Positions 1 through 64,000 of a stretch of 64,000 nucleotides of DNA are shown piece after piece. Where the stretch lies: NCBI GenBank assembly GCA_020350725.1, contig CP070719.1, positions 1,812,182 to 1,876,181 on the forward strand, written 5' to 3'. A program made the position numbers and the translations under genes. The stretch comes from a bacterium. Its GTDB lineage: Bacteria; BMS3Abin14. Within the stretch, counting starts at the first letter, position 1, and every line of letters starts with the position of its first letter. Below the pieces are notes generated by a model. It worked only from the letters and a program-made list of their open reading frames with translations, was not told the origin of the DNA and ran no database searches.

Positions 1-237
1 GGCAGTGGCGATGGCGGCGGCGCCGATACGTAAGTGGACGAGCCTCGCCCTGAAATAGGTGTAGGCGGCGGTCATCCCGGTCGTGGTCACGAGGAGAAGA
101 CTAAGGGGAATGGCCCCGGTTCTGAAATCGAGCCCGTACCAGGCCAGGATGGGGACGTAGATGACACCGCCGCCTAGCCCCATCATGCCGAAAAGTCCGG
201 CCGTGAGGATGATGGTGAAGAGGAGAATTGCCGTCAA
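1..237 (-). CDS. TauE/SafE-family anion exporter, N-terminal fragment
   Basis: Read on the minus strand from a TTG at 237, this gives 79 residues before the window edge cuts the gene. The segment is hydrophobic and contains GLGGGVIYVPIL, the glycine-rich first-helix signature of TauE/SafE exporters, inner-membrane proteins of seven to eight helices that export sulfite, sulfoacetate or similar anions. AAGGAA lies 7 nt before the TTG. No ATG is available at the right place; the next in-frame Met is about 17 residues in. The substrate cannot be told from this fragment. The gene is divergent from the 47-aa membrane peptide to its right. Confidence 0.7.
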   Translation of the reverse strand, partial: MTAILLFTIILTAGLFGMMGLGGGVIYVPILAWYGLDFRTGAIPLSLLLVTTTGMTAAYTYFRARLVHLRIGAAAIATA

Positions 238-471
238 TGCAGGTTCCTTCGCCAGGGAGGCATATAGGGTGCTCGGGACAGGAGGGATCCCACCTGTTCT
301 TCCGGCAGAGGATCGCCAGGTCCCGCGATACCGGGGAATGCTAACACACAGGGAGTTCCAGGAGAAGACGGAGAAACGTAAGGGGGAGAAGAAAGAGGAG
401 AAGGGGGAAAGGGGATCGCGCCTCGGGTTACGGCATGCCAGGGGAGCTGAGAAAACAATCACAAAAAGACC

Positions 472-501
472 TTGACGTGGCGCCCGGGTGCTTGTTATAT
501 T
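472..501 (+). promoter_or_regulatory. sigma-70-type promoter for the 47-aa membrane peptide
   Basis: TTGACG (472-477) and TATATT (496-501) are separated by 18 nt, 50 nt upstream of a strong ribosome binding site and ATG. The stretch 238-471 before it is purine-rich on the plus strand (AGGGGGAGAAG-like runs) and I see no gene in it. Confidence 0.55.
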
Positions 502-551
502 TTTAACAAGTGGGCGCGTTCCCGGTGCAGAACCGGGAGGAGGTGACGAAA

Positions 552-695
552 ATGCTCGAGTTCCTCATGACAATGGCCGTTATTGCCCTTATTTTCGTTG
601 CTGCCACATTTCTCGTGACACTGGTTGCGGGCGGTCTCCTGAAGGCCCGCAGCGCCCTGAAGAAGACCGAGAAGGAACCGGTAGAAGAAGGTTAG
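552..695 (+). CDS. 47-aa single-span membrane peptide, unknown function
   Basis: ATG at 552 follows a near-perfect Shine-Dalgarno (GGAGGAGGTG, 536-545) at 6 nt, and a promoter lies just upstream, so translation is likely. The product has an N-terminal hydrophobic span (about residues 5-30, rich in A/V/L/I) and a charged cytoplasmic tail rich in Lys and Glu that ends EPVEEG. No cysteine, no signal cleavage site, no lipobox. I do not recognise a family. An in-frame upstream GTG at 510 exists but would bury the ribosome binding site, so the ATG is preferred. It could be a small regulator of a membrane complex; nothing nearby says which. Confidence 0.6.
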   Translation: MLEFLMTMAVIALIFVAATFLVTLVAGGLLKARSALKKTEKEPVEEG

Positions 696-1104
696 AAACC
701 GCGAGCAGGGGAACAATTCCACTTCCCAGTCTGCCGTTCACAGTTTGCGGTTAATACCTGGAAACCGGAACCTGGAATTGATGTCTCCTCACCATTCACG
801 GCGGACGTCCGATCTCAAGTTCTCCAATGTTCTGATGTCCTGATTTTACCCGGCAACGATCCCTGACCGTGTTGAAATGACCCACGGAGTGCGGAAGATA
901 GCGCAGTCCCCTCCCTGACCGTGGCTGTCAGGCGGTGGACGAAACCGTCCTCCGAGTGACAAATCCTTATTTTATAGTCAGATAACGATTATCGGTAAAC
1001 GCTGCCCTTTTGGCATCGGTGTTGCTAGCGAGAAGGGCCAGCGCTGACCCTAAAGGTGTTCGATCGGCCCTGTGAGAAAGTCAATATATGTGAGGTCTAA
1101 GACG
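696..1104. other. Intergenic region with phrase repeats and a Fur-like palindrome
   Basis: No gene is visible. 715-850 contains phrase-type repeats of the kind found elsewhere in the window (GTTCACAGTTTGCGG, ACCTGGAAACCGGAACCTGG, TCTCCAATGTTCTGATGTCCTG). At 981-993 GATAACGATTATC is a perfect inverted repeat (GATAA-3-TTATC) that resembles half of a Fur box; it sits 112 nt before the TlpA-like gene. Confidence 0.4.
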
Positions 1105-1662
1105 ATGCGTATGATCAGATTGGAACGTGTTCGACTCAATTCGACGGCATTTATCCTGGCGACCGCCATGATCCTGTTTATGACCGGCCCCGCGACGGCC
1201 GACGGTCCGGCGGTGGGCCAGAGAGCCCCTGACTTCTCCCTGTTCAGCACTTCCGGCGAGAAGTTCCACCTTTCCGAACGGCAGGGCAGGACCGTTCTCA
1301 TGACCTTCTGGTCAACCTGGTGTTCGAGGAGCTCGGACGAGCTGGCCTTCCTCAAGAAAAACGCGGAGCTTTATCCTTCCCTTGAGATCGCTGTGGTCTA
1401 CTCCGGTGACCCTAAACCGGACATAAGGTCGCTGGTCTACATCAAGCAGGTGATCGATGAGTGGGATCTGCCGGCCTCGATCCTCGTCGACAGGGGACAG
1501 AAGGTGTGGGAACTCTTCGGGGTAAAGGCCCTGCCGACGAGCTTCATTATTGATCCCAATGGCGTGCTCGCCTACGGGGCTTCCAATTTCTACTCCTCTT
1601 CGCCGGATGAGCTCAATACCCTTCTGGGGCGGATGTCAGCCCTTTCCATGGCGGGGCAGTAG
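1105..1662 (+). CDS. Exported TlpA/ResA-like thioredoxin-fold protein lacking the resolving cysteine
   Basis: A 185-residue protein. The start at ATG 1105 has GTGAGGT 8 nt upstream and gives a clean signal peptide (hydrophobic 12-28, TATA cleavage region); a GTG at 1072 would add 11 residues. The AhpC/TSA-Redoxin fold follows: PDFSLFSTSG, then VLMTFWSTWCSRSSDEL at residues 64-80, and the cis-Pro loop ALPTSFIIDPNG. Family members reduce or oxidise periplasmic thiols, for example in cytochrome c maturation, with a CxxC site. Here the site reads WCSRS, so the second Cys is Ser (residue 76), and no other Cys is present. It therefore cannot work by the usual dithiol cycle; a monothiol or peroxiredoxin-like role is possible. 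It stands alone between two gene-poor regions. Confidence 0.8.
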   Translation: MRMIRLERVRLNSTAFILATAMILFMTGPATADGPAVGQRAPDFSLFSTSGEKFHLSERQGRTVLMTFWSTWCSRSSDELAFLKKNAELYPSLEIAVVYSGDPKPDIRSLVYIKQVIDEWDLPASILVDRGQKVWELFGVKALPTSFIIDPNGVLAYGASNFYSSSPDELNTLLGRMSALSMAGQ

Positions 1663-2708
1663 AGCGCAGTTCCCGGTTGCCGGTTTCCAAGTTTACGGTC
1701 CTACGGATCACTGTCTGCGGCTAAAACCCGGACCAGGGAACTGGATTTCCTCTGGTCTGTGGCCTTTGGCCGCGGGATTCCTTTTACGGCGTCTTCGTGT
1801 CTCCGTGTTCGATCTTCCCTCCCTTATTCCCGGGCCAGGCATCGGTCCGGAACCCGAAAACCCCCTCTGCGAGGAAGATACCTGCCCGGTTGCGGGCATA
1901 GGATCCCCCCGTGTCCCCCTCCCGTCTCCGGGTCGGGACCTTCTCCGGACACCGGACGAGCTTTTTCCCTCCAGGTAACAAAAATTGTCAATGATGTACC
2001 AAATGGTGTCACCGGAGAGGACCGGGGAGGTACTGCCAGTCCTCACCAGGTGCCTGAAAAGGCCTGTAAAACAAAGGATTGCCAAATTGTAACCAAAATA
2101 TTTTGATTTGGCATCCTTGTTGCACAAACATGGGTGAACAAAGGATCGGGTCAGGAGAGATCGAAGCCAATAGGAGAACCGGAGTGCCAAGGATGGACAG
2201 GAGATCAAGCAGGTCAGTTGTCATCGGTTTGCCGGACAGGAATCCTGGCTGGATAGTGTCCGGAACGGCCGCTCTCCTGGCTGTCCTATTCGTTCTCCTG
2301 GCACGCTGACAGACGAAGGAAAAGGGCCACCGGAGGCACCACAGCAGTCCGTACCCGACAGGCCCATAAAGGTTCATTACCCCCCACCCCACCCCCCGGC
2401 CTGGGGCCGAGCATTCGGTCCCAGGCCACTCTTTTTTACCGTCAGCCCAAGGTCCCGGGTCAAAGGTCCGGAACGGAGGCCGGCCGGGCACCGTTTAGAG
2501 AACTTCCCCTCTCGGTTTTCGAACCCGAACCTGTAGTTTGGCTACCCCGGCAGATGTCAAGGATAACCGCCGGCTCTCTCCCACCTCTCCCCACCTGTTC
2601 CGTCACGCCGCCGATCCGGACAGAAACAGGGGGCGGATTGTCCCAGAAGGGACCCCTCTCCGGCTCAACCACCCTTGGCCTAAGGTAGGGAAAAACCAAT
2701 ACATTTCC
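1663..2708. other. Gene-poor region with phrase repeats and an AT-rich palindrome
   Basis: About 1 kb between the TlpA-like gene and the mraZ promoter. 1670-1815 carries phrase repeats (CCCGGTTGCCGGTTTCC, GGCGTCTTCGTGTCTCCGTG). At 2081-2112 GCCAAAT and ATTTGGC face each other around the perfect 12-bp palindrome CAAAATATTTTG (2094-2105), which stands out in this GC-rich DNA and could be a protein-binding site. Apart from a doubtful 38-aa ORF (2193-2309) I see no gene. Confidence 0.4.
2193..2309 (+). CDS. Possible 38-aa membrane peptide
   Basis: ATG 2193 opens a 38-codon frame whose second half (WIVSGTAALLAVLFVLLAR) is a plausible single membrane span after a basic, serine/arginine-rich start. 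GGAG lies 8 nt upstream. The frame continues further up without an ideal start. It is short, without recognisable relatives and in a gene-poor stretch, so it may be chance; the hydrophobic end is the only support. Confidence 0.2.
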   Translation: MDRRSSRSVVIGLPDRNPGWIVSGTAALLAVLFVLLAR

Positions 2709-2737
2709 TTGACAGGAAGTTTGACTGCTCGTATAGT
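2709..2737 (+). promoter_or_regulatory. Main promoter of the mraZ/dcw cluster
   Basis: TTGACA (2709-2714), 17-nt spacer, TATAGT (2732-2737). This is the best sigma-70 promoter in the window and is placed 38 nt before the mraZ ATG. Confidence 0.85.
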
Positions 2738-2738
2738 G

Positions 2739-2763
2739 TGGGGCAGTGTGGTAAATAGTGGGG
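2739..2763 (+). promoter_or_regulatory. MraZ operator (three direct repeats)
   Basis: TGGGG at 2739, TGGTA at 2749 and TGGGG at 2759 are spaced exactly 10 bp apart, matching the known MraZ site of TGGGN direct repeats separated by 5 nt. They lie between the -10 element and the mraZ start, and the last box overlaps the probable ribosome binding site, so MraZ bound here would block its own operon. Confidence 0.75.
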
Positions 2764-2774
2764 AAAATTAAACT

Positions 2775-3227
2775 ATGAGAACTGTTCTGTTCCGCGGCCG
2801 ACACGAGCACGCCATCGATGAGAAGGGGCGCCTGAGCATACCCTCGAAGTTCCGTGAGATTATCACGGAAAACCATGGAGGGCGACTCATCCTTACCAAT
2901 CTCCCCCGTTGTCTCGTTGTCTACACACCGGAAGAATGGGAGATCATCGAATCCAAGGCAAGCAGGCTCTCCACACTGAAGGCCAACGCCCAGGGTTTCC
3001 TCCGCTACTTCTATTCCGGCGCCACAGAGTGTGATCTGGACAAGCAGGGAAGGATCCTGATCCCGCCGACGCTCAGAAGCGCGGCAGGCCTCGATCGCCA
3101 GGTCGTGATTGCCGGTATGCTCAACAAGATAGAGATCTGGAGCCAGGAGCGGTGGAACGAGGAAATTCAACGGGCTGTGGACAGTTTCGACCAGATCTCC
3201 GAGGAACTGGCCGATTTCGGCCTGTAA
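2775..3227 (+). CDS. mraZ: Transcriptional regulator MraZ
   Basis: A 150-residue protein, the usual family length. MraZ is a ring-forming DNA-binding protein with two SpoVT/AbrB-like halves. The two half-signatures DEKGRLSIP (residues 15-23) and DKQGRILIP (89-97) are both intact. It is the first gene of the division and cell-wall cluster and is known to autoregulate through TGGGN repeats in its promoter, which are present just upstream. A 33-bp gap leads to rsmH. Confidence 0.97.
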   Translation: MRTVLFRGRHEHAIDEKGRLSIPSKFREIITENHGGRLILTNLPRCLVVYTPEEWEIIESKASRLSTLKANAQGFLRYFYSGATECDLDKQGRILIPPTLRSAAGLDRQVVIAGMLNKIEIWSQERWNEEIQRAVDSFDQISEELADFGL

Positions 3228-3260
3228 AATGGTCTCCCCGGCGGGGGAGCATGTTGTCCG

Positions 3261-4214
3261 ATGACCGGACGTGGGGTGAGACAGCGCCACATCCCGGTAC
3301 TGCTGGAGGAAGTCCTGAAGGGACTTGGAATCCGGGAGGGCGGGGTGTATCTCGACGCGACCGTGGGAGAGGGCGGTCACTCCCTGGAGATCCTGCGGCG
3401 GTCAGCGCGGGCGCAGGTTATAGGGATCGATCAGGATCCGGAGGCCCTGGCTTCAGCCGGGGCCGCACTGGGTGAATTCGGGCAGCGTGTTCGCCTGTGC
3501 CGAAGGAATTTCAGGTATATGGGAGAGGTTGTTCAGGAAATGGGAGTCCCGGCCGTCGACGGCATCCTCCTCGATCTGGGAGTGTCGAGCCTTCAGCTGG
3601 ACCTGAGTGAGCGCGGCTTTTCCTTCTCTCAGGACGGACCGCTGGACATGAGGATGGACCCCGATGGCGCCCTGACGGCCGGGATGATCGTCAATTCCTA
3701 CTCCGAAGAGGACCTGGCGAGAATAATCTCGACCTACGGCGAGGAGAGGCTTTCACGAAGGATCGCACAGGCCATTGCACAGGAGAGAAGCAAGAACCCC
3801 ATCACAACGACCGCCGGATTGGCCGTCATCGTGTCCCGGGTTCCCGGCATGTCCCGGGTCAAGAGCATCCACCCGGCAACCAGGACCTTCCAGGCCCTTC
3901 GGATAGAGGTGAACGATGAGTTGAATGCTCTCAGGGAAGCTCTCGTCTCCGGCATAGGCCTTCTGGTCCCAGGCGGCCGGATGGCGGTGATCTCCTTCCA
4001 CTCCCTCGAGGACCGTATTGTCAAGAGGACTTTCAGAAGAATGGCGGATCCCTGTGAATGTCCCCCCGATTTCCCCATGTGCGTGTGCGGCGCCTTACCC
4101 ATGGGGTCCGTCAGGACCAGGCGCCCCATAATCCCCGGGGAGAGCGAAAGGCGGGACAATCCCCGCAGCAGAAGCGCCAGGCTCAGAATATTCGAGCGGG
4201 CGCCCCGCGCATAA
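3261..4214 (+). CDS. rsmH: 16S rRNA (cytosine-1402-N4)-methyltransferase RsmH (MraW)
   Basis: A 317-residue SAM-dependent methyltransferase acting on C1402 of 16S rRNA. The SAM-binding motif DATVGEGGHS is at residues 32-41, followed by the family blocks DGILLDLGVSS, RGFSF and, near the end, FHSLEDRIVKRTF and PRSRSARLRIFER. GGGGGAG precedes the ATG. Its position after mraZ is conserved across bacteria. ftsL begins 10 bp after it. Confidence 0.97.
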   Translation: MTGRGVRQRHIPVLLEEVLKGLGIREGGVYLDATVGEGGHSLEILRRSARAQVIGIDQDPEALASAGAALGEFGQRVRLCRRNFRYMGEVVQEMGVPAVDGILLDLGVSSLQLDLSERGFSFSQDGPLDMRMDPDGALTAGMIVNSYSEEDLARIISTYGEERLSRRIAQAIAQERSKNPITTTAGLAVIVSRVPGMSRVKSIHPATRTFQALRIEVNDELNALREALVSGIGLLVPGGRMAVISFHSLEDRIVKRTFRRMADPCECPPDFPMCVCGALPMGSVRTRRPIIPGESERRDNPRSRSARLRIFERAPRA

Positions 4215-4224
4215 GGACGGACCG

Positions 4225-4545
4225 ATGGACACGCTGGCTGAGGCCAAAATACAGAGCGGTCAAGGCGTCAGGTGGAGGGGAGCCAGAGAATATTTTCTCA
4301 TCCTTTGCCTCTCGATCTGCCTGGGGGCAGGCATCCTGCTCTCCGTGTGGAGCGGGATCGCCTTTATCAACATGGGATACGAGATCAGGGCCTTCGAGCA
4401 GAGGGAAGGTGAACTCCTTCACCTGAACCGGGAACTCGAGATCGAAAAGGGCATGCTGACCAGTCCGGAGCGGATAGAGAAAGTGGCAAGGGAAAAACTG
4501 GGTATGACCGATCCCCGTCCAGACCAGATCAAGGTGATCCGGTGA
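4225..4545 (+). CDS. ftsL: Cell division protein FtsL
   Basis: A 106-residue bitopic protein recognised by place and architecture more than by sequence: cytoplasmic N-terminus, one membrane span (about 22-47), then a Glu/Leu-rich coiled coil (residues 55-85, EQREGELLHLNRELEIEKG) and the conserved-looking tail RIEKVAREKLGM. FtsL forms the FtsQLB complex that activates the FtsWI septal synthase. Its stop codon overlaps the GTG start of ftsI. A septum initiator (FtsB-like) label would describe the same fold; the location between rsmH and ftsI supports FtsL. Confidence 0.85.
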   Translation: MDTLAEAKIQSGQGVRWRGAREYFLILCLSICLGAGILLSVWSGIAFINMGYEIRAFEQREGELLHLNRELEIEKGMLTSPERIEKVAREKLGMTDPRPDQIKVIR

Positions 4546-6512
4546 GAAACGGCCCGGGAAACCACATGCGATGGAACAGCCGGGCCCATCTCCGTCTCCG
4601 CCTGCTCGGCGTCGTTCTCCCAGCGCTCCTCCTTCTGCCCCTCGGCCGCGCCTTCTACCTTCAGGTCCTGGACAGAGCCGAGCTCAAGGAACTGGCTGTC
4701 CGTCAGAACCGGATGGTGGTGAAGGTCCAGCCGCGCCGGGGTCCCATAGTCGATCGGAACGGCCAGCCTCTGGCCATCAGCGTCCCTGTCCCCTCAGTGT
4801 ACGCGGTCCGGGAGGAGATTCAGGAAAAGGGCAAGACAGCCCTGCTCCTGTCGCAGGCATTGGGAATGAAGAAGGGCGTCCTGCTGAACAAGCTCGGCAA
4901 CGGCAACGGGTTCGTCTGGCTGAAGAGGAGGGTGGCACCTGAGGAGGCGGAGAAGGTCGCCGACCTCGATCTTCCCGGTGTCGGGGTCCAGGAGGAGTCC
5001 AGACGGTATTATCCCAATCTCGAACTGGCCGCTTCCGTCCTCGGGTTCGTGGGTGTGGATAAGGGTCTGGAGGGCATCGAGTGCTCCCTTGAGGATCAGT
5101 TGAAGGGAGGAAGCAGCACAAGGGTCCTGAAAAGGGATGCCAAGGGCTGGGCCTACACGCCGCTGGATTTCTGGGACTCGTCGCCCACGGTGGGGGCAAC
5201 CGTTCAGCTGACCCTGGACAGGAGCATCCAGTTCTTCGCCGAACAGGCGCTGAATGCCGCGGGACAAAAGCTCGGCGCCAAGAGCGGGTCGGCCATCGTC
5301 ATGGAGACCGAGACGGGAAGGATCCTCGCCATCGCCAGCTATCCTCCCTTCAACCCCAACGAGTTCAGCCGATACAGGCAGGAGAATTTCCGGAATCAGG
5401 CCTCCAGCTTTATCTTCGAACCGGGGTCGACCTTCAAGGTGATCACCATCGCCTCGGCCCTCGAGGAGGGGATCTTCGACGAGAAGGATATCTTCTTCTG
5501 CGGAAACGGGAGCTACAGGGTCGCCGACGCAACGATCAATGACAATCTGCCCTACGGGTGGCTGACTCTCAAGGGCATTCTGCAGAAATCGAGCAATATA
5601 GGAGCGACCAAGGTGGGGCTCGAACTCGGCCGGGAGCGGTTTGAGGAATACGCGAGACGATTCGGACTGGGTGAGAAGACCGGTATCCTCCTCCCCGGCG
5701 AAGGCAGGGGGATGCTGAGGAAGGCGTCATCCTGGACACAGGTGGATACAGCAGCGGCGTCCTTCGGGCAGGGGATCGGTGTGACGGCCCTTCAGATGGT
5801 CAATGCCGTCAACGCCATCGCCAACGGAGGCCTCCTCATGAGGCCCTACCTGGTGGAAAAGATCGTGAGCTCCTCGGGGGAGATCATCCAGATGAGGCGT
5901 CCCCAGGAGATCCGCCGGGCGATCAGCCCCGAAACGGCTGTCAAGATCACCAGGATGATGGAATCGGTGGTGGGCCCTGAGGGTTCAGGATACAGGGCCA
6001 GGGTTCCCGGCTACGAAACCGCGGGAAAGACCGGGACAGCGCAGAAGTTCTCCTCCAAACAAAACGGCTACTCGGAGAGCTCCTTCGTGGCATCTTTTGT
6101 CGGTTTCGCCCCTTCCAGGTCGCCGGTCCTGACGGTCCTTGTGGTGATTGACGAGCCGAAGGAGAACACCTACGGCGGGGTTGTCGCTGCCCCGGTGTGG
6201 GCGGAGATCGTCGGCAAGACCCTGAACTATCTCCAGATCGAACCGGGGGCATCGGAACCCGGTCGGCCGGATGCACCCCTGCCCAAGGGAACCAGAGTGG
6301 CCGGGAGACCGGACGTGAAAAATGCGGGAGCCCCCATGTCGATGCCCGACCTGAAGGGGTTGACCCTCAGGGAGGCCCTGGGTGTTCTCGCCGACATGGA
6401 GTGCGGAGTTAAGATCGAGGGAACCGGCGTCGTCGTCCGACAGAGTCCGGAGCCGGGCGAGGGCGTCGCCCCTGTTGTTCGAATAGGGTTGATGCCGAGG
6501 ATAAGGACGTGA
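4542..6512 (+). CDS. ftsI: Septal peptidoglycan transpeptidase FtsI (PBP3) with C-terminal PASTA domain
   Basis: A 656-residue class B penicillin-binding protein. Membrane anchor at about 19-36, PBP dimerisation domain, then the transpeptidase domain with the three active-site motifs: STFK (296-299), SSN (350-352) and KTGT (496-499). A PASTA domain (about 600-656, starting MPDLKGLTLREAL) ends the protein, as in PBPs of deltaproteobacteria and Gram-positives and unlike E. coli FtsI. It cross-links septal peptidoglycan with FtsW. The GTG at 4542 overlaps the ftsL stop and has AAGGTG 5 nt upstream; an ATG at 4566 is the alternative. It overlaps murE by 4 bp. Confidence 0.95.
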   Translation: MRNGPGNHMRWNSRAHLRLRLLGVVLPALLLLPLGRAFYLQVLDRAELKELAVRQNRMVVKVQPRRGPIVDRNGQPLAISVPVPSVYAVREEIQEKGKTALLLSQALGMKKGVLLNKLGNGNGFVWLKRRVAPEEAEKVADLDLPGVGVQEESRRYYPNLELAASVLGFVGVDKGLEGIECSLEDQLKGGSSTRVLKRDAKGWAYTPLDFWDSSPTVGATVQLTLDRSIQFFAEQALNAAGQKLGAKSGSAIVMETETGRILAIASYPPFNPNEFSRYRQENFRNQASSFIFEPGSTFKVITIASALEEGIFDEKDIFFCGNGSYRVADATINDNLPYGWLTLKGILQKSSNIGATKVGLELGRERFEEYARRFGLGEKTGILLPGEGRGMLRKASSWTQVDTAAASFGQGIGVTALQMVNAVNAIANGGLLMRPYLVEKIVSSSGEIIQMRRPQEIRRAISPETAVKITRMMESVVGPEGSGYRARVPGYETAGKTGTAQKFSSKQNGYSESSFVASFVGFAPSRSPVLTVLVVIDEPKENTYGGVVAAPVWAEIVGKTLNYLQIEPGASEPGRPDAPLPKGTRVAGRPDVKNAGAPMSMPDLKGLTLREALGVLADMECGVKIEGTGVVVRQSPEPGEGVAPVVRIGLMPRIRT

Positions 6513-7975
6513 TCGTGAGGGATGTCGTGAGAGGAGTCCCGGATATCCGTGTGACAGGATCGGAAGATGTGGATGTGAGAGGGATCCAATACGACTCGCG
6601 AAGGATCCGGGCGGGGGACCTGTTTGCAGCCGTTCCCGGCGAGAGCTTCAACGGGAGCGTATTTATCGACGAGGCCCGAAAAAAGGGGGCCGTATCGATC
6701 CTGGTGAACGAAGCGGAAGTCGGCGGCGAGGAGGGGACCATCATATTCGCGAAGGACGTGCGGCGGGCCCTTGCCTACATTTCCCGGAATTTTCACGGCG
6801 ATCCGTCCTCCCTGTTGAAAGTGGTGGGGATAACGGGAACCAACGGCAAGACCACCACCTCCTTCCTCATCCACGGTGTTCTCGAGTCGGCAGGTATCGG
6901 CGCGGGCCTCATAGGGACGGTTCAGTACCTGGTGGGAGGAGAGGTCCTGAGCGCCTCGAGGACGACACCCGAATCGCCGGACCTGAACGCCCTGCTGGCC
7001 AGCATGGTCTCCTCGGGCCACAAAGCCTGCATCCTAGAGGTCTCGTCCCACGCCCTCGCCCTGGAGAGAGTTACGGCCATCCGCATGGAGGTGGCTGTCT
7101 TCACCAACCTTACCCGCGATCACCTGGATTTTCACCGGGACATGGAGGACTACTTCCAGGCCAAGGCCAGGCTTTTCCTGGAGGGTGAAGTGATCCACAG
7201 GCTGGTGAACATCGACGATCCCTACGGTCGCAGGATCGTGGAGGATCTGGGTGCCCAGGCTGTGACCTTCGGCATGGAGAGAGGAGATGTCAGGCCCATC
7301 ACCGAGATCTCCAGCGGCCGGTGGGGCAGCCGCTTTACCCTCGGCACGCCGTGGGGCGAAGTTCCGGTGAACACGAGCCTGCCGGGCCTCTTTAATATCT
7401 CGAATATCATGGGGGCCGTGGGGACCTGCGGGCTCCTTGGTCTGGATGTCGAGGCGATCTCCCGGGGCATCTCCGAGGTCGGCAGCGTCCCGGGACGTTT
7501 CCAGCGGGTGGATGAAGGCCAGCCCTATATGGCTATCGTGGATTATGCACACACTCCGGACGCCCTGGAGAATCTCCTCCGGAACGTCAGAAGGATGACC
7601 GACGGCCGGGTGATCGTCGTTTTCGGTTGCGGCGGCGACAGGGACCGGACGAAGAGACCCCTCATGGGCAGAATAGCTGCGACCATGTCCGAGGTGGCCA
7701 TCGTCACCTCGGACAATCCCAGAGGCGAAGACCCGGAGTCCATCATCGCCGATATTCTCTCGGGCATGGATAGCGGCGGAGCCCAGATCAGGAGGATCGT
7801 TGACAGACGGGAGGCCCTCGCCGCCGCGGTGAGGGAGGCCGCACCGGGGGATACCGTGGTCGTGGCCGGCAAGGGACATGAGAACTACCAGATCCTGGGA
7901 GAGCGGGTGGTCCCCTTTTCGGACGTCGACCGCCTGGCCGAAGCTATCGTTGCTACGCAAGGGGGAGTGTCGTGA
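6509..7975 (+). CDS. murE: UDP-MurNAc-tripeptide ligase MurE
   Basis: A 488-residue cytoplasmic ATP-dependent ligase that adds the third amino acid to UDP-MurNAc-L-Ala-D-Glu. The P-loop GITGTNGKT is at residues 108-116. The substrate-selecting motif DNPRGEDPE (about 402-410) is the DNPR type, which specifies meso-diaminopimelate rather than lysine. It starts at a GTG inside the end of ftsI and overlaps murF by 4 bp, which implies translational coupling. Confidence 0.97.
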   Translation: MIVRDVVRGVPDIRVTGSEDVDVRGIQYDSRRIRAGDLFAAVPGESFNGSVFIDEARKKGAVSILVNEAEVGGEEGTIIFAKDVRRALAYISRNFHGDPSSLLKVVGITGTNGKTTTSFLIHGVLESAGIGAGLIGTVQYLVGGEVLSASRTTPESPDLNALLASMVSSGHKACILEVSSHALALERVTAIRMEVAVFTNLTRDHLDFHRDMEDYFQAKARLFLEGEVIHRLVNIDDPYGRRIVEDLGAQAVTFGMERGDVRPITEISSGRWGSRFTLGTPWGEVPVNTSLPGLFNISNIMGAVGTCGLLGLDVEAISRGISEVGSVPGRFQRVDEGQPYMAIVDYAHTPDALENLLRNVRRMTDGRVIVVFGCGGDRDRTKRPLMGRIAATMSEVAIVTSDNPRGEDPESIIADILSGMDSGGAQIRRIVDRREALAAAVREAAPGDTVVVAGKGHENYQILGERVVPFSDVDRLAEAIVATQGGVS

Positions 7976-9369
7976 TCCGTTTTCGAATGGAGGACATACT
8001 CCAGGGAACAGGGGGGACCCTGATCAGCAGCGCCGAGGGCGGAAGATCTTTCGAGGGTATTTCCACGGACAGCAGGACCATCGGGCCGGGCCATGTCTTT
8101 ATCGCCATCCGCGGCCAGAGCCATGACGGTCATGATTACCTCAGGGATGCATGGAAAAAGGGGGCCGGCCTGGCGATCGTCGACAGGAAAGCCCCCGCGA
8201 GGGGATCGTCCCTTCCCCCCATTCCCCTGGTCGTGGTGGATGACACGGTTCGGGCTCTCCAGGCATTGGCCTCCTACTGGAGAATGCGCCATCCGATCCC
8301 CCTTGTGGCGGTCGTGGGCAGTGTGGGCAAGACCACCACAAAGGAGATGACGGCCTCCATACTCTCCGCGGGAGGACCGTGTCTCAAGAACCCGGGAAAC
8401 CTGAACAATTACATAGGTCTGCCCCTTTCTCTCCTGGATCTTGAGGATCACCACAGGTGTGCCGTCCTCGAGATGGGTGCCAATATCCCGGGGGAGATCG
8501 CCATGCTGTCGGGAATAGCCGCTCCGCAGGCGGCGGTCATAACCAGGCTCGGCTGGGCTCACCTCGAGGGATTCGGGGATCCTGATTCCCTGGTGAAGGA
8601 AAAGGGGTCCGTCCTGGACAGCCTTCCCGCTTCGGGATGGTGCGCCCTCAACACGGGGGACCAATATTTCGACAGGTTGAGAAGCAGGACCCGATGCCGG
8701 CTGGTGACATACGGTCTTGATGACGGTGAGGTGACCGCCTCCGAGATCGCGCTGGGGGAGAACACATCCTTTGTCCTGGAAACACCCATGGGCCGGGAAA
8801 GGATCCATCTGAAGGGCTTCGGGGGCCATTTCGTCGAGAACGCTCTGGCGGCCGTGGCGGTCACGCTTCCGCTTGACATCTCCCTCGAACAGGTCGCCTC
8901 GGGACTCGACGGCTGGCAGCCGCAGGAGATGAGGGGAGGGATCATCAGTCCCAAACCGGGTATTTTCTTCATCGACGACACCTACAACGCCAATCCCCTG
9001 TCCGTGGGTACAGCCCTGGAAAACCTGGCCCTCCAGAGGAGGGAAGGGGTGACCATCGCCGTCCTGGGAGAGATGAAGGAACTGGGGGATTATTACCGGG
9101 AGGGCCATTCCCTGGTCGGCAGGAGAGTAGCTGAGCTGGGCATCGATTTTCTCATAGCGGTGGGGGCGGCATCGGAACTCATGGGAAAGGGAGCCAAGGA
9201 ATCGGGTATGGATCCGGAGAGGATCATCCTCTGCCTGGAGGAGGATACGGCTGTTGAGGCCCTCTCCGGGCTGATGACGGAGGGTGTCTGGGTTCTGTTC
9301 AAGGGATCGAGGGCGGCGAGGATCGAGAAGATCCTTGAGGCCGTTCTTCCTGCATCGCTCTCAGCCTGA
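7972..9369 (+). CDS. murF: UDP-MurNAc-tripeptide--D-Ala-D-Ala ligase MurF
   Basis: A 465-residue Mur ligase that attaches D-alanyl-D-alanine to complete UDP-MurNAc-pentapeptide. The P-loop GSVGKTTTKEM starts at residue 116, the substrate loop NLNNYIGLPL and the C-terminal block DDTYNANPLS follow. The start is GTG 7972 overlapping the murE stop. Normal length and complete. Confidence 0.97.
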   Translation: MIRFRMEDILQGTGGTLISSAEGGRSFEGISTDSRTIGPGHVFIAIRGQSHDGHDYLRDAWKKGAGLAIVDRKAPARGSSLPPIPLVVVDDTVRALQALASYWRMRHPIPLVAVVGSVGKTTTKEMTASILSAGGPCLKNPGNLNNYIGLPLSLLDLEDHHRCAVLEMGANIPGEIAMLSGIAAPQAAVITRLGWAHLEGFGDPDSLVKEKGSVLDSLPASGWCALNTGDQYFDRLRSRTRCRLVTYGLDDGEVTASEIALGENTSFVLETPMGRERIHLKGFGGHFVENALAAVAVTLPLDISLEQVASGLDGWQPQEMRGGIISPKPGIFFIDDTYNANPLSVGTALENLALQRREGVTIAVLGEMKELGDYYREGHSLVGRRVAELGIDFLIAVGAASELMGKGAKESGMDPERIILCLEEDTAVEALSGLMTEGVWVLFKGSRAARIEKILEAVLPASLSA

Positions 9370-9386
9370 GCGGGAGGTCTGCCGGT

Positions 9387-10469
9387 TTGCTTTACAAGCT
9401 GCTGACATCCATGAAGGCTATCGACCCCGGGTTCGATGTCTTTCGATATATCACCTTCAGGACGGCGATCGCCACCCTGACCGCTCTGGTCATCAGCTTT
9501 ATCCTGGGACCGTGGGTCATCGGCAGGCTGAAGACCGCTCAACCGGGTAATTACGTGCGGGAATACCTGCCGGACAACCACGTCCTCAAAGCCGGCGTTC
9601 CAACCATGGGCGGGCTGCTCATCTTTCTGGCCATCTTCCTGTCCACACTCCTGTGGGCGGACCTGAGCAATCGCCTCGTCTGGGTTGTCCTGCTGACATT
9701 CACCTTCTTCGGCCTTGTCGGTCTGGTGGACGACATCATGAAGCTCTACGGGTCCAGGGGGAAAGGCCTCACCATCCGGGCCAAATTCGGCATGCAGGTT
9801 CTGATCGCCCTCTGCGTCGCCCTTTACCTCTATCATTTTCCCTCCGGAGAGTGGGGTCCCTATCTTCAGGTCCCTTTCTTCAAGGAGGTTCTGATCAACC
9901 TGTCATGGTTCTACGTCCCCTTCGTCATGATCGTGATCGTGGGGTCCTCGAACGGAGTCAACCTCACCGACGGCCTCGACGGCCTCGCCATCGGTCCGGT
10001 CATGTTCGCCTCCGGGGCGTTTGCCCTCTTCATCTACCTCTCCGGGCACTCCCGATTTGCCGAATACCTGCAGATCGTCTTCGTGCCGGGGGCGGGTGAA
10101 TTGACCATCTTCTGCGGGGCCATGATCGGTGCCAGCCTGGGGTTTCTGTGGTTCAATACCTATCCCGCCCAGGTCTTCATGGGGGATATCGGCTCCCTGT
10201 CCCTCGGCGGTTCCCTGGGACTCCTGGCGGTGATCGCCAAACAGGAACTCCTCCTCGTTCTGGTGGGAGGGCTTTTCGTCCTGGAGGCCCTCAGCGTCAT
10301 TATCCAGGTGATCTCCTTCCGCCTCTTCGGCCGTCGGGTGTTCCTCATGGCGCCGCTCCACCATCATTTCGAGAAGAAGGGGTGGCCGGAGCCGAAGATC
10401 ATCGTTCGTTTTTGGATCATCTCCATCATCCTGGTGCTCGTGTCCCTGAGCACCCTGAAGGTCAGGTGA
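9387..10469 (+). CDS. mraY: Phospho-MurNAc-pentapeptide transferase MraY
   Basis: A 360-residue, ten-helix inner-membrane enzyme that transfers phospho-MurNAc-pentapeptide to undecaprenyl phosphate, giving lipid I. Visible signatures: VPTMGG (71-76), the catalytic Asp pair in VDDIMK (114-119), NLTDGLDGLA and APLHHHFE near the C-terminus. The start is a TTG with GGGAGGT about 8 nt before it; the N-terminus agrees in length with known MraY. It lies 17 bp after murF. Confidence 0.97.
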   Translation: MLYKLLTSMKAIDPGFDVFRYITFRTAIATLTALVISFILGPWVIGRLKTAQPGNYVREYLPDNHVLKAGVPTMGGLLIFLAIFLSTLLWADLSNRLVWVVLLTFTFFGLVGLVDDIMKLYGSRGKGLTIRAKFGMQVLIALCVALYLYHFPSGEWGPYLQVPFFKEVLINLSWFYVPFVMIVIVGSSNGVNLTDGLDGLAIGPVMFASGAFALFIYLSGHSRFAEYLQIVFVPGAGELTIFCGAMIGASLGFLWFNTYPAQVFMGDIGSLSLGGSLGLLAVIAKQELLLVLVGGLFVLEALSVIIQVISFRLFGRRVFLMAPLHHHFEKKGWPEPKIIVRFWIISIILVLVSLSTLKVR

Positions 10470-10473
10470 GGTC

Positions 10474-11871
10474 ATGACTGTCGGTTTCCGGGACCCCAAG
10501 GACCCCGTCAGAGAGGTCATCGACCGAAGGGAACCCGTTCTGGTCGTGGGACTGGGGCGGTCCGGGATCGCAGCGGCGAACCTCCTGGATAGACTCGGCT
10601 GTCGGGTCACGGTCAGCGAACTTATGGACCGGGACCGTTTCAAGGGGTCGACCAGCGGCCTGAACCAGGGGATCGATGTCGTCTGGGGGGAGCATACGGT
10701 GGATCTCTTCGCCGGAAAGAACCTGGTGGTTCTCAGCCCCGGAGTGGCGCCGGAATCCCTTCCCGTGAGGGTAAATGAGAACAGCGGTCCGAGGATCGTA
10801 GGTGAGATGGAACTGGCGTTCCGGCTGAGCAGAGTTCCCTGGATCGCGGTGACCGGGACGAACGGAAAATCAACCACAACGACTCTGATCGGCGAATTCG
10901 CCAAGGCGGCCGGTATGGACGTCCTGGTGGGGGGGAATCTGGGCATCCCCGCGGTGGAGCTCATCTCGCGGGATCCCGATCCATCCTGTCTCATCGCCGA
11001 GGTCTCCAGCTTCCAGCTCGAGACCATCGAGACCTTCAGGCCGTCCATCGCCGCCCTGCTCAACATCACTCCGGATCACCTGGACAGGTACCCCGATGAG
11101 GAGTCCTACATCCGGGCCAAGAAGAACCTCTTCCTGAGAATGCGGGAGGAAGACAGGGTGATCGTGAACGCCGACGATCCGATCGTCGCCGGTCTGGTCC
11201 GCGACATCAGGCCGGCGATCACCCCCTTCAGCAGGAAGAAGCGTCCCAGGGGGGGGGTTTTCCTCGAGGATGGGAAGATCGTGATCAGGTCAGGCCGGAC
11301 CAAAATAGGGGTGATTGCCGCACGGGATATCGCGCTGGTCGGGACCCACAATCTGGAAAACTGTCTGGCGGCTGTTGCCGTTGCCTGGAAAATGGGGATC
11401 GAACCAGAGCCCATGGCAGAGGTCATGAAGACCTTCTCGGGGCTGGAGCATCGGATGGAGCTCGTCGGATACATCCGCGGTGTTCCCGTTTACAACGATT
11501 CAAAGGGTACGAATGTCGGGGCCACCGTCCGTTCCCTGGAGGGTTTCAGCGGTCACGTGATCCTGATCCTGGGAGGGAAGGACAAGGGGACCTCCTATGA
11601 ACCGCTGCACGACCCCGTGTCCAAAAAGGTCGGCCTCCTTATCCTGGTGGGTGAGGCCGGAGATCGCCTGCATAACAGCCTTGCCGACGCGGCCGAAACA
11701 GTCAGAGCCCGGAGCCTTGAGGAGGGGGTGAGGTTGGCCGTGGACAGGGCAAGGCCCGGCAGTGTGATCCTCTTCTCACCGGCCTGCTCGAGCTTCGACA
11801 TGTTCAGCAGTTTCGAGGAGCGGGGTCTGTTTTTCAAGCGGCTCATACGGCGCTACCTGGATATGAGATGA
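10474..11871 (+). CDS. murD: UDP-MurNAc-L-Ala--D-Glu ligase MurD
   Basis: A 465-residue Mur ligase that adds D-glutamate to UDP-MurNAc-L-alanine. An N-terminal Rossmann-like domain (VVGLGRSGIAAA) precedes the P-loop VTGTNGKST (126-134), and YNDSKGTNVGA and LSPACSSFDMF mark the C-terminal domain. ATG 10474 is 4 bp after mraY; the stop overlaps ftsW. Confidence 0.97.
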   Translation: MTVGFRDPKDPVREVIDRREPVLVVGLGRSGIAAANLLDRLGCRVTVSELMDRDRFKGSTSGLNQGIDVVWGEHTVDLFAGKNLVVLSPGVAPESLPVRVNENSGPRIVGEMELAFRLSRVPWIAVTGTNGKSTTTTLIGEFAKAAGMDVLVGGNLGIPAVELISRDPDPSCLIAEVSSFQLETIETFRPSIAALLNITPDHLDRYPDEESYIRAKKNLFLRMREEDRVIVNADDPIVAGLVRDIRPAITPFSRKKRPRGGVFLEDGKIVIRSGRTKIGVIAARDIALVGTHNLENCLAAVAVAWKMGIEPEPMAEVMKTFSGLEHRMELVGYIRGVPVYNDSKGTNVGATVRSLEGFSGHVILILGGKDKGTSYEPLHDPVSKKVGLLILVGEAGDRLHNSLADAAETVRARSLEEGVRLAVDRARPGSVILFSPACSSFDMFSSFEERGLFFKRLIRRYLDMR

Positions 11872-12965
11872 AAAGAACGCTCAAGATCAACGCTGCGGTC
11901 ATCCTGGCCGTCGTCGTCCTGATGGTGCTGGGCACGATAATGATCTACAGCGCCAGTGCGGTCAAGGCGGGGAGGGATTTCGGGGACGGCGGCTTCTTCT
12001 TCAAGCGACAGGCTTTGTTCGGGGTCGCTGCCCTATCCGTCATGATCGCGATGTCGCTGATCCCGTACGGCGCCTGGGAAAGGCTGGCCGCTCCCCTGAT
12101 CATCCTGACCATCGTCCTCCTCGCCGCGGTCCTGTCCCCCCTGGGTCATACCTCCAACAATGCCACAAGATGGTTCCGGATCGGTCCCGTTTCCCTGCAG
12201 GTGGCCGAGTTCGCCAAGCTTGTCGTCGTCATCTATCTTGCCCGCTACCTCGGACGGCGCTCGGAAGAAGTCGGCAGCGACTCCAGAATCCTCATCCGTC
12301 CCCTCGTTCTCCTCGTAACGGTGGTCGTTCTCGTCGCCTGCGAGCCGGACCTGGGAACGGCCATCTTCATCGGCCTGCTGGGCTGCGGCATGTTCTTCGT
12401 GGCAGGCGCTCCGCTTCGCTCACTGGCGGGCCTCGCGATCGCGTCCAGTCCGCTCATCGCATTCCTGATCCTGAAGCAGGAGTTCAGGGTTCAGCGCATC
12501 CAGGCCTTTCTGAACCCATGGAAGGAGTACGAGGGGTCAGGGTTCCAGCTGGTCCAGTCCTTCCTCGCTTTCGGTGACGGCGGAGTGTTCGGAACGGGAC
12601 TGGGCGGGGGAAAGAGCAAACTCCTCTTCCTGCCGGAGTCGCATACCGATTTTATTCTGGCAGTCGTTGGCGAGGAGTTGGGTTTTGTCGGTGTGGCCGT
12701 CGTCATCGGCCTCTACGGGGTCATCGTCACCAAGGGAATACAGATCGCTCGGCGCGCCCCAGATTCCTTCGGCATGCTCACGGCAGCCGGCGTGACCCTG
12801 ATGATCGGCCTCCAGGCACTCATTAACGCCATGGTGGTCCTGGGACTGCTCCCCACCAAGGGTCTCCCTCTGCCCTTTTTCAGCTATGGGGGCTCTTCCC
12901 TCCTGACCTCCGCGGCTGCAGCAGGGATCCTCATGAGCGTTTCGACCAGGGGGAGTGAACCATGA
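11868..12965 (+). CDS. ftsW: Septal peptidoglycan glycosyltransferase FtsW
   Basis: A 365-residue SEDS-family membrane protein with about ten helices; it polymerises lipid II at the septum together with FtsI. Characteristic blocks are IMIYSAS near the N-terminus, EPDLGTA in the middle, LPESHTDFILAVVGEELGF and PLPFFSYGGSS near the C-terminus. ATGA overlap with murD; overlaps murG by 4 bp. RodA is the paralogous alternative, but the setting in the dcw cluster decides for FtsW. Confidence 0.96.
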   Translation: MKRTLKINAAVILAVVVLMVLGTIMIYSASAVKAGRDFGDGGFFFKRQALFGVAALSVMIAMSLIPYGAWERLAAPLIILTIVLLAAVLSPLGHTSNNATRWFRIGPVSLQVAEFAKLVVVIYLARYLGRRSEEVGSDSRILIRPLVLLVTVVVLVACEPDLGTAIFIGLLGCGMFFVAGAPLRSLAGLAIASSPLIAFLILKQEFRVQRIQAFLNPWKEYEGSGFQLVQSFLAFGDGGVFGTGLGGGKSKLLFLPESHTDFILAVVGEELGFVGVAVVIGLYGVIVTKGIQIARRAPDSFGMLTAAGVTLMIGLQALINAMVVLGLLPTKGLPLPFFSYGGSSLLTSAAAAGILMSVSTRGSEP

Positions 12966-14116
12966 GGCTTGTAATTGCCGGCGGGGCCACGGGCGGCCAC
13001 CTGTTTCCGGGCATTGCACTGGCCGAGGCGATGAGAGAGCGGGACAGGGATGCGAAGATAACGTTCATGGGCGCCGACAGGGGCATTGAGACGACGATCA
13101 TCCCCGCCCTCGGGTACGACCTGATCACCTTTCCGATCGGGGGCATCGCAGGAGTCGGCATGGCACGGAGCCTGTCAAGGGCGGCGACCATGATCCTGGC
13201 CGTATCGAGGGCCGTCGCGATGTTGAGGCGTTTGACGCCGGACCTCGTGGTGGGCGTGGGAGGGTATGCCTCTGTACCGGGAGTGCTGGCTGCCGCCGTC
13301 TGGAGGATCCCCCGGTGCATCCTGGAACAGAACGTAATCCCCGGAAAGGCCAATCGCTTCCTGGCCCGGTTCGTGCCCAGGATCTATCTGGGGTTTCCCA
13401 CGGACCGGTCCGTCTTTCCCCAGGAGAAGACCACGGTCACAGGCAATCCCATCAGAAGCCAGGCCCTGACCGGCGAGGCCCGTGTCAAAGCCCCCGGTGG
13501 CGGGATCACGCTGCTCATCCTCGGGGGCAGTCAGGGGGCGTCCCAGCTGAACGACCTGGCCCTGAAGACCGTTCCCGGACTCATGAGGCGGATCGCCGGT
13601 CTGAAGGTCATTCACCAGACGGGACCCGCCCACGAGGCCTCTGTGAAACAACACTATGAGAGAGAGGGTGTGGACGTTGAGGTCGTTCCGTTCATCGGGA
13701 ACATGGGTGCTTATTACGCCAGAGCGGATCTGGTCCTGTCCAGGTCCGGCGCCATGTCGGTGTCCGAGCTGGCGGCGTCCGGCCTCCCGGCGATCTTCAT
13801 CCCCTACCCCCACGCTACAGAGCGCCATCAGAGGGCCAACGGAAGATGGCTCGAGAGCCAGGGCGGCGCCATTCTGATGGAGGCGGAAGAGGTGACGCCC
13901 GAAATGCTCCGTGATCTGATCGAGCACCTTCTGGCGGCGCCGAATGCACTCAGCAGAATGGCTGAAGCATCCAGGAGGGCCGGGACCAGGAACTCCGCCC
14001 GGCGGATCATCGAGGAGGAGATGAGGCGATTGGGAGTGATCCGGGAGGGAGAGAAGGCTGAGGAGCGAGAGGAAGAGGGGGCAAGAGGGAGAGGGGGCGA
14101 GGAGTCGGATGGTTAA
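12962..14116 (+). CDS. murG: UDP-GlcNAc--lipid I GlcNAc transferase MurG, with acidic C-terminal tail
   Basis: A 384-residue GT28 glycosyltransferase that converts lipid I to lipid II on the inner face of the membrane. GGATGGH (7-13), the LGGSQGA loop and SRSGAMSVSELAASG are intact. The family is usually about 355-365 residues. The last 30 residues are a Glu/Gly/Arg low-complexity tail encoded by an AG-rich run (about 14045-14105) that looks like the GGGGGCGAGGGG-type intergenic phrases of this genome, so the tail is probably a repeat that read into the gene. It overlaps murC by 8 bp. Confidence 0.96.
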   Translation: MRLVIAGGATGGHLFPGIALAEAMRERDRDAKITFMGADRGIETTIIPALGYDLITFPIGGIAGVGMARSLSRAATMILAVSRAVAMLRRLTPDLVVGVGGYASVPGVLAAAVWRIPRCILEQNVIPGKANRFLARFVPRIYLGFPTDRSVFPQEKTTVTGNPIRSQALTGEARVKAPGGGITLLILGGSQGASQLNDLALKTVPGLMRRIAGLKVIHQTGPAHEASVKQHYEREGVDVEVVPFIGNMGAYYARADLVLSRSGAMSVSELAASGLPAIFIPYPHATERHQRANGRWLESQGGAILMEAEEVTPEMLRDLIEHLLAAPNALSRMAEASRRAGTRNSARRIIEEEMRRLGVIREGEKAEEREEEGARGRGGEESDG

Positions 14117-15491
14117 GCTGCGGGAGACCAGGCATCTTCATTTTGTCGGGATCGGCGGCATCGGCATGTCGGGTATAGCGGAAGTCCTGCTCAACCTCGG
14201 CTACCGGATCTCCGGCTCCGACCTGGCCCAAAGCGATACGACCACACGGCTCGCGGACCTTGGAGGTGAGATCCGGATCGGTCACGACAGGAGACATGTA
14301 GAAGGTGCCGACGTTGTCGTCATCTCCTCGGCGGTCCGGCCTGACAACCCGGAAGTCGTGGCGGCCAGGGAGCTTGGCATACCCGTCATACGCCGGGCAG
14401 CCATGCTCAACGAGCTCATGCGGATGAAGTACGCTATTGCGGTTGCCGGATCCCACGGCAAGACCACGACGACCTCCATGATCGCCATGGTCATGGCCCG
14501 GGCAGACCTCGATCCCACCGTCGTCATCGGTGGAAAGCTGGACATCCTCGGTACCAACGCCAGACTGGGTGAGGGCGATTACCTGATAGCGGAGGCGGAC
14601 GAAAGCGACGGATCGTTTCTCCACCTCACACCCACCATCGCGGTCGTCACCAACATCGATAACGAACACCTTGACCATTACGGTACCTTCGAGGACCTCA
14701 GGGCGGCTTTCGCAGGCTTCCTGGAGAAGGTGCCCTTCTACGGCAGAGCGGTCCTCTGTCTGGACGACACGGAAGTCGCCGGCCTTCTCGCTGATCTGGA
14801 CAGGCCTTACCTGACCTACGGGCTGACATCCCAGGCCCACGTCATGGCCTCCGCTATTACCCATTCCGGCTTCGGCTCGTCCTACACCGCTTCCATGAGA
14901 GGAGAGGAACTGGGAAGGGTGGACCTCAATGTTCCCGGTCTCTACAACGTTTACAACTCCCTTGCCGCCCTGGCCGTGGCCGTGGAGCTGGAAATTCCCA
15001 TCGAGACAACCATCGGGGCGCTCAATGATTTCGCCGGGGCACAGCGCCGGTTCCAGTTCAAGGGGGAAGAGGCAGGGGTCACCGTTTACGACGACTACGG
15101 ACACCATCCGACGGAGATCAGGGTCACCCTGAAGGCGGCGAGACAGGGATGGGACGGGAGGATCGTCGTCATCTTCCAGCCCCACAGGTACAGCAGGACA
15201 AGGGATCTCCTCTCGGAATTCGGCACGGCCTTTCACAATGCCGACGAGGTCCTGGTCTGTGACATTTACGGGGCCGGTGAGGACAGGATCGAAAACCTCA
15301 CCGGCGAGACCGTAGCCCGGACAGTGGCCGGATACGGGCACCGGGGAGTTTCCTACGTCGGTTCCCGTCAGGATGCGCTGGAAAAGGCCCTGGAGATCCT
15401 TATGCCGGGCGACCTGGTGCTCACCTTCGGCGCCGGGGACATCTGGAAGTCAGGTGAGGACCTCGTGGCCCGCCTTCGGGAGAGGGGATGA
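14109..15491 (+). CDS. murC: UDP-MurNAc--L-Ala ligase MurC
   Basis: A 460-residue Mur ligase that adds the first residue, L-alanine. The N-terminal GIGGIGMSG loop (residues 14-22) and the P-loop GSHGKTTT (114-121) are intact, as are EADESDGSFL and DDYGHHPTE. It starts inside the murG tail and overlaps murB by 4 bp. Confidence 0.97.
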   Translation: MVKLRETRHLHFVGIGGIGMSGIAEVLLNLGYRISGSDLAQSDTTTRLADLGGEIRIGHDRRHVEGADVVVISSAVRPDNPEVVAARELGIPVIRRAAMLNELMRMKYAIAVAGSHGKTTTTSMIAMVMARADLDPTVVIGGKLDILGTNARLGEGDYLIAEADESDGSFLHLTPTIAVVTNIDNEHLDHYGTFEDLRAAFAGFLEKVPFYGRAVLCLDDTEVAGLLADLDRPYLTYGLTSQAHVMASAITHSGFGSSYTASMRGEELGRVDLNVPGLYNVYNSLAALAVAVELEIPIETTIGALNDFAGAQRRFQFKGEEAGVTVYDDYGHHPTEIRVTLKAARQGWDGRIVVIFQPHRYSRTRDLLSEFGTAFHNADEVLVCDIYGAGEDRIENLTGETVARTVAGYGHRGVSYVGSRQDALEKALEILMPGDLVLTFGAGDIWKSGEDLVARLRERG

Positions 15492-16390
15492 AGACGCTGA
15501 GCACCGCCCTGCGGGAGGCGGGGTTCTCGGGCCGCCTGAGCGAGGGAGAGCCCCTGTCGCAGCACTGTTCCCTGAGGGTGGGCGGTCCGGCGGCCCTCTA
15601 TGCGGAGCCGGAGGAAATGAGGGATCTTGAGACCCTCCTGAGTGCCCTCGGGGAGAGAGACCTTCCCTGGATGATCCTTGGGGGAGGCACCAACGTCCTC
15701 TTTCCCGACGGGGGCTACCCGGGATGTGTCGTCAGGCTGCAGGGTTCCTTCCGGGAATTCGACGTCGACGAGGAGGGTGAAGTGGATGCCGGTGCCGGCG
15801 CCGCGACGCAGGTCCTCTTTGCGGCCGCGGCCCGGATCGGTCTAACCGGCATGGAATTCGCGGCCGGTATTCCCGGCACCCTCGGGGGGGCCGTGAGGAT
15901 GAACGCCGGGACCGGGACAGGAAGCATCGCGGATGTGGTACAGCGGATCCAGATCCTGAAAGGGGGGATCCTCAGCTGGAAAGAACGGGAGGAGCTCGCT
16001 TTCGCCTATCGCAGGTTGACCCTTTCACCCGGATCGGTGATCACGCGGGTAAACCTGAAGCTCGCGAGGGACGATGCCAGGGCTGTCCTCGCCCGCGGAA
16101 ACAGGATCATGGAGGGGCGAAGGTCATCCCAGCCCCTGGAGCTGCCGAGCGCCGGCTGCTGGTTCCTGAACCCGCGGGATGACAGCGCAGGACGGCTTAT
16201 CGAGAAGGCGGGATTGAAGGGCAGAAGGATCGGCGGGGCTGAGGTTTCCGCGGTCCACGCCAATTTTCTCGTCAACGTGGGCGGGGCGGCGTCGTCCGAT
16301 TTTATAGAGCTCGCCGAGGAGATCCGGACTGCGGTCAGGAAAAAGTTCGGGATCCTTCTCGAGGAGGAGGTGCAGGTTGTCCAAGGGTAA
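15488..16390 (+). CDS. murB: UDP-N-acetylenolpyruvoylglucosamine reductase MurB
   Basis: A 300-residue FAD enzyme that reduces UDP-GlcNAc-enolpyruvate to UDP-MurNAc. The FAD loop ILGGGTNVLF (63-72) and GIPGTLGGAVRMNAG are clear. It is the short type II form without the extra domain of E. coli MurB. The motif carrying the general acid reads PSAGCWFLNP, so the acid is Cys where E. coli has Ser, a variant known in other lineages. It overlaps ddl by 14 bp. Confidence 0.96.
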   Translation: MKTLSTALREAGFSGRLSEGEPLSQHCSLRVGGPAALYAEPEEMRDLETLLSALGERDLPWMILGGGTNVLFPDGGYPGCVVRLQGSFREFDVDEEGEVDAGAGAATQVLFAAAARIGLTGMEFAAGIPGTLGGAVRMNAGTGTGSIADVVQRIQILKGGILSWKEREELAFAYRRLTLSPGSVITRVNLKLARDDARAVLARGNRIMEGRRSSQPLELPSAGCWFLNPRDDSAGRLIEKAGLKGRRIGGAEVSAVHANFLVNVGGAASSDFIELAEEIRTAVRKKFGILLEEEVQVVQG

Positions 16391-17282
16391 AGTCGGTGTT
16401 CTGATGGGGGGAAACTCCGCCGAGAGGGAAGTCTCTCTCACCACGGGCGGTGCCATCCTGCAGGCACTTCTGGAGGAGGGTGTGAAGGCTGTCGGCGTGG
16501 ATACGGCGGTGGACTGGCGCGAGGCCATTGACAGGGAGGGGATAGATGTCGCCTTCATCGCTCTTCACGGCAGGGGCGGTGAAGACGGCACGATACAGGG
16601 CGCCCTGGAGCTGATGGGGATCCCTTACACGGGGTCCGGTGTCATGGCGTCCGCCCTCGCCATGGACAAGGTCCAGACCAAGAGGATGCTTCAGGCATGC
16701 GGGATTCCCACTCCGGCCTTCACCGTACTGGGACCGGATCGGTACGGGGAGGATCCGTCACTTCCCCTGCCGGTCGTCGTCAAACCGAGCAGGGAAGGGT
16801 CCACCATCGGCGTGACAGTGGTGAAAAAGAGGGAGGAGATGGCGGGGGCCGTCCAGGCGGCGGCCTCTCACGATCACATCGTACTGGTGGAGGCTTTCGT
16901 CGAGGGCGACGATTACACCGTGGGGGTGTTGAACGATGAGCCGCTGGCCGTTGTCCAGATCGTCACGGAGACGGGATTTTACGATTACACCACCAAATAC
17001 GTCACGGGGGCCCAGGAATACAGGGTGCCGGCCCCCCTCGACCGGGAGGCGACGGAGGCCCTGCGCACAATGGCCCTTGAAGCCTCCCGGGCCCTCAGGT
17101 GCGCCGGCGCAGTCAGGGTGGATTTCCGGGGAGACGGCAGGGAGTTCTCCGTTCTCGAGATCAACACGATTCCGGGAATGACCCCGACAAGCCTTCTGCC
17201 CAAATCCGCCTCAGGAATGGGCATCGGTTTCAATGAACTGGTCCTCCGGATGCTGCGGACGGCCGGAGAGGGCAGTCGATGA
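16377..17282 (+). CDS. ddl: D-alanine--D-alanine ligase
   Basis: A 301-residue ATP-grasp enzyme making D-Ala-D-Ala for MurF. GGNSAEREVS (11-20) is the N-terminal signature; VVKPSREGSTIGV and EINTIPGMTPTSLLPK complete the ATP and substrate sites. The start is TTG 16377 with GAGGAGGTG 5-6 nt upstream, inside the end of murB. ATGA overlap with ftsQ. Confidence 0.96.
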   Translation: MSKGKVGVLMGGNSAEREVSLTTGGAILQALLEEGVKAVGVDTAVDWREAIDREGIDVAFIALHGRGGEDGTIQGALELMGIPYTGSGVMASALAMDKVQTKRMLQACGIPTPAFTVLGPDRYGEDPSLPLPVVVKPSREGSTIGVTVVKKREEMAGAVQAAASHDHIVLVEAFVEGDDYTVGVLNDEPLAVVQIVTETGFYDYTTKYVTGAQEYRVPAPLDREATEALRTMALEASRALRCAGAVRVDFRGDGREFSVLEINTIPGMTPTSLLPKSASGMGIGFNELVLRMLRTAGEGSR

Positions 17283-18163
17283 GAAAGGGTCGCAAGGCTA
17301 GACCGCTTTCGAAGAGGACGGCCAGGCGTAAAAGCTCCGTGAGGAGAAAGGTCACCGGGCAGTCCCTCAGAACGGCAGCCGTCAAGGGCTGGTGGGTTCT
17401 CCGGGGAATGCTGGCGGGACTGATCGCGGCGGCGGTGATCTACGGAGGATGGCTCGGCGGAAAAGCTGTGGTCGTCCATCCCTACCTCTCGGTCAAACAG
17501 ATTATCGTAGAGGGCGGCGATCGACGGCACGATGGCGGCGTGAGAGCCCTGTCAGGTGTTACCATCGGGCAGCCTCTCCTGACCCTTGACCTGGAGGAGG
17601 CTCGCAAGCGCATTCTCAAGGACCCCCGGATCAGGGATGCCGTGGTGGTTCGAAAACTTCCTGACACCCTTCAGATAAGGGTGGAGTATCGGAGCCCGGC
17701 GGCGGTCGTGTTCGATAAGGTCTTTTACCTGGTGGACACGGAAGGAGTGGTGCTTGCCGAAGGCGTCAGACAGACCGGGGACTACCCCCTGATCACCGGG
17801 GCCGGCGGCCCATGGAAGCAGGGGGATATAGCCTCCGAAGTCCTGCCCGGTCTCGGGGTCCTGGCTGCCTTTTCTGCCTACGGCCTGATCGGATATGACC
17901 GGATCTCCGAAGTCAGGCTGTCGGATGACCGCACGGCCCTGGTCTCCCTGACGGACACGGGGATCGTCCTTGTGATGGCCACCGACACCCCGGTGGATCA
18001 ACTGGACCGACTGGCACGGCTCATGGAGACGAACCATTATGACGTCAACGCCGCCGGATACGACCTCCGTTTTCAAGGCAGAGTGGTAAGACTGCCCGAG
18101 AGATCAGGAGAGAAGGAGACAAACCTTTACCGCAGGGGAGGTTCTGAACATGGCCAAGGGTAA
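17279..18163 (+). CDS. ftsQ: Cell division protein FtsQ
   Basis: A 294-residue bitopic protein. A very basic N-terminus (14 Lys/Arg in the first 40) leads into one membrane span (about 44-62), a POTRA domain (about 70-145: SVKQIIVEGG, LEEARKRILKDPRIRDAVVVRKLPDTLQIRVEYR) and the FtsQ beta domain. It recruits FtsL/FtsB and controls septal synthesis. It overlaps ftsA by 14 bp. Confidence 0.92.
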   Translation: MRKGRKARPLSKRTARRKSSVRRKVTGQSLRTAAVKGWWVLRGMLAGLIAAAVIYGGWLGGKAVVVHPYLSVKQIIVEGGDRRHDGGVRALSGVTIGQPLLTLDLEEARKRILKDPRIRDAVVVRKLPDTLQIRVEYRSPAAVVFDKVFYLVDTEGVVLAEGVRQTGDYPLITGAGGPWKQGDIASEVLPGLGVLAAFSAYGLIGYDRISEVRLSDDRTALVSLTDTGIVLVMATDTPVDQLDRLARLMETNHYDVNAAGYDLRFQGRVVRLPERSGEKETNLYRRGGSEHGQG

Positions 18164-19382
18164 AGAGCGCATCGTTGTCGGGTTGGATATCGGAACGACC
18201 AAGATCTGCGCCGTTGTCGCCGCTGTGGACGGTCTGGGGAAGTGCGAGATCATCGGCATCGGGACCACTCCCTCGAAGGGACTGCGGAAAGGGGTTGTCA
18301 TCAACATCGACTCCACGGTGGATTCCATCAAGAAAGCCGTGGAGGAGGCCGAACTCATGGCCGGCGTGCCGATCCAGGGTGTCTATGCCGGCATAGCTGG
18401 AGGACACATCAAGGGTTTCAACAGCCACGGGGTCGTGGCCGTCAAGACCAGAGAGGTGACACGCAAGGACGTCGAAAGGGTTATCGACGCGGCGCAGGCT
18501 GTAGCCATGCCGTTGGACAGGGAGATGATCCACACCCTGACCCAGGAATTCATCGTGGATGACCAGGACGGCATCCGGGATCCCCTCGGCATGTCGGGTG
18601 TGCGCCTGGAGGCAAAAGTCCACATCGTGACCGGGGCGGTGACCTCCGCTCAGAACATCGTCAAAAGCTGCAACCGGGCGGGGCTGGATGTTCTGGATAT
18701 TGTTCTGGAGCCCCTTGCCGCGGCCACGGGGGTCCTGTCGGAGGAGGAGAAGGATCTGGGGGTGTCGCTGGTCGATATCGGCGGCGGGACCACAGACGTC
18801 GTCATCTTCGGGGACGGCAGCATCAAGCACACAGCGGTCCTCGCCCTGGGCGGCATCAACCTCACCAACGACATCGCCTACGGTCTTCGCACTCCCGCCA
18901 CCGAGGCCGATAACATCAAGAAGCAGTATGGATGCGCTGTCATCGAAATGGTGGAAGAGGGGGAGGAGTTCACCGTCCACGGCGTCGGTGACCGCAAGTC
19001 GAGAACCGTGTCCAGAAGAGCCCTGTCGGAGATCATCGAACCGAGGGCCGAGGAATTCTTCGATCTCATCAACAGGGAGATCCTCAAGTCCGGTTTCGAG
19101 GAGAAGATCGCCTCTGGAGTTGTCATCACCGGCGGAACCGTGGTCATGGAGGGAATGGTGGAGCTCGCGGAGCAGATCTTCAACCTTCCGGTCAGGAGAG
19201 GGTATCCCCAGGACATCGGGGGACTGGTGGACGTGGTCAACAGCCCCCTTTACGCCACTGCGGTGGGCCTTGTGAAATACGCGTCCACCCATGCCGGGGA
19301 GGGGGGCTTCGGCACCAACGAATCGAGGATCTTCGAGAAGATCCTGTCAAAGATGAAAGGGTGGCTGAAGGAATTTTTCTAG
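18150..19382 (+). CDS. ftsA: Cell division protein FtsA
   Basis: A 410-residue actin-like ATPase that ties FtsZ to the membrane. VGLDIGTTKICAV (phosphate 1), SLVDIGGGTTDVVIF (phosphate 2) and GVVITGGTVVMEGM (adenosine) are present, and the C-terminal amphipathic membrane helix is visible as KILSKMKGWLKEFF. A 74-bp gap follows before ftsZ. Confidence 0.97.
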   Translation: MAKGKERIVVGLDIGTTKICAVVAAVDGLGKCEIIGIGTTPSKGLRKGVVINIDSTVDSIKKAVEEAELMAGVPIQGVYAGIAGGHIKGFNSHGVVAVKTREVTRKDVERVIDAAQAVAMPLDREMIHTLTQEFIVDDQDGIRDPLGMSGVRLEAKVHIVTGAVTSAQNIVKSCNRAGLDVLDIVLEPLAAATGVLSEEEKDLGVSLVDIGGGTTDVVIFGDGSIKHTAVLALGGINLTNDIAYGLRTPATEADNIKKQYGCAVIEMVEEGEEFTVHGVGDRKSRTVSRRALSEIIEPRAEEFFDLINREILKSGFEEKIASGVVITGGTVVMEGMVELAEQIFNLPVRRGYPQDIGGLVDVVNSPLYATAVGLVKYASTHAGEGGFGTNESRIFEKILSKMKGWLKEFF

Positions 19383-19456
19383 AGGCGAAACAGGAGAACA
19401 TCCCATTGGCGAGGCTTTGAGTGGACGGGCACCGCTCATAGACCAGGAGGTGGAAA

Positions 19457-20608
19457 ATGCTGCAGTTCGTTGACGAGAACAAGGACCTGAGGGCCAGTAT
19501 CAAGGTCATTGGTGTCGGCGGCGGAGGAGGAAATGCGATCAACAACATGATCCAATCCCGCCTGAGGAATGTGGAATTCGTCGCCGCCAACACCGATGCC
19601 CAGGCCCTCAAAATCTCCATGGCGCCCAACAAGATCCAGATGGGCGTGGATGTGACGCACGGCCTGGGTGCGGGCGCCGATCCTGAAGTGGGGAAAAAGG
19701 CCGCCGAGGAGAGCGAGCAGCAGATCAGGGAGACCCTGGCGGGGGCCGACATGATCTTTGTCACCGCCGGCATGGGGGGCGGGACAGGTACGGGAGGGGC
19801 ACCCGTCGTGGCTCGGATCGCCAAGGAGTCGGGTATCCTGACCGTGGGTGTGGTGACCAAGCCTTTCGGCTTCGAGGGAAAGGTCCGGTTGAGGAACGCC
19901 GAATCCGGCCTCGAGGAATTCAGGAGGTGTGTTGACACCCTCATCGTCATCCCCAACGACAGGATCTTCTCCGTTATCAGGCACGGAGCCCTGGCGGCCG
20001 ACGCCTTCCAGATCGTCGACGACGTCCTTCACTGCGCCGTCAAGGGGATATCCGACCTGATAACAAAACCGGGACGGATCAATCTGGATTTCGCCGACGT
20101 CAAGAGGGTCATGGAGGGTAAGGGCCGCGCCCTCATGGGAACGGGCCTCGCCCAGGGCGAGGAGAGGGCCGCCGAGGCGGCTCAGACGGCCATCTCAAGT
20201 CCCCTCCTCGAGGACAACAGCATCGACGGGGCCACCGGTGTTCTCATCAACATCACCGCCGGGACGGGCATCGGAATGCAGGAGATACAGAGTGCGTCCA
20301 GCATTGTTCAGGAGGCTGTCCACGACGAGGCGGAGATCATCTTCGGTTGGGTCGAGGATGACACCATGGTCGACGATCTCATGGTGACGGTCATCGCCAC
20401 CGGATTCGGCCGGGAGGACAAGGTCAGGGGCCTCGATGCCGGCGTCGCCATCCGGACCGGTGACAGGGTCCAGGATCGAGAGGTGCCCACTTTCATCAGG
20501 AAGAAGGGTCCCGACCATGAACCCGAGAAGACGCGGAGGCCGTCGATAACGATCATAGACGAAGAGGAATTTGAGGTTCCGGCGTTCCTGAGACGCTCGG
20601 CGGATTAG
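19457..20608 (+). CDS. ftsZ: Cell division GTPase FtsZ
   Basis: A 383-residue tubulin homologue that forms the Z ring. The GTP-binding loops VGGGGGNAINN (about 20-30) and GMGGGTGTGGAP (about 110-121) are intact, as is the T7 synergy loop NLDFADVK. The C-terminal conserved peptide ends VPAFLRRSAD, the site that binds FtsA. CAGGAGGTG stands 5 nt before the ATG. It closes the dcw cluster; the next gene follows after only 6 bp. Confidence 0.98.
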   Translation: MLQFVDENKDLRASIKVIGVGGGGGNAINNMIQSRLRNVEFVAANTDAQALKISMAPNKIQMGVDVTHGLGAGADPEVGKKAAEESEQQIRETLAGADMIFVTAGMGGGTGTGGAPVVARIAKESGILTVGVVTKPFGFEGKVRLRNAESGLEEFRRCVDTLIVIPNDRIFSVIRHGALAADAFQIVDDVLHCAVKGISDLITKPGRINLDFADVKRVMEGKGRALMGTGLAQGEERAAEAAQTAISSPLLEDNSIDGATGVLINITAGTGIGMQEIQSASSIVQEAVHDEAEIIFGWVEDDTMVDDLMVTVIATGFGREDKVRGLDAGVAIRTGDRVQDREVPTFIRKKGPDHEPEKTRRPSITIIDEEEFEVPAFLRRSAD

Positions 20609-20614
20609 AGGACC

Positions 20615-22177
20615 GTGTCCGCAAGGGCCCTGGACGAGGCCTGGGTCTCTCCCCCTCCCGGCCGCGGGGGCACACTCAGGGTGGCTGTAGCCTATCCCAA
20701 TTCCTACTGGGTCGGCATGTCCAACCTGGGTTACCAGGCGGTGCTCAGGGCCTTCCTGGAAAGACCCGGATTCGATGTCCGGCGGGTCTTCTGGGAGAAG
20801 CAGGGCCTCTGGTTCCCCGACGGAGGCCGATCCCTTTCAGAGTTCCACGTCGTCGTCTTCTCCGTTTCCTACCAGCCGGATCTTGTCCACCTCCACCGGA
20901 TGCTGGAAGCGGGGAGGACGGCGGAAGGCAGGGCCGCTTCCGGGATGCCCGTCATCGCAGGGGGAGGAGTGGCTCTCACCCTGAATCCGGAAGTGGTGTC
21001 CCCCCTGCTTGATCTGATCGTCATCGGTGATTCCGAACCGTGCCTGCCGGGGATCATGGACGCTCTCCTGTCCTGGGGGGGCAGCGATGCCGTCGAGGGT
21101 CTCCTGGACCATCTCGGCACTCTGCCGTCATGTTACCTTCCCGCGAGGTACGGGGTCGAAGCTGATCCCGCGGGGATCTACCAGATCCCCTTCCCGAAGG
21201 GGGGCGCTCCCGGTGCGATCCGGAGAGCGGTCCTGTCACAACTGGATGATAATCCGGCCAGACCCGCTGCCGTTTCCAGGAGAACGGAGTTCGCGTCCCT
21301 TTACCTCCTGGAGGTATCCCGCGGCTGCGGAGAGGGATGCGCCTTCTGCGCCGCTTCGGCCGTCTGCGGACCGGTGCGGTTTCTGGGCTACAGAAAATTC
21401 GAAGAGGAGATGGAGAGAGGGCTGCGATACAGAAAACGGATCGGCTTTGTCGGGACGGCCGTATCGTACCACCCAAAACTCCTTGAGATGGCGGGAAGGG
21501 TCGTCGGAGAGGGGGGAGGATTTTCGCCGTCCTCCATACGCCTGGAGCGCCTGGGAGAGCCCCTCGCGGAGCTCCTCGCGGCCAGCGGGCACAGGACCGT
21601 CTCCGTGGCGCCGGAGGCCGGCCGGGAAGAGTTAAGAGCCTCGGTGGGAAAACCTTTTTCCGACGGCGAGGTGCTCAGGGCTATTGAGGTCCTGCAGGGT
21701 GCCGGCATCCCCAACATCAAACTCTACTTCATGGTGGGGCTGCCCCGGGAGACGGACGCGGACGCCGCAGCCATCGTTCACATGGTCAGGGAGATCAGGG
21801 AGAGGGTGATAGGTGCCGGCCGGGTAAAGGGGAAGGTGGGGACAGTGACTGTGAGTGTCAATCCTCTGGTCCCAAAACCCCAGACGCCCCTGGAGCGGAT
21901 GCCCATGGCAGGCGAGGACGTGCTGAACAGAAGGTTGGCGATCGTCCGCGAGGGGCTGGGTCCCATCGGGGGAGTCTCGGTTCAGACCGGTTCGATCCGG
22001 GCGGCCTACCTGGATGCTCTTCTTTCCCTGGGAGACCGAGGGACGGGAAGCTCCCTGGAGAGGCTTCCGGCGAAGGGTCTTTCCCTGAAGCGGCTTGTCA
22101 AGACGATCCCCGCGGCGGAGGGCGTCCTCTTCGGCAGAGAGAAATCGGAACTTCCCTGGAAGATGTTCTCCCGATAG
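20615..22177 (+). CDS. Radical SAM protein with N-terminal B12-binding-like domain
   Basis: A 520-residue protein. The first 180 residues look like a B12-binding (Rossmann) domain with YPNSYWVGMSNLGYQAV and VIAGGGVALTLNPE; the radical SAM core follows with the cluster cysteines C238, C242 and C245 (RGCGEGCAFC). SVAPEAGREELR and PNIKLYFMVGLPRETD are usual radical SAM core strands. I would place it in the uncharacterised radical SAM group near TIGR03960-like proteins; the substrate is unknown. The GTG start is 6 bp after ftsZ, so it is probably co-transcribed with the division genes. Confidence 0.85.
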   Translation: MSARALDEAWVSPPPGRGGTLRVAVAYPNSYWVGMSNLGYQAVLRAFLERPGFDVRRVFWEKQGLWFPDGGRSLSEFHVVVFSVSYQPDLVHLHRMLEAGRTAEGRAASGMPVIAGGGVALTLNPEVVSPLLDLIVIGDSEPCLPGIMDALLSWGGSDAVEGLLDHLGTLPSCYLPARYGVEADPAGIYQIPFPKGGAPGAIRRAVLSQLDDNPARPAAVSRRTEFASLYLLEVSRGCGEGCAFCAASAVCGPVRFLGYRKFEEEMERGLRYRKRIGFVGTAVSYHPKLLEMAGRVVGEGGGFSPSSIRLERLGEPLAELLAASGHRTVSVAPEAGREELRASVGKPFSDGEVLRAIEVLQGAGIPNIKLYFMVGLPRETDADAAAIVHMVREIRERVIGAGRVKGKVGTVTVSVNPLVPKPQTPLERMPMAGEDVLNRRLAIVREGLGPIGGVSVQTGSIRAAYLDALLSLGDRGTGSSLERLPAKGLSLKRLVKTIPAAEGVLFGREKSELPWKMFSR

Positions 22178-22326
22178 GTGCTTCGGGTACGGGTCATCCC
22201 CCGGCTCCGTCCCGGAGTCAAACCGCCCCTCTCCTTTCCCCATGGTCCGCGAACCAGGATTTGAAATTTGCCATCACTGGTGTTACATGTTGCACTTTGC
22301 CTTAAAATAAACGAGATTGGGAGGCC

Positions 22327-22941
22327 ATGGTACCCGTACGGATAGTGCAGAGATGGTGGTCCCGCCGGAAGAAGGTCATCCTGGCATCCACCTCCCCGCG
22401 GAGAAAGGAACTTCTGGAGATGACAGGCCTGAGGTTCCAGGTGGAGGCACCGCAGACCGATGAGAAGATCATTCCGGAGGAGACCCCCAAGGAGCACGTT
22501 GAGAGGCTGGCCCTGGAAAAGGCCCTCAGCGTGGCGAAAAATCACCCGGAGGACATCGTTATCGGATGCGATACGGCGGTGGTCCTCAACGGGAGGACTA
22601 TCCTGGGCAAACCCAGGGACAAGAAGGATGCCCGGGCCATTCTGACGAAACTCGGCGGCAGGGAACATACGGTCCTGTCGGCGGTGGCCGCGGTCTGGCA
22701 CAGCAAGAACAAGAAGCGTGTCGTCACAGTGGAGACGCGGGTGAGGATGAAGCAGTTCGAGGATTGGGAGATCGCCTGGTACCTGGATTCCGGGGAGCCC
22801 ATGGACAAGGCCGGCGCCTACGCGGTCCAGGGCCGGGGCGCGATCTTCGTGGAGGGGATCGTCGGTTCCTATACCAATGTCATCGGCCTGCCGCTGATGG
22901 AGAGCGTCCTGCTCCTCCGATCCTTCGGCCTTCGACTTTAG
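22327..22941 (+). CDS. maf: Maf-family nucleoside triphosphate pyrophosphatase
   Basis: A 204-residue house-cleaning enzyme that hydrolyses nucleoside triphosphates (dTTP/UTP or modified pyrimidines) to monophosphates. ILASTSPRRKELL is the Maf signature loop; DEKIIPEE, IGCDTAVVLNGRILGKP-like strand and DKAGAYAVQGRGAIFVEGI are also typical. GGGAGG sits only 2 nt before ATG 22327, so the GTG at 22345 may be the true start. TTGAAA at 22261 and TAAAAT at 22303 are candidate promoter pieces but do not pair well. Confidence 0.93.
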   Translation: MVPVRIVQRWWSRRKKVILASTSPRRKELLEMTGLRFQVEAPQTDEKIIPEETPKEHVERLALEKALSVAKNHPEDIVIGCDTAVVLNGRTILGKPRDKKDARAILTKLGGREHTVLSAVAAVWHSKNKKRVVTVETRVRMKQFEDWEIAWYLDSGEPMDKAGAYAVQGRGAIFVEGIVGSYTNVIGLPLMESVLLLRSFGLRL

Positions 22942-23006
22942 TTCATATCAGGTTCCGGTATTCATGGCATCAGAGGCCAGGCGCGGATCGCCGCCCTCCC
23001 TTCTCC

Positions 23007-23034
23007 TTGCATTCGCGACTTCCCGCGGTAAAAT
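23007..23034 (+). promoter_or_regulatory. Promoter of the ferritin-like gene
   Basis: TTGCAT (23007-23012), 16-nt spacer, TAAAAT (23029-23034), 66 nt before the ATG. The AT-rich -10 region stands out from its surroundings. Confidence 0.5.
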
Positions 23035-23099
23035 ATTATTCATTCGCAGCTCCAATAACCCTCAATATGGTGGAGTCGATTTTGGGAGGAGGTTGACAG

Positions 23100-23540
23100 A
23101 TGTCCCAGACGCACAAGGTAAAGGTTTCCCGGGAGCTCCTGGATATGATGAACGCGGCCATAGCCAGGGAGATGCAGGTCTCTATCCAGTACATGTGGCA
23201 GCACGTGCAGTGGGTGGGTGTCAAGGGATTCACTGTGAGGGATCAGCTCAAGTTGGTCGCGATCAATGAGATGACCCATGCCGAACTGATCGCCGACCGG
23301 CTCAACTTCCTGGGCGGCACACCCACCACCAAACCCAGCCCCATCAATGTCGGTGAGAACCTCAAGGAGATGATCACCAACGATGTCAAAGCCGAGGAGG
23401 AGGCCATCGACCTCTACAGGAAGATCATCCTCAAGGCCACCGAGGAAGGGGACGTGGTGACCAAGAAGCTGTTCGAGCAGATCCTCGAGGACGAGGAGGG
23501 ACATCTGGACACCTTCGAGGGCTGGCTGGGTGACCTGTAA
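23100..23540 (+). CDS. Ferritin-like/bacterioferritin-type diiron protein
   Basis: A 146-residue four-helix protein. Diiron ligands are visible as E in AREMQ (about 24), ExxH in NEMTHAE (about 57-60), E in KAEEEA (about 100) and E/H in LEDEEGH (about 130-134). Bacterioferritins of this type store iron or remove peroxide. It is shorter than E. coli Bfr (158) and has no obvious haem-binding Met in the usual place, so a bacterioferritin-like or DPS-like storage protein is the safe call. GGAGGTTGACAG precedes the ATG. Confidence 0.85.
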   Translation: MSQTHKVKVSRELLDMMNAAIAREMQVSIQYMWQHVQWVGVKGFTVRDQLKLVAINEMTHAELIADRLNFLGGTPTTKPSPINVGENLKEMITNDVKAEEEAIDLYRKIILKATEEGDVVTKKLFEQILEDEEGHLDTFEGWLGDL

Positions 23541-23641
23541 AGACAGGTCCAAAGTCCAAAATCTCAAGTCCAAGGGAAGAAGCCTGACAAGGGGACATGG
23601 AGAATAAACCCATCACCGATCACGGAAATTCCATCCCCGTC

Positions 23642-23675
23642 GCCGCCCCCCGCAGATCAGAGGGGCGGCTTTTTT
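23642..23675 (+). terminator. Intrinsic terminator after the ferritin-like gene
   Basis: GCCGCCCC (23642-23649) pairs with GGGGCGGC (23662-23669), followed by six T. It ends the ferritin transcript and shows that the phosphoesterase frame must start downstream of it. Confidence 0.85.
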
Positions 23676-23719
23676 GTCGTGAAAGGCAATCCGGCCGGAT
23701 ATTATGCTGCGGAGTGAAG

Positions 23720-24571
23720 ATGAAACGGCATCGAATCGTTCTGACACGCATCACCCTGACGGCCCTTCTGCTCGCGATCGCCTGCGGCCAAAGCGACGGA
23801 GCGGAGCCGTCATGGAAGAGCCTTCCGGTCCACCTCGAGGGAGGGATAGTGGTTTACGGTGACAGCCGGTCCGGTCACGATGAGCATCGACGGATCGTCG
23901 AGGGCATCGAGCACGTCCGTCCTCTGGCCGTGTTCCACACGGGTGACCTGGTCAACGAAGGAACGGATCCCGGCGACTGGCAGATCTTCGACGGGATAAC
24001 AGCCGACCTGTTGGCCCGGACGGCTTTTTACCCCGCCCTGGGCAACCACGAGAGGGAGTCAGACCTCTATTTCGATCATTTTGATCTACCCGGGAACGAG
24101 CGCTGGTACACCGTCGCCCTCCCTCCGATGAAATTCATCGTCCTCGATACGGAGAGCAGCCTGGCGGTAGGATCGACCCAGTACCAGTGGCTCCGGTCCC
24201 AGTTGGAGACGGCAGACGCCGGGGACGCGCTGGCCGCTGTCTTTCACTACCCCCCCTACAGCACCGGTTACCACGCCGAGGACGAGAAGGGGCTGAGAAA
24301 ATCCATCGTCCCACTCTTCGAGGCCTACGACGTCGATGTGGTCTTCACCGGCCATGACCATGACTATGAGCGTTCCCTGGTCAACGGCGTCGTCTACGTC
24401 GTCACCGGCGGCGGCGGCGGCCCCCTCAGGGGCCGGTCGCGATCCAGCCCTTTCAGTCAGGTGTTTGCCAGCGTATACCACTTCTGCGCCCTCTACGTCG
24501 AGGAGGGAAAGATCATGGTGGATGTATGGGACAGCAATGTGAACCTCGTGGACCGGTTCGAAGTGGAGTAG
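23720..24571 (+). CDS. Secreted calcineurin-like metallophosphoesterase
   Basis: A 283-residue protein from ATG 23720 (GGAG 5 nt upstream). The reading frame is open to 23597, but that part contains the terminator and has no export signal. The true N-terminus is a signal peptide ending LLAIACGQ, perhaps a lipoprotein site. The metallophosphatase motifs are all present: YGDSRSGH, HTGDLVNEG, GNHERES, FHYPPYSTGYH and FTGHDHDYERS. They bind two metal ions. It resembles purple-acid-phosphatase-type domains; the substrate is unknown. It is convergent with amtB. Confidence 0.88.
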   Translation: MKRHRIVLTRITLTALLLAIACGQSDGAEPSWKSLPVHLEGGIVVYGDSRSGHDEHRRIVEGIEHVRPLAVFHTGDLVNEGTDPGDWQIFDGITADLLARTAFYPALGNHERESDLYFDHFDLPGNERWYTVALPPMKFIVLDTESSLAVGSTQYQWLRSQLETADAGDALAAVFHYPPYSTGYHAEDEKGLRKSIVPLFEAYDVDVVFTGHDHDYERSLVNGVVYVVTGGGGGPLRGRSRSSPFSQVFASVYHFCALYVEEGKIMVDVWDSNVNLVDRFEVE

Positions 24572-24746
24572 CGGGTCCAAGACAGGAGCCTTGAGGTCCC
24601 GACGGTATTCCTTGGCCCGGAACCCGGGGGGGGAGAAAAACTCCCTGAGGGGCCGATACAGCGGGGAAAAGCGGAAGGGCTCAGGTTTAACCCATAGGGG
24701 ACAGGTGATATGGGATATGCGGCGGGGGAAAGGGCCCGGAGCGTAC

Positions 24747-24782
24747 ACAGGAGCGGGAGAACTACAGTCCCCCCGCTCCTGT
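24747..24782. terminator. Long hairpin between convergent phosphoesterase and amtB
   Basis: ACAGGAGCGGG (24747-24757) pairs perfectly with CCCGCTCCTGT (24772-24782), an 11-bp GC-rich stem followed by TATTTCGTTTTC. The rest of the 324-bp gap (24572-24895) holds no gene; 24830-24890 is a phrase repeat (TCTCCGAATGTCCGATCTCCGATGT-type, read in pieces). Confidence 0.6.
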
Positions 24783-24895
24783 TATTTCGTTTTCAGCCGG
24801 AAACCCGGACCCCGAAGGACAGGCACCTGAATGCCCATCTCCGAATGTCCGATCTCCGATGTCTGATCTCTAATTCCAGAAGTTCCCTCTTGCCT

Positions 24896-26191
24896 CTAGT
24901 AGTCGTACCCCCTCTCGTTGTGAAGGGAGACGTCCAGGCCGGTGACCTCCTGGTCATCCTCCACCCGGAGACCGATGGTCTTTTCGACGGCCTTCAGGAT
25001 GACGAAGGATCCGATACCGCTGTAGGCGGCGGTGGCCACGACGCTGACGAACTGGATCCACACCTGGCCGGCGATGCTTATCTCCTCGAACCCCCCGAGG
25101 GCGGTGGAGGCGAACACGCCGGTGAGCAGGGCCCCCACAATTCCGCCCACCCCGTGGACCCCGAACGCGTCCAGGGAATCGTCATATTTCAGGGTCCGCT
25201 TGAGTGTGGTGGCGCCGAAGAAGCAGACGGCGCCGGACACCGCCCCGATGGCGATGGCGCCCATGGGACCGACGAACCCGGATGCCGGGGTAATGGCCAC
25301 CAGGCCGGCTACAGCCCCGGTGATGGCCCCCAGGACACTTGGTGTGCCGTGCTTTATCCACTCGATGAACATCCACACCAGGGTTGCGGCTGCTGCGGCG
25401 ATCTGGGTCACGGCCAGTGCCATGCCGGCCGTACCGTCCGCGGCCAGTTCGCTGCCGGCATTGAACCCGAACCATCCCACCCAAAGCATGGAGGCGCCCA
25501 CCAGGGACAGGGTCAGGCTGTGGGGCATCATGGGAGTCGTGGGGTAGCCTTTCCTTCTGCCCAGGACGAGAGCGGCCACGAGGCCCGCCACACCGGCGTT
25601 GATGTGGACCACCGTCCCGCCGGCGAAATCCAGGGCGCCCATTTTTCCCAGCCATCCGCCGACCCATACCCAGTGACAGACGGGGGCATAGATCAGCAGC
25701 ATCCAGATGCTCGTGAACCAGAGGACGGCGGAGAACTTCATCCTCTCGGCGAAGGCTCCGATGATCAGGGCAGGGGTGATGATGGCAAAGGTGAGCTGGA
25801 ACATCGCAAAGAGCATGACCGGGATGGTCCCCGAGACGGCGTCCCTGCCGATGTTGCCGAGAAAGGCATACTCGAGGCTCCCGAAGAAGGCGTTGCCCTC
25901 ACTGAAGGCGATCGTGTAGCCGGCGATAGTCCAGAGGATCGTCATGAGGGCGGTGATGGCGAAGCACTGCATGAGAACCGACAGCACGTTTTTGGCCCGA
26001 ACCAGGCCCCCGTAGAAGAGAGCGAGCCCCGGAACGGTCATGAAAAGGACGAGAGCGGTGGCCGTGATCATCCAGGCGGTGTCACCGCTGTCCAGGGCAT
26101 CCGCCCTGGCGATGCCGGGCATGAAGATCAAAAGGAAGGCCGGCAGGGCCGTCCGGAATGCGGTGGCAGTCGAAAGATAACGCGAGATCAT
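24896..26191 (-). CDS. amtB: Ammonium transporter AmtB
   Basis: A 431-residue channel that imports ammonium. The start is the ATG whose complement is at 26189-26191, with GGAGG just upstream; the open frame runs further but without a start signal. A signal peptide (to about residue 30) is followed by about eleven helices. FYGGLVRAKN, GAFAERMKF, HINAGVAGL and the second pore His in DAFGVHGVGG mark Amt. It is transcribed after glnK, which encodes its PII regulator, the standard pairing in nitrogen control. Confidence 0.97.
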   Translation of the reverse strand: MISRYLSTATAFRTALPAFLLIFMPGIARADALDSGDTAWMITATALVLFMTVPGLALFYGGLVRAKNVLSVLMQCFAITALMTILWTIAGYTIAFSEGNAFFGSLEYAFLGNIGRDAVSGTIPVMLFAMFQLTFAIITPALIIGAFAERMKFSAVLWFTSIWMLLIYAPVCHWVWVGGWLGKMGALDFAGGTVVHINAGVAGLVAALVLGRRKGYPTTPMMPHSLTLSLVGASMLWVGWFGFNAGSELAADGTAGMALAVTQIAAAAATLVWMFIEWIKHGTPSVLGAITGAVAGLVAITPASGFVGPMGAIAIGAVSGAVCFFGATTLKRTLKYDDSLDAFGVHGVGGIVGALLTGVFASTALGGFEEISIAGQVWIQFVSVVATAAYSGIGSFVILKAVEKTIGLRVEDDQEVTGLDVSLHNERGYDY

Positions 26192-26263
26192 TTTAGGTTC
26201 CTCCAATGTCCAAATTTCAGTGTTCCCATGTCTGATTTTCAGTCTTCGGTTGCAAATTCCCAT

Positions 26264-26632
<369 letters not shown>

Positions 26633-26647
26633 TTACTGCCGAACAGG

Positions 26648-26662
26648 GCAAGGGGTGTGCCA
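26648..26662 (-). promoter_or_regulatory. Sigma-54 promoter of glnK-amtB
   Basis: On the minus strand TGGCAC, 5 nt, TTGC is an exact -24/-12 match. It lies 46 nt upstream of the glnK ATG. Further upstream an AT-rich block (26684-26705) and repeated GCAC/GTGC words at 26765-26822 could serve for IHF and NtrC binding. 26603-26947 has no gene. Confidence 0.85.
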
Positions 26663-26947
26663 GTCGAGGGGTGGTCGGGAGGGATTAAAAAAATACTATA
26701 AAATAAAGGTGGTTAGGGATTAGTGCTTTTTATTCAGGCAAAAAAGGGCTGAGAAGGCCCAAGCAATTAGCACGATATTTAGGCCCAATGCGGCACAAAT
26801 TGCCCAAATAATAGGCACGAAGGACGATCCTGATCCTCACCTCCTCCCCTTTGTTCTTGGCAGAGGGGGATCTGTTCAAGTAGACTCGATGGGACGATTC
26901 CCGTCGGTTCAGAGGCAGGGGGGTTCTCCCCGGCCGGGAGAGAGGGA

Positions 26948-28159
26948 ATGGGCAACCCCCAGGGATCAGGTTCGGGTAGACTGTACAGGGACAAAAACCT
27001 CAGGATCATCTTCGGCGTCACTCTCATGGGGGTCCTCGGGGTGGCCAGCATCACTCCTGCCTTCCCGCGGATCATCACGGACCTGGGTATCCAGCCCAGA
27101 GATGTCGGGTTGCTGATCACCGTGTTCACCCTTCCCGGCATCTTTCTGTCCCCTTTCCTGGGCCTTCTTGCCGACCGCTACGGGAGAAAGAGGATCCTGG
27201 TGCCGTCCCTCGTCCTCTTCGCTCTGGCCGGTGGCTCGTGCGGGCTGACCCGGGATTTTACCCTGCTTCTGATGGCCAGGTTCTTCCAGGGGGTGGGGGG
27301 GGCCTCCCTGGCCGCCCTCTCGAGCACCGTCATCGGAGACCTCTACGAGGGACAGGCGCGAGCGGCCGCAATGGGATACAATGCCAGCGTCCTCTCCGTC
27401 GGAACCGCCACCTATCCCGCCATCGGAGGCACACTGGCCCTGCTGGGATGGCATTATCCTTTCTTCCTCCCTCTCCTGGCCCTGCCCGTTGCCTACCTGA
27501 TCCTCTTTCACATGGACAACCCGGAGCCGGTGAGGCGGCAGGGTCTGGCGGAGTACCTCAGGGGCGCCATGGCGATCCTCCGCAACAGGAATGTGTTGGG
27601 GGTTTTCGTGGTCAGTGTCGCCACCTTCATCATCCTGTACGGTTCCCTCCTGACCTACTTTCCCCTTCTTGCGGCGGGACGCTTCAGCGCCTCCACCATG
27701 ATCATCGGGCTCATCATGTCATGCATGTCGCTGACGACGGGGTTGACATCCACCCAGATGGGACGGCTGTCGGGTAGATTCACGGAGAAGAACCTCATCA
27801 AGGTGTCCTTTCTCCTCTATGCCGTTGCCCTGGCCCTGATCCCTTTCACACCGGCGATCGGATCCTGTCTGCTGCCAATGGTGATCTTCGGCCTCGGTCA
27901 CGGAATGAACATCCCATCCATCATGTCCCTGATGGCGGGGTACGCCCCCATGGAGCACAGGGGCATCCTCATGTCCGTAAACGGTACGGTCCTCCGCCTG
28001 GGACAGACCCTCGGTCCCCTGGTGATGGGGCTCGCTTTTGCCCGATGGGGGATTGCCGGGCCGTTTCTGTCAGGGGCGGTATTGTCCCTGGTGGTGTTCG
28101 GAGCAGCCGTGACCATTGTCAAGGGGGAGAGGAAGGGAATTCCATCCCGGGTGGTGTAA
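26948..28159 (+). CDS. MFS transporter, drug/metabolite efflux type
   Basis: A 403-residue twelve-helix major facilitator. The loop 2-3 motif GLLADRYGRKR and the loop after helix 8 (LSGRFTEKNLIK) are in place, and RFFQGVGGASLAA matches the helix-4/5 region of drug-efflux members. A hydrophilic 15-residue start precedes the first helix. GAGAGGG lies close to the ATG. The cargo cannot be told and the neighbours (glnK upstream on the other strand, TPR protein downstream) give no hint. Confidence 0.88.
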   Translation: MGNPQGSGSGRLYRDKNLRIIFGVTLMGVLGVASITPAFPRIITDLGIQPRDVGLLITVFTLPGIFLSPFLGLLADRYGRKRILVPSLVLFALAGGSCGLTRDFTLLLMARFFQGVGGASLAALSSTVIGDLYEGQARAAAMGYNASVLSVGTATYPAIGGTLALLGWHYPFFLPLLALPVAYLILFHMDNPEPVRRQGLAEYLRGAMAILRNRNVLGVFVVSVATFIILYGSLLTYFPLLAAGRFSASTMIIGLIMSCMSLTTGLTSTQMGRLSGRFTEKNLIKVSFLLYAVALALIPFTPAIGSCLLPMVIFGLGHGMNIPSIMSLMAGYAPMEHRGILMSVNGTVLRLGQTLGPLVMGLAFARWGIAGPFLSGAVLSLVVFGAAVTIVKGERKGIPSRVV

Positions 28160-28203
28160 GGGCGGCAGTAGTGGACACAGAAGCAGGAGCAACAGCAGAA
28201 GGT

Positions 28204-28302
28204 ATGGTGGCAGAGATGCATCTCCTCTCGCCTTTACTTATCCTTATCCTTCTGATCATACTTGGTGGAACCGCTGGACCAGGACCGGATCATGGCCGAT
28301 AA
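28204..28302 (+). CDS. Possible 32-aa hydrophobic peptide
   Basis: ATG 28204 opens a short frame with one strongly hydrophobic run (LLSPLLILILLIILGG) and a Gly/Pro tail. It overlaps the start of the TPR protein by 11 bp in another frame, as would a translationally coupled leader. The AGAAGG before it is only 1 nt away, so translation is uncertain. Confidence 0.2.
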   Translation: MVAEMHLLSPLLILILLIILGGTAGPGPDHGR

Positions 28303-29218
28303 TCCCGCTCCCCTCATATTCTCCAAGGGATGGTTGTACCTCTTTCTGGCGGTGATCCTGATAAGCGTCATCAGGATCATCCAGAAGATCGGAGTCATCC
28401 AGAGAGAGGGTAACCTGAAAGCCAGGATACAGATCATCAAACCCATCGATGCCGTGCGGAGGGCAGCAAAGCGAAGGGCGGAGGGAGCGGTTCAAGAGAG
28501 GGAGCATTCCGGTCTCAGAACAAGAGCCGAGGCCCTGGAAAAGGAGCTGGAGTCCCGCCCCGTGGACGAATTCCCGGCTGAGCACTGCCGCCTCCTCATG
28601 GATCTCGGCGAGACCCACAGGGCCCTCTCGCTCTACGATGACCGTAAGGAAGAGCTTCTCAGGGCAGCCCGATGGTTCTTCCTGGGTTCCCAAGCCCGTC
28701 CCCCGGAGGGTTTCCAGGAGGAACATGGACATTTTCTCGCCCGCCTCGGGGACACCTACACGGAGCTGTCCGGTATCTTTGAGAGGACGGAATGTCTCGG
28801 CAGGGCGGCTGCCTCCTACGGCGAGGCACTGACCGCCGCAGGTCCGGGGCTGGACCGGGAAAGACGGGCGGAGATCGAGGCCAAACTGGGAGGGGTTCTT
28901 CTCGATCTGGCCGATGACGAAGACCGGGAGATGAATCTGGTGCGCGCAATCCACGTCCTCAACGATGCCGTGAAGGGATATTCCCTCGACAGGGATTCCA
29001 CTCCGTACGCCCTGGCCATGTACGATCTGGGCAGGGCCTTCCTGAAGTACGCCGCAGTCGATGACCCCAAGAGGAACCTCCTGAGGGCGGGCAAGGCGGT
29101 CAAGGAGGCCATGCGGGTCCTTACCCGGGAGAACCATCCGGAGCATTACGAGAAGCTGAGGATCCTTATCGAGGAGGTGAAGGCGGCGTACACCAGGGTG
29201 ACAGGGGAAGGTCAGTGA
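28292..29218 (+). CDS. Membrane-anchored TPR-like protein, unknown function
   Basis: A 308-residue protein from ATG 28292 (AGGA about 8 nt upstream); a TTG at 28262 would add 10 residues. One membrane span near residues 13-31 (WLYLFLAVILISVIRII) is followed by a basic stretch and then helical repeats resembling degenerate tetratricopeptide units: LGETHRALSLYDDRKEELLRAA, LGDTYTELSGIFERTECLGRAA, NLVRAIHVLNDAVKGY and the last around DPKRNLLRAGKAVKEAM. Such repeats are scaffolds for other proteins. I do not recognise a named family. It may be co-transcribed with the MFS gene, 132 bp upstream. Confidence 0.65.
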   Translation: MADNPAPLIFSKGWLYLFLAVILISVIRIIQKIGVIQREGNLKARIQIIKPIDAVRRAAKRRAEGAVQEREHSGLRTRAEALEKELESRPVDEFPAEHCRLLMDLGETHRALSLYDDRKEELLRAARWFFLGSQARPPEGFQEEHGHFLARLGDTYTELSGIFERTECLGRAAASYGEALTAAGPGLDRERRAEIEAKLGGVLLDLADDEDREMNLVRAIHVLNDAVKGYSLDRDSTPYALAMYDLGRAFLKYAAVDDPKRNLLRAGKAVKEAMRVLTRENHPEHYEKLRILIEEVKAAYTRVTGEGQ

Positions 29219-29351
29219 GCCGGGACCGTTCAGGTCAGCGGTTTTTCATGCCAGGGTCCGGTCCAGGAGCTCCATCCGTACGGCTCCAATCCGGGCACGC
29301 GGCACCCTGGATCCGGGGCTGACGGCCTCCCGGCACGGCCGCCGTTGGATC

Positions 29352-30065
29352 ATGAAACCTCTGATCATAGCCCACAGGGGAGCTTCCGCCTACGCCCACG
29401 AGAACACACTCGAGGCGTTCCGTATCGCCGTGGAGATGGGCGCGGACATGATCGAACTGGACGTGCGCCGGACCGGAGACGGTACCCTGATCGTCCTTCA
29501 CGACGGCGTGATCAACGGCCGGCCGGTGGGAGAGCAGGAATATGACGAGATCCACGCCTACGGCGTCAGTATGGGGTTCATCGTCCCCACACTGGCGGAC
29601 ACGCTGGATTACACCGCGGGAAAGATCGGCATGAATATTGAGCTCAAGGAGGAGGGATACGAATCGGACGTCGCCGATCTGGCCCTGAAACACTTCGGCT
29701 CAGAAGATCTCGTCATCACATCGTCCCTCGACGGTGCCGTGCAGAGGATCAAGGACCGCTTCCCCGCCATCACCACAGGGCTTGTCCTGGGCGCGAGCAT
29801 TTACCCTTCAGGTCTGCGAAATATCCTGCCCGGCAGGAGGATCAAGGCCACCGGCGCCGACATCCTCTCCGTGGACGCCCGCCTGATGCGGTTCGGCTTT
29901 ATGGCTCTCAACAGGCGGCTCAGGAGGCCGGTCTACGTGTGGACGGTAAACGACAGAAAGACGATCTGGAGGCTGCTGTCCACGGGAGGGGTGGAGGGCA
30001 TCTTTACCGACAGGCCCGATGTGGCCCTTTTCCTGAGGGAGGTCTTCCACCGGGCGCAATCATGA
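29352..30065 (+). CDS. Glycerophosphodiester phosphodiesterase
   Basis: A 237-residue TIM-barrel enzyme that splits glycerophosphodiesters to glycerol 3-phosphate and an alcohol. Catalytic and metal residues are visible: H8-R9 in AHRGAS, E17-N18, E35 and D37 in IELDVRRTGDG, H50-D51, the NIELKEE strand, and VWTVND with the final TDRPD. No signal peptide, so cytoplasmic. No good ribosome binding site is seen before the ATG. Confidence 0.9.
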   Translation: MKPLIIAHRGASAYAHENTLEAFRIAVEMGADMIELDVRRTGDGTLIVLHDGVINGRPVGEQEYDEIHAYGVSMGFIVPTLADTLDYTAGKIGMNIELKEEGYESDVADLALKHFGSEDLVITSSLDGAVQRIKDRFPAITTGLVLGASIYPSGLRNILPGRRIKATGADILSVDARLMRFGFMALNRRLRRPVYVWTVNDRKTIWRLLSTGGVEGIFTDRPDVALFLREVFHRAQS

Positions 30066-30246
30066 AAGGTATTCAGTAGTCAGGAGTCAGTATTTATTGG
30101 TCAGGATTCAGTATTCAGTTGAAAGGCCGTAATTCGAAAAAACGGTTTCTGGTTTCTGGTCTAGAAACTAGACCCTAGAAACCGCATCCCCCCTTTCCAC
30201 TTGTCACTTGTTAATTTCCACTGCGCCAAAGGCGCCCCCCCTTTCC
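30066..30246. repeat. Phrase-repeat spacer with a long imperfect hairpin
   Basis: 30068-30120 is made of GTATTCAG/TAGTCAGGAGTCAG words. 30143-30184 forms an imperfect palindrome: CGGTTTCT at one end, AGAAACCG at the other, with the core GGTCTAG-AAA-CTAGACC and an extra GGTTTCT copy on the left arm. No gene is seen. Confidence 0.6.
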
Positions 30247-30275
30247 TTGACACCGGAGTCGCGGTGTTCTATCCT
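30247..30275 (+). promoter_or_regulatory. Promoter of the cobalamin uptake operon
   Basis: TTGACA (30247-30252), 17-nt spacer, TATCCT (30270-30275), just upstream of the riboswitch. Confidence 0.75.
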
Positions 30276-30490
30276 CGTCTCCAGCATGGGTTTAGGGAAG
30301 ACGGTGCGAATCCGTCGCGGACCCGCCGCTGTAACCGGGGACGAAAACCGCAACCAGAGCCACTGATCGAGCGACGGGGAGATCAACCTGACCAGGCGCA
30401 GCGCGTCGAAGGGTGCCCCAGGATCTGTCGCTGAATCGGGAAGGCGCGGCGATTAGGACGATCCGGAAGCCAGAAGACCTGCCCATGTCA
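30276..30490 (+). promoter_or_regulatory. Cobalamin (AdoCbl-type) riboswitch
   Basis: All hallmark blocks of the class are present in order: GGGAAGACGGTGCGAATCC, the CGGACCCGCCGCTGTAACCG strand, GCCACTG (30359-30365), GGGAAGGCGCGGCGA, and the B12 box AAGCCAGAAGACCTGCC (30467-30483). It precedes btuB and is followed by a terminator hairpin, so it very likely stops transcription when adenosylcobalamin is abundant. Confidence 0.95.
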
Positions 30491-30552
30491 ACATAGCGGG
30501 ACGGACCCTCGAGGGCAGGGCCGGGACGTACTCCGGAGGATAAAAACGGGAT

Positions 30553-30583
30553 CCCCGGGTCTCTTAGGAGGCTCGGGGTTTTT
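30553..30583 (+). terminator. Expression-platform terminator of the cobalamin riboswitch
   Basis: An 11-bp stem (CCCCGGGTCTC with GGAGGCTCGGGG, one G-T pair or so) with a 4-nt loop and five T. It lies 70 nt after the B12 box and 99 nt before the btuB ATG, where a ligand-controlled terminator is expected. Confidence 0.85.
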
Positions 30584-30681
30584 CTTTTCTCCACCGAGGT
30601 CGACACGGGTGCTCTTCGATCTCCGTACCCTCAGAACCGTCTCCGATCGTGTCCCCGGGGCGGGAGGAAAGGAAGAAGCCC

Positions 30682-32586
30682 ATGAAAAAAACCCTGGCCG
30701 CTCTTGCCGCAGTCTCTTTTCTGATGTCCCCCGATGCGGTCCTTTCCGAAGTCTCACCCGGTGATGACGTTCCCGAGGTCGTGGTAACCGCGACCCGTCT
30801 GGACACCCCGGCAGACCAGGTCTCCGGCACGATCCTCGTGATCACAGACGAGGACATTCGGAGAAAACAGGCGCGGACCGTGGCCGACGCCCTGCAGGGC
30901 CTGCCCGGTGTCGACCTGATCAGCCAGGGAGGGCCCGGCAAGACCACCTCGGTCCTCCTGCGGGGAGGGGACACCCGGTTCACGCTGGTGCTTGTGGACG
31001 GGGTTGAGGTCAACGACCCCAGCAACCCCGAGCGAACCTTCGACTTCGCCCACATGGCGACAGATGATGTGGAGCGCATAGAAGTCCTCTTCGGACCCCA
31101 GAGCACCCTGTACGGGTCCGACGCCATCGGCGGTGTCATCCAGATCATCACCAAGAAAGGAACCGAAGATCCGAGGATCGAAGTGGCGGGCGAGGCGGGT
31201 TCTTTCCATACCCGGCGGGTCATGGCCTCCTCCAGGGGAAAAGGGGATTATGCCTCCTGGTCCCTTTCAGCCATGACCATCGAAACAGATGGAATCTCCG
31301 CAGCTTCGGAGGCCGACGGAAACAGGGAAAGAGACGGCTACGAAAACAAAACACTCTCAGGTCGCCTGGGGGTGGATCTCGGTGCTGGAGCCTCGGTGCA
31401 GATCAACATCAGGCAGGTCGATGCCCACAATGAACTGGATCACTACGGGGGCCCCGGGGGCGATGATCCCAATTTCACCGGATATGCCGACCAGGTTCTC
31501 CTTCAGGGCAGGCTGTCGATGTTCCCCTCGGGGATCTGGGAATCGCTCCTTTCCCTGTCGAGCAATGTCCACGAGCGTCGTGATCTCAACCAGCCCGACC
31601 CTGCCCGGGATTTCGTCATGGAGCTGGATTTTCAGGGCCGGTCCCGCAAGGCCGAATGGGTCAACAACTTTTACCTGGGGGAGAACTCCATCGTCACCGT
31701 CGGCCTGGACACCGAGAGGGAAACCGCCGAATCCTCCTTTTTCTCAACGGAATTCGGGTCTCCCTACCTGTCCACCCTCGATGAAAAATCTGCGACCATA
31801 AACGGTCTGTTCGTCCAGGAGCAATACACCGGCGGGGCCGGTGGGGCGCTGACTCTCGGAATACGGACAGATGATCACTCCGATTTCGGAAAGGAGACAA
31901 CCTTTCGGGCCGGGTTTTCCAGGACCCTGTCGCCCGGCGCCAGGTTCAGGGCCGTATACGGGACGGGTTTCCGGGCCCCGTCCATCGATCAGCTCTTCAA
32001 CCCGGACTACGGCAACCCGGACCTGGACGCTGAGAGAAGCCGTGGTTGGGACGTCGGGTTCGAGACGTCTCTGGGCAAGGGCGTCACGGTATCCGTCTCC
32101 TGGTACCTGACGGAATATGACAACCTCATCGCCTGGTTCGATGCCGACGGCGATCCCGCCACCTGGTGGGACGGAAGTTACCAGAATATCTCCGAGGCGA
32201 GAACAGAGGGGCTGGATCTGGTCCTCGACGCCAGGTTCGGCCCGGTGAGCCTTGGAGGCACGGCATCCCTTCTGAGGACGGAGGACGATCAGGGTGAAGA
32301 GCTTCTGCGCCGGCCCAGGACCCGCCTCGGGGCGCAGCTCGGTTTCAAGCCCGCGTCCAGGACGTCCCTCGACCTAGACGCCTCCTGGGTCGACGAGCGG
32401 AAGGACTGGGGGGACGTCATCCTCGCCAGTTATACCCTGGTGAACCTGGCTGGGGCCTATCGGATCTCCGGAGCCCTGGAACTGACCGGCCGGGTTGTGA
32501 ACCTCCTGGACGAGGAGTACGAGGAAGCGGCAGGCTACGGGACGCCGGGGATGTCGGGATACCTTGGCTTGAGGGCGGAACTGTGA
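30682..32586 (+). CDS. btuB: TonB-dependent cobalamin receptor BtuB
   Basis: A 634-residue outer-membrane receptor. ATG 30682 has GGAGGAAAGGAAG upstream and gives a signal peptide (about 1-22). The TonB box EVVVTATR is at 32-39, then the plug domain (TVADALQGLPGVDLISQGG, LLRGGDTRFTLVLVDGVEVNDP, LFGPQSTLYGSDAIGGVIQI) and a 22-strand barrel ending GMSGYLGLRAEL. The cobalamin riboswitch and the btuFDC genes define the substrate. A GTG at 30649 is a less likely start. Confidence 0.93.
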   Translation: MKKTLAALAAVSFLMSPDAVLSEVSPGDDVPEVVVTATRLDTPADQVSGTILVITDEDIRRKQARTVADALQGLPGVDLISQGGPGKTTSVLLRGGDTRFTLVLVDGVEVNDPSNPERTFDFAHMATDDVERIEVLFGPQSTLYGSDAIGGVIQIITKKGTEDPRIEVAGEAGSFHTRRVMASSRGKGDYASWSLSAMTIETDGISAASEADGNRERDGYENKTLSGRLGVDLGAGASVQINIRQVDAHNELDHYGGPGGDDPNFTGYADQVLLQGRLSMFPSGIWESLLSLSSNVHERRDLNQPDPARDFVMELDFQGRSRKAEWVNNFYLGENSIVTVGLDTERETAESSFFSTEFGSPYLSTLDEKSATINGLFVQEQYTGGAGGALTLGIRTDDHSDFGKETTFRAGFSRTLSPGARFRAVYGTGFRAPSIDQLFNPDYGNPDLDAERSRGWDVGFETSLGKGVTVSVSWYLTEYDNLIAWFDADGDPATWWDGSYQNISEARTEGLDLVLDARFGPVSLGGTASLLRTEDDQGEELLRRPRTRLGAQLGFKPASRTSLDLDASWVDERKDWGDVILASYTLVNLAGAYRISGALELTGRVVNLLDEEYEEAAGYGTPGMSGYLGLRAEL

Positions 32587-33482
32587 CCTTCGAGGTTCAT
32601 GCCGGGACAGGGACAAAGGGATTGGTCTGGGGAGGGGTTACCTGTCGGAAGAGGAACGTGAGGGGGTTCGTGACCTTTTCGACGCTGATTCACCTCCTGC
32701 TCCTCCTCACCGCTTCGCCTGTGCTGATCGAGGATGGTGACAGGGCGGGTGGGGATACGGTGGTCCGGCTGGGCATACGGCCGTGGTCGGCCGGGTCCGT
32801 GCTCCCCGGACCGGCGACGACGAAACCGGATGAGACCGGGGATCGCCCTGCACCGGAGGGAACGGCACTGACGGAAGCGTCCGCTCCGGTGGAAAGACCC
32901 GTTGGCGATGACGGCAGGATTGACAGGGACACCCTCCCGGCGCCGGAGGCCGAGGTCGATGCTCCCCGGCACAGGCCGGTTGAGACCGTCGGGATGGGCC
33001 GCAATGGATCCCCCCCCGGTGAAAATGGGGAAGATGAAGCGATGAGCGGCGATCATCCGGACCCTTCGGAACCGGTCGGGGCCGAGCGGGACCCGGCGCC
33101 GCGGGAAGAGCGGGGTCCGGAACGTGAAACCGGTCACCTGGCTCTCGCCGGGGATCCCGTTTTCCCCGGCGTCCCGGACGGTGCCCGTCCCGACAGGGAG
33201 CCACTCCTTTCGGCCGGGGCCATCCACCTCCCCAGACCCGTCTATCCGGTGGTCTCCCGCCGCCGTGCCGAGGAGGGAAGGGTCGTGGTTGAGGTGAAGG
33301 TGGGCCCCGACGGGAGGGCTCTCGACTGGAGGCTGGACAGGTCGTCCGGCTACGAGCGTCTGGACAGAGCGGCAATGGCGGCGGTCCGGGGGGCTGTTTT
33401 CTCCCCCGCCACCGGCAGCGGCGGAGCGCGGGAATCCATCAGACAGGTGGTTTACACCTTTCGCCTTGAGGATCGAAGATGA
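32583..33482 (+). CDS. tonB: TonB energy transducer
   Basis: A 299-residue protein with one N-terminal membrane span (about 30-46), a long Pro/Glu/Arg-rich periplasmic linker and a C-terminal TonB domain (about 215-295: LPRPVYPVVSRRRAEEGRVVVEVKV, SSGYERLDRAAMAAV). It passes proton-motive energy from ExbBD, not encoded here, to BtuB. GTG 32583 overlaps the btuB stop. A second GTG at 32658 with GGAAGAGGAAC before it would place the span at the very N-terminus, as is usual for TonB, and may be the real start. Confidence 0.85.
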   Translation: MTFEVHAGTGTKGLVWGGVTCRKRNVRGFVTFSTLIHLLLLLTASPVLIEDGDRAGGDTVVRLGIRPWSAGSVLPGPATTKPDETGDRPAPEGTALTEASAPVERPVGDDGRIDRDTLPAPEAEVDAPRHRPVETVGMGRNGSPPGENGEDEAMSGDHPDPSEPVGAERDPAPREERGPERETGHLALAGDPVFPGVPDGARPDREPLLSAGAIHLPRPVYPVVSRRRAEEGRVVVEVKVGPDGRALDWRLDRSSGYERLDRAAMAAVRGAVFSPATGSGGARESIRQVVYTFRLEDRR

Positions 33483-34474
33483 AAAAAGTCCCCTGGATCC
33501 TCCTGAATTCCCTGGCTGTCCTCCTCGTCGCAGGTGTGGCAGCCGGCCTGCTCTGGTCTTCGGATCCCTCCGGCCCGGCCCGGCCTGAGGGGGACAGCGG
33601 CGCCCGGACCGCAGATAATGGCCCCGGGCGGATCATCTCTCTTGCCCCCAGCATAACGGAGGTTCTGTTCGCTCTTGGCCTCGGTGACAGGGTCGTGGGC
33701 GTCACCCGTTACTGTGATTTTCCCCCGGAAGCCCTGACCGTTCCCAGGGTAGGGGGATACCTGGACGTCAATTACGAGGCGGCCCTTGGCAGAGAACCCG
33801 ACCTGGTGGTCCTCCTCAGGGAGCATGAGGAGGCGAGGGAGCGTTTCGAGCGATTCGGGATCGAGGTGATGGCGGTCGATCACAGTAAGGTGGACGGGAT
33901 ACTGGGCTCCATAGAGTCGATAGCCCAGCGCTGCGGCATCCGGGAGGAGGGCATTTTCCTCCGTCGTAAACTGGTAGAGAGAATCGACAGAATTCGGGGG
34001 GCAATTGCCCTGAGCACTCCTCGCCCCCTCGCCCCCTCGTCCTCTCCCTCCACCCGGGACCCCCGCCCCACGGTTATGGTGGCGGTGGGCAGGAGCCTCG
34101 AATCCGGGGCCGCCGGCGAGGTCTTCGTCTCCGGCCGGGACGGCTTTTACGATGATCTCATCCGCCTTGCCGGCGGCGTCAACGCATATGCCGATGATAC
34201 CCTCAAACTCCCCGCTCTTTCAGCCGAGGGGATCTCCCGACTCGACCCGGACGTTATCATCGAGATGGTGCCGGATGTCCACGACCCGTCCGCAGGCGAC
34301 AGGATGGCCGAGAGGTGGAAATCCATTCCGGCGCTGGAGGCCGCCGTCGAGGGAAGGGTCCATGTCCTCGGCGGCGACTACGTCGTGGTGCCGGGCCCGA
34401 GATTCGTCCTCCTCCTGGAGGACATGGCGCGGTTGATCCACCCGAACCTGCAGTGGGACAGGATCATCCGATGA
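33479..34474 (+). CDS. btuF: Cobalamin-binding periplasmic protein BtuF, with a low-complexity insert
   Basis: A 331-residue protein with an N-terminal signal/anchor (about 6-25) and two periplasmic-binding lobes joined by a helix. RIISLAPSITEVLFALGLGDRVVGVT is the start of the BtuF/FecB fold. It hands corrinoid from the periplasm to BtuCD. Residues about 179-197 (Ser/Pro/Arg-rich) are encoded by a C-rich phrase (34013-34070, CGCCCCCT repeated) that looks like the complement of the GGGGGCGA intergenic repeats; it falls between the linker helix and the second lobe, where an insert can be tolerated. ATGA overlaps on both sides. Confidence 0.9.
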   Translation: MKKVPWILLNSLAVLLVAGVAAGLLWSSDPSGPARPEGDSGARTADNGPGRIISLAPSITEVLFALGLGDRVVGVTRYCDFPPEALTVPRVGGYLDVNYEAALGREPDLVVLLREHEEARERFERFGIEVMAVDHSKVDGILGSIESIAQRCGIREEGIFLRRKLVERIDRIRGAIALSTPRPLAPSSSPSTRDPRPTVMVAVGRSLESGAAGEVFVSGRDGFYDDLIRLAGGVNAYADDTLKLPALSAEGISRLDPDVIIEMVPDVHDPSAGDRMAERWKSIPALEAAVEGRVHVLGGDYVVVPGPRFVLLLEDMARLIHPNLQWDRIIR

Positions 34475-35253
34475 AGATCGTCTACGAGGTAAACGGCCTC
34501 TCCTGCGATATCGACGGCAGGAAGATCCTGCGGGATGTGTCCTTCACCGTCGGAGAGGGGGAGTACCTCTCGGTGATCGGGCCCAACGGGGCGGGCAAAA
34601 CAACCCTGATCAAATGCATGGGGCGGATCATGCGCGGGGGGACCGGAACCATAAAAATCCTGGGCCGGCCACTGGCGGAGTACAGCAGCAGGGAACTGGC
34701 CAAAAGGGTCAGCTACGTCCCCCAGGCCGACGGAAGACTCTTCCCTTTTACGGTCAGCGAGTTTGTCCTCATGGGACGCTATCCTTACCTCAGCCCCTTT
34801 ACGGCCGTCGGGCCCGGGGACCGAAAGGCGGCAGAAAAGGCCCTCGAGACAGTCGGCATGGGGGAATTCTCCCACCGTCCCCTGAACACGCTGAGCGGGG
34901 GGGAGCGTCAGAAGGTCTTCATTGCGGCCGCGCTTGTCCAGGAGGCGGGGATCATGCTCCTCGACGAGCCGACGACATTTCTCGACCCCAGGCACTCGGG
35001 CGATATCATGGGGATCCTATACCGGCTGAACAGAGGATCGGGGGCAACCATTGTCTCTGTGACACACGACATAAACAACGCCGCTCTTTACGGACACAGG
35101 GTCATCGCTTTGAGGGAGGGATCCGTGGCCTACGACGGTTCGCCCGGGGGCATTATGGACAGCGAGGTCCTGTCCCGGGTTTTCGGCAAGGAATTCCTCT
35201 TTACGGAACATCCCCAGACCGGGAAGAGGATCGTTGTCCCCGAGGCGATCTAG
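34471..35253 (+). CDS. btuD: Cobalamin ABC transporter ATP-binding protein BtuD
   Basis: A 260-residue ABC ATPase of the iron-siderophore/B12 type. ATG 34471 overlaps the btuF stop; the open frame extends further upstream but inside btuF. Walker A GPNGAGKTT (37-45), Q-loop SYVPQ, signature LSGGERQ, Walker B IMLLDEPT and the switch His in VTHD are all intact. Confidence 0.93.
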   Translation: MKIVYEVNGLSCDIDGRKILRDVSFTVGEGEYLSVIGPNGAGKTTLIKCMGRIMRGGTGTIKILGRPLAEYSSRELAKRVSYVPQADGRLFPFTVSEFVLMGRYPYLSPFTAVGPGDRKAAEKALETVGMGEFSHRPLNTLSGGERQKVFIAAALVQEAGIMLLDEPTTFLDPRHSGDIMGILYRLNRGSGATIVSVTHDINNAALYGHRVIALREGSVAYDGSPGGIMDSEVLSRVFGKEFLFTEHPQTGKRIVVPEAI

Positions 35254-36255
35254 ATGACCACGCGGAGGAAATACGCCGTCATCGTCTTCCTTTGCCTGCT
35301 GGCGATATTTGTCCTCCTGGCAGCACCCTTTGTCGGCATGAAGATCACTCCTCTCTCGGCCATCTATGATCCTGTGGGGTCGGGAAAGGAGGCGGAGATC
35401 TTCTGGATGATAAGGGTGCCGAGGGTCTGCATCTCATTCCTCGCCGGCGCCGCTCTGGCCATCAGCGGCATGGCCTTCCAGGCGCTGTTCATGAATGCCC
35501 TTGCCACTCCCTTCACCCTCGGCGTCGCCTCCGGAGCCTCCCTGGGCGCGGCTCTCTACATCCGGTTCGGCCTGCCGGCGGTTCTCCTGGGATTATCCGG
35601 CATAGCAGTCTCGGCTTTCGTGGGGGCCATACTCTCCGTTCTCCTGGTCTACGGGCTGAGCAGGCTCAGGGGAGGTTTCTCCACGGCCACCATGCTCCTG
35701 GCCGGCGTGGCGGTCAGCTTCTTCTTCTCCAGCATTAACCTCTTCACCCAGTATCTCAGTGATTTTACCCAGACCTTCAGGATCATCCGATGGCTGATGG
35801 GAGGTCTGGAGGTCGTCGGATACGGAACCGTCCTGAACCTTCTGCCCTTTGCAGCTGTCGGGTCCCTGATCGTCCTTTACCTCACCCACGAACTGAACCT
35901 GTTGACGACCGGTGAGGAGATGGCGGCGAGCCGCGGCGTCGACGTCCTCTTCGTCAGAAGGATCCTGTTCTTCGGTACCTCGCTCATGGTCGGGGGGGTT
36001 GTCGCCGTCTGCGGACCCATCGGTTTCGTGGGGCTCATGTCCCCGCACATCTGCCGCCTGATCATCGGTGCCGATCACCGCGTTCTCACACCGGCAACTC
36101 TCCTGTTCGGGGGCATCTTCCTCACGGTCTGCGACACCTTCGCCAGGACGGTCATTGCGCCGGCCGAGATCCCCGTCGGGGTCATCTCGGCCCTGCTGGG
36201 CGGCCCCTTTTTCCTGTGGCTGCTGGTGAGGCGGTCAGAGGGAACGGTTCTCTGA
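35254..36255 (+). CDS. btuC: Cobalamin ABC transporter permease BtuC
   Basis: A 333-residue FecCD-family permease with about ten helices. IRVPRVCISFLAGAALAISGMAFQALFMNALATPFTLGV is the family's N-terminal region (read in pieces), and GPIGFVGLMSPHICR and TFARTVIAPAEIPVGV follow. The ATG comes directly after the btuD stop. Last gene of the riboswitch-controlled operon. Confidence 0.93.
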   Translation: MTTRRKYAVIVFLCLLAIFVLLAAPFVGMKITPLSAIYDPVGSGKEAEIFWMIRVPRVCISFLAGAALAISGMAFQALFMNALATPFTLGVASGASLGAALYIRFGLPAVLLGLSGIAVSAFVGAILSVLLVYGLSRLRGGFSTATMLLAGVAVSFFFSSINLFTQYLSDFTQTFRIIRWLMGGLEVVGYGTVLNLLPFAAVGSLIVLYLTHELNLLTTGEEMAASRGVDVLFVRRILFFGTSLMVGGVVAVCGPIGFVGLMSPHICRLIIGADHRVLTPATLLFGGIFLTVCDTFARTVIAPAEIPVGVISALLGGPFFLWLLVRRSEGTVL

Positions 36256-36401
36256 CCTCCGTCCCATCTGTAAAAAAGGAGTGTTCAAGTCCATCCCCGG
36301 TTCCGGATACCGTGGTCCCGGCCTCTCCGAAAGACGGCCAGAACATTTCCGGCCCGGGAAGCGACTCCATGTGTTTTTTTTCATATTCCGCCGGGAAAAT
36401 A

Positions 36402-36422
36402 CCTTAATATTACTATTAAAGG
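36402..36422. promoter_or_regulatory. AT-rich inverted repeat upstream of the B12-radical SAM gene
   Basis: CCTTAATA and TATTAAAGG face each other around TTAC, 72 nt before the ATG at 36494. It is the only AT-rich patch in the 238-bp gap and may be an operator or part of a promoter. Confidence 0.3.
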
Positions 36423-36493
36423 GTGTTGCGGCCCTCTTTGCCGTATTGTCCACAGATGTTCCCTTGGAGTCCTGAAAGCAGCAGGACGGGGGA

Positions 36494-38263
36494 ATGCCCA
36501 TGCGATCGGATCTGCTCCTCGTTCACGTCCCATCGGTCTTCGATTTCCGTGAGAGATTGACCCTCTACGGACCCATCTCGGACGTCATTCCCTCGACGCC
36601 GGTGTTCGAGATGTATCCCATCGGTTTCGCCACCATGTCCCACTATCTGGATCGCCTCGGCTTCAAGGTCAGGATCCTCAATCTGGCGGTAAAGATGCTC
36701 AGGGACCGCGATTTTGACCCCGAGTCCTATCTGAAGAAGTTCAAACCGGCCCTGTTCGGCCTCGATCTCCACTGGCTCACCCACATTCACGGCGTGGTCG
36801 AAGCAGCGAGGCTGCTCAAACGGCTCCACCCGGAGATCCCCATCGTACTCGGCGGGCTCACCGCCTCCTATTTCCACCGGGAGATCCTGGAGAGCTACCC
36901 CGAGATCGATTACGTGATCCGGGGCGACTGCGCCGAGGAGCCCGTCGCGAAACTCCTGTCCACCATCCGCTGGGGAGGGGATCCGGGTAACGTGCCGAAC
37001 CTCTCCTACCGGCGAGGTGAGGGCATTGTCGAGGGGGCCATCGAACTGGTGCCGGACTCCCTTGATGACTTTCCCCTTAACTACCGGCACATGATCCGTC
37101 AGGTCCATCATCACCGCGACCTGACCAGTTATTCCCCCTTCCGGAAATGGCTCTTCTACCCCATCACCGCTGTCCTGACCTGCAAGGGCTGCATTCACGA
37201 TTGCGTCACCTGCGGCGGGTCATTGTCCGCCATGAAGCGGGTCGTCAACCGTCACCGGATCGCGTTCAAGGACCCGAAGATCCTGGCGGGCGAGGTCTCC
37301 TCCATCATCAATTACCTCCGCGGTCCCATCTTCTTCGTCGGTGACTGCCTTCAGGGCGGGCCGGAACATTTCCAGGAGATGATGAAGGCTCTGAGACCCC
37401 TCAGGATCAAGAACGAGATCATGATGGAGTTCTTCTCCCCGCCCGGAAAGGAGGTCCTCAAGGAGATAGCGTCCACCTTCGAGCACTTCAACCTGGAGAT
37501 CTCCCCCGAGAGCCATGATGAGGAAGTGAGAAAAGCCTTCGGCCGCCCCTTCGACAACCGGTCCCTGGAGGGGTTCATCGAGGATGCCCGCTCGGTAGGC
37601 TGCCGGAGAATGGACCTGTTCTTCATGACCGGCCTGCCCCGCCAGGACTGCAGATCCGTCCTGGGCACGGTGGACTACTGCCGGAGCCTGATGCGGGAGT
37701 TCGGCTCAGGTATCCGTCTGGTTCCCTTCGTCTCGCCTCTCGCCCCCTTTGTCGATCCCGGCAGCGATGTCTTTGAAGAGCCCGGGAAGTACGGTTACCG
37801 GCTCCGGTTCCGTACCCTCGAGGAACACCGCCAGGCCATGCTGGCCCTTACGTGGGTGGATATGCTCAACTACGAGACACGCTGGATGGACCGGGAAACC
37901 ATCGCTGTCGCCACCTACGAGTCGGCCATCGGACTCTCCCTTCTCAAGAGCGAACACGGCCAACTCAGCAGGCGGGAGAGCGAGGCGGTGGTCGCCAGGG
38001 CCCGCGCCGAGATGGAGTTCATGACAAGCTGCCGAACTGAAGGTGCGGCGTCGCCGGATGGGGAGGAGAGAACCACCGCTTCGATGAAAAGGTACATGAG
38101 GCGGAACAGGGGAGCGTCGGTCTGCCGGAAGGAGGAGCTCAACATGCCGGTGAATCCCTTCCGTCTGCACCTCTTCAACCTCGCCCGTCTCCTTCTCACC
38201 GGCAGGGAGGACTCCTTTGACCAGAGACCGGCATCTCTGGACCCGGGACGGCAGACCGGCTGA
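36494..38263 (+). CDS. B12-binding domain/radical SAM protein
   Basis: A 589-residue protein. An N-terminal B12-binding Rossmann domain (about 1-165; IPIVLGGLTASYFHREI, DYVIRGDCAEEP) precedes the radical SAM core with C233, C237 and C240 in GCIHDCVTCGG. I believe it belongs to the Ta0216-type group (TIGR04190); its reaction is unknown. The tail (about 500-589) is Arg-rich and less conserved-looking. Placing a corrinoid-dependent enzyme directly after the B12 uptake operon makes sense of the location. ATG 36494 has GGGGGA upstream. Confidence 0.85.
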   Translation: MPMRSDLLLVHVPSVFDFRERLTLYGPISDVIPSTPVFEMYPIGFATMSHYLDRLGFKVRILNLAVKMLRDRDFDPESYLKKFKPALFGLDLHWLTHIHGVVEAARLLKRLHPEIPIVLGGLTASYFHREILESYPEIDYVIRGDCAEEPVAKLLSTIRWGGDPGNVPNLSYRRGEGIVEGAIELVPDSLDDFPLNYRHMIRQVHHHRDLTSYSPFRKWLFYPITAVLTCKGCIHDCVTCGGSLSAMKRVVNRHRIAFKDPKILAGEVSSIINYLRGPIFFVGDCLQGGPEHFQEMMKALRPLRIKNEIMMEFFSPPGKEVLKEIASTFEHFNLEISPESHDEEVRKAFGRPFDNRSLEGFIEDARSVGCRRMDLFFMTGLPRQDCRSVLGTVDYCRSLMREFGSGIRLVPFVSPLAPFVDPGSDVFEEPGKYGYRLRFRTLEEHRQAMLALTWVDMLNYETRWMDRETIAVATYESAIGLSLLKSEHGQLSRRESEAVVARARAEMEFMTSCRTEGAASPDGEERTTASMKRYMRRNRGASVCRKEELNMPVNPFRLHLFNLARLLLTGREDSFDQRPASLDPGRQTG

Positions 38264-38289
38264 TGGGGCGTTTGCGATCTGAATTGATT

Positions 38290-40380
38290 CTAATCGATTT
38301 CCTGGACGAATCGGACGATACGGCCTGAGTCGACCGTCAGAAGGTGGGGTCTCTGCACGATGTCCCCGTCTTCCTGCGTGGTCAGGAGACCTTCGGCGGC
38401 CTGGAAAGCCTCGAGCTTCAGGAGATACTCCCGCATGGAGGATCTGTCCCGCACCAGGCCCGACTCCACTCCCGTCCTGACGATCAGGGCCGCGTCATAG
38501 GCCTGGGCGGCAAGGGGCTGAGGATCCTCCCCGAAGGTCAGCCAGTAACTCTCGGCCAACTCCCAGGAGGCGCTGTTTTCCTTGTCGGGCAGGTAATTGC
38601 CCGTAAAGAGGGCCCCCTCCACATACTGTTCGCCAAGCTCCACAACCCAGGGGCTGTTCCAGCCGTCCGTCCCGAGAAGGGTCGGAGTCGTGACGTCGTA
38701 GAATGCCAGCTGAGGGGCCAGAAGGCCCACCGTCTGGAAGTCCGCCGGAATGAACAGGGCGTCGAAATCGACAATGGGCTCCAGCTCAACATCGACGCCG
38801 CTTTCCTTGAGGGCCTGCTGCTCCGGGGTCATCTTTCGGTCGAGGCCGACCATGGACCTGATCTGGGGGCCAAAATCGGTCTGGCCCGGCTGAAAACTCT
38901 CGATCGCGGTCACTTCGGCCCCCCGCCGGTCCAGCTCGTCCCAGAAGAGCTGGGTCATCTCCCGGCCGTAGGAGGTGTCGGGGTGGAGGAAGGCGAACTT
39001 CCTCATCATCAGCCTCCCGTAGGACATCTCCACCAGCATTTTTACCTGTTGGGCGTCGGTCAAGGCCCTGCGGAAGACGTTCTCACCCAGGGCGGGGATG
39101 GCTGGGTCCGGAGAAAGGGAGATGAGGGGAACGCCCCTTCCCTCGACGGCTTTCGCCGCCGACCGGGACGTCCTGGAGAAGAGGGGGCCTATGATGGTCA
39201 GGACCTGATGATCGTCGATGAGTTTTTGCACCGCCCGTTCGGCCATCACCGGATCGGCCCCGGAATCCTCGACGACGAGATGGAAACTGACGGGGGACCT
39301 CCGGGAGAGGGGATGTAGGAGCCCCAAGGCGGTCTGGATGCCCTGCAGGGCCTTCTCGCCATAGACTTGGTAAGGTCCGGACAGGGGAAGGACGGCCCCG
39401 ATGACGTTGCTCTTCACCAGGATCCTGTCACTGATGGCGGCATAGGCCTGCGACACCCTCTGCGGGGGGACCTGGTCGGGGTAATGGACGAGGATGTCCA
39501 TCAGCTCGACCAGGGCTTCCTGGAAAAGACCGTCCTGGATGAATCTCTCAAGGCGGACAACAGCCAGGAGTCCATAGGGCGGCATGCCGTCGGATCCGTC
39601 CAGCGCTCCGTCCAGATATCCCCGTTTGACCTGTTGCCCGATATCCTCGATGGTCGCGGCCGCCAGGACGCGGGTGTCCTCTGAAGCGGCTGCCCTGTAG
39701 CTCTCAACGGCGTCCCTGATCGATTCGAGGAAGTCCCTTTTCCCGAACCGGCACACAGCCCTTCTGTTTAAAACCTCGGAGCGTTCATCGGGCATTGGAT
39801 CCAGGGCCAGGACGGCGTCTCCGGCCTCGATGCAGTCCTGCCATTTTTCCCAGGAAAGGGAGACTTTCTGGAGTTCGAGGTAGGCTCTCTTGCGCAGCGG
39901 ACTCATGGGAAAACGGTCGAGCATCTTCCCGATGGTCAAGGAGGACTTCCGGTAATCCCCGAGGTGGAGGTGGATCCTCGCCTGCTCGAGCATGGCGTCA
40001 TCGGCATAGGCACTGTCAGGGTGCATCTTCAGGAACCCCTGAAGAATATCGAGGGCCTCCTCGGACCGCCCTTCCTGCCGGAAGACCCTGACGCCTTCCT
40101 GATATTTCAGGAGTTCCTCACGGTCCGCCTCTGCTGTGGGAACCGGTACTCCCTCGGGAGGGGGAGGCAACTCCGGAGGCCCCGGGATCCTCCTGGCGGC
40201 GACTTTCGGCTCGGCGGGGCGGGGCGGCTCAACCTCGGCGGACGGCGCGGTGGGGGCCAGGACGGGGGGCGCCGGCCCCGGTGTGGCGCAGGCTCCCAGG
40301 ATGAGGCTGAAACTCGCCAGTATTGCCAGGGTCGGGAGAGTGATGTATAAACTCCCATGCAGCCTGATTTTTTTCGCCAT
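38290..40380 (-). CDS. LpoA-like lipoprotein: TPR plus periplasmic-binding domain (penicillin-binding protein activator)
   Basis: A 696-residue lipoprotein: signal peptide ending LILGAC (Cys31), a Pro-rich linker (35-85), tetratricopeptide repeats (about 90-230; YQEGVRVFRQEGRSEEALDILQGF, in which units repeat), and a type I periplasmic-binding domain (about 325-690, IGAVLPLSGPYQVYGEKALQGI). The same order is found in E. coli LpoA, which activates PBP1A from the outer membrane, and in related ABC-type lipoproteins. ATG at 40380 is chosen because the upstream frame contains the promoter. There is no ribosome binding site before it. Confidence 0.85.
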   Translation of the reverse strand: MAKKIRLHGSLYITLPTLAILASFSLILGACATPGPAPPVLAPTAPSAEVEPPRPAEPKVAARRIPGPPELPPPPEGVPVPTAEADREELLKYQEGVRVFRQEGRSEEALDILQGFLKMHPDSAYADDAMLEQARIHLHLGDYRKSSLTIGKMLDRFPMSPLRKRAYLELQKVSLSWEKWQDCIEAGDAVLALDPMPDERSEVLNRRAVCRFGKRDFLESIRDAVESYRAAASEDTRVLAAATIEDIGQQVKRGYLDGALDGSDGMPPYGLLAVVRLERFIQDGLFQEALVELMDILVHYPDQVPPQRVSQAYAAISDRILVKSNVIGAVLPLSGPYQVYGEKALQGIQTALGLLHPLSRRSPVSFHLVVEDSGADPVMAERAVQKLIDDHQVLTIIGPLFSRTSRSAAKAVEGRGVPLISLSPDPAIPALGENVFRRALTDAQQVKMLVEMSYGRLMMRKFAFLHPDTSYGREMTQLFWDELDRRGAEVTAIESFQPGQTDFGPQIRSMVGLDRKMTPEQQALKESGVDVELEPIVDFDALFIPADFQTVGLLAPQLAFYDVTTPTLLGTDGWNSPWVVELGEQYVEGALFTGNYLPDKENSASWELAESYWLTFGEDPQPLAAQAYDAALIVRTGVESGLVRDRSSMREYLLKLEAFQAAEGLLTTQEDGDIVQRPHLLTVDSGRIVRFVQEID

Positions 40381-40387
40381 GGATCGA

Positions 40388-40417
40388 TTTATATGCGCAG
40401 TAAAACCCAAATGTCAA
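40388..40417 (-). promoter_or_regulatory. Promoter of the LpoA-like gene, predicting a leaderless mRNA
   Basis: On the minus strand TTGACA (40417-40412), 18-nt spacer, TATAAA (40393-40388). Only 7 nt separate the -10 element from the ATG, so transcription should start at or next to the A of the ATG. Confidence 0.65.
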
Positions 40418-40484
40418 TTGCCACCATTCAGAGAAACCGCGGCGTGGCGTGTCCATCGGGCCAGCTCCCGTCTGATATCACCGG

Positions 40485-41342
40485 ATGAGCAGGCGAATCT
40501 CCCGGCGCGGGACTCCAGCCTACGGGCAGCATTTTCTCCACGACGGAAATCTCCTCCGGACCATAGTCGATGCGGCTGAGCTGGATTCCGGAAGCCATGT
40601 CCTCGAGATCGGCGTCGGTACAGGAAACCTGACCCGGATCATCCTGGAAACGGGAGCTCAGGTGGTGGGGGTGGAAGTCGACCGATCCCTCGAGAGCCGG
40701 ATCGAGGACCAGTTCGGCACGAACCCATCCTTCCGCCTCGTTCGGGGAGACATCCTCAGGATCCCGTGGTCCGACCTTCTCCCCCGGGAGGACAAGGCCG
40801 TGGTCATGGGAAACCTCCCCTATGCCGTTTCCAGCCAGGTCCTGTTCAAGGTACTCCAGTGGCGGGAGAGGGTCGCTCGGGTCGTGTTTCTCGTCCAGTG
40901 GGAGGTCGGTGCCCGACTGGCAGCCGACAGGGGCGGCAAGGATTACGGTATCCTGTCGGTAGCCTGCCAGCTCTACGGAAAGCCGACGATCCTCCGGAAG
41001 ATCCCTCCGGGTGTCTTCACGCCCCCGCCTCGGGTGGATTCGGCCCTGGTGAGGTGGGATGTCCGGAGCAGCCCGATCACGCCCGTGGACGACCGCGATT
41101 TCACCATGGAAGTGATCAGGGCCGCTTTCGCCCAGAGGAGAAAGAAGCTGGTCAACAGCCTCGCTGCCAGGCTCAAGGACTGGGACAAGGATGCCCTCCA
41201 GAAGGTCTGCGGTGTGCTCGGTATACCCGAGAACACAAGAGCGGAACAGCTGTCGGTGGAGCAGTTCGCCCAGCTGGCCAATTCTCTGTTTCGTCACACG
41301 AAAGGGGAGAAGAGGGTAAAAAACGAGGAGGCGAGGGGATGA
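40485..41342 (+). CDS. rsmA: 16S rRNA dimethyladenosine transferase RsmA (KsgA)
   Basis: A 285-residue SAM enzyme that dimethylates A1518 and A1519 of 16S rRNA. YGQHFLHD (13-20), SAM motif LEIGVGTGNLT (40-50) and the catalytic MGNLPYAVSS are present. Divergent from the LpoA-like gene. The last 13 residues are Lys/Glu/Arg-rich and the following 90 bp (41340-41405) are CCCC/CTCACC runs, again the phrase type. No clear Shine-Dalgarno. Confidence 0.96.
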   Translation: MSRRISRRGTPAYGQHFLHDGNLLRTIVDAAELDSGSHVLEIGVGTGNLTRIILETGAQVVGVEVDRSLESRIEDQFGTNPSFRLVRGDILRIPWSDLLPREDKAVVMGNLPYAVSSQVLFKVLQWRERVARVVFLVQWEVGARLAADRGGKDYGILSVACQLYGKPTILRKIPPGVFTPPPRVDSALVRWDVRSSPITPVDDRDFTMEVIRAAFAQRRKKLVNSLAARLKDWDKDALQKVCGVLGIPENTRAEQLSVEQFAQLANSLFRHTKGEKRVKNEEARG

Positions 41343-41430
41343 TGATGTTCCCTTCTTTCCCCACTTTTCCCCCTCACCCTCTCACCCTGTCTCCCCTTGG
41401 CGCAGAGCTCAAGATACGGGAGGCGTCCTT

Positions 41431-43092
41431 GTGAGTTCGAAAGCCCTTCGCATTATCCCCCTCGGCGGCGTGGGAACCTTCGGGATGAACTGCACGGTCC
41501 TCGAATCCGGGAACAGCATGATCGTGGTGGACGCCGGTCTCAAAGTCCCGCAGGGCAACCTTCCCGGCGTGGACCTCATCCTTCCCGATTTCAGCTATGT
41601 CATCGACAATGCCCGACGCGTGGCCGGCATCTTCCTCACCCATGGACACGATGACCATATCGGCGGTCTTCCCTACCTCCTCCGCGAGGTCCAAGTGCCG
41701 GTTTACGGAACGGCCCTCACGCTCGCGCTGGTGAGGGAGAGGCTGGCTGCCGCAGCCAGGGACGGTGCACAGAACGATATCCTGATGCGGCAGATACTCT
41801 TCACGGAGAGTGTGAAATGCGGACCGTTCATCGTCGAAGCGGTCAGGGTCAGCCACAGCATCCCCGACGGGGCGGCGCTCATCATCCGCACTCCGGCGGG
41901 GACGGTTGTTCACTCGGGCGATTTCAAGATGGATCCGACGCCCCTGAACGGACATCTCACGGATGAGGACCGCCTCACCCGGGTCGGAGATGAGGGAGTC
42001 CTGTGCCTGCTCTGCGACAGCACCAACGCCGACAGGGCCGGAACGACTCCCTCGGAGAAAGACGTCTCGGAGGTTCTCGTGAGGATCATCGACGGGGCCC
42101 CGGGGAGGGTGTTCGTGGCCACCTTCGCCTCCCACATCCATCGCATCCAGTCCGTCCTCGACGCGGCCCACCGGGCCGGGCGAAAAGTGGTCCTGGAGGG
42201 ACGCCGCATGATCGCCAATTGCGAGCTGGCCGCCGCAATGGGATACCTCCGGTACCCTCCCGGCACCCTTGCCTCAGCAGACAGGATCGAGGGTACCGAT
42301 GGGAAGGTCGTCTTCCTGGTAACCGGCACTCAGGGGGAGCCCATGTCGGCCTTGAGCCGGATCGTGAAAGGTGAACACCCGCTCGTTGGGGTCAGGAGGG
42401 GAGACACGGTGATCTTCTCATCCAGGATCATCCCCGGCAACGAGCTGACCACCGGCCAGATGATCGACGAACTCTACAGGAGAGGGGCCGAGGTTTACTA
42501 TCAGGACCCGCCCAGGGTCCACGCCTCGGGGCACGGAAGCGCCGAGGAGATCTTGAGGATGATCCGGGCGGTGCGGCCTCGGATTTTCATCCCCATCCAC
42601 GGGGACTACAGGCAGATGGCCGCCTGCTCCCGGCTGGGCAGGGAGGCGGGTATAGCCGAGGGATGCGCCTTCCTGATGGAGGCCGGGCATGTCCTGGAAC
42701 TCCGCCCCGAAGGAGCGGGCCTGGCCGATCCAGTCAATGCCGGCCAGATATTGGTGGACGGTGACCTCATGACGGCTGTGGGGGGATCCCTTCTCAAGGA
42801 TCGCCGCAGGCTCGCCCGTGAAGGGGTCGTCCTGGTGGCTGTCTCGCTACCAAGGGACGGCGAGAGGGCGGCTTTCGAACCGGATGTGCACAGCGTCGGA
42901 GTTGCCCCCGACTTGATCAGCCCGGAACTGGACGCCGAGGCCGCCAGGACCGTTACCGTCCTCCTTTCAGACCGGGATGGCTCCTCCTCCCTCGAGGAAC
43001 TCAAGGAGAATATCCGGCTGGCAGCACGTTCTGTCTATCGGAAGGCCATCCAGAAGAGGCCCCATGTCGTTGTGGTAGCCCTCGAGGAGTGA
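41431..43092 (+). CDS. rnj: Ribonuclease J
   Basis: A 553-residue metallo-beta-lactamase/beta-CASP nuclease with 5'-exo and endonuclease activity in RNA decay. HGHDDH (71-76) binds the zinc ions, then SGDFKMD, beta-CASP motifs (TFASHIHR, GTQGEPMSAL) and IPIHGDYRQM. The C-terminal domain is of normal size. GTG 41431 has GGGAGGCG 7 nt upstream. Confidence 0.95.
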   Translation: MSSKALRIIPLGGVGTFGMNCTVLESGNSMIVVDAGLKVPQGNLPGVDLILPDFSYVIDNARRVAGIFLTHGHDDHIGGLPYLLREVQVPVYGTALTLALVRERLAAAARDGAQNDILMRQILFTESVKCGPFIVEAVRVSHSIPDGAALIIRTPAGTVVHSGDFKMDPTPLNGHLTDEDRLTRVGDEGVLCLLCDSTNADRAGTTPSEKDVSEVLVRIIDGAPGRVFVATFASHIHRIQSVLDAAHRAGRKVVLEGRRMIANCELAAAMGYLRYPPGTLASADRIEGTDGKVVFLVTGTQGEPMSALSRIVKGEHPLVGVRRGDTVIFSSRIIPGNELTTGQMIDELYRRGAEVYYQDPPRVHASGHGSAEEILRMIRAVRPRIFIPIHGDYRQMAACSRLGREAGIAEGCAFLMEAGHVLELRPEGAGLADPVNAGQILVDGDLMTAVGGSLLKDRRRLAREGVVLVAVSLPRDGERAAFEPDVHSVGVAPDLISPELDAEAARTVTVLLSDRDGSSSLEELKENIRLAARSVYRKAIQKRPHVVVVALEE

Positions 43093-43161
43093 CGATCGGC
43101 CCCTCCGCACCCATCCGGATGAGACCGCGCCGACAGCCGCCAGAATAGGGATCAGTATCAG

Positions 43162-43941
43162 ATGAATGACGTGATCAATGCATTTCTGCTGGGAGTCCTT
43201 CAGGGCCTTACCGAATTTTTACCCGTCTCCAGTTCCGGCCATCTGGTCATCGTTCGCTCCCTCATGCCGGAATTCGTCGCCCCACCGGAGATATTCGACG
43301 TTCTCCTTCACGGAGGCACCCTGATCGCTCTGGGCGTCTATTTCAAAAGGGATCTTGCCGGGATAACTTCGGATATAGTCCATCGACAGCGTAGAGGTCT
43401 CCACCTTCCCCTGATGCTTTTCGTTGCCAGCATTCCTGTCGGTGTGGTGGGATTTTTCTGGGCAGATACCGTCACACCTCTCTTTTCCTCTCCCAGGGTG
43501 GCCTCTTTTGGCCTGATCGGAACGAGTGTTTTGTTGGCCTCTGCAGCCCGCTTCGGGAGAGGTGAGAGGACGATGGGGCAGATGCAACTTTGGCAGGCAT
43601 TTGCGGTTGGCTGTTTTCAGGCATTTGCAGTTATACCTGGTGTCTCGAGATCCGGGGCTACGATTTCACTGGCCCTAATTCTGGGCTTTTCGGGCACGGA
43701 ATCCGCACGCTTTTCCTTTCTCCTCTCCATCCCCGCCATACTGGGAATTGTCGCCGTCAGGGTTGCCGGGCTGGGGGGATCGGGGATGATCGGAATATAT
43801 CTTGTGGGAGCGATAGCTGCAGCCGTATCGGGCTGGCTGTCGATCGCTCTTCTCATGCGGGTTCTCCTCAAGAGAAGGCTCCTTCCATTTACCCTTTACT
43901 GTTTCGCTCTCGGTTCCTTTTCCCTGGTGTTTCTGGTATGA
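43162..43941 (+). CDS. uppP: Undecaprenyl-diphosphate phosphatase UppP (BacA)
   Basis: A 259-residue membrane enzyme that recycles undecaprenyl pyrophosphate to the monophosphate needed by MraY. GLTEFLPVSSSGHL (16-29) and PGVSRSGATI are the two catalytic motifs. About eight helices. Some 70 bp after RNase J and 72 bp before ftsK. Confidence 0.96.
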   Translation: MNDVINAFLLGVLQGLTEFLPVSSSGHLVIVRSLMPEFVAPPEIFDVLLHGGTLIALGVYFKRDLAGITSDIVHRQRRGLHLPLMLFVASIPVGVVGFFWADTVTPLFSSPRVASFGLIGTSVLLASAARFGRGERTMGQMQLWQAFAVGCFQAFAVIPGVSRSGATISLALILGFSGTESARFSFLLSIPAILGIVAVRVAGLGGSGMIGIYLVGAIAAAVSGWLSIALLMRVLLKRRLLPFTLYCFALGSFSLVFLV

Positions 43942-44013
43942 GAGGATAAGTCCAAAGGGCCATTCGTTATGTTTTTGTGCTCAAGATGCCGCCAGTAACG
44001 CTTTCGGCTTCCC

Positions 44014-46221
44014 ATGAAGCGCATGGCTTATGGAAACCAAGCTGAATCTATGGCTAAAGACAAGGAAAAAGTCAGCCCCACTGCCGTTTCCCGATGGCGG
44101 GAGGTCGTTGGAGTCCTGCTCACCGCTGTGGGCGTCTTCCTCCTCGTATCCCTGGTGTCCTTCCACCCCCAGGACGTGTCCCTCAACAGCACCGGCGTTT
44201 CCGGCGAAGGCGTCAGGAACATGGGCGGCGTCGTCGGGGCCCATCTTGCCGATATCATCATCCAGCTCCTCGGCCTGTCCGGATTTCTGATCCCCGTCCT
44301 CTTCCTTTTCCTGGGGGTCTCGCGTTTCTTCGCCAGACAATGGGGGGGTTGGTTTTTGAGGGTCTTGGGAGGCCTCTTTTTCCTTCTCTCCCTGTGCGTA
44401 ATCCTCCAGTTGAGGATCGGGAATGCTCCCTTGCTGGGGGAATCGGCAAGGGACGCCGGAGGATTCATCGGCAGGCTGGCAGCCGAAGCCCTGGTAAGCT
44501 TCCTGGCGGTTCCGGGGGCTACTATCACCGCCCTCGCCGTTCTCCTGGCTTCCATGGTGCTGATCACGAGCCTGTCCCTGAAGACGCTGGCGGCGGCGGT
44601 CGCGGGAAGCTTCATGTGGACGGGAAGGCTTTTCGTCATCCGCAAGGAGCGTTTCAGAAGGCACAAGGCGGTCACCAAAGCCAAGGAGGTCGAGAAGAAG
44701 ATCAAGCCCAGGGTGGTCAAAGGAGGGAGACCTGCCGTCCCGGGCGATGAATCAGTCGAGCCTGTTCAGGAGGAGTTTGAAAGCCTGCCGAGGCCCAAGG
44801 GGCGATTCTCTCTCCCCCCCCTGCGGCTCCTCGATCCACAGGATCACCGCCCGGGTGGGATCAGTGAGGAGGAGTATGTCGCCCAGTCCGGTATCCTCGA
44901 GCGAAAGCTCAGGGAGTACGGGGTCGATGGTATCGTCAAGGCGGTCAATCCAGGTCCGGTCATCACGGTCTTCGAGTACGAGCCCGCTCCCGGTGTGAAG
45001 ATCAATCAGATCGTCAACCTCACCGGCGATCTTTCCCTGGCTCTGGGAGGAAGATCCATCCGTGTCGTGCCCCACATCCCTGGAAAATCGGTGGTGGGTA
45101 TAGAGGTGCCGAACATGAATCCCGAAACGGTCAGCCTGAGGGAGATCCTGTCTTCGGCAGAGTTCAAGAGATCCAAAGGGACCCTCAAGTTGGCCCTGGG
45201 CAAGGATACATCCGGTTTGCCCCTCGTCACCGACCTCGACTCCATGCCCCATCTCCTGATCGCCGGGGCAACCGGGCAGGGCAAAAGCGTGGCCATCAAC
45301 TCCATAATCCTCAGTCTGATCACCAATCTCGTTCCCGACGAGGTGCGCTTCCTGATGATCGACCCCAAGATGCTCGAGCTGTCTCCCTACGAGGGCATTC
45401 CATACCTCCTGTCGCCGGTGGTCATGGAGCCCAAGAAGGCGGCGTCGGCCCTGAGGTGGGCAGTGGCGGAGATGGAGAGACGGAATCAGCTCCTGGCTTT
45501 CCAACAGGTTCGCGATATCACCGGCTATAACCGGAAAATGGCCAAACTCGACCATCACCCTGAAGGCGATGATCCCCATATCCCCCACATCGTGGTGATC
45601 ATCGACGAGCTTGCGGACCTCATGATGGCGACATCACGTGAGGTCGAGGAATGCATCGCGCGCCTGGGCCAGATGGCCCGTGCGGCCGGTATCCACCTTG
45701 TCATTGCAACCCAGAGACCCTCGGTCGACATCATTTCCGGCAACATCAAGACGAACATAACCAGCAGGATCGCCTTCAAAGTCTTCGACAAGGCCAACTC
45801 CAGGGTCATTCTCGATGAGAACGGTGCCGAGCAGCTCCTCGGGAGGGGCGACTTTCTCTTTATCCGCCCGGGTATGCCCCGCATGGTCCGAGGTCACGGT
45901 TCCATGGTGACCGATGAGGAGGTCGCCAGGGTGGTAACCTTCCTCAAGGATCAGGGGGAGCCCGAATACAGGGATGATCTGTTCGAATATGACGCCCCTT
46001 CCCACACTCGAGATGAAGAAGAGGAGGACGAGAAATACGGAGAGGTTCTGGACTTCGTCTTCCGGAAAGGATACGCATCCGCCTCCATGATCCAGAGAAA
46101 CTTCAAAGTGGGCTACAATCGCGCCGCCAGGATGGTGGAGAGAATGGAGACCGAAGGGATCGTTGGCCCCCCCGACGGGGCCAGGCCAAGGCCCGTCCTC
46201 AAGAGAGTCGACCTCGAATGA
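44014..46221 (+). CDS. ftsK: DNA translocase FtsK/SpoIIIE
   Basis: A 735-residue septal DNA pump. Four N-terminal membrane spans (about 27-200), a short linker, then the motor: Walker A GATGQGKSV (about 416-424), Walker B VIIDELADLMM, and ATQRPSVDIISGNIKTNI, with the gamma winged-helix domain at the C-terminus (VLDFVFRKGYASASMIQRNFKVGYNRAARMVE in parts). The usual P-loop is GTTGSGKS; the Gln here is unusual but keeps the GKS. No good ribosome binding site for ATG 44014; ATG 44026 or 44050 may be the start. ATGA overlap with lolA. Confidence 0.95.
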   Translation: MKRMAYGNQAESMAKDKEKVSPTAVSRWREVVGVLLTAVGVFLLVSLVSFHPQDVSLNSTGVSGEGVRNMGGVVGAHLADIIIQLLGLSGFLIPVLFLFLGVSRFFARQWGGWFLRVLGGLFFLLSLCVILQLRIGNAPLLGESARDAGGFIGRLAAEALVSFLAVPGATITALAVLLASMVLITSLSLKTLAAAVAGSFMWTGRLFVIRKERFRRHKAVTKAKEVEKKIKPRVVKGGRPAVPGDESVEPVQEEFESLPRPKGRFSLPPLRLLDPQDHRPGGISEEEYVAQSGILERKLREYGVDGIVKAVNPGPVITVFEYEPAPGVKINQIVNLTGDLSLALGGRSIRVVPHIPGKSVVGIEVPNMNPETVSLREILSSAEFKRSKGTLKLALGKDTSGLPLVTDLDSMPHLLIAGATGQGKSVAINSIILSLITNLVPDEVRFLMIDPKMLELSPYEGIPYLLSPVVMEPKKAASALRWAVAEMERRNQLLAFQQVRDITGYNRKMAKLDHHPEGDDPHIPHIVVIIDELADLMMATSREVEECIARLGQMARAAGIHLVIATQRPSVDIISGNIKTNITSRIAFKVFDKANSRVILDENGAEQLLGRGDFLFIRPGMPRMVRGHGSMVTDEEVARVVTFLKDQGEPEYRDDLFEYDAPSHTRDEEEEDEKYGEVLDFVFRKGYASASMIQRNFKVGYNRAARMVERMETEGIVGPPDGARPRPVLKRVDLE

Positions 46222-46865
46222 TCCGTCTCCTGGCGTTGATGACCGTTCTCCTCTGTGCCTGGCCCCTTCGGGCTTCCGACGTCCCCGATGACGCCGCCAG
46301 GGCGATGGCCCTGGTCCGTGAGACGTACGGGACACTGACCGCCATCAGGGCCGATTTCGTCCAGACGGAAGAGAGGCCCGGAGTCGGTGTCTCCCTCAGG
46401 GAGGAAGGGGTCCTTTCCTTCCTGCTCCCTGACATGATGAGGTGGGACTATGGGGGTGAGAAGCCCCATCGGGTCGTGATCGACGGCGACCTGGTCTGGA
46501 TCTACACGCCGTCGCGCAAGCAGGTTGTCCGGAGGAGGATGACGCCCGAGGAGATGAGACAGGGTGCCGCCACCTTCCTTCGCGGTATGGACGGCCTGGA
46601 GCGTGATTTCTCCGTCCGATCCGCCGGGGGAAATGAGGAACACCGTTATCTGCTCGATCTCTACCCCAGATCGGACACCACCCCCTACGAGCGGATCCGG
46701 GTGGCAGTGAATAAGGAGACGGGGATCATCGAGCGGATCGGCATTCACCATCGTATAGGAAATGTCACAACCATAACCTTTACCGACATCGAGACCGAGG
46801 TCAGCCTGCCGCGGTCCCTCTTCGCGTGGGACATCCCGGATGGGGTGGAGGTCATAGAACCGTGA
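46218..46865 (+). CDS. lolA: Outer-membrane lipoprotein carrier protein LolA
   Basis: A 215-residue periplasmic chaperone that carries lipoproteins to the outer membrane. Signal peptide (1-19, cleavage after LRA), then YGTLTAIRADFVQTEERPG, the phospho-lipoprotein-binding fold PDMMRWDYGGEKPHRVVIDGDLVWIYTPSRKQV (in parts), and DTTPYERIRVAVNKETGIIERI. It shares an ATGA overlap with ftsK, a pairing common in deltaproteobacteria. Confidence 0.93.
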   Translation: MIRLLALMTVLLCAWPLRASDVPDDAARAMALVRETYGTLTAIRADFVQTEERPGVGVSLREEGVLSFLLPDMMRWDYGGEKPHRVVIDGDLVWIYTPSRKQVVRRRMTPEEMRQGAATFLRGMDGLERDFSVRSAGGNEEHRYLLDLYPRSDTTPYERIRVAVNKETGIIERIGIHHRIGNVTTITFTDIETEVSLPRSLFAWDIPDGVEVIEP

Positions 46866-46976
46866 ACCTTCGACGAGTCGTCACCCGGCAGTCGGCATCC
46901 GGTTTTGAGAACGTGGAAATAGTGTAATACCACTGAATGCGGAATTTTCTTTGTCTGGCAGGCAGTTGAGATCCCG

Positions 46977-48269
46977 ATGAAAGTCGCCGTCACATCCCTG
47001 GGCTGCTCCAAGAACCTCGTCGACACGGAGGTGATGCTCGGTCACCTTGCCCGCGCCGGATGCTCGGTAGTGGAAGAGCCGGAGGGGGCGGACTGCCTCC
47101 TCGTCAACACCTGCGCCTTCCTCACGGAAGCGGTCCAGGAAGCGCTGGACCGGATCGTCGAGCTGGCCCAATACAGATCCAGGGGAGACGTCGCGAGACT
47201 GGTGGTGACAGGCTGCCTGGTGAGCCGTTATGGATCGGACCTGCGAAAGGAGATCCCCGAGATCGACGCCCTGGTGGGCCCCTCGAGCCTCGAGGAGGTT
47301 GTCGAAGCCGTCACCGGCCGATCCGACAGCGTGAACGAAAAGGAACAGGAGTTTCCACTCCGCTTGAGGTCGAGCCCCGGTCACAGAGCCTACCTCAAGG
47401 TCGGCGAGGGATGCTCCAATCACTGCACCTACTGCCTGATCCCCCACCTCAGGGGGCCGTTCCGGAGCCGTACCGCCGATTCCGTCATCTCCGAAGCCGG
47501 ATGGCTCATGGATCAGGGAGTGCGCGAGATCAGCCTCGTCGCACAGGACACGGGGCGGTTCGGGTCGGATAACGGAGAGGGAAATCTGGCCGGCCTGGTC
47601 CGCCGGATCCTGGCCCTCCCCGGGGATGCCTGGATCCGCATCCTTTACGTCCACCCCTCCCGGATAGAGGAACAACTGCTGGATGTAATGGTCTCGGACA
47701 GCCGGGTCTGCCGGTACATGGACATCCCCTTTCAGCACGTGTCTGCCGCGGTTCTCGACCGGATGGGACGGATGGAGGTACCCCGCGCGGAGGCTGTTCT
47801 CCGGAGGGTTCGCGATGCCGTTCCGGGAGTGTTCATCAGGACCACCTTGATGACCGGCTTCCCAGGGGAGACCGGAGAGGACTTCCGGGAACTGCTCCGT
47901 TTTGTCGAGGGCGCCGATATCGACCATCTCGGGGTATTTCCCTACAGCCGTGAGGAAGGAACGCCGGCCGCCTCCATGGCCGGGGGGGTCGGGGGGGACG
48001 TCGCCGTGGAGAGGGCGCGTATCCTCATGGAGATTCAAGACAGTGTCTCATCCCGCCGGCTCGGGAATCTGGTTGGAAAAAGGCTGGACGTCCTGGCCGA
48101 GGGGACGGACGAGAAGGGTCCCTTCGGCCGCCACAGGGGTCAGGCGCCCGAGGTGGACGGGGTGGTGAGACTGGACAGGACGGTGGAGCCGGGGCGGGTC
48201 GTACCGGTGAGGATCGTCGGGAGCGGGGTGTACGATTTAATCGGGGAGGTGTTGGGCACTAAGGGCTGA
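46977..48269 (+). CDS. rimO: Ribosomal protein uS12 methylthiotransferase RimO
   Basis: A 430-residue radical SAM enzyme that methylthiolates an Asp of ribosomal protein S12. UPF0004 domain with C10, C46 and a third Cys near 80 for the auxiliary cluster; radical SAM motif GCSNHCTYC; C-terminal TRAM domain (about 365-428). The first domain's SLGCSKNLVDTE is the RimO rather than MiaB form. 111 bp after lolA. Confidence 0.94.
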   Translation: MKVAVTSLGCSKNLVDTEVMLGHLARAGCSVVEEPEGADCLLVNTCAFLTEAVQEALDRIVELAQYRSRGDVARLVVTGCLVSRYGSDLRKEIPEIDALVGPSSLEEVVEAVTGRSDSVNEKEQEFPLRLRSSPGHRAYLKVGEGCSNHCTYCLIPHLRGPFRSRTADSVISEAGWLMDQGVREISLVAQDTGRFGSDNGEGNLAGLVRRILALPGDAWIRILYVHPSRIEEQLLDVMVSDSRVCRYMDIPFQHVSAAVLDRMGRMEVPRAEAVLRRVRDAVPGVFIRTTLMTGFPGETGEDFRELLRFVEGADIDHLGVFPYSREEGTPAASMAGGVGGDVAVERARILMEIQDSVSSRRLGNLVGKRLDVLAEGTDEKGPFGRHRGQAPEVDGVVRLDRTVEPGRVVPVRIVGSGVYDLIGEVLGTKG

Positions 48270-48342
48270 GAGCTAAGGAACAAAAACCAAGAGCCTTGTT
48301 CCCGGTTCTCAGTTCTCTGAACACAGACCCCCGGCATTTTCC

Positions 48343-49074
48343 ATGACCGCCAAATCCATCGACATAATTGGGGGAAAGGGTCTGAGACTCGTCCAGGATT
48401 CCCGGGGCGTTAAAGCCTCCGTCGACGGCCTCCTCCTTGCCCGCTTCGTCAGACCGGAGCCCGGATGGCGGGTGGCCGACCTGGGATGCGGCAACGGATT
48501 GGTCGGCCTTATCCTTGCCTCGGAGCAGCCGGAATGTACCGTGTTGGGAGTTGACATCCAGGAGGCTCTTCTGACCAACGCGGCAGAGAGCGCCGCAGTC
48601 AACGATCTTGACAATATCCGGTTCCTCGGAGCTGACCTGAGAGCCTACCCCTGGCCAGACAACCTTGCCAGGTTCGATCTGGTCGCGGCCAACCCCCCCT
48701 ACAGGAAGGTCGGAACGGGGCGCATCAGTCCCGATCCAGGCCGTGCGGCAGCCAGGCACGAGGTGGTCGGGAGCGTCCATGATTTCGCCGCCTCCGCCTC
48801 AGCCATGCTCCGCGACGGCGGGTGTTCGACCTGGGTGTTTCTTGCCGCACGCTACCAGGACCTGATCGAGGCCCTGGTGAATGCCGGCCTGGAGGCGGTA
48901 CGCAGCAGATACGTTCGATCCAGGGCCGGGGACGAACCTTCCCTGGTCCTGGTGGAGGCGATCAAGGGAGGCGGGGTTGGATCTGCCTGGCAGGAGCCTC
49001 CGCTTACCCTCTACCGGGGTCCCACCGGAAGGGACTACACGGATGAGGCAAGAGAGCTGCTGTATGGGGGGTAG
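48343..49074 (+). CDS. tRNA1(Val) adenine-N6 methyltransferase-like protein (TrmN6/YfiC family)
   Basis: A 243-residue SAM-dependent methyltransferase. DLGCGNGLVGLILA binds SAM and NPPYRKVGTGR is the amino-methyltransferase motif of the YfiC/TrmN6 group, which methylates A37 of tRNA1(Val). DGLLLARFV near the N-terminus is also a family mark. The ATG has no obvious ribosome binding site and follows a phrase repeat (48245-48330). Confidence 0.85.
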   Translation: MTAKSIDIIGGKGLRLVQDSRGVKASVDGLLLARFVRPEPGWRVADLGCGNGLVGLILASEQPECTVLGVDIQEALLTNAAESAAVNDLDNIRFLGADLRAYPWPDNLARFDLVAANPPYRKVGTGRISPDPGRAAARHEVVGSVHDFAASASAMLRDGGCSTWVFLAARYQDLIEALVNAGLEAVRSRYVRSRAGDEPSLVLVEAIKGGGVGSAWQEPPLTLYRGPTGRDYTDEARELLYGG

Positions 49075-49349
49075 AGGTTAAAGGGGAAAGGCATTAATAG
49101 TCCTGAGAGATAAGTGCTCAGAGATAAGGTTTGGGCCCATTTACTTAGCCCTTATCACTTAGGACTTAGGACTGGTGTTAACTGCAGCCCAGGATCCGAG
49201 AGTCTTTAACCTTCCTCCCCCTCTCCCCCCTTGTTGTCGCGCCGATCCGTGGTTAGCCTAGAAGTATAGACCCGTTACAAATTAATAACGATTGCAATTT
49301 ACTGCCCCAGGTGGCATGGTTCAGGGACCCGATCCCATGGAGGTACGAC

Positions 49350-49949
49350 TTGAGAAGGACGCTGTTTCTGCCCCTCTGCCTGATCACATTCGGTCTCCTC
49401 TGTCCTGATGCTCACGCCGGTGAGGGGTGGTATATCCAGGGGGCCGGAGGTGCCTCGCTGGCCGGTGACGCGACCTTCTCCGGTGCCGGCGGCGATGATC
49501 TGGTGGAATACGAACCGGGACTGAATCTATCCGGATCTGCCGGTTACGGGTTTTCCCGGTTCAGGATCGAGGCCGAGCTCGCCTATCGAGCGAACGAAGT
49601 CGAGGAGATAGACGGGTTGAGGAGCGAGGGGGACGTGGAAACCTACTGCCTCCTCCTGAATTGCTTCTTCGAATTCGAGAACCGATCCCGCTGGGTTCCC
49701 TATATCGGTTTCGGTGCAGGACTGGCCGATTTTCGTCTCAGCGATCTGCAGATAGGGGCCGTGAACCTCGATGAAAGGGACAGCGTCCCTGCCTACCAGG
49801 TCGCAGTCGGAGTCGGTCTGGATGTGGACGACCAGCTCAGTTTCACCCTGGACTACCGTTATTTCACCACCTCCGATCCCAATTTTGACGGCATCGATGC
49901 GGAGTACGACGCCCACACCCTCACCGTAGGCCTGAAAATTTTCCTGTAG
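49350..49949 (+). CDS. Small outer-membrane beta-barrel protein
   Basis: A 199-residue protein. TTG 49350 is chosen because GGAGGT stands 5 nt before it and the product then begins with a perfect signal peptide (RRTLFLPLCLITFGLLCPDAHA); a GTG at 49311 has no ribosome binding site. The mature part alternates polar and hydrophobic residues in strands (FRIEAELAYRANEV, WVPYIGFGAGLADFRLSD, QLSFTLDYRYFTTSD) and ends TLTVGLKIFL, a barrel-assembly signal with terminal aromatic. An eight-stranded OmpA/OmpX-like barrel is likely; function unknown. Related in layout to the next gene. Confidence 0.75.
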   Translation: MRRTLFLPLCLITFGLLCPDAHAGEGWYIQGAGGASLAGDATFSGAGGDDLVEYEPGLNLSGSAGYGFSRFRIEAELAYRANEVEEIDGLRSEGDVETYCLLLNCFFEFENRSRWVPYIGFGAGLADFRLSDLQIGAVNLDERDSVPAYQVAVGVGLDVDDQLSFTLDYRYFTTSDPNFDGIDAEYDAHTLTVGLKIFL

Positions 49950-50138
49950 GGCAAAGATCCCCGGTCTCTAAATCCCTGATTTCCCATGCCTAACGTCTCT
50001 TTCCGGTTTTCCTCCTCCCTTCCCTTTTCCGGATGTTTTCTGGTAAAGTCCTTGCCGGAAAGTCGCCACCGGCAATAAAGCCTGTGCCCGCCGCCGAGGT
50101 CAGCGCCCCGGGGCGGCATCCGACAGCGGGGAAGAATT

Positions 50139-50759
50139 ATGAAAAGGCTCACCTCAGGCCTTATTGTCCTCCTGCTCCCCTGCCTTTGGGTCCAGGCGGC
50201 TCTCGCTTCAGAGGTATACTATCTTTCCATCCGGTCCGGTCAGTCCACGCTCCTCGACGCCGCCTCCGACGATCTGGTGGACGATCCGGACATGGGGGAA
50301 TTGAAGGTGGTCTATGATGGCGGCACCCACACGGCCGGAGCTTTCGGATGGTCCTTCATGGACGGCCGCGTGGAGCTCGAGGTGACGGACGGGGAGGCGA
50401 AGGTCGAGAGCAGGGGGGGCATGCCTCCCTCCGCCGGCGTCCGCTGTTCCCTTCAAAGCCTCATGTTCAACGGCTTCTATGACATCGAGACCTGGTCCAC
50501 CTGGAATCCCTATGTCGGCCTGGGTTTCGGGGGAGCCGTGCTGACGATCGAGGAGGGCGGGGCGGAAGACGATGACTTGGTGTTGGCCTATCAGGCGGGA
50601 GGAGGCATTGCTGTGAGGCTCGGCAATAACGTGGCCGTCGATCTCCAGTACTGGTTCTTCGTCACCAGCGAATACGAGCTTCTAGTGGGCAACAGCGAGT
50701 ATCAGGATCTGCTGCAGAGCCACAACCTTTCCCTGGGCCTGAGGTACTATCTCGAGTAG
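50139..50759 (+). CDS. Small outer-membrane beta-barrel protein, second copy
   Basis: A 206-residue protein with GGGGAAG before the ATG, a signal peptide (about 1-23) and beta strands through the mature part. TWNPYVGLGFGGAVLTIEE, VAVDLQYWFFVTSEYELL and HNLSLGLRYYLE match the positions of WVPYIGFGAGL, LSFTLDYRYFTTSD and LTVGLKIFL in the preceding gene, so the two are diverged paralogues. The 189-bp gap between them shows no terminator. The role is unknown. Confidence 0.75.
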   Translation: MKRLTSGLIVLLLPCLWVQAALASEVYYLSIRSGQSTLLDAASDDLVDDPDMGELKVVYDGGTHTAGAFGWSFMDGRVELEVTDGEAKVESRGGMPPSAGVRCSLQSLMFNGFYDIETWSTWNPYVGLGFGGAVLTIEEGGAEDDDLVLAYQAGGGIAVRLGNNVAVDLQYWFFVTSEYELLVGNSEYQDLLQSHNLSLGLRYYLE

Positions 50760-51059
50760 GGCCCTGCGGACGTGATAACCAGTTCACGGTTCACTGTTTA
50801 GGGTGGAAATAAGAGCATTAGAGCATTAGAAATTAGAGATTAGAGATCGATCCAAGATCCAAAAAGGTAGTTCACGGTTCACAGTTCACAGCTGGAAAGC
50901 AGACCATTAGAGATTAGAGCATTAGACATTATTGCCAAAATCCGAAACTAGGGACATCTCTGTGGCACTCTGTGGCGGCGTCTCAAGGGACGCCTCCGTG
51001 TCCTCTGTGTTAAATTCCTTCCTCCTGAATTCTGGCTCCTGACTCCTTTTCAAAGGCAC

Positions 51060-51223
51060 GTTCCACGTTCCGGATACTAACTGTGAACTGAGAGCTGAGT
51101 CCCAAGGACTCAGTGATATGTGGTCAGTAACACCTCACTATACTTATCTCTTAGCACTATATATCCCTCTCCCATGCGCCCCCTCTGGACGCTGGCCTCT
51201 GGACTCTGGACTCTTTTCTCCCC
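51060..51223 (+). repeat. Left arm of a 164-bp inverted repeat
   Basis: This segment is the reverse complement of 53558-53721 with three mismatches that I can find over 164 bp (about 98% identity). The arms enclose dciA and two GntR genes. Confidence 0.9.
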
Positions 51224-51295
51224 CTCACCCATGCGCCCCCTCTGGACGCTGGCCTCTGGGCTCTGGACTCATTTCTCCCCCTCACCCATGCGCCC
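51171..51295 (+). repeat. 57-bp tandem repeat, two full copies and a partial third
   Basis: Units begin CCCATGCGCC at 51171, 51228 and 51285. Each full unit contains the 29-bp phrase CTGGACGCTGGCCTCTGG.. (51185-51213 and 51242-51270). More copies of the 29-bp phrase are at 51459-51487, and inverted at 53568-53596 and 63923-63951. Confidence 0.85.
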
Positions 51296-51485
51296 CCGCG
51301 CCGGAAGATTGAGGTTCCATGCTGTCTGGTAAGTATCGGTGTAACGAGGTATGGAGGTGTCGAGGAATTCAATCTCAGGTTCCTTCTTTGTTGTTCTTAA
51401 AACCTCGATACTTCGCTACCTCCATACTTCGGTACGCATTACCTTTAATTCGTTCCCTCTGGACGCTGGCCTCTGGACCCTGGAC

Positions 51486-51818
51486 TCATTTTTCCTCTGT
51501 CCCCCGACCCCTCATGAGGGTGAACCGGATATCGGTCACGACCCCTTTCCCGGCGAGATCGTCCAGCTTCTTGATGATCTCGTTCTTTCTCATGGACAAT
51601 TCATTCATCCAGGAGGGATCACTGACTTCAACGATCATCGACTTGCCTCGGAATCGGACCGGCCTCGCGTGGCCGGACGCGTCCCCGGCGATCTGATCCC
51701 AGGCGATCATGATCATCCCCTGCCGGGCAGTATCTTCGGGAAGGCCGAGGTTGCGGAGAACCGAGCCGATGACCTGGCCCACGGCCGTGGGTTCTCTCTT
51801 TATTCTGCGATCTCTCAT
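51486..51818 (-). CDS. DciA-like protein (DUF721)
   Basis: A 110-residue protein from the ATG at 51818; the frame is open to a GTG at 51875. The DUF721 domain fills it: VGQVIGSVLRNLGLPEDTARQGMIMIAWDQIAGD, then GHARPVRFRGKSMIVEVSDPSWMNELSMRKNEIIKKL, each read in parts. DciA helps load the replicative helicase DnaB where DnaC is absent. It is divergent from the first GntR gene, and the intergenic operator could serve both. Its stop codon lies in a copy of the 29-bp phrase repeat. Confidence 0.8.
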   Translation of the reverse strand: MRDRRIKREPTAVGQVIGSVLRNLGLPEDTARQGMIMIAWDQIAGDASGHARPVRFRGKSMIVEVSDPSWMNELSMRKNEIIKKLDDLAGKGVVTDIRFTLMRGRGTEEK

Positions 51819-51853
51819 CAGGACGAAATTAATCTCCGGCTGAGGTAAATTCC

Positions 51854-51882
51854 TTGACAGTAAAAGGGAAATCACCTAACTT
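51854..51882 (+). promoter_or_regulatory. Promoter of the first GntR gene
   Basis: TTGACA (51854-51859), 17-nt spacer, TAACTT (51877-51882). Transcription would begin near 51889, just upstream of the palindromic operator. Confidence 0.5.
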
Positions 51883-51900
51883 AATATTAAGAATACTGTA

Positions 51901-51914
51901 TTTTGTATACAAAA
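51901..51914. promoter_or_regulatory. GntR-type operator palindrome
   Basis: TTTTGTATACAAAA is a perfect 14-bp palindrome with the TTGTATACAA core known for FCD-type GntR regulators. It lies about 45 bp before the first GntR start and downstream of the promoter, which suggests autorepression by roadblock. Confidence 0.7.
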
Positions 51915-51958
51915 TTTCCCTCCCCCATCAGAGTCTGGATTATAACAGGATAGTGAGA

Positions 51959-52633
51959 TTGAAAAAGCACAAAACCCTCAGGGAGCAGATAGCCTCCTCA
52001 CTTAGGGAGTCCATCATCCAGGGTGAACTGCCGCCGGGCCAGAAGCTCACGGAGCCGGAACTGGCAGAGCGGCTCGGGATCAGCCGGACGCCTATCAGGG
52101 AAGCCTTTCGGCAGCTGGAGAGCGAGGGGTTCCTGACCGTCATTCCGAGGCGCGGCGCGGTCGTGTCCACCATTACCGTCAAAGAGATCAAGGACTTCTA
52201 CGAACTGAAGAGCCTCCTGGAGGGATATGCCGCCAGGGTCGCTGCGGAGAGGATAAACCTGAAGGACATTGAGAAACTGGAAAAGATCAACAACCAACTG
52301 GAAGACCTTGCCGAGAGGGGCCACGTGGAAGGATTTTTCCGCAAGAACGAGGAGTTCCATAACTGCTTTCTCCAGCTGTGCGGAAACGAGAAGCTGATGG
52401 AACTAAGGAACACGATGGTCAAAAGGTTCCTCGGTTTCAGGATGGCGACCCTGTCGCTGCCCGGAAGGCTCATGGAGTCCGTACGTCAGCATCGATCCAT
52501 CATCAAGGCCTTCCAGAAGAGAGACGGACGTCTGGCGGAGGCCATCGTCGTGGAGCACGCCCTTCTGGGCGGTGAGGAGCTGGCCAATCAGGTCCGAAAG
52601 CTTCAAGAGGAGGCTGGTCTGAAAATGGGATAG
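51959..52633 (+). CDS. GntR-family regulator, FCD (FadR-like) subfamily, copy 1
   Basis: A 224-residue regulator. TTG 51959 has AGGA 8 nt upstream and gives the family start MKKHKTLREQI; upstream GTG 51953 is too close to it. The winged helix (about 5-70: LRESIIQGELPPGQKLTEPELAERLGISRTPIREAFRQLESEGF in parts) precedes a helical FCD ligand-binding domain (about 80-215) with the metal/ligand His in EFHNCF and RQHRSI. The ligand is unknown but is typically a small organic acid. 97 bp before its paralogue. Confidence 0.9.
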   Translation: MKKHKTLREQIASSLRESIIQGELPPGQKLTEPELAERLGISRTPIREAFRQLESEGFLTVIPRRGAVVSTITVKEIKDFYELKSLLEGYAARVAAERINLKDIEKLEKINNQLEDLAERGHVEGFFRKNEEFHNCFLQLCGNEKLMELRNTMVKRFLGFRMATLSLPGRLMESVRQHRSIIKAFQKRDGRLAEAIVVEHALLGGEELANQVRKLQEEAGLKMG

Positions 52634-52730
52634 GGGGGAGCCCGCCCGGTTGCCCTTTCCGAAAAACGGAGGGAAGCACCGGAGCCGGGCAGGATCCCGT
52701 GTAGTCAGACAACAGACGGCAGGTGATCTC

Positions 52731-53417
52731 ATGATAAAGGATTTCAAGATCAAGATCGAGGAGCCGAAGCTTCTCTCCGAGGATATCGCGGATTCCATCA
52801 AGAGGGCCATCATCAAGGGGAAATTCAAGCCGGGTGAAAAGATCTCCGAGGGGGAGCTTGCCGAATCCATGGGTATCAGCCGGACGCCCCTGAGGGAGGC
52901 ATTCAGAAAACTGGAGAACGAGGGCTTCATCGAGATCATCCCGAGAAAGGGCGCTGTGGTCACGGAGATCGATGCCAAGGAGGCCTATGACCTGTACCAG
53001 ATCAAGAGCGCCCTTGAGGGGTTGGCCGCCAGACTCGCCGTCGGCAAGGTCAAGGAGAAGGACATCGAAAAACTGAAGAAGATCAACGCTGAGCTGAGTG
53101 AGACTATTGAGGAATACGATCTGGAATCCTTTTACAGAACCCACTGCCGCTTCCACGAGGTCTTTGTCAAGATTTCCGGAAATAATCGGCTGATCCACCT
53201 GATCTCCAATCTCAACGATCATTTCCAGCGCTACGGCATCGCCTCTCTGGCCCTGCCCGGCCAGTATGAGAACACGATCAGGCAGCATGAGGAGATCATC
53301 GATGCCTTCCAGAGGGGAGACGAACGGAACGTCGAGGAGAAGGTCCGGGAAAATGTCCTGACGGGCGGGAGTGTCCTCATCGACCACCTGGCCAGGACCG
53401 CCCCTTCCCCCAAGTAA
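52731..53417 (+). CDS. GntR-family regulator, FCD subfamily, copy 2
   Basis: A 228-residue regulator with AGGTGA before ATG 52731 (an open frame continues to 52650). The winged helix (SIKRAIIKGKFKPGEKISEG, SMGISRTPLREAFRKLENEGF) and the FCD domain (CRFHEVFVKISGNNRL, IRQHEEIIDAFQRGD) match copy 1 block by block, so the pair arose by duplication. The two probably bind related operators. No enzyme genes for a known FCD ligand lie beside them; the formate dehydrogenase region starts 540 bp downstream. Confidence 0.9.
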   Translation: MIKDFKIKIEEPKLLSEDIADSIKRAIIKGKFKPGEKISEGELAESMGISRTPLREAFRKLENEGFIEIIPRKGAVVTEIDAKEAYDLYQIKSALEGLAARLAVGKVKEKDIEKLKKINAELSETIEEYDLESFYRTHCRFHEVFVKISGNNRLIHLISNLNDHFQRYGIASLALPGQYENTIRQHEEIIDAFQRGDERNVEEKVRENVLTGGSVLIDHLARTAPSPK

Positions 53418-53557
53418 CAACCTGCCTGCCGTCCAGGCGCTGCAAAGAGACCGGTCAATATCCCCTATATTCCGCAGGTTGATTCCATCGGATTTCTCTG
53501 ACATTATCTGCCGGCATGTTCCGCCCGGGAAAAGGTGTGGAGCGGTAAAACCGACGC

Positions 53558-53721
53558 GGGGAGAAAAGAGTCCAGAGTCCAGAGGCCAGCGTCCAGATGG
53601 GGCGCATGGGAGAGGGATATAAAGTGCTAAGAGATAAGTATAGTGAGGTGTTACTGACCACATATCACTGAGTCCTTGGGACTCAGCTCTCAGTTCACAG
53701 TTAGTATCTGGAACGTGGAAC
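53558..53721 (-). repeat. Right arm of the 164-bp inverted repeat
   Basis: Reverse complement of 51060-51223. Outside the arm, 53805-53870 carries TGAACAGTGAACCGTGAAC and TTTTTGGATCTTGGAC words that are the inverse of 50852-50895, so the inverted symmetry continues imperfectly beyond the arms. 53418-53956 holds no gene. Confidence 0.9.
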
Positions 53722-53956
53722 ATCAGACACGGGACTTGGATATAAGAGGCAGCGAGAAAAAGCGGTCGTCATTGCGAACCGATGCCTGCGTGAAGCAATC
53801 TTTAGCTGTGAACAGTGAACCGTGAACTGTGAACTATCTTTTTGGATCTTGGACTTTGGATTTTGGATTCGTTTCCAAATCACTAATTACCAATCACAAA
53901 TCACGACGGTTTTCAACGGTGAACTATTTTATCCATAGGTTATCCGGGGGTCACAT

Positions 53957-56779
53957 TTGAAGAGTGTCCGGATCAGCAGGAGGTCCTTTTTCAAGGCAGG
54001 CGCCGGGCTGCTGGTGAGCCTTCTGGGCCCTTCCGGCGGCGGTCCCCTTTTTGCCGGTGTCAAGCCGTCGCCGATCTTCGGAAGGGAGATCCCCAGCCGA
54101 TGCCCCCTCTGCGCCATGGGCTGCGGAGTGATCTATCTGAAGCGAACGGACGGGAGGTGGTCCGTTGAGGGGGATCCGGACTGTCCCGTGGCCGGCGGCA
54201 GTCTGTGTGCCCGGGGGACGTCCCTTTTGGCGGTGTCCGATCTGGCTGCGTCGGCAAAACCCCTTGTCAGGAACCCCGGCAGTTCCCAATGGGAGGAGCT
54301 GCCCTGGTCCGAAGCCGTCGACAGGGTCGCCAGGCGGATCAAGGACTTCAGGGACAGGGAGTTAAGGGGAGTAGGTAACGATTCACCCCATAGCAACCGC
54401 TTCGAGGGTATGGGGATCATCAGTGGCGGCCATATCGCCAATGAGGAGGCCTACCTCGCGGCTAAGCTCTTCCGATCCCTCGGGATCGTGCAGATGGACA
54501 CCACTGTCAGGGCAGGCCGCGGCATGGCGGTCCTCGGTCTTCTAGAGGTTCTCGGCCTGCCTGGCCCAACCCATCCGCCTGTTCAAGTAGCCGACAGCGA
54601 CGTGGTGTTCCTGGTGGGGTGTAATCCGGGTCAGACCTCCCCTGTTCTGTCCAGGGCCCTGGACAACGTGCGCCGAAGGCATGGAGTGGTCATCGTCCTG
54701 GACCCCAGGATGACCGAGTCGGTCAAGGAGGGGGACATCTGGCTGAACGTGAGACCTGGCTGCGATGCCGCCGTCCTGGGAGGACTGCTGCACTGGGTCC
54801 TGGAGAATGTCTCGCCGAGAAAGGAGGAACTGACACAGAACACGGACGCCGCCTTCATGACGCTGACTGAAACCCTGGGACAGTACGAACGGCATACAGG
54901 TAAAAGGGCCGAGGAAGGTTTCGTCACGGATCCCTCTCTGGAGGAGCCCTACTCGATCTTTCAGCGGCTCAAAAGACACTACGAGCGCTACGATCTTCGA
55001 AAGGTCTCCGATATTGCCGGTGTGGATGAGACACTCCTCCGCAGGGCCGCCCGGCTGCTCGCCAGGACCGGCGAGCAGGAGTTCTCGGCCTGTTTCGTTC
55101 TCGGTGCCGGGGCTCTCGGCAGGCCATCGGGGCCTGACAGCGCCCGAATGGCGGCCATGATCCAGGCTCTGCTCGGAAACCTCAAGAAGCGCGGCGGCGG
55201 AATCGTGATCGCGGCAGGTGCCGGAAATGCTCAGGGCGTCTGTGACATGGGTCTGTTGTCGCCCTTCCTCCCCGGCTACCTGGCCCTTCCCCGGCATGGC
55301 GAGGGCGTCGGAGGGGAACCGCATGTCTCAAAGGACATGGGGGCGCTCCATGCTCTGCTGAGAGCATGGTTTGACGGGACGGGCCCCTCCGAGACGGTGG
55401 GATATCTGCCGGTCCTCGATGAGGGTGAGACACCTTTGATCAACACCATCCTCCAGGGAATTGGAGAGGAGAAGGTCCGCTCGCTCGTCCTCATCGGCGC
55501 CGATCCCGTAATGAGTATTCCGGGCAGCGGAGAGATCAGGGAGAACCTGTCAAATCTCGATCTCCTCGTCGTCCTGGATGTTCTGCCCAGTAAGACCTGC
55601 GAATTCTGGATGTCCGCCTCCGTGGACCTCTCCTCCGTCAAGACGGAGGTTATCTATCTGCCCATTCAGGCTCCCGCACAGAGAGGCGGAACCATGACCG
55701 ATGGGGGGCGCCGTGTCAGGCCTCTTTACCCGGTAGAGGGGGGGAGCGGCGCGGCCCGGTCGCTTTTGGGGATCCTTGTCGAACTGGGAGTCCACCTGAA
55801 AGAGGCCTATCGCAGAGAGGGAGGCTCCGTAGACGCCCCCGTCATGGCCCTCAGATGGCCCTTGAAGTCCGATTACCGCCAGATAGCCGAGGAGATCAAC
55901 GGCGTCCTCTTTCGAAACGATGACAGGGAGCTGCTCTCGCCGGAGCACCCTTGGGAGGGTGAGGTCCTCTGCGGTAATCGACTCTACAGGGGATGGTTGT
56001 CGGAGGCGGGCTGGCAGGTCGAACGGAGAGGTGTCTCGGACAGGAACCGGATCGGTCTGTTCGAGGAATGGGGTTGGTTCTGGCCGGGGGGGATCCCGGA
56101 TCCCTTTTCCTGGATTTTCGACAGGACACATGAAGCGACGGTTCTGCTCCGATGGGAGGGCCAGGAAGGGATGGTTCGCTCCGGTGACGTCGCCCTCCCT
56201 CTCAGGCGAAACCTGCCGGTGAAATTCTGGAGGGAGTCGCCTCACGGCATCCCCTTTCCAGAACATTACGAGCCCCTCCACAGCCCTCTTCCGGATCTTC
56301 TGACGGGGGGAAAAGGCAGCCCGGACATCGTCACCCGGTTCAGCGGCGGCGAGCCATGGGACTATCTCTCGCGCCGGCCCGAGATGACCCTGGAGGATTA
56401 TCAGGTTATCATGACCGTCCACCGCACCGGGAACATGGCAGGAAGCGGGGGAGTGGTGGCGCAGGTCGATTGGCTGAGAGAGCTCGGCACGGCAAGGGTC
56501 CTGGAGATCGGCGTCGACCTGGCTGCACGCCTGAAGGTGGTCTCAGGCGACACGGTGACCGTCCGTTCACCCCATTTTCGGGTGGGAGTGACCGCTGCGG
56601 TCCTGGTGACCCGGAGAATTGGGAACTATCAATTCAACGGTAGAAGCTTTGCCCTGGCGTCCCTGTCGCTTTACGGAGAGGGAACACCGTCGACAAACGA
56701 CCTCCCTCCCCCGGCTTTCAGCTCGTCCGGAGAGGGAATGCAGATAAAAGCCTTCATGGCCAAAGTGGAGAAAGCATAG
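53957..56779 (+). CDS. FdhA-like molybdopterin oxidoreductase paralogue lacking all three catalytic residues
   Basis: A 940-residue protein with a twin-arginine signal (RRSFFKAG) and the four [4Fe-4S] cysteines (C49, C52, C56, C84). Over the active-site segment it aligns without gaps to the genuine FdhA at 58202-61300, from LG to the SDV strand. At the Sec190 position it has Gly187 (codon GGC), at His191 it has Arg188, and at the catalytic Arg442 it has Ala420 in GNAQG. The Lys after the cluster is Arg. The C-terminal Mo-cofactor domain (FPEHYEPLHSP, VHRTGNMAGSGG) is kept. It should bind a pterin cofactor but cannot oxidise formate in the known way. fdhE follows 64 bp later. The start codon is a TTG at 53957. 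Confidence 0.85.
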   Translation: MKSVRISRRSFFKAGAGLLVSLLGPSGGGPLFAGVKPSPIFGREIPSRCPLCAMGCGVIYLKRTDGRWSVEGDPDCPVAGGSLCARGTSLLAVSDLAASAKPLVRNPGSSQWEELPWSEAVDRVARRIKDFRDRELRGVGNDSPHSNRFEGMGIISGGHIANEEAYLAAKLFRSLGIVQMDTTVRAGRGMAVLGLLEVLGLPGPTHPPVQVADSDVVFLVGCNPGQTSPVLSRALDNVRRRHGVVIVLDPRMTESVKEGDIWLNVRPGCDAAVLGGLLHWVLENVSPRKEELTQNTDAAFMTLTETLGQYERHTGKRAEEGFVTDPSLEEPYSIFQRLKRHYERYDLRKVSDIAGVDETLLRRAARLLARTGEQEFSACFVLGAGALGRPSGPDSARMAAMIQALLGNLKKRGGGIVIAAGAGNAQGVCDMGLLSPFLPGYLALPRHGEGVGGEPHVSKDMGALHALLRAWFDGTGPSETVGYLPVLDEGETPLINTILQGIGEEKVRSLVLIGADPVMSIPGSGEIRENLSNLDLLVVLDVLPSKTCEFWMSASVDLSSVKTEVIYLPIQAPAQRGGTMTDGGRRVRPLYPVEGGSGAARSLLGILVELGVHLKEAYRREGGSVDAPVMALRWPLKSDYRQIAEEINGVLFRNDDRELLSPEHPWEGEVLCGNRLYRGWLSEAGWQVERRGVSDRNRIGLFEEWGWFWPGGIPDPFSWIFDRTHEATVLLRWEGQEGMVRSGDVALPLRRNLPVKFWRESPHGIPFPEHYEPLHSPLPDLLTGGKGSPDIVTRFSGGEPWDYLSRRPEMTLEDYQVIMTVHRTGNMAGSGGVVAQVDWLRELGTARVLEIGVDLAARLKVVSGDTVTVRSPHFRVGVTAAVLVTRRIGNYQFNGRSFALASLSLYGEGTPSTNDLPPPAFSSSGEGMQIKAFMAKVEKA

Positions 56780-56843
56780 TACTCTGGGCCTTGATCCGCG
56801 GTGGAGCCCGGAAAAGAGCATCATCTTTGCAGGAGGTTTTGAA

Positions 56844-57770
56844 ATGGGGAAAGCGTCAAATATGGAATCCGGACCCTATCGGGCTCTGTTCTCCGGCGAC
56901 ATGGATGTCGAGGGAATGGAGGAGATCCTCCAGTTGTACCGGGACCTGTTCCCCTTGTCCGGCCAAGCACTGAAACCGGCCAGGGAATATCGAATGCCGA
57001 CCGGTGAAGAGGTGAGCATGAGACTGGAAGAGGGTTTTACCCTCCTTCAGCCTGAGGATCTGATGCCCTCCACGGAGGAGGTTTACCGGACAGCCATCGA
57101 GGTGATGGGGATCCTCTCCCGTCACTCGGACAGGGAGGAAGCGATGGGGATGCTTGCGGAAGAGGTGAAGAGGGAGGAATTTCTCCCGTCCCTGGTGGCG
57201 CTCTATCTCCGTGGCGGCGAAGAGAGCCTGAGGGCGGAGATCGGCTCCGACCCCCGGGTCGATCCGGAACTCTGCCTGTTTCTCATATTCAACATCGTCA
57301 AAGGCAGCTTCCGGGAGAACGGAAGGGTCCTGGCCGAGGTTTCCCTGACGCCCTGGGAGAAGGAGACCTGTCCCGTGTGCGGCGGAGTGCCGGCGGTCGC
57401 CTATCTGTCCGGAGAGGAAGGACAGCGTCATCTTGTATGCCACCGATGTGAGGCCAGGTGGCGCTTTACCAGGATCCAGTGCCCATTCTGCGGCAACCGT
57501 GACCATGAGACGCTTGGCTACTTTACCCTCGAAGGGGGGGATCCGATCCTCAGGGTGGATTTCTGCGAGGAGTGCGGGAAGTATATCAAATCCTGGGATG
57601 TGCGGCAGAGGGAGGATCTCCTTCCGGAATACGAAGACCTCAAAAGCATCAGTTACGATATGGCGGCCGAGGAAGAGGGCTACCGGCGGGGAGCGCCCAA
57701 TATTTTCGGAGTGTGGGTCAACTTCGGCAGACCGGGGGATGAGAATGCCGAGGCAGACCGGGAGGCCTGA
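56844..57770 (+). CDS. fdhE: Formate dehydrogenase accessory protein FdhE
   Basis: A 308-residue rubredoxin-like metal-binding protein needed for assembly or activity of exported formate dehydrogenases. Four CxxC sites are visible: CPVCGG, CHRCEARW, CPFCGN and CEECGKYIK; ISYDMAAEEEGYRRG is near the end. GGAGG stands before the ATG. It lies between the inactive-looking paralogue and the selenoenzyme genes and may serve either or both. Next comes ACCAT-ATGGT with six T (57774-57797), a weak terminator. Confidence 0.93.
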   Translation: MGKASNMESGPYRALFSGDMDVEGMEEILQLYRDLFPLSGQALKPAREYRMPTGEEVSMRLEEGFTLLQPEDLMPSTEEVYRTAIEVMGILSRHSDREEAMGMLAEEVKREEFLPSLVALYLRGGEESLRAEIGSDPRVDPELCLFLIFNIVKGSFRENGRVLAEVSLTPWEKETCPVCGGVPAVAYLSGEEGQRHLVCHRCEARWRFTRIQCPFCGNRDHETLGYFTLEGGDPILRVDFCEECGKYIKSWDVRQREDLLPEYEDLKSISYDMAAEEEGYRRGAPNIFGVWVNFGRPGDENAEADREA

Positions 57771-57811
57771 AATACCATAATAATATAATGGTTTTTTGGT
57801 CCTTATAACCC

Positions 57812-57840
57812 TTGCAAATATCCACGCGGTTCGGTAATAT
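57812..57840 (+). promoter_or_regulatory. Promoter of the fdhA leader RNA
   Basis: TTGCAA (57812-57817), 17-nt spacer, TAATAT (57835-57840). It initiates about 355 nt before fdhA and directly upstream of the structured region. Confidence 0.65.
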
Positions 57841-57846
57841 TTTCCG

Positions 57847-58092
57847 TGTTTCGGAGACCGCCTCCCGGCCCTTAGCCGGGATATGTGGGGCTGGCGGGTA
57901 ATGAAAACCTATCCCCGCACTCTGTTTCAGCGATCTACATACTGGCGAAAGCCGGCTCGTAACTGAATCGAGCGACTTCCGATCCCGCCGTGTCCCTCTG
58001 GGATGCCCGGGACGTTAGGGTGTGGAGAGCAATCGCCGCGCCTGCCGTCTTGCAAAGGAAGCCGTGACTGGGTCATGGCTTCCTTTTTCTAT
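57847..58092 (+). ncRNA. Structured leader or small RNA of unknown class before fdhA
   Basis: Bounded by a promoter and a terminator, this stretch has no gene but many stems: CCCGGC/GCCGGG (57874-57891 region), GTGGGG/CCCCGCAC enclosing GGGT/ACC, CTGGC-GAAA-GCCGG with a GNRA loop, and GTCCC/GGGAC. It does not show the marks of tRNA-Sec, tmRNA, RNase P, SRP RNA, cobalamin or GEMM riboswitches. A molybdenum- or tungsten-cofactor-type leader would fit the downstream gene, and a 6S-like RNA fits the length, but I cannot match either by eye. Confidence 0.55.
58058..58092 (+). terminator. Intrinsic terminator in front of fdhA
   Basis: AGGAAGCCGTGAC pairs with the TCATGGCTTCCT strand around TGGG and is followed by five T. 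It stands 110 nt before the fdhA start, so it either ends a small RNA or acts as an attenuator. Confidence 0.85.
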
Positions 58093-58201
58093 TGAACGGA
58101 AAAACGGAGGAAAGGAAGGAGGTGGGGTTCAGGAGGTTCCATTACCTGTCTTAAGCTGTCTAAACCACTGTTTGATCGAGAAAGGAAGGTGAGGACGTAA
58201 G

Positions 58202-61200
58202 ATGAACGTAACCAGGAGAGATTTTCTGAAGATCTCCGGCGTCACCGTTTCAGGAGCGGCGATTGGCGGTCTTGGTCTCCGTGGTACGGCGATGGCTGGT
58301 GCCCGGCAGGGTAACACAGCCGTCAAGTACGCAAAGGAGTCAACCACCATCTGCCCGTTCTGCGCGGTGGGATGCGGCATCATCGTCCATGCTCACGGCG
58401 GCAAAGTGGTGAACATGGAGGGTGACCCCGATCATCCCATCAACGAGGGAACGCTCTGCTCGAAAGCCCAGGCTCTCCGGCAGGTCTCTGAAAACCCCTA
58501 CCGGATCACCAAACCCCTCTACCGCGCGCCCCGAAGCAGTGAGTGGAAGGAGGTCACTTGGGATTGGGCCTACAGTGAGATCGCCAAACGGGTCAAGAAG
58601 AGCCGTGATGCCGGTTTCACCAAGGTCAACTCGAAGGGACAGGTCGTCAACCGGAACGACGGGATCGCCCACGTCGGTTCGGCGGCCCTTGACAATGAGG
58701 AGTGCTACCTCCTCCAGAAATGGCTTCGCGCCCTCGGCCTGGTGTACATCGAGCACCAGGCGCGGATATGACACAGCGCCACCGTAGCGGCTCTGGCAGA
58801 GTCGTTTGGAAGAGGCGCGATGACCAACCACTGGATCGACATCCGCAATTCGGACGTCATCCTCATCAGCGGATCCAACGCCGCTGAGAACCACCCCATC
58901 TCATTCAAGTGGGTGACCAAGGCCATGGAGAACGGGGCCAAGCTGATCAGCGTGGACCCCAGGTTCACCCGAACCTCCTCCAGGGCCGACATATTTGCCG
59001 CCATTCGGTCCGGTACGGACATCGCGTGGCTGGGCGGTATGATCAAGTACATCCTCGACAACGAGCTTTATCACAAGGACTACGTCAGGCTGTACACCAA
59101 TGCCCCGTTCATCCTGAACAGCGGCTTCAAGATGCCGGGTGATCTGGACGGCTTGTTCTCGGGGTACGACCCGAAGAAGAGGAGCTACGACAGGAGCACC
59201 TGGGCCTATGCCAAGGACGCCAACGGCGTGATCAGGAAGGATCCTAGCATGAAGGATCCCATGTGCGTCCTCCAGCTCCTGAAGAAGCACTTTTCCAGGT
59301 ACACCCTGGACAAGGTGTCGACCATTTGCGGTACCCCCAAGGACAAGCTCCTCGAGGTCTACAAGGCCTACGCTACCACCGGCAAAGCGGACCGGACCGG
59401 TACCATCATGTACGCCATGGGCTGGACCCAGCACACGGTGGGGACCCAGAACATCAGGACCATGGCCATTATCCAGCTCCTGCTGGGCAACATCGGCATG
59501 GCCGGGGGCGGCGTCAACGCCCTGCGGGGGGAATCCAACGTCCAGGGGTCCACGGACCACTGCCTGCTGTTCCACATCCTGCCCGGATACCTCGGCACCC
59601 CTTCGGCTTCCCTGTCCAGCCTGGACAAGTACCTTGAGGCCAAGACGCCCACGACCAAGGAGCCCTATTCGGCGAACTGGTGGCAGAACTATCCCAAGTA
59701 CATGGCGAGCCTGCTGCGGGCGCACTTCGGCCAGAGCGCCGACCTCGCCACCCAGTACAACTGGATGCCCAAGCTGGATGACGGACAGAACGCGTCCTGG
59801 CTCATGCTGTTCGACGAGATGTTCAACGGCAAGTTCACCGGATTCTTCGCCTGGGGCCAGAACCCGGCCTGCTCGGGGTCCAATGCCGGCAAGGTCCGGG
59901 AGGCCCTCAAGAAACTGGACTGGATGGTCAACGTCAACCTGTTCGACAACGAGACCGGTTCCTTCTGGCGCGGTCCCGAGATGAACCCGGCCGAGATCAA
60001 GACGGAGGTGTTCTTCCTCCCCTGCGCCATGTCCTTCGAAAAGGAGGGGAGCATCACCAATTCCGGGCGATGGGCCCAGTGGCGCTATACAGCCGTCAAA
60101 CCGCCGGCCCCCACCGATGCAGACATCATCAACGAGCTCCAGTTCAAGGTCAGAAAGCTCTATGAGGAGCAGGGCGGCGTGTACCCCGATCCCATCCTGA
60201 ACCTGGCATGGGATTACGGTGCCAAGGGTCCGGACGGCAAGGTCAGGCACATGGACACCCACCTGGTCGCCAAGGAGATCAACGGGTACTTCCTGGAGGA
60301 CAAGGAGATCAGGGGCACCCTCTACAAGAAGGGTGACCTGGTTCCGTCCTTCGCCTTCCTCCAGGACGACGGATCCACCTCGTCGGGCAACTGGCTGTAC
60401 TGCCAGTCCTACAACGCCTCCGGCAACAACATGGCAAGACGAAGCAAATCGGATCCCACAGGCACCGGCCTCTACAACGGCTGGTCCTGGTGCTGGCCCG
60501 TCAACAGGCGGATCATCTACAACCGGGCCAGTGTCGACGAGTACGGCAAGCCCTGGGCGCCCCACAAGCCGGTCATCTACTGGAGCGGCAAATCGTGGGT
60601 GGGTGACGTTCCCGACGGCGGATGGCCGCCGCTCAGGAAGCCAGACGGCACCTGGAACGAGGCGACGAAGCTGGCCTACATCATGAAACCGGTGGGTGTG
60701 GCCCACATCTTCGGTCCCGGCCGGGCTGAGGGTCCCTTCCCCGAGCACTACGAGCCTCTGGAGTGCCCCATTGAGAAGAACCTCATGAATCCCCAGAGGA
60801 TCAACCCGGTCGCCAAACTCTTCACGGGCAAGATGGATCAGTTCCTCACCTGTGACGACCGCTATCCCCTGGTGGCCACCACCTACAGGGTCACTGAGCA
60901 CTGGCAGACCGGGGTCCTGACCAGGTGGCTTCCCTGGCAGGCCGAGATGATGCCCGCCAACTTCGTGGAGCTGAGCGAAGAGCTGGCCAAGGAGCGGAAC
61001 ATCAAGAACGGCGAAGCGGTGGTGGTGTCATCCGTCAGGGGCAAGGTCGACGCGATTGCCATCGTGACCAGGCGGTTCAAGCCCTTCACCGTAGCCGGTT
61101 CGACGGTCCATCAGGTCGGGTTGCCATGGGCCTTCGGCTGGGCCACAACCAAGGAGAACGACGTGAAGGCCAACAACATGGCCTACAGCCACCCGACCTT

Positions 61201-61300
61201 CGGCGATTCGTCCAATCTCCTGACGCCCAGTATCGGCGACGCCAATACCATGATACCCGAGACGAAGGCCTTCATGGTCAACGTCGAGAAGAAAGCCTAG
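58202..61300 (+). CDS. fdhA: Selenocysteine formate dehydrogenase catalytic subunit FdhA/FdnG
   Basis: One gene of 1032 codons with an in-frame TGA at 58769-58771 read as Sec190. Around it the protein reads EHQARI-U-HSATVAALAESFGRGAMTNHW, the FdnG-type active site, and codons resume in the same frame. A stem-loop-forming sequence right after the TGA (GGCTCTGGCAGAGTC) is where a bacterial SECIS element should be. TAT signal RRDFLK (5-10), [4Fe-4S] ligands C51, C54, C58 and C86, Lys88, catalytic His191 and Arg442, and the C-terminal Mo-bis-MGD domain are intact. It oxidises formate in the periplasm and passes electrons to FdhB. Confidence 0.97.
58769..58771 (+). other. Recoded TGA (selenocysteine codon 190 of fdhA)
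   Basis: In-frame TGA flanked by conserved active-site residues on both sides and followed by a potential SECIS hairpin. It implies selA, selB, selC and selD elsewhere in the genome. Confidence 0.95.
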
Positions 61301-61316
61301 AAAGGGGGTGATTTGA

Positions 61317-62147
61317 GTGGCTGAGAAATTTATCGTTATCGACACTTCCAAATGCACTGCCTGCCGAGGCTGCCAGACGGCCTGCAAGCAGTGGAACAAC
61401 CTCACAGCGGTGGCAACGAACAACCGCGGCAGCTACGAAAACCCCCCGGATCTCTCCAGCAGCACCTACGTCAAGGTCCTCTTTCACGAGACCGAGGTAG
61501 ACGGAGAGGTCAAGTGGCATTTCGGGCAGCGGCGCTGCATGCACTGCGCCGACGCCGGCTGCATCAAAGCCTGTCCGGTTCCCGGGGCCATCACCCGAGA
61601 CGCCAACGGGGCGGTGGTGATCAACCAGGGTCTGTGTACCGGCTGCAAGTACTGTGTCTTCGCCTGTCCTTTCGATATTCCGCGCTACGACAGCGGAAAT
61701 GCGGAAGGCGCCGGAGTGGACAGGGCCTACAAGTGCACCATGTGTTTTGAGCGCCAGTCCATGGGGATGGAACCCGCCTGCACGAAGACCTGCCCCACCG
61801 GGGCTCTCTCCTTCGCCGGCGAGGCCAAGCTCGCCGGGATCAAGGCGGGCGCCAAGGACAGGGGTCTTGAGGTCTACGACGGGGGGCCGTTGGCCACCAA
61901 CGTCGTATTCCTCCTCGAGGACAGCCCGTCCGCCTACGGCCTGCCCGCCAAACCGGCCATACCGACCCCCACGTATCTGTGGCGCACGGTCATGAAGCCG
62001 GTCGGTGTGGTTGCTTTCTTCGCCGGGCTGATCGCTCTGATCGCGCACTACGTCAACGTCGGTCCGAAGGTAGCCGAAGAGGAGACCGGAACAACCGCCC
62101 CGACGGGAGAGGGAGGAGGTGACAGCGATGTCTCATCACCTTATTAA
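61317..62147 (+). CDS. fdhB: Formate dehydrogenase iron-sulfur subunit FdhB
   Basis: A 276-residue electron-transfer subunit with four [4Fe-4S] sites: CTACRGCQTAC (13-23), CMHCADAGCIKACP, CTGCKYCVFACP and CTMCFERQ..CTKTCP. A C-terminal membrane helix (about 223-245, GVVAFFAGLIALIAHYV) anchors it. It carries electrons from FdhA to the cytochrome b subunit. GTG start 16 bp after fdhA with AGGGGGTGA before it. The tail is Glu/Thr-rich and ends inside the start of fdhC. Confidence 0.95.
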   Translation: MAEKFIVIDTSKCTACRGCQTACKQWNNLTAVATNNRGSYENPPDLSSSTYVKVLFHETEVDGEVKWHFGQRRCMHCADAGCIKACPVPGAITRDANGAVVINQGLCTGCKYCVFACPFDIPRYDSGNAEGAGVDRAYKCTMCFERQSMGMEPACTKTCPTGALSFAGEAKLAGIKAGAKDRGLEVYDGGPLATNVVFLLEDSPSAYGLPAKPAIPTPTYLWRTVMKPVGVVAFFAGLIALIAHYVNVGPKVAEEETGTTAPTGEGGGDSDVSSPY

Positions 62148-62730
62148 AAGACTTTCCTCGGGTGAGAGGTTCTTCCACTGGCTGAATATGCTCGCCTTCA
62201 TCGTGCTTGCCCTCACCGGCCTGGGCCTCTACAGTCAAAAGTTCTTCGGTCTGACCGGCCTGTTCGGCGGCGTGGACCTGTCCCGGGCCATCCATCATTA
62301 TGTCGGCCTCGTATTCATCGCCACGACGTTCATCATCCTCTTCCAGTTCATGAGGGACTACACGGCCCCGGGTGAGGACACTTTGGGCACCACCATCAAG
62401 AGCTACCTCGACCCCGATTTCAAGGGTCCGCCGGCGGGCAAGTTCAACGCCGGCCAGAAGCTGTTCGGCTGGTGCGCGTTTCTGTTCGGCGTCGTCATGG
62501 GGATCACGGGCCTTCTCATGTGGTTCCCGAGCACCGTAGGACGCGGCCTGCAGCAGTGGATGTACTTCCTCCACAACTTCTCGTTCATCGTGTTCATGGG
62601 CTTCATGATGATCCACGTCTATCTCGGAACCGTGGGGGTTCCCGGCACGTGGAGCGCCATGTCCAGAGGCACCGTGACGAAAGAGTGGGCCAAGAAGAAC
62701 CATCCCGCATGGGAGGGAGAAGAAGCCTAA
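62128..62730 (+). CDS. fdhC: Formate dehydrogenase cytochrome b556 subunit FdhC
   Basis: A 200-residue membrane protein with four helices. ATG 62128 has a perfect AGGAGGTGA 6 nt upstream; the GTG at 62119 belongs to that site. Likely haem ligands are H17 (ERFFHW), H56/H57, H149 and H163. It takes electrons from FdhB and reduces quinone. It overlaps fdhB by 20 bp and is the last gene of the operon. Confidence 0.94.
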   Translation: MSHHLIKRLSSGERFFHWLNMLAFIVLALTGLGLYSQKFFGLTGLFGGVDLSRAIHHYVGLVFIATTFIILFQFMRDYTAPGEDTLGTTIKSYLDPDFKGPPAGKFNAGQKLFGWCAFLFGVVMGITGLLMWFPSTVGRGLQQWMYFLHNFSFIVFMGFMMIHVYLGTVGVPGTWSAMSRGTVTKEWAKKNHPAWEGEEA

Positions 62731-62757
62731 GCGCGAGCCGGGAAAACATCCAACCTG

Positions 62758-62792
62758 AAAAGGGCGCTCAGAAGAGCGCCCTTTTCTTTTTC
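62758..62792 (+). terminator. Terminator of the formate dehydrogenase operon
   Basis: AAAAGGGCGCTC and GAGCGCCCTTTT form a perfect 12-bp stem with the loop AGAA, followed by CTTTTTC. Confidence 0.92.
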
Positions 62793-62870
62793 CGTTCCAC
62801 GTTTCACGCCTAGGCTTCAGTGCTTAGGACTAAGTGCTAAGGGCTAAGTGCTCATTGACAGGAAACCGTA

Positions 62871-63536
62871 CTAAAACTGGCCGTTCTCCGAGTTCACCGT
62901 GTCCGCATCCGCGGAAATGCCCGGGTTCTGGATAGGAATACCAAGGGGCAGGTTGGGGAAAAAGATCACGGTGAGATTGTTCTTGTTGTAGATGAAGTTG
63001 TGCCCGATTCCAGCGGAAGCGAGCGTTTGAGAGACATCATGCGGACCGGCCGATACTGCGACAGCGTACGTGTAAGCCAGGGTGAAGAGTTCTCCCGGTT
63101 CTGAGAGGTTGATGGTGGTGTCGGGAGACGCGGAGAAATAGGAGACAAAAGTCTGCGCCGGATTGGAAGAGGGCGGCAGACCGTCGATCAAAAGATTCAA
63201 CAGATAATCCTTCGGTGGGGCTGCGATATTGTTCTTGACGAACACGCTGCCGTTGATCAGGAGTATCCCGTCATCGGGAACATCGATCTGTACCAGTTCG
63301 TTGATGATAACAGGTGTGGAGCTCGTCCACTGAACGGAGAGGTTGTCCTGGTCGATGCTGGCCCACATGACCGGGACGGCTCGCTCCAGAGCTGAAAAGT
63401 TCTCATCAACAGAGTCAGCGAATGCGGGTTTTCCCCCCTCGAAGTCATGCAGGGTCAGCCCGCTAGCGGCCCAGGTTTCACCAGCTGCCAGGGCAAGGAC
63501 AGCTGCAAAGCTTGCAAAGATCAGCCTGAATTTCAT
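62871..63536 (-). CDS. Secreted protein of unknown function
   Basis: A 221-residue protein starting at the ATG whose complement ends at 63536, with GGAGG 6 nt upstream. The signal peptide (1-23, cleavage near TWA) is followed by LTLHDFEGGKPAFADSVDENFSALE, which resembles the F-x-G-x-PA-x-A-x-x-VN-x-NF-x-x-L segment found just after the signal peptide of many secreted bacterial proteins. The rest is rich in beta-type Ile/Val/Asn stretches, without cysteine. Function unknown. It follows the 44-aa lipoprotein by 29 bp and is probably in one operon with it. Phrase repeats (62812-62855) follow. Confidence 0.75.
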   Translation of the reverse strand: MKFRLIFASFAAVLALAAGETWAASGLTLHDFEGGKPAFADSVDENFSALERAVPVMWASIDQDNLSVQWTSSTPVIINELVQIDVPDDGILLINGSVFVKNNIAAPPKDYLLNLLIDGLPPSSNPAQTFVSYFSASPDTTINLSEPGELFTLAYTYAVAVSAGPHDVSQTLASAGIGHNFIYNKNNLTVIFFPNLPLGIPIQNPGISADADTVNSENGQF

Positions 63537-63565
63537 CTTCTTCCTCCTTCTTCCCCCGTTTGAGG

Positions 63566-63700
63566 CTAGGCCCAGTTGTCCTGGTCCCAGATCATCTGAT
63601 CCCACTTGGAGGATCCGCCGCTCCCTCCGTCGCCGCCACCGCAGGCGGACAGGAAGAGTATGCCAAGGGTCAAAACGAGGATGAGGGTCGCATTTCTCAT
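63566..63700 (-). CDS. 44-aa lipoprotein with WDQ repeats
   Basis: A very short lipoprotein. The ATG at 63700 follows AGGAGGTGA at good distance. The signal peptide ends LFLSACGGG, a clean lipobox with Cys20. The 24-residue mature part is a Gly/Ser linker and then KWDQMIWDQDNWA, in which WDQ occurs twice and a third Trp follows at similar spacing. I recognise no named family. A hairpin GGTACGG-8-CCGTACC lies in its 5' region (63745-63768). Confidence 0.7.
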   Translation of the reverse strand: MRNATLILVLTLGILFLSACGGGDGGSGGSSKWDQMIWDQDNWA

Positions 63701-63874
63701 CAACCTCACCTCCTTTCCGGATCGTTGAACTGAGTAAACAAGACGGGTACGGGAGTTACACCGTACCGGACAAAGTGGACCTTCGGCTGGGGTATAGGAA
63801 GGAGGGGGATCAGACAAGCGCGAACAGATTCGATCGAGAGGGGTTAAGCAAACCACCAGCATTATTATCAACAT

Positions 63875-64000
63875 TACAAATATAGCACATTTCGAACGGA
63901 ACCCCGGGACGGGGGGAGAAAAGAGTCCAGAGTCCAGGGGCCAGCGTCCAGAGGGGGCGCAGAGGCGATGGGGAGAGGGGGCGAGGGGAGAAAGGAGTCC
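63875..64000. repeat. Phrase-repeat spacer at the right edge
   Basis: Contains another copy of the 29-bp unit (63923-63951) and AG-rich GGGGAGAGGGGGCGAGGGGAG runs (read in pieces). No gene is seen. Confidence 0.7.

Follow-up and report, generated by a model that had tools for sequence, protein, structure and literature searches.

The locus analysed here raises the question of why a bacterium would keep, beside a live selenocysteine formate dehydrogenase (FDH), a full-length relative of its catalytic alpha subunit in which the active-site residues have been replaced. In the window, that is, the whole 64,000-nucleotide stretch of DNA that was analysed, this gene, which we call fdhX (product FdhX), lies within the following arrangement:

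51854-52633, + strand: GntR/FCD regulator 1 (Pfam GntR and FCD; syntenic in relatives; start codon uncertain)
52650-53417, + strand: GntR/FCD regulator 2 (Pfam GntR and FCD; syntenic in relatives)
53957-56779, + strand: fdhX, putative FDH-N alpha-like pseudo-subunit of 940 amino acids with a Tat signal (RR at residues 8-9)
56844-57770, + strand: fdhE-like chaperone gene, with FdhE central and C-terminal CxxC domains and a divergent N-terminal part
58202-61300, + strand: fdhA, selenocysteine FDH-N alpha subunit (Sec codon TGA at 58769-58771)
61317-62147, + strand: fdhB, four-cluster iron-sulfur subunit with the FDH-N transmembrane helix (Pfam)
62119-62730, + strand: fdhC, cytochrome b subunit

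The position of fdhX beside fdhE and a live FDH, described in an earlier note on this DNA, was confirmed. The fdhE-like product scored 70.6 bits against the FdhE model TIGR01562, under the curated cut-off of 187.65; its central and C-terminal FdhE Pfam domains exceeded their cut-offs and FdhE_N gave no match. The two GntR genes are flanked by a 164-nt inverted repeat (51060-51223 and 53558-53721, 98% complementary) in surroundings rich in short repeated phrases, which may be a dispersed repeat or a mobile unit.

The phylum was sampled by 12 species of one family, the window's own included. Orthologues that share a conserved neighbourhood were found, and FdhX is present in 11 of these species, the other proteins being 48-56% identical to that of the window; its carriers include the MAGs Proteobacteria bacterium SZUA-204, SZUA-178 and bacterium bin582. 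Ten FdhX sequences from six genera, the window's counted, are complete and intact, and the eleventh is interrupted by a run of N. The gene order GntR-GntR-fdhX-fdhE-[switch]-fdhA-fdhB-fdhC, where the switch is the riboswitch described below, is conserved in the phylum: all seven genes were found in order in seven genomes (the window's, G002, G003, G004, G008, G009 and G010), and in G001, G005, G007 and G011 the readable part of the locus agrees, the rest being cut by contig ends or a run of N. In G010 the fdhE gene (L081, 10547-11435) is broken into two frames that overlap, owing either to a frameshift or to an error of assembly. G006 has the complete locus minus fdhX, with about 0.2 kb separating GntR2 and fdhE. 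As G006 is nested among FdhX-bearing species in the FdhA tree, the absence is best read as a loss, in which this one genus would have dropped fdhX alone.

The fdhX reading frame, which opens with TTG, is uninterrupted across its 940 codons, and pairwise dN/dS values within genera (NG86) were 0.141, 0.152 and 0.152 for FdhX, 0.107 and 0.086 for FdhA, and 0.223, 0.198 and 0.209 for FdhE, the last of these from a pair that includes the frameshifted copy. These ratios indicate that FdhX is under purifying selection, slightly relaxed relative to FdhA. Across the relatives FdhX (50-56% identity) and FdhE (41-57%) both diverge faster than FdhA (81-87%), FdhB (69-74%) and FdhC (61-74%). The loss of the catalytic residues and the faster evolution relative to FdhA could suggest that fdhX is a decaying duplicate, or that its sequence is in error, but ten intact orthologues in six genera and dN/dS values of 0.14-0.15 counter both ideas and make them very improbable, in agreement with the earlier view that the frame is not simply decaying.

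With respect to its origin, the only close relative of FdhX in the window genome is the adjacent Sec-FdhA, at 31% identity. Alignment-derived patterns run against contigs of about 85,000 species found FdhX, within the reach of these patterns, in this phylum only, the sole other match being one 23%-identical Nitrospirae protein. In 395 genomes of another FDH-rich phylum, where scoring covered the two best candidates of each genome, the listed matches, two excepted, have an in-frame TGA or ordinary-FDH scores. In trees FdhX forms a single clade, carried by a long stem that attaches at the base of FDH-N or next to it. Descent by a recent tandem duplication of the phylum's FdhA is disfavoured, as FdhX falls outside the FdhA clade; grouping with this clade is rejected weakly (AU p 0.037, weak given the long branch). 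In one genome of the phylum (G011:C423, L057) we also observed a second Sec-FdhA, which groups with the FDH of another phylum (G134) and looks to have been acquired separately.

Pfam detected in FdhX the Molybdopterin (PF00384, 80.3 bits) and Molybdop_Fe4S4 (PF04879, 36.6 bits) domains, both above the gathering score, and the closest solved structures were those of E. coli FdnG (5e-81) and the Desulfovibrio W-FDHs. Against the FDH-N alpha model TIGR01553, FdhX reached 371.8 bits, below the curated cut-off of 814.2. A structure predicted from 46 sequences (mean pLDDT 81, pTM 0.88) matched FdnG (1kqf_A) with a Z score of 42.5 over 876 residues at 2.6 A and the D. vulgaris W-FDH with a Z score of 44 over 879 residues at 2.4 A, a fold match that is partly by construction because the model input included FDH sequences. 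The predicted FDH-N fold spans the full length of FdhX. The retention of the C-terminal cofactor-binding domain, proposed earlier, applies to this fold alone: Pfam Molydop_binding fails to match the window FdhX and matches seven of the ten orthologues weakly, whereas the neighbouring FdhA matches it at 3e-14, and the His of the R-x-x-x-H motif in this domain (His585 in FdhF numbering) is absent from all ten. The segment 825-831, the counterpart of this lost His, is among the lowest-confidence parts of the model.

An alignment of FdhX with E. coli FdhF and FdnG, 36-37 true FDH-N proteins and NapA located the following sites:

54101-54208, + strand: [4Fe-4S] cysteine codons C49, C52, C56 and C84, and the codon of the extra C76, all invariant in ten of ten orthologues
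54515-54520, + strand: Gly187-Arg188 codons, aligned at the Sec-His position
55214-55216, + strand: Ala420 codon, aligned at the catalytic Arg position (FdhF Arg333)

Gly187, Arg188 and Ala420 align with SeCys140, His141 and Arg333 of FdhF, which bears out the earlier note on the replacement of all three residues; the alignment that it called ungapped is so locally, around these sites, but is gapped overall (187 against 190, but 420 against 442). In the neighbouring fdhA the in-frame TGA (58769-58771) is codon 190, with His next. Among the ten full FdhX orthologues, the window's included, the Sec site holds Ser in six and Gly in four, the His141 position Arg in five, His in four and Tyr in one, and the Arg333 position Ala in five, Ser in four and Val in one. 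Neither Sec nor Cys, which would have pointed to a local sequencing error, was found at the ligand site in any of the ten. An alternative metal ligand (Ser, Asp or a shifted Cys) was also considered: Ser is found in six of the ten orthologues, yet the window FdhX has Gly, and a conserved Ser ligand therefore fails as an explanation; the invariant Cys429 matches an FdhF Cys beside the former Arg and not the ligand site.

The four [4Fe-4S] cysteines and the two Tat arginines are invariant in all ten orthologues, and every FdhX also retains numerous structural Gly and Pro residues and some of the conserved polar ones. Cys76 (codon 54182-54184), eight residues before the last Fe-S Cys, is likewise invariant in the ten FdhX at a position where FDHs mostly have His, and may alter the Fe-S cluster. 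By comparison, His181, Gln301, Gln335, Glu450, Gln463 and His585 (FdhF numbering) are gone from all ten, the positions of His181, Gln301, Gln335 and His585 being taken by assorted small or hydrophobic residues; the Lys44 position is Arg in all ten. Of 83 positions, defined on an earlier alignment, at which FDH-N is at least 95% conserved and FdhF has the same residue, 49 are retained and 18 lost in all FdhX orthologues, the losses including Lys44, the Sec position, His181, Gln301, Arg333, Glu450, Gln463 and His585. Likewise, 38 of the 108 FDH-N-specific conserved positions are retained in every one. Among FDH-invariant columns, those of the pocket varied most within FdhX: the mean entropy was 1.44 bits in seven pocket columns, three of them the literature triad and four picked after the alignment had been viewed, against 0.51 bits in 172 columns (permutation p 0.0008). 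Together, these results indicate that FdhX is a maintained pseudo-alpha subunit and most likely not a formate dehydrogenase.

These data bear on two roles that the earlier note had entertained. The first is that FdhX holds the cofactor, storing W/Mo-bisPGD or passing it to FdhA, a possibility to which its retained fold and its location next to a cofactor-sensing RNA and a chaperone gene lend some appeal. However, several bis-PGD and metal pocket residues beyond the triad, including those shared from FDH to NapA, are missing, and Tat export would remove such a store from the cytoplasm, where insertion happens; this weakened reading is now improbable. The second is an enzyme with new chemistry, in which FdhX would bind Mo/W-bisPGD with an oxo/hydroxo, Ser or no protein ligand and act on another substrate. 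A protein ligand to the metal is not obligatory, arsenite oxidase being the precedent, and the proposal agrees with the Ser found in six of ten ligand sites, with the conserved polar residues that persist, and with six residues newly fixed in all ten FdhX (Arg86, Val184, Pro202, Leu387, Cys429 and Arg588). The positions of the ligand (Ser/Gly), of its neighbour (Arg/His/Tyr) and of Arg333 (Ala/Ser/Val) nevertheless vary freely between orthologues, and the assorted replacements of His181, Gln301, Gln335 and His585 are unlike a selected active site, so that we regard new chemistry as disfavoured and rather unlikely.

Between fdhE and fdhA we identified a candidate riboswitch:

57965-58076, + strand: Moco/Tuco riboswitch aptamer RF01055, P3 stem absent (33.9 bits)
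58054-58086, + strand: intrinsic terminator hairpin, the expression platform, overlapping the 3' strand of aptamer P1

The score in the window is just below the gathering score of 36, and at the same place eight relatives, G006 included, score 36.3-48.1 bits; the riboswitch with its overlapping terminator is found between fdhE and fdhA in nine of nine genomes. The nine sequences align over 130 columns, and their hairpins carry compensatory changes: in 8 of 40 predicted pairs both partners differ while pairing is preserved. Absence of P3 has been linked with the tungsten cofactor (Regulski et al. 2008, PMC2408646), and its lack here is as in the proposed tungsten-cofactor variants of that report. 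In aptamer P1, CTTCC pairs with GGAAG, and the same GGAAG belongs to the 5' arm of the terminator, AAAGGAAGCC...GGCTTCCTTT; P1 and the terminator are therefore mutually exclusive. The simplest reading, with the direction deduced from base pairing only, is an ON switch, in which cofactor binding would allow P1 to form, block the terminator and permit transcription of fdhABC. Given its position, fdhX and fdhE lie upstream of the cofactor control and fdhABC downstream, so the predicted control would cover fdhABC and not fdhX-fdhE. This layout groups FdhX with the putative chaperone FdhE and not with the catalytic FdhABC.

The arrangement has consequences for the other two roles put forward earlier, a chaperone or decoy and an electron relay, both of which remain in play. 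As a relay or structural subunit, FdhX would replace or join FdhA in the periplasmic FdhABC, with electrons passing through its [4Fe-4S] cluster. The invariant Fe-S cysteines, the retained Tat export, the predicted full FDH-N fold and the precedent of the cofactor-less MopB subunits of Qrc and alternative complex III (PMC6303296, PMC13059093) all agree with this. On the other hand, fdhX lies outside the switch governing FdhB and FdhC, so that a shortage of cofactor would leave FdhX produced on its own, with no complex to join; the gene is dispensable in G006; and the retention of 38 of 108 FDH-N-specific positions disfavours an unchanged FdhB interface. We consider the relay a serious but unlikely candidate.

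Our preferred reading, to which we give about an even chance, is that FdhX is a catalytically dead, FDH-N alpha-like protein kept by purifying selection, a non-catalytic partner of the FDH apparatus made together with FdhE, and its most likely role would be in FDH assembly or export. In E. coli, periplasmic FDHs depend on the chaperone FdhE, which binds to their alpha subunits (PMC10609526). FdhX would fold like FDH-N alpha and carry a [4Fe-4S] cluster, have no working Mo/W-bisPGD centre and not oxidize formate. It would be produced along with FdhE regardless of the tungsten or molybdenum cofactor; with cofactor present, the P1 stem would form, the terminator could not, and fdhABC would also be transcribed. 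As a stable alpha-mimic, FdhX might engage FdhE and/or the FdhB-facing surface, and it would leave the cytoplasm via Tat with its Fe-S cluster. It would be helpful and not indispensable, as one genus lost fdhX and kept everything else. A more specific version, tentative and held with much less confidence, is that the dead twin, made with FdhE irrespective of cofactor, prepares the route of FDH assembly and export, or keeps it in place, until the tungsten cofactor switches on the live alpha subunit.

Some observations count against an accessory role. The Tat signal takes FdhX out of the cytoplasm, where FdhE works, and a pure chaperone need not be exported. Many family-conserved residues are retained, among them Arg138, Asn176, Arg581 and Arg644 (FdhF numbering), which would make cofactor binding possible. 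Besides, fdhE commonly accompanies fdh operons, and the pairing may reflect nothing more than an export requirement for FdhE that FdhX shares with FdhA. On balance we rank the accessory partner first, followed by the electron-relay or structural subunit, then new chemistry and lastly cofactor storage.

It is worth considering what such a protein would mean. A full-length FDH twin is retained beside the live copy across the whole phylum, with a cofactor-sensing RNA between them. If FdhX is an assembly partner or a relay, it would illustrate the way in which cells handle an expensive tungsten-selenium enzyme. In that case it could also serve as a helper protein in the production of FDHs for CO2 reduction, which is held back by their maturation. 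A natural comparison is offered by the genus lacking fdhX (G006). If the more specific version above held, FdhX would represent a novel class of pseudoenzyme acting as the partner of a respiratory selenoenzyme.

Among known systems, FdhX is closest to the FDH-N alpha subunits (TIGR01553; E. coli FdnG, the W-FdhA of Desulfovibrio vulgaris and D. gigas), with which it shares the full-length fold, a similar length, the Tat signal, the four Fe-S cysteines and a locus with FdhE, FdhB and a cytochrome b. It differs in that the active-site Sec or Cys, His and Arg and further pocket residues are gone: of the marks of an active FDH it lacks the Sec/Cys-His pair, the catalytic Arg and a score above the cut-off, and of those of FDH-N it has the Tat signal and the four [4Fe-4S] cysteines. 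The switch shares with the Moco/Tuco riboswitches (RF01055, PMC2408646) the aptamer core and the conserved CTTCC/GGAAG P1. It differs in lying inside an fdh cluster, between a pseudo-subunit/chaperone pair and the enzyme genes, and in being predicted ON through the overlap of P1 and terminator, whereas the E. coli moaA example represses.

Cofactor-less MopB relatives are known in respiratory complexes as QrcB and ActB (PMC6303296, PMC13059093). QrcB, a subunit of the Qrc menaquinone reductase (NF041783), is likewise a respiratory MopB-fold protein without catalysis, but FdhX is not a QrcB: it scored 32.6 bits against a cut-off of 440, QrcB is shorter, and the fdhX locus, where the neighbours are the GntR pair, FdhE, the live FdhA, FdhB and cytochrome b, lacks QrcACD-like partners (a multihaem cytochrome and an NrfD-like protein). 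Among QrcB relatives of another phylum (L101-L103), the two reaching the NCBI cut-off keep the CxxCxxxC...C motif, and the third, just under it, has lost the motif. The MopB domain of NuoG in complex I is also a family member without molybdenum catalysis; FdhX scored 31 bits against the NuoG cut-off of 470, and NuoG differs in architecture and location. ActB of alternative complex III is fused to an iron-sulfur subunit in a different respiratory complex, whereas FdhX is separate and FDH-N-like. In the literature searched for inactive FDH paralogues and molybdopterin pseudoenzymes, no FDH-N pseudo-alpha like FdhX was found. In summary, a dead MopB subunit is of a kind already known from QrcB and ActB, while an FDH-N pseudo-alpha that is encoded next to a live selenoprotein twin and parted from it by a cofactor riboswitch looks new.
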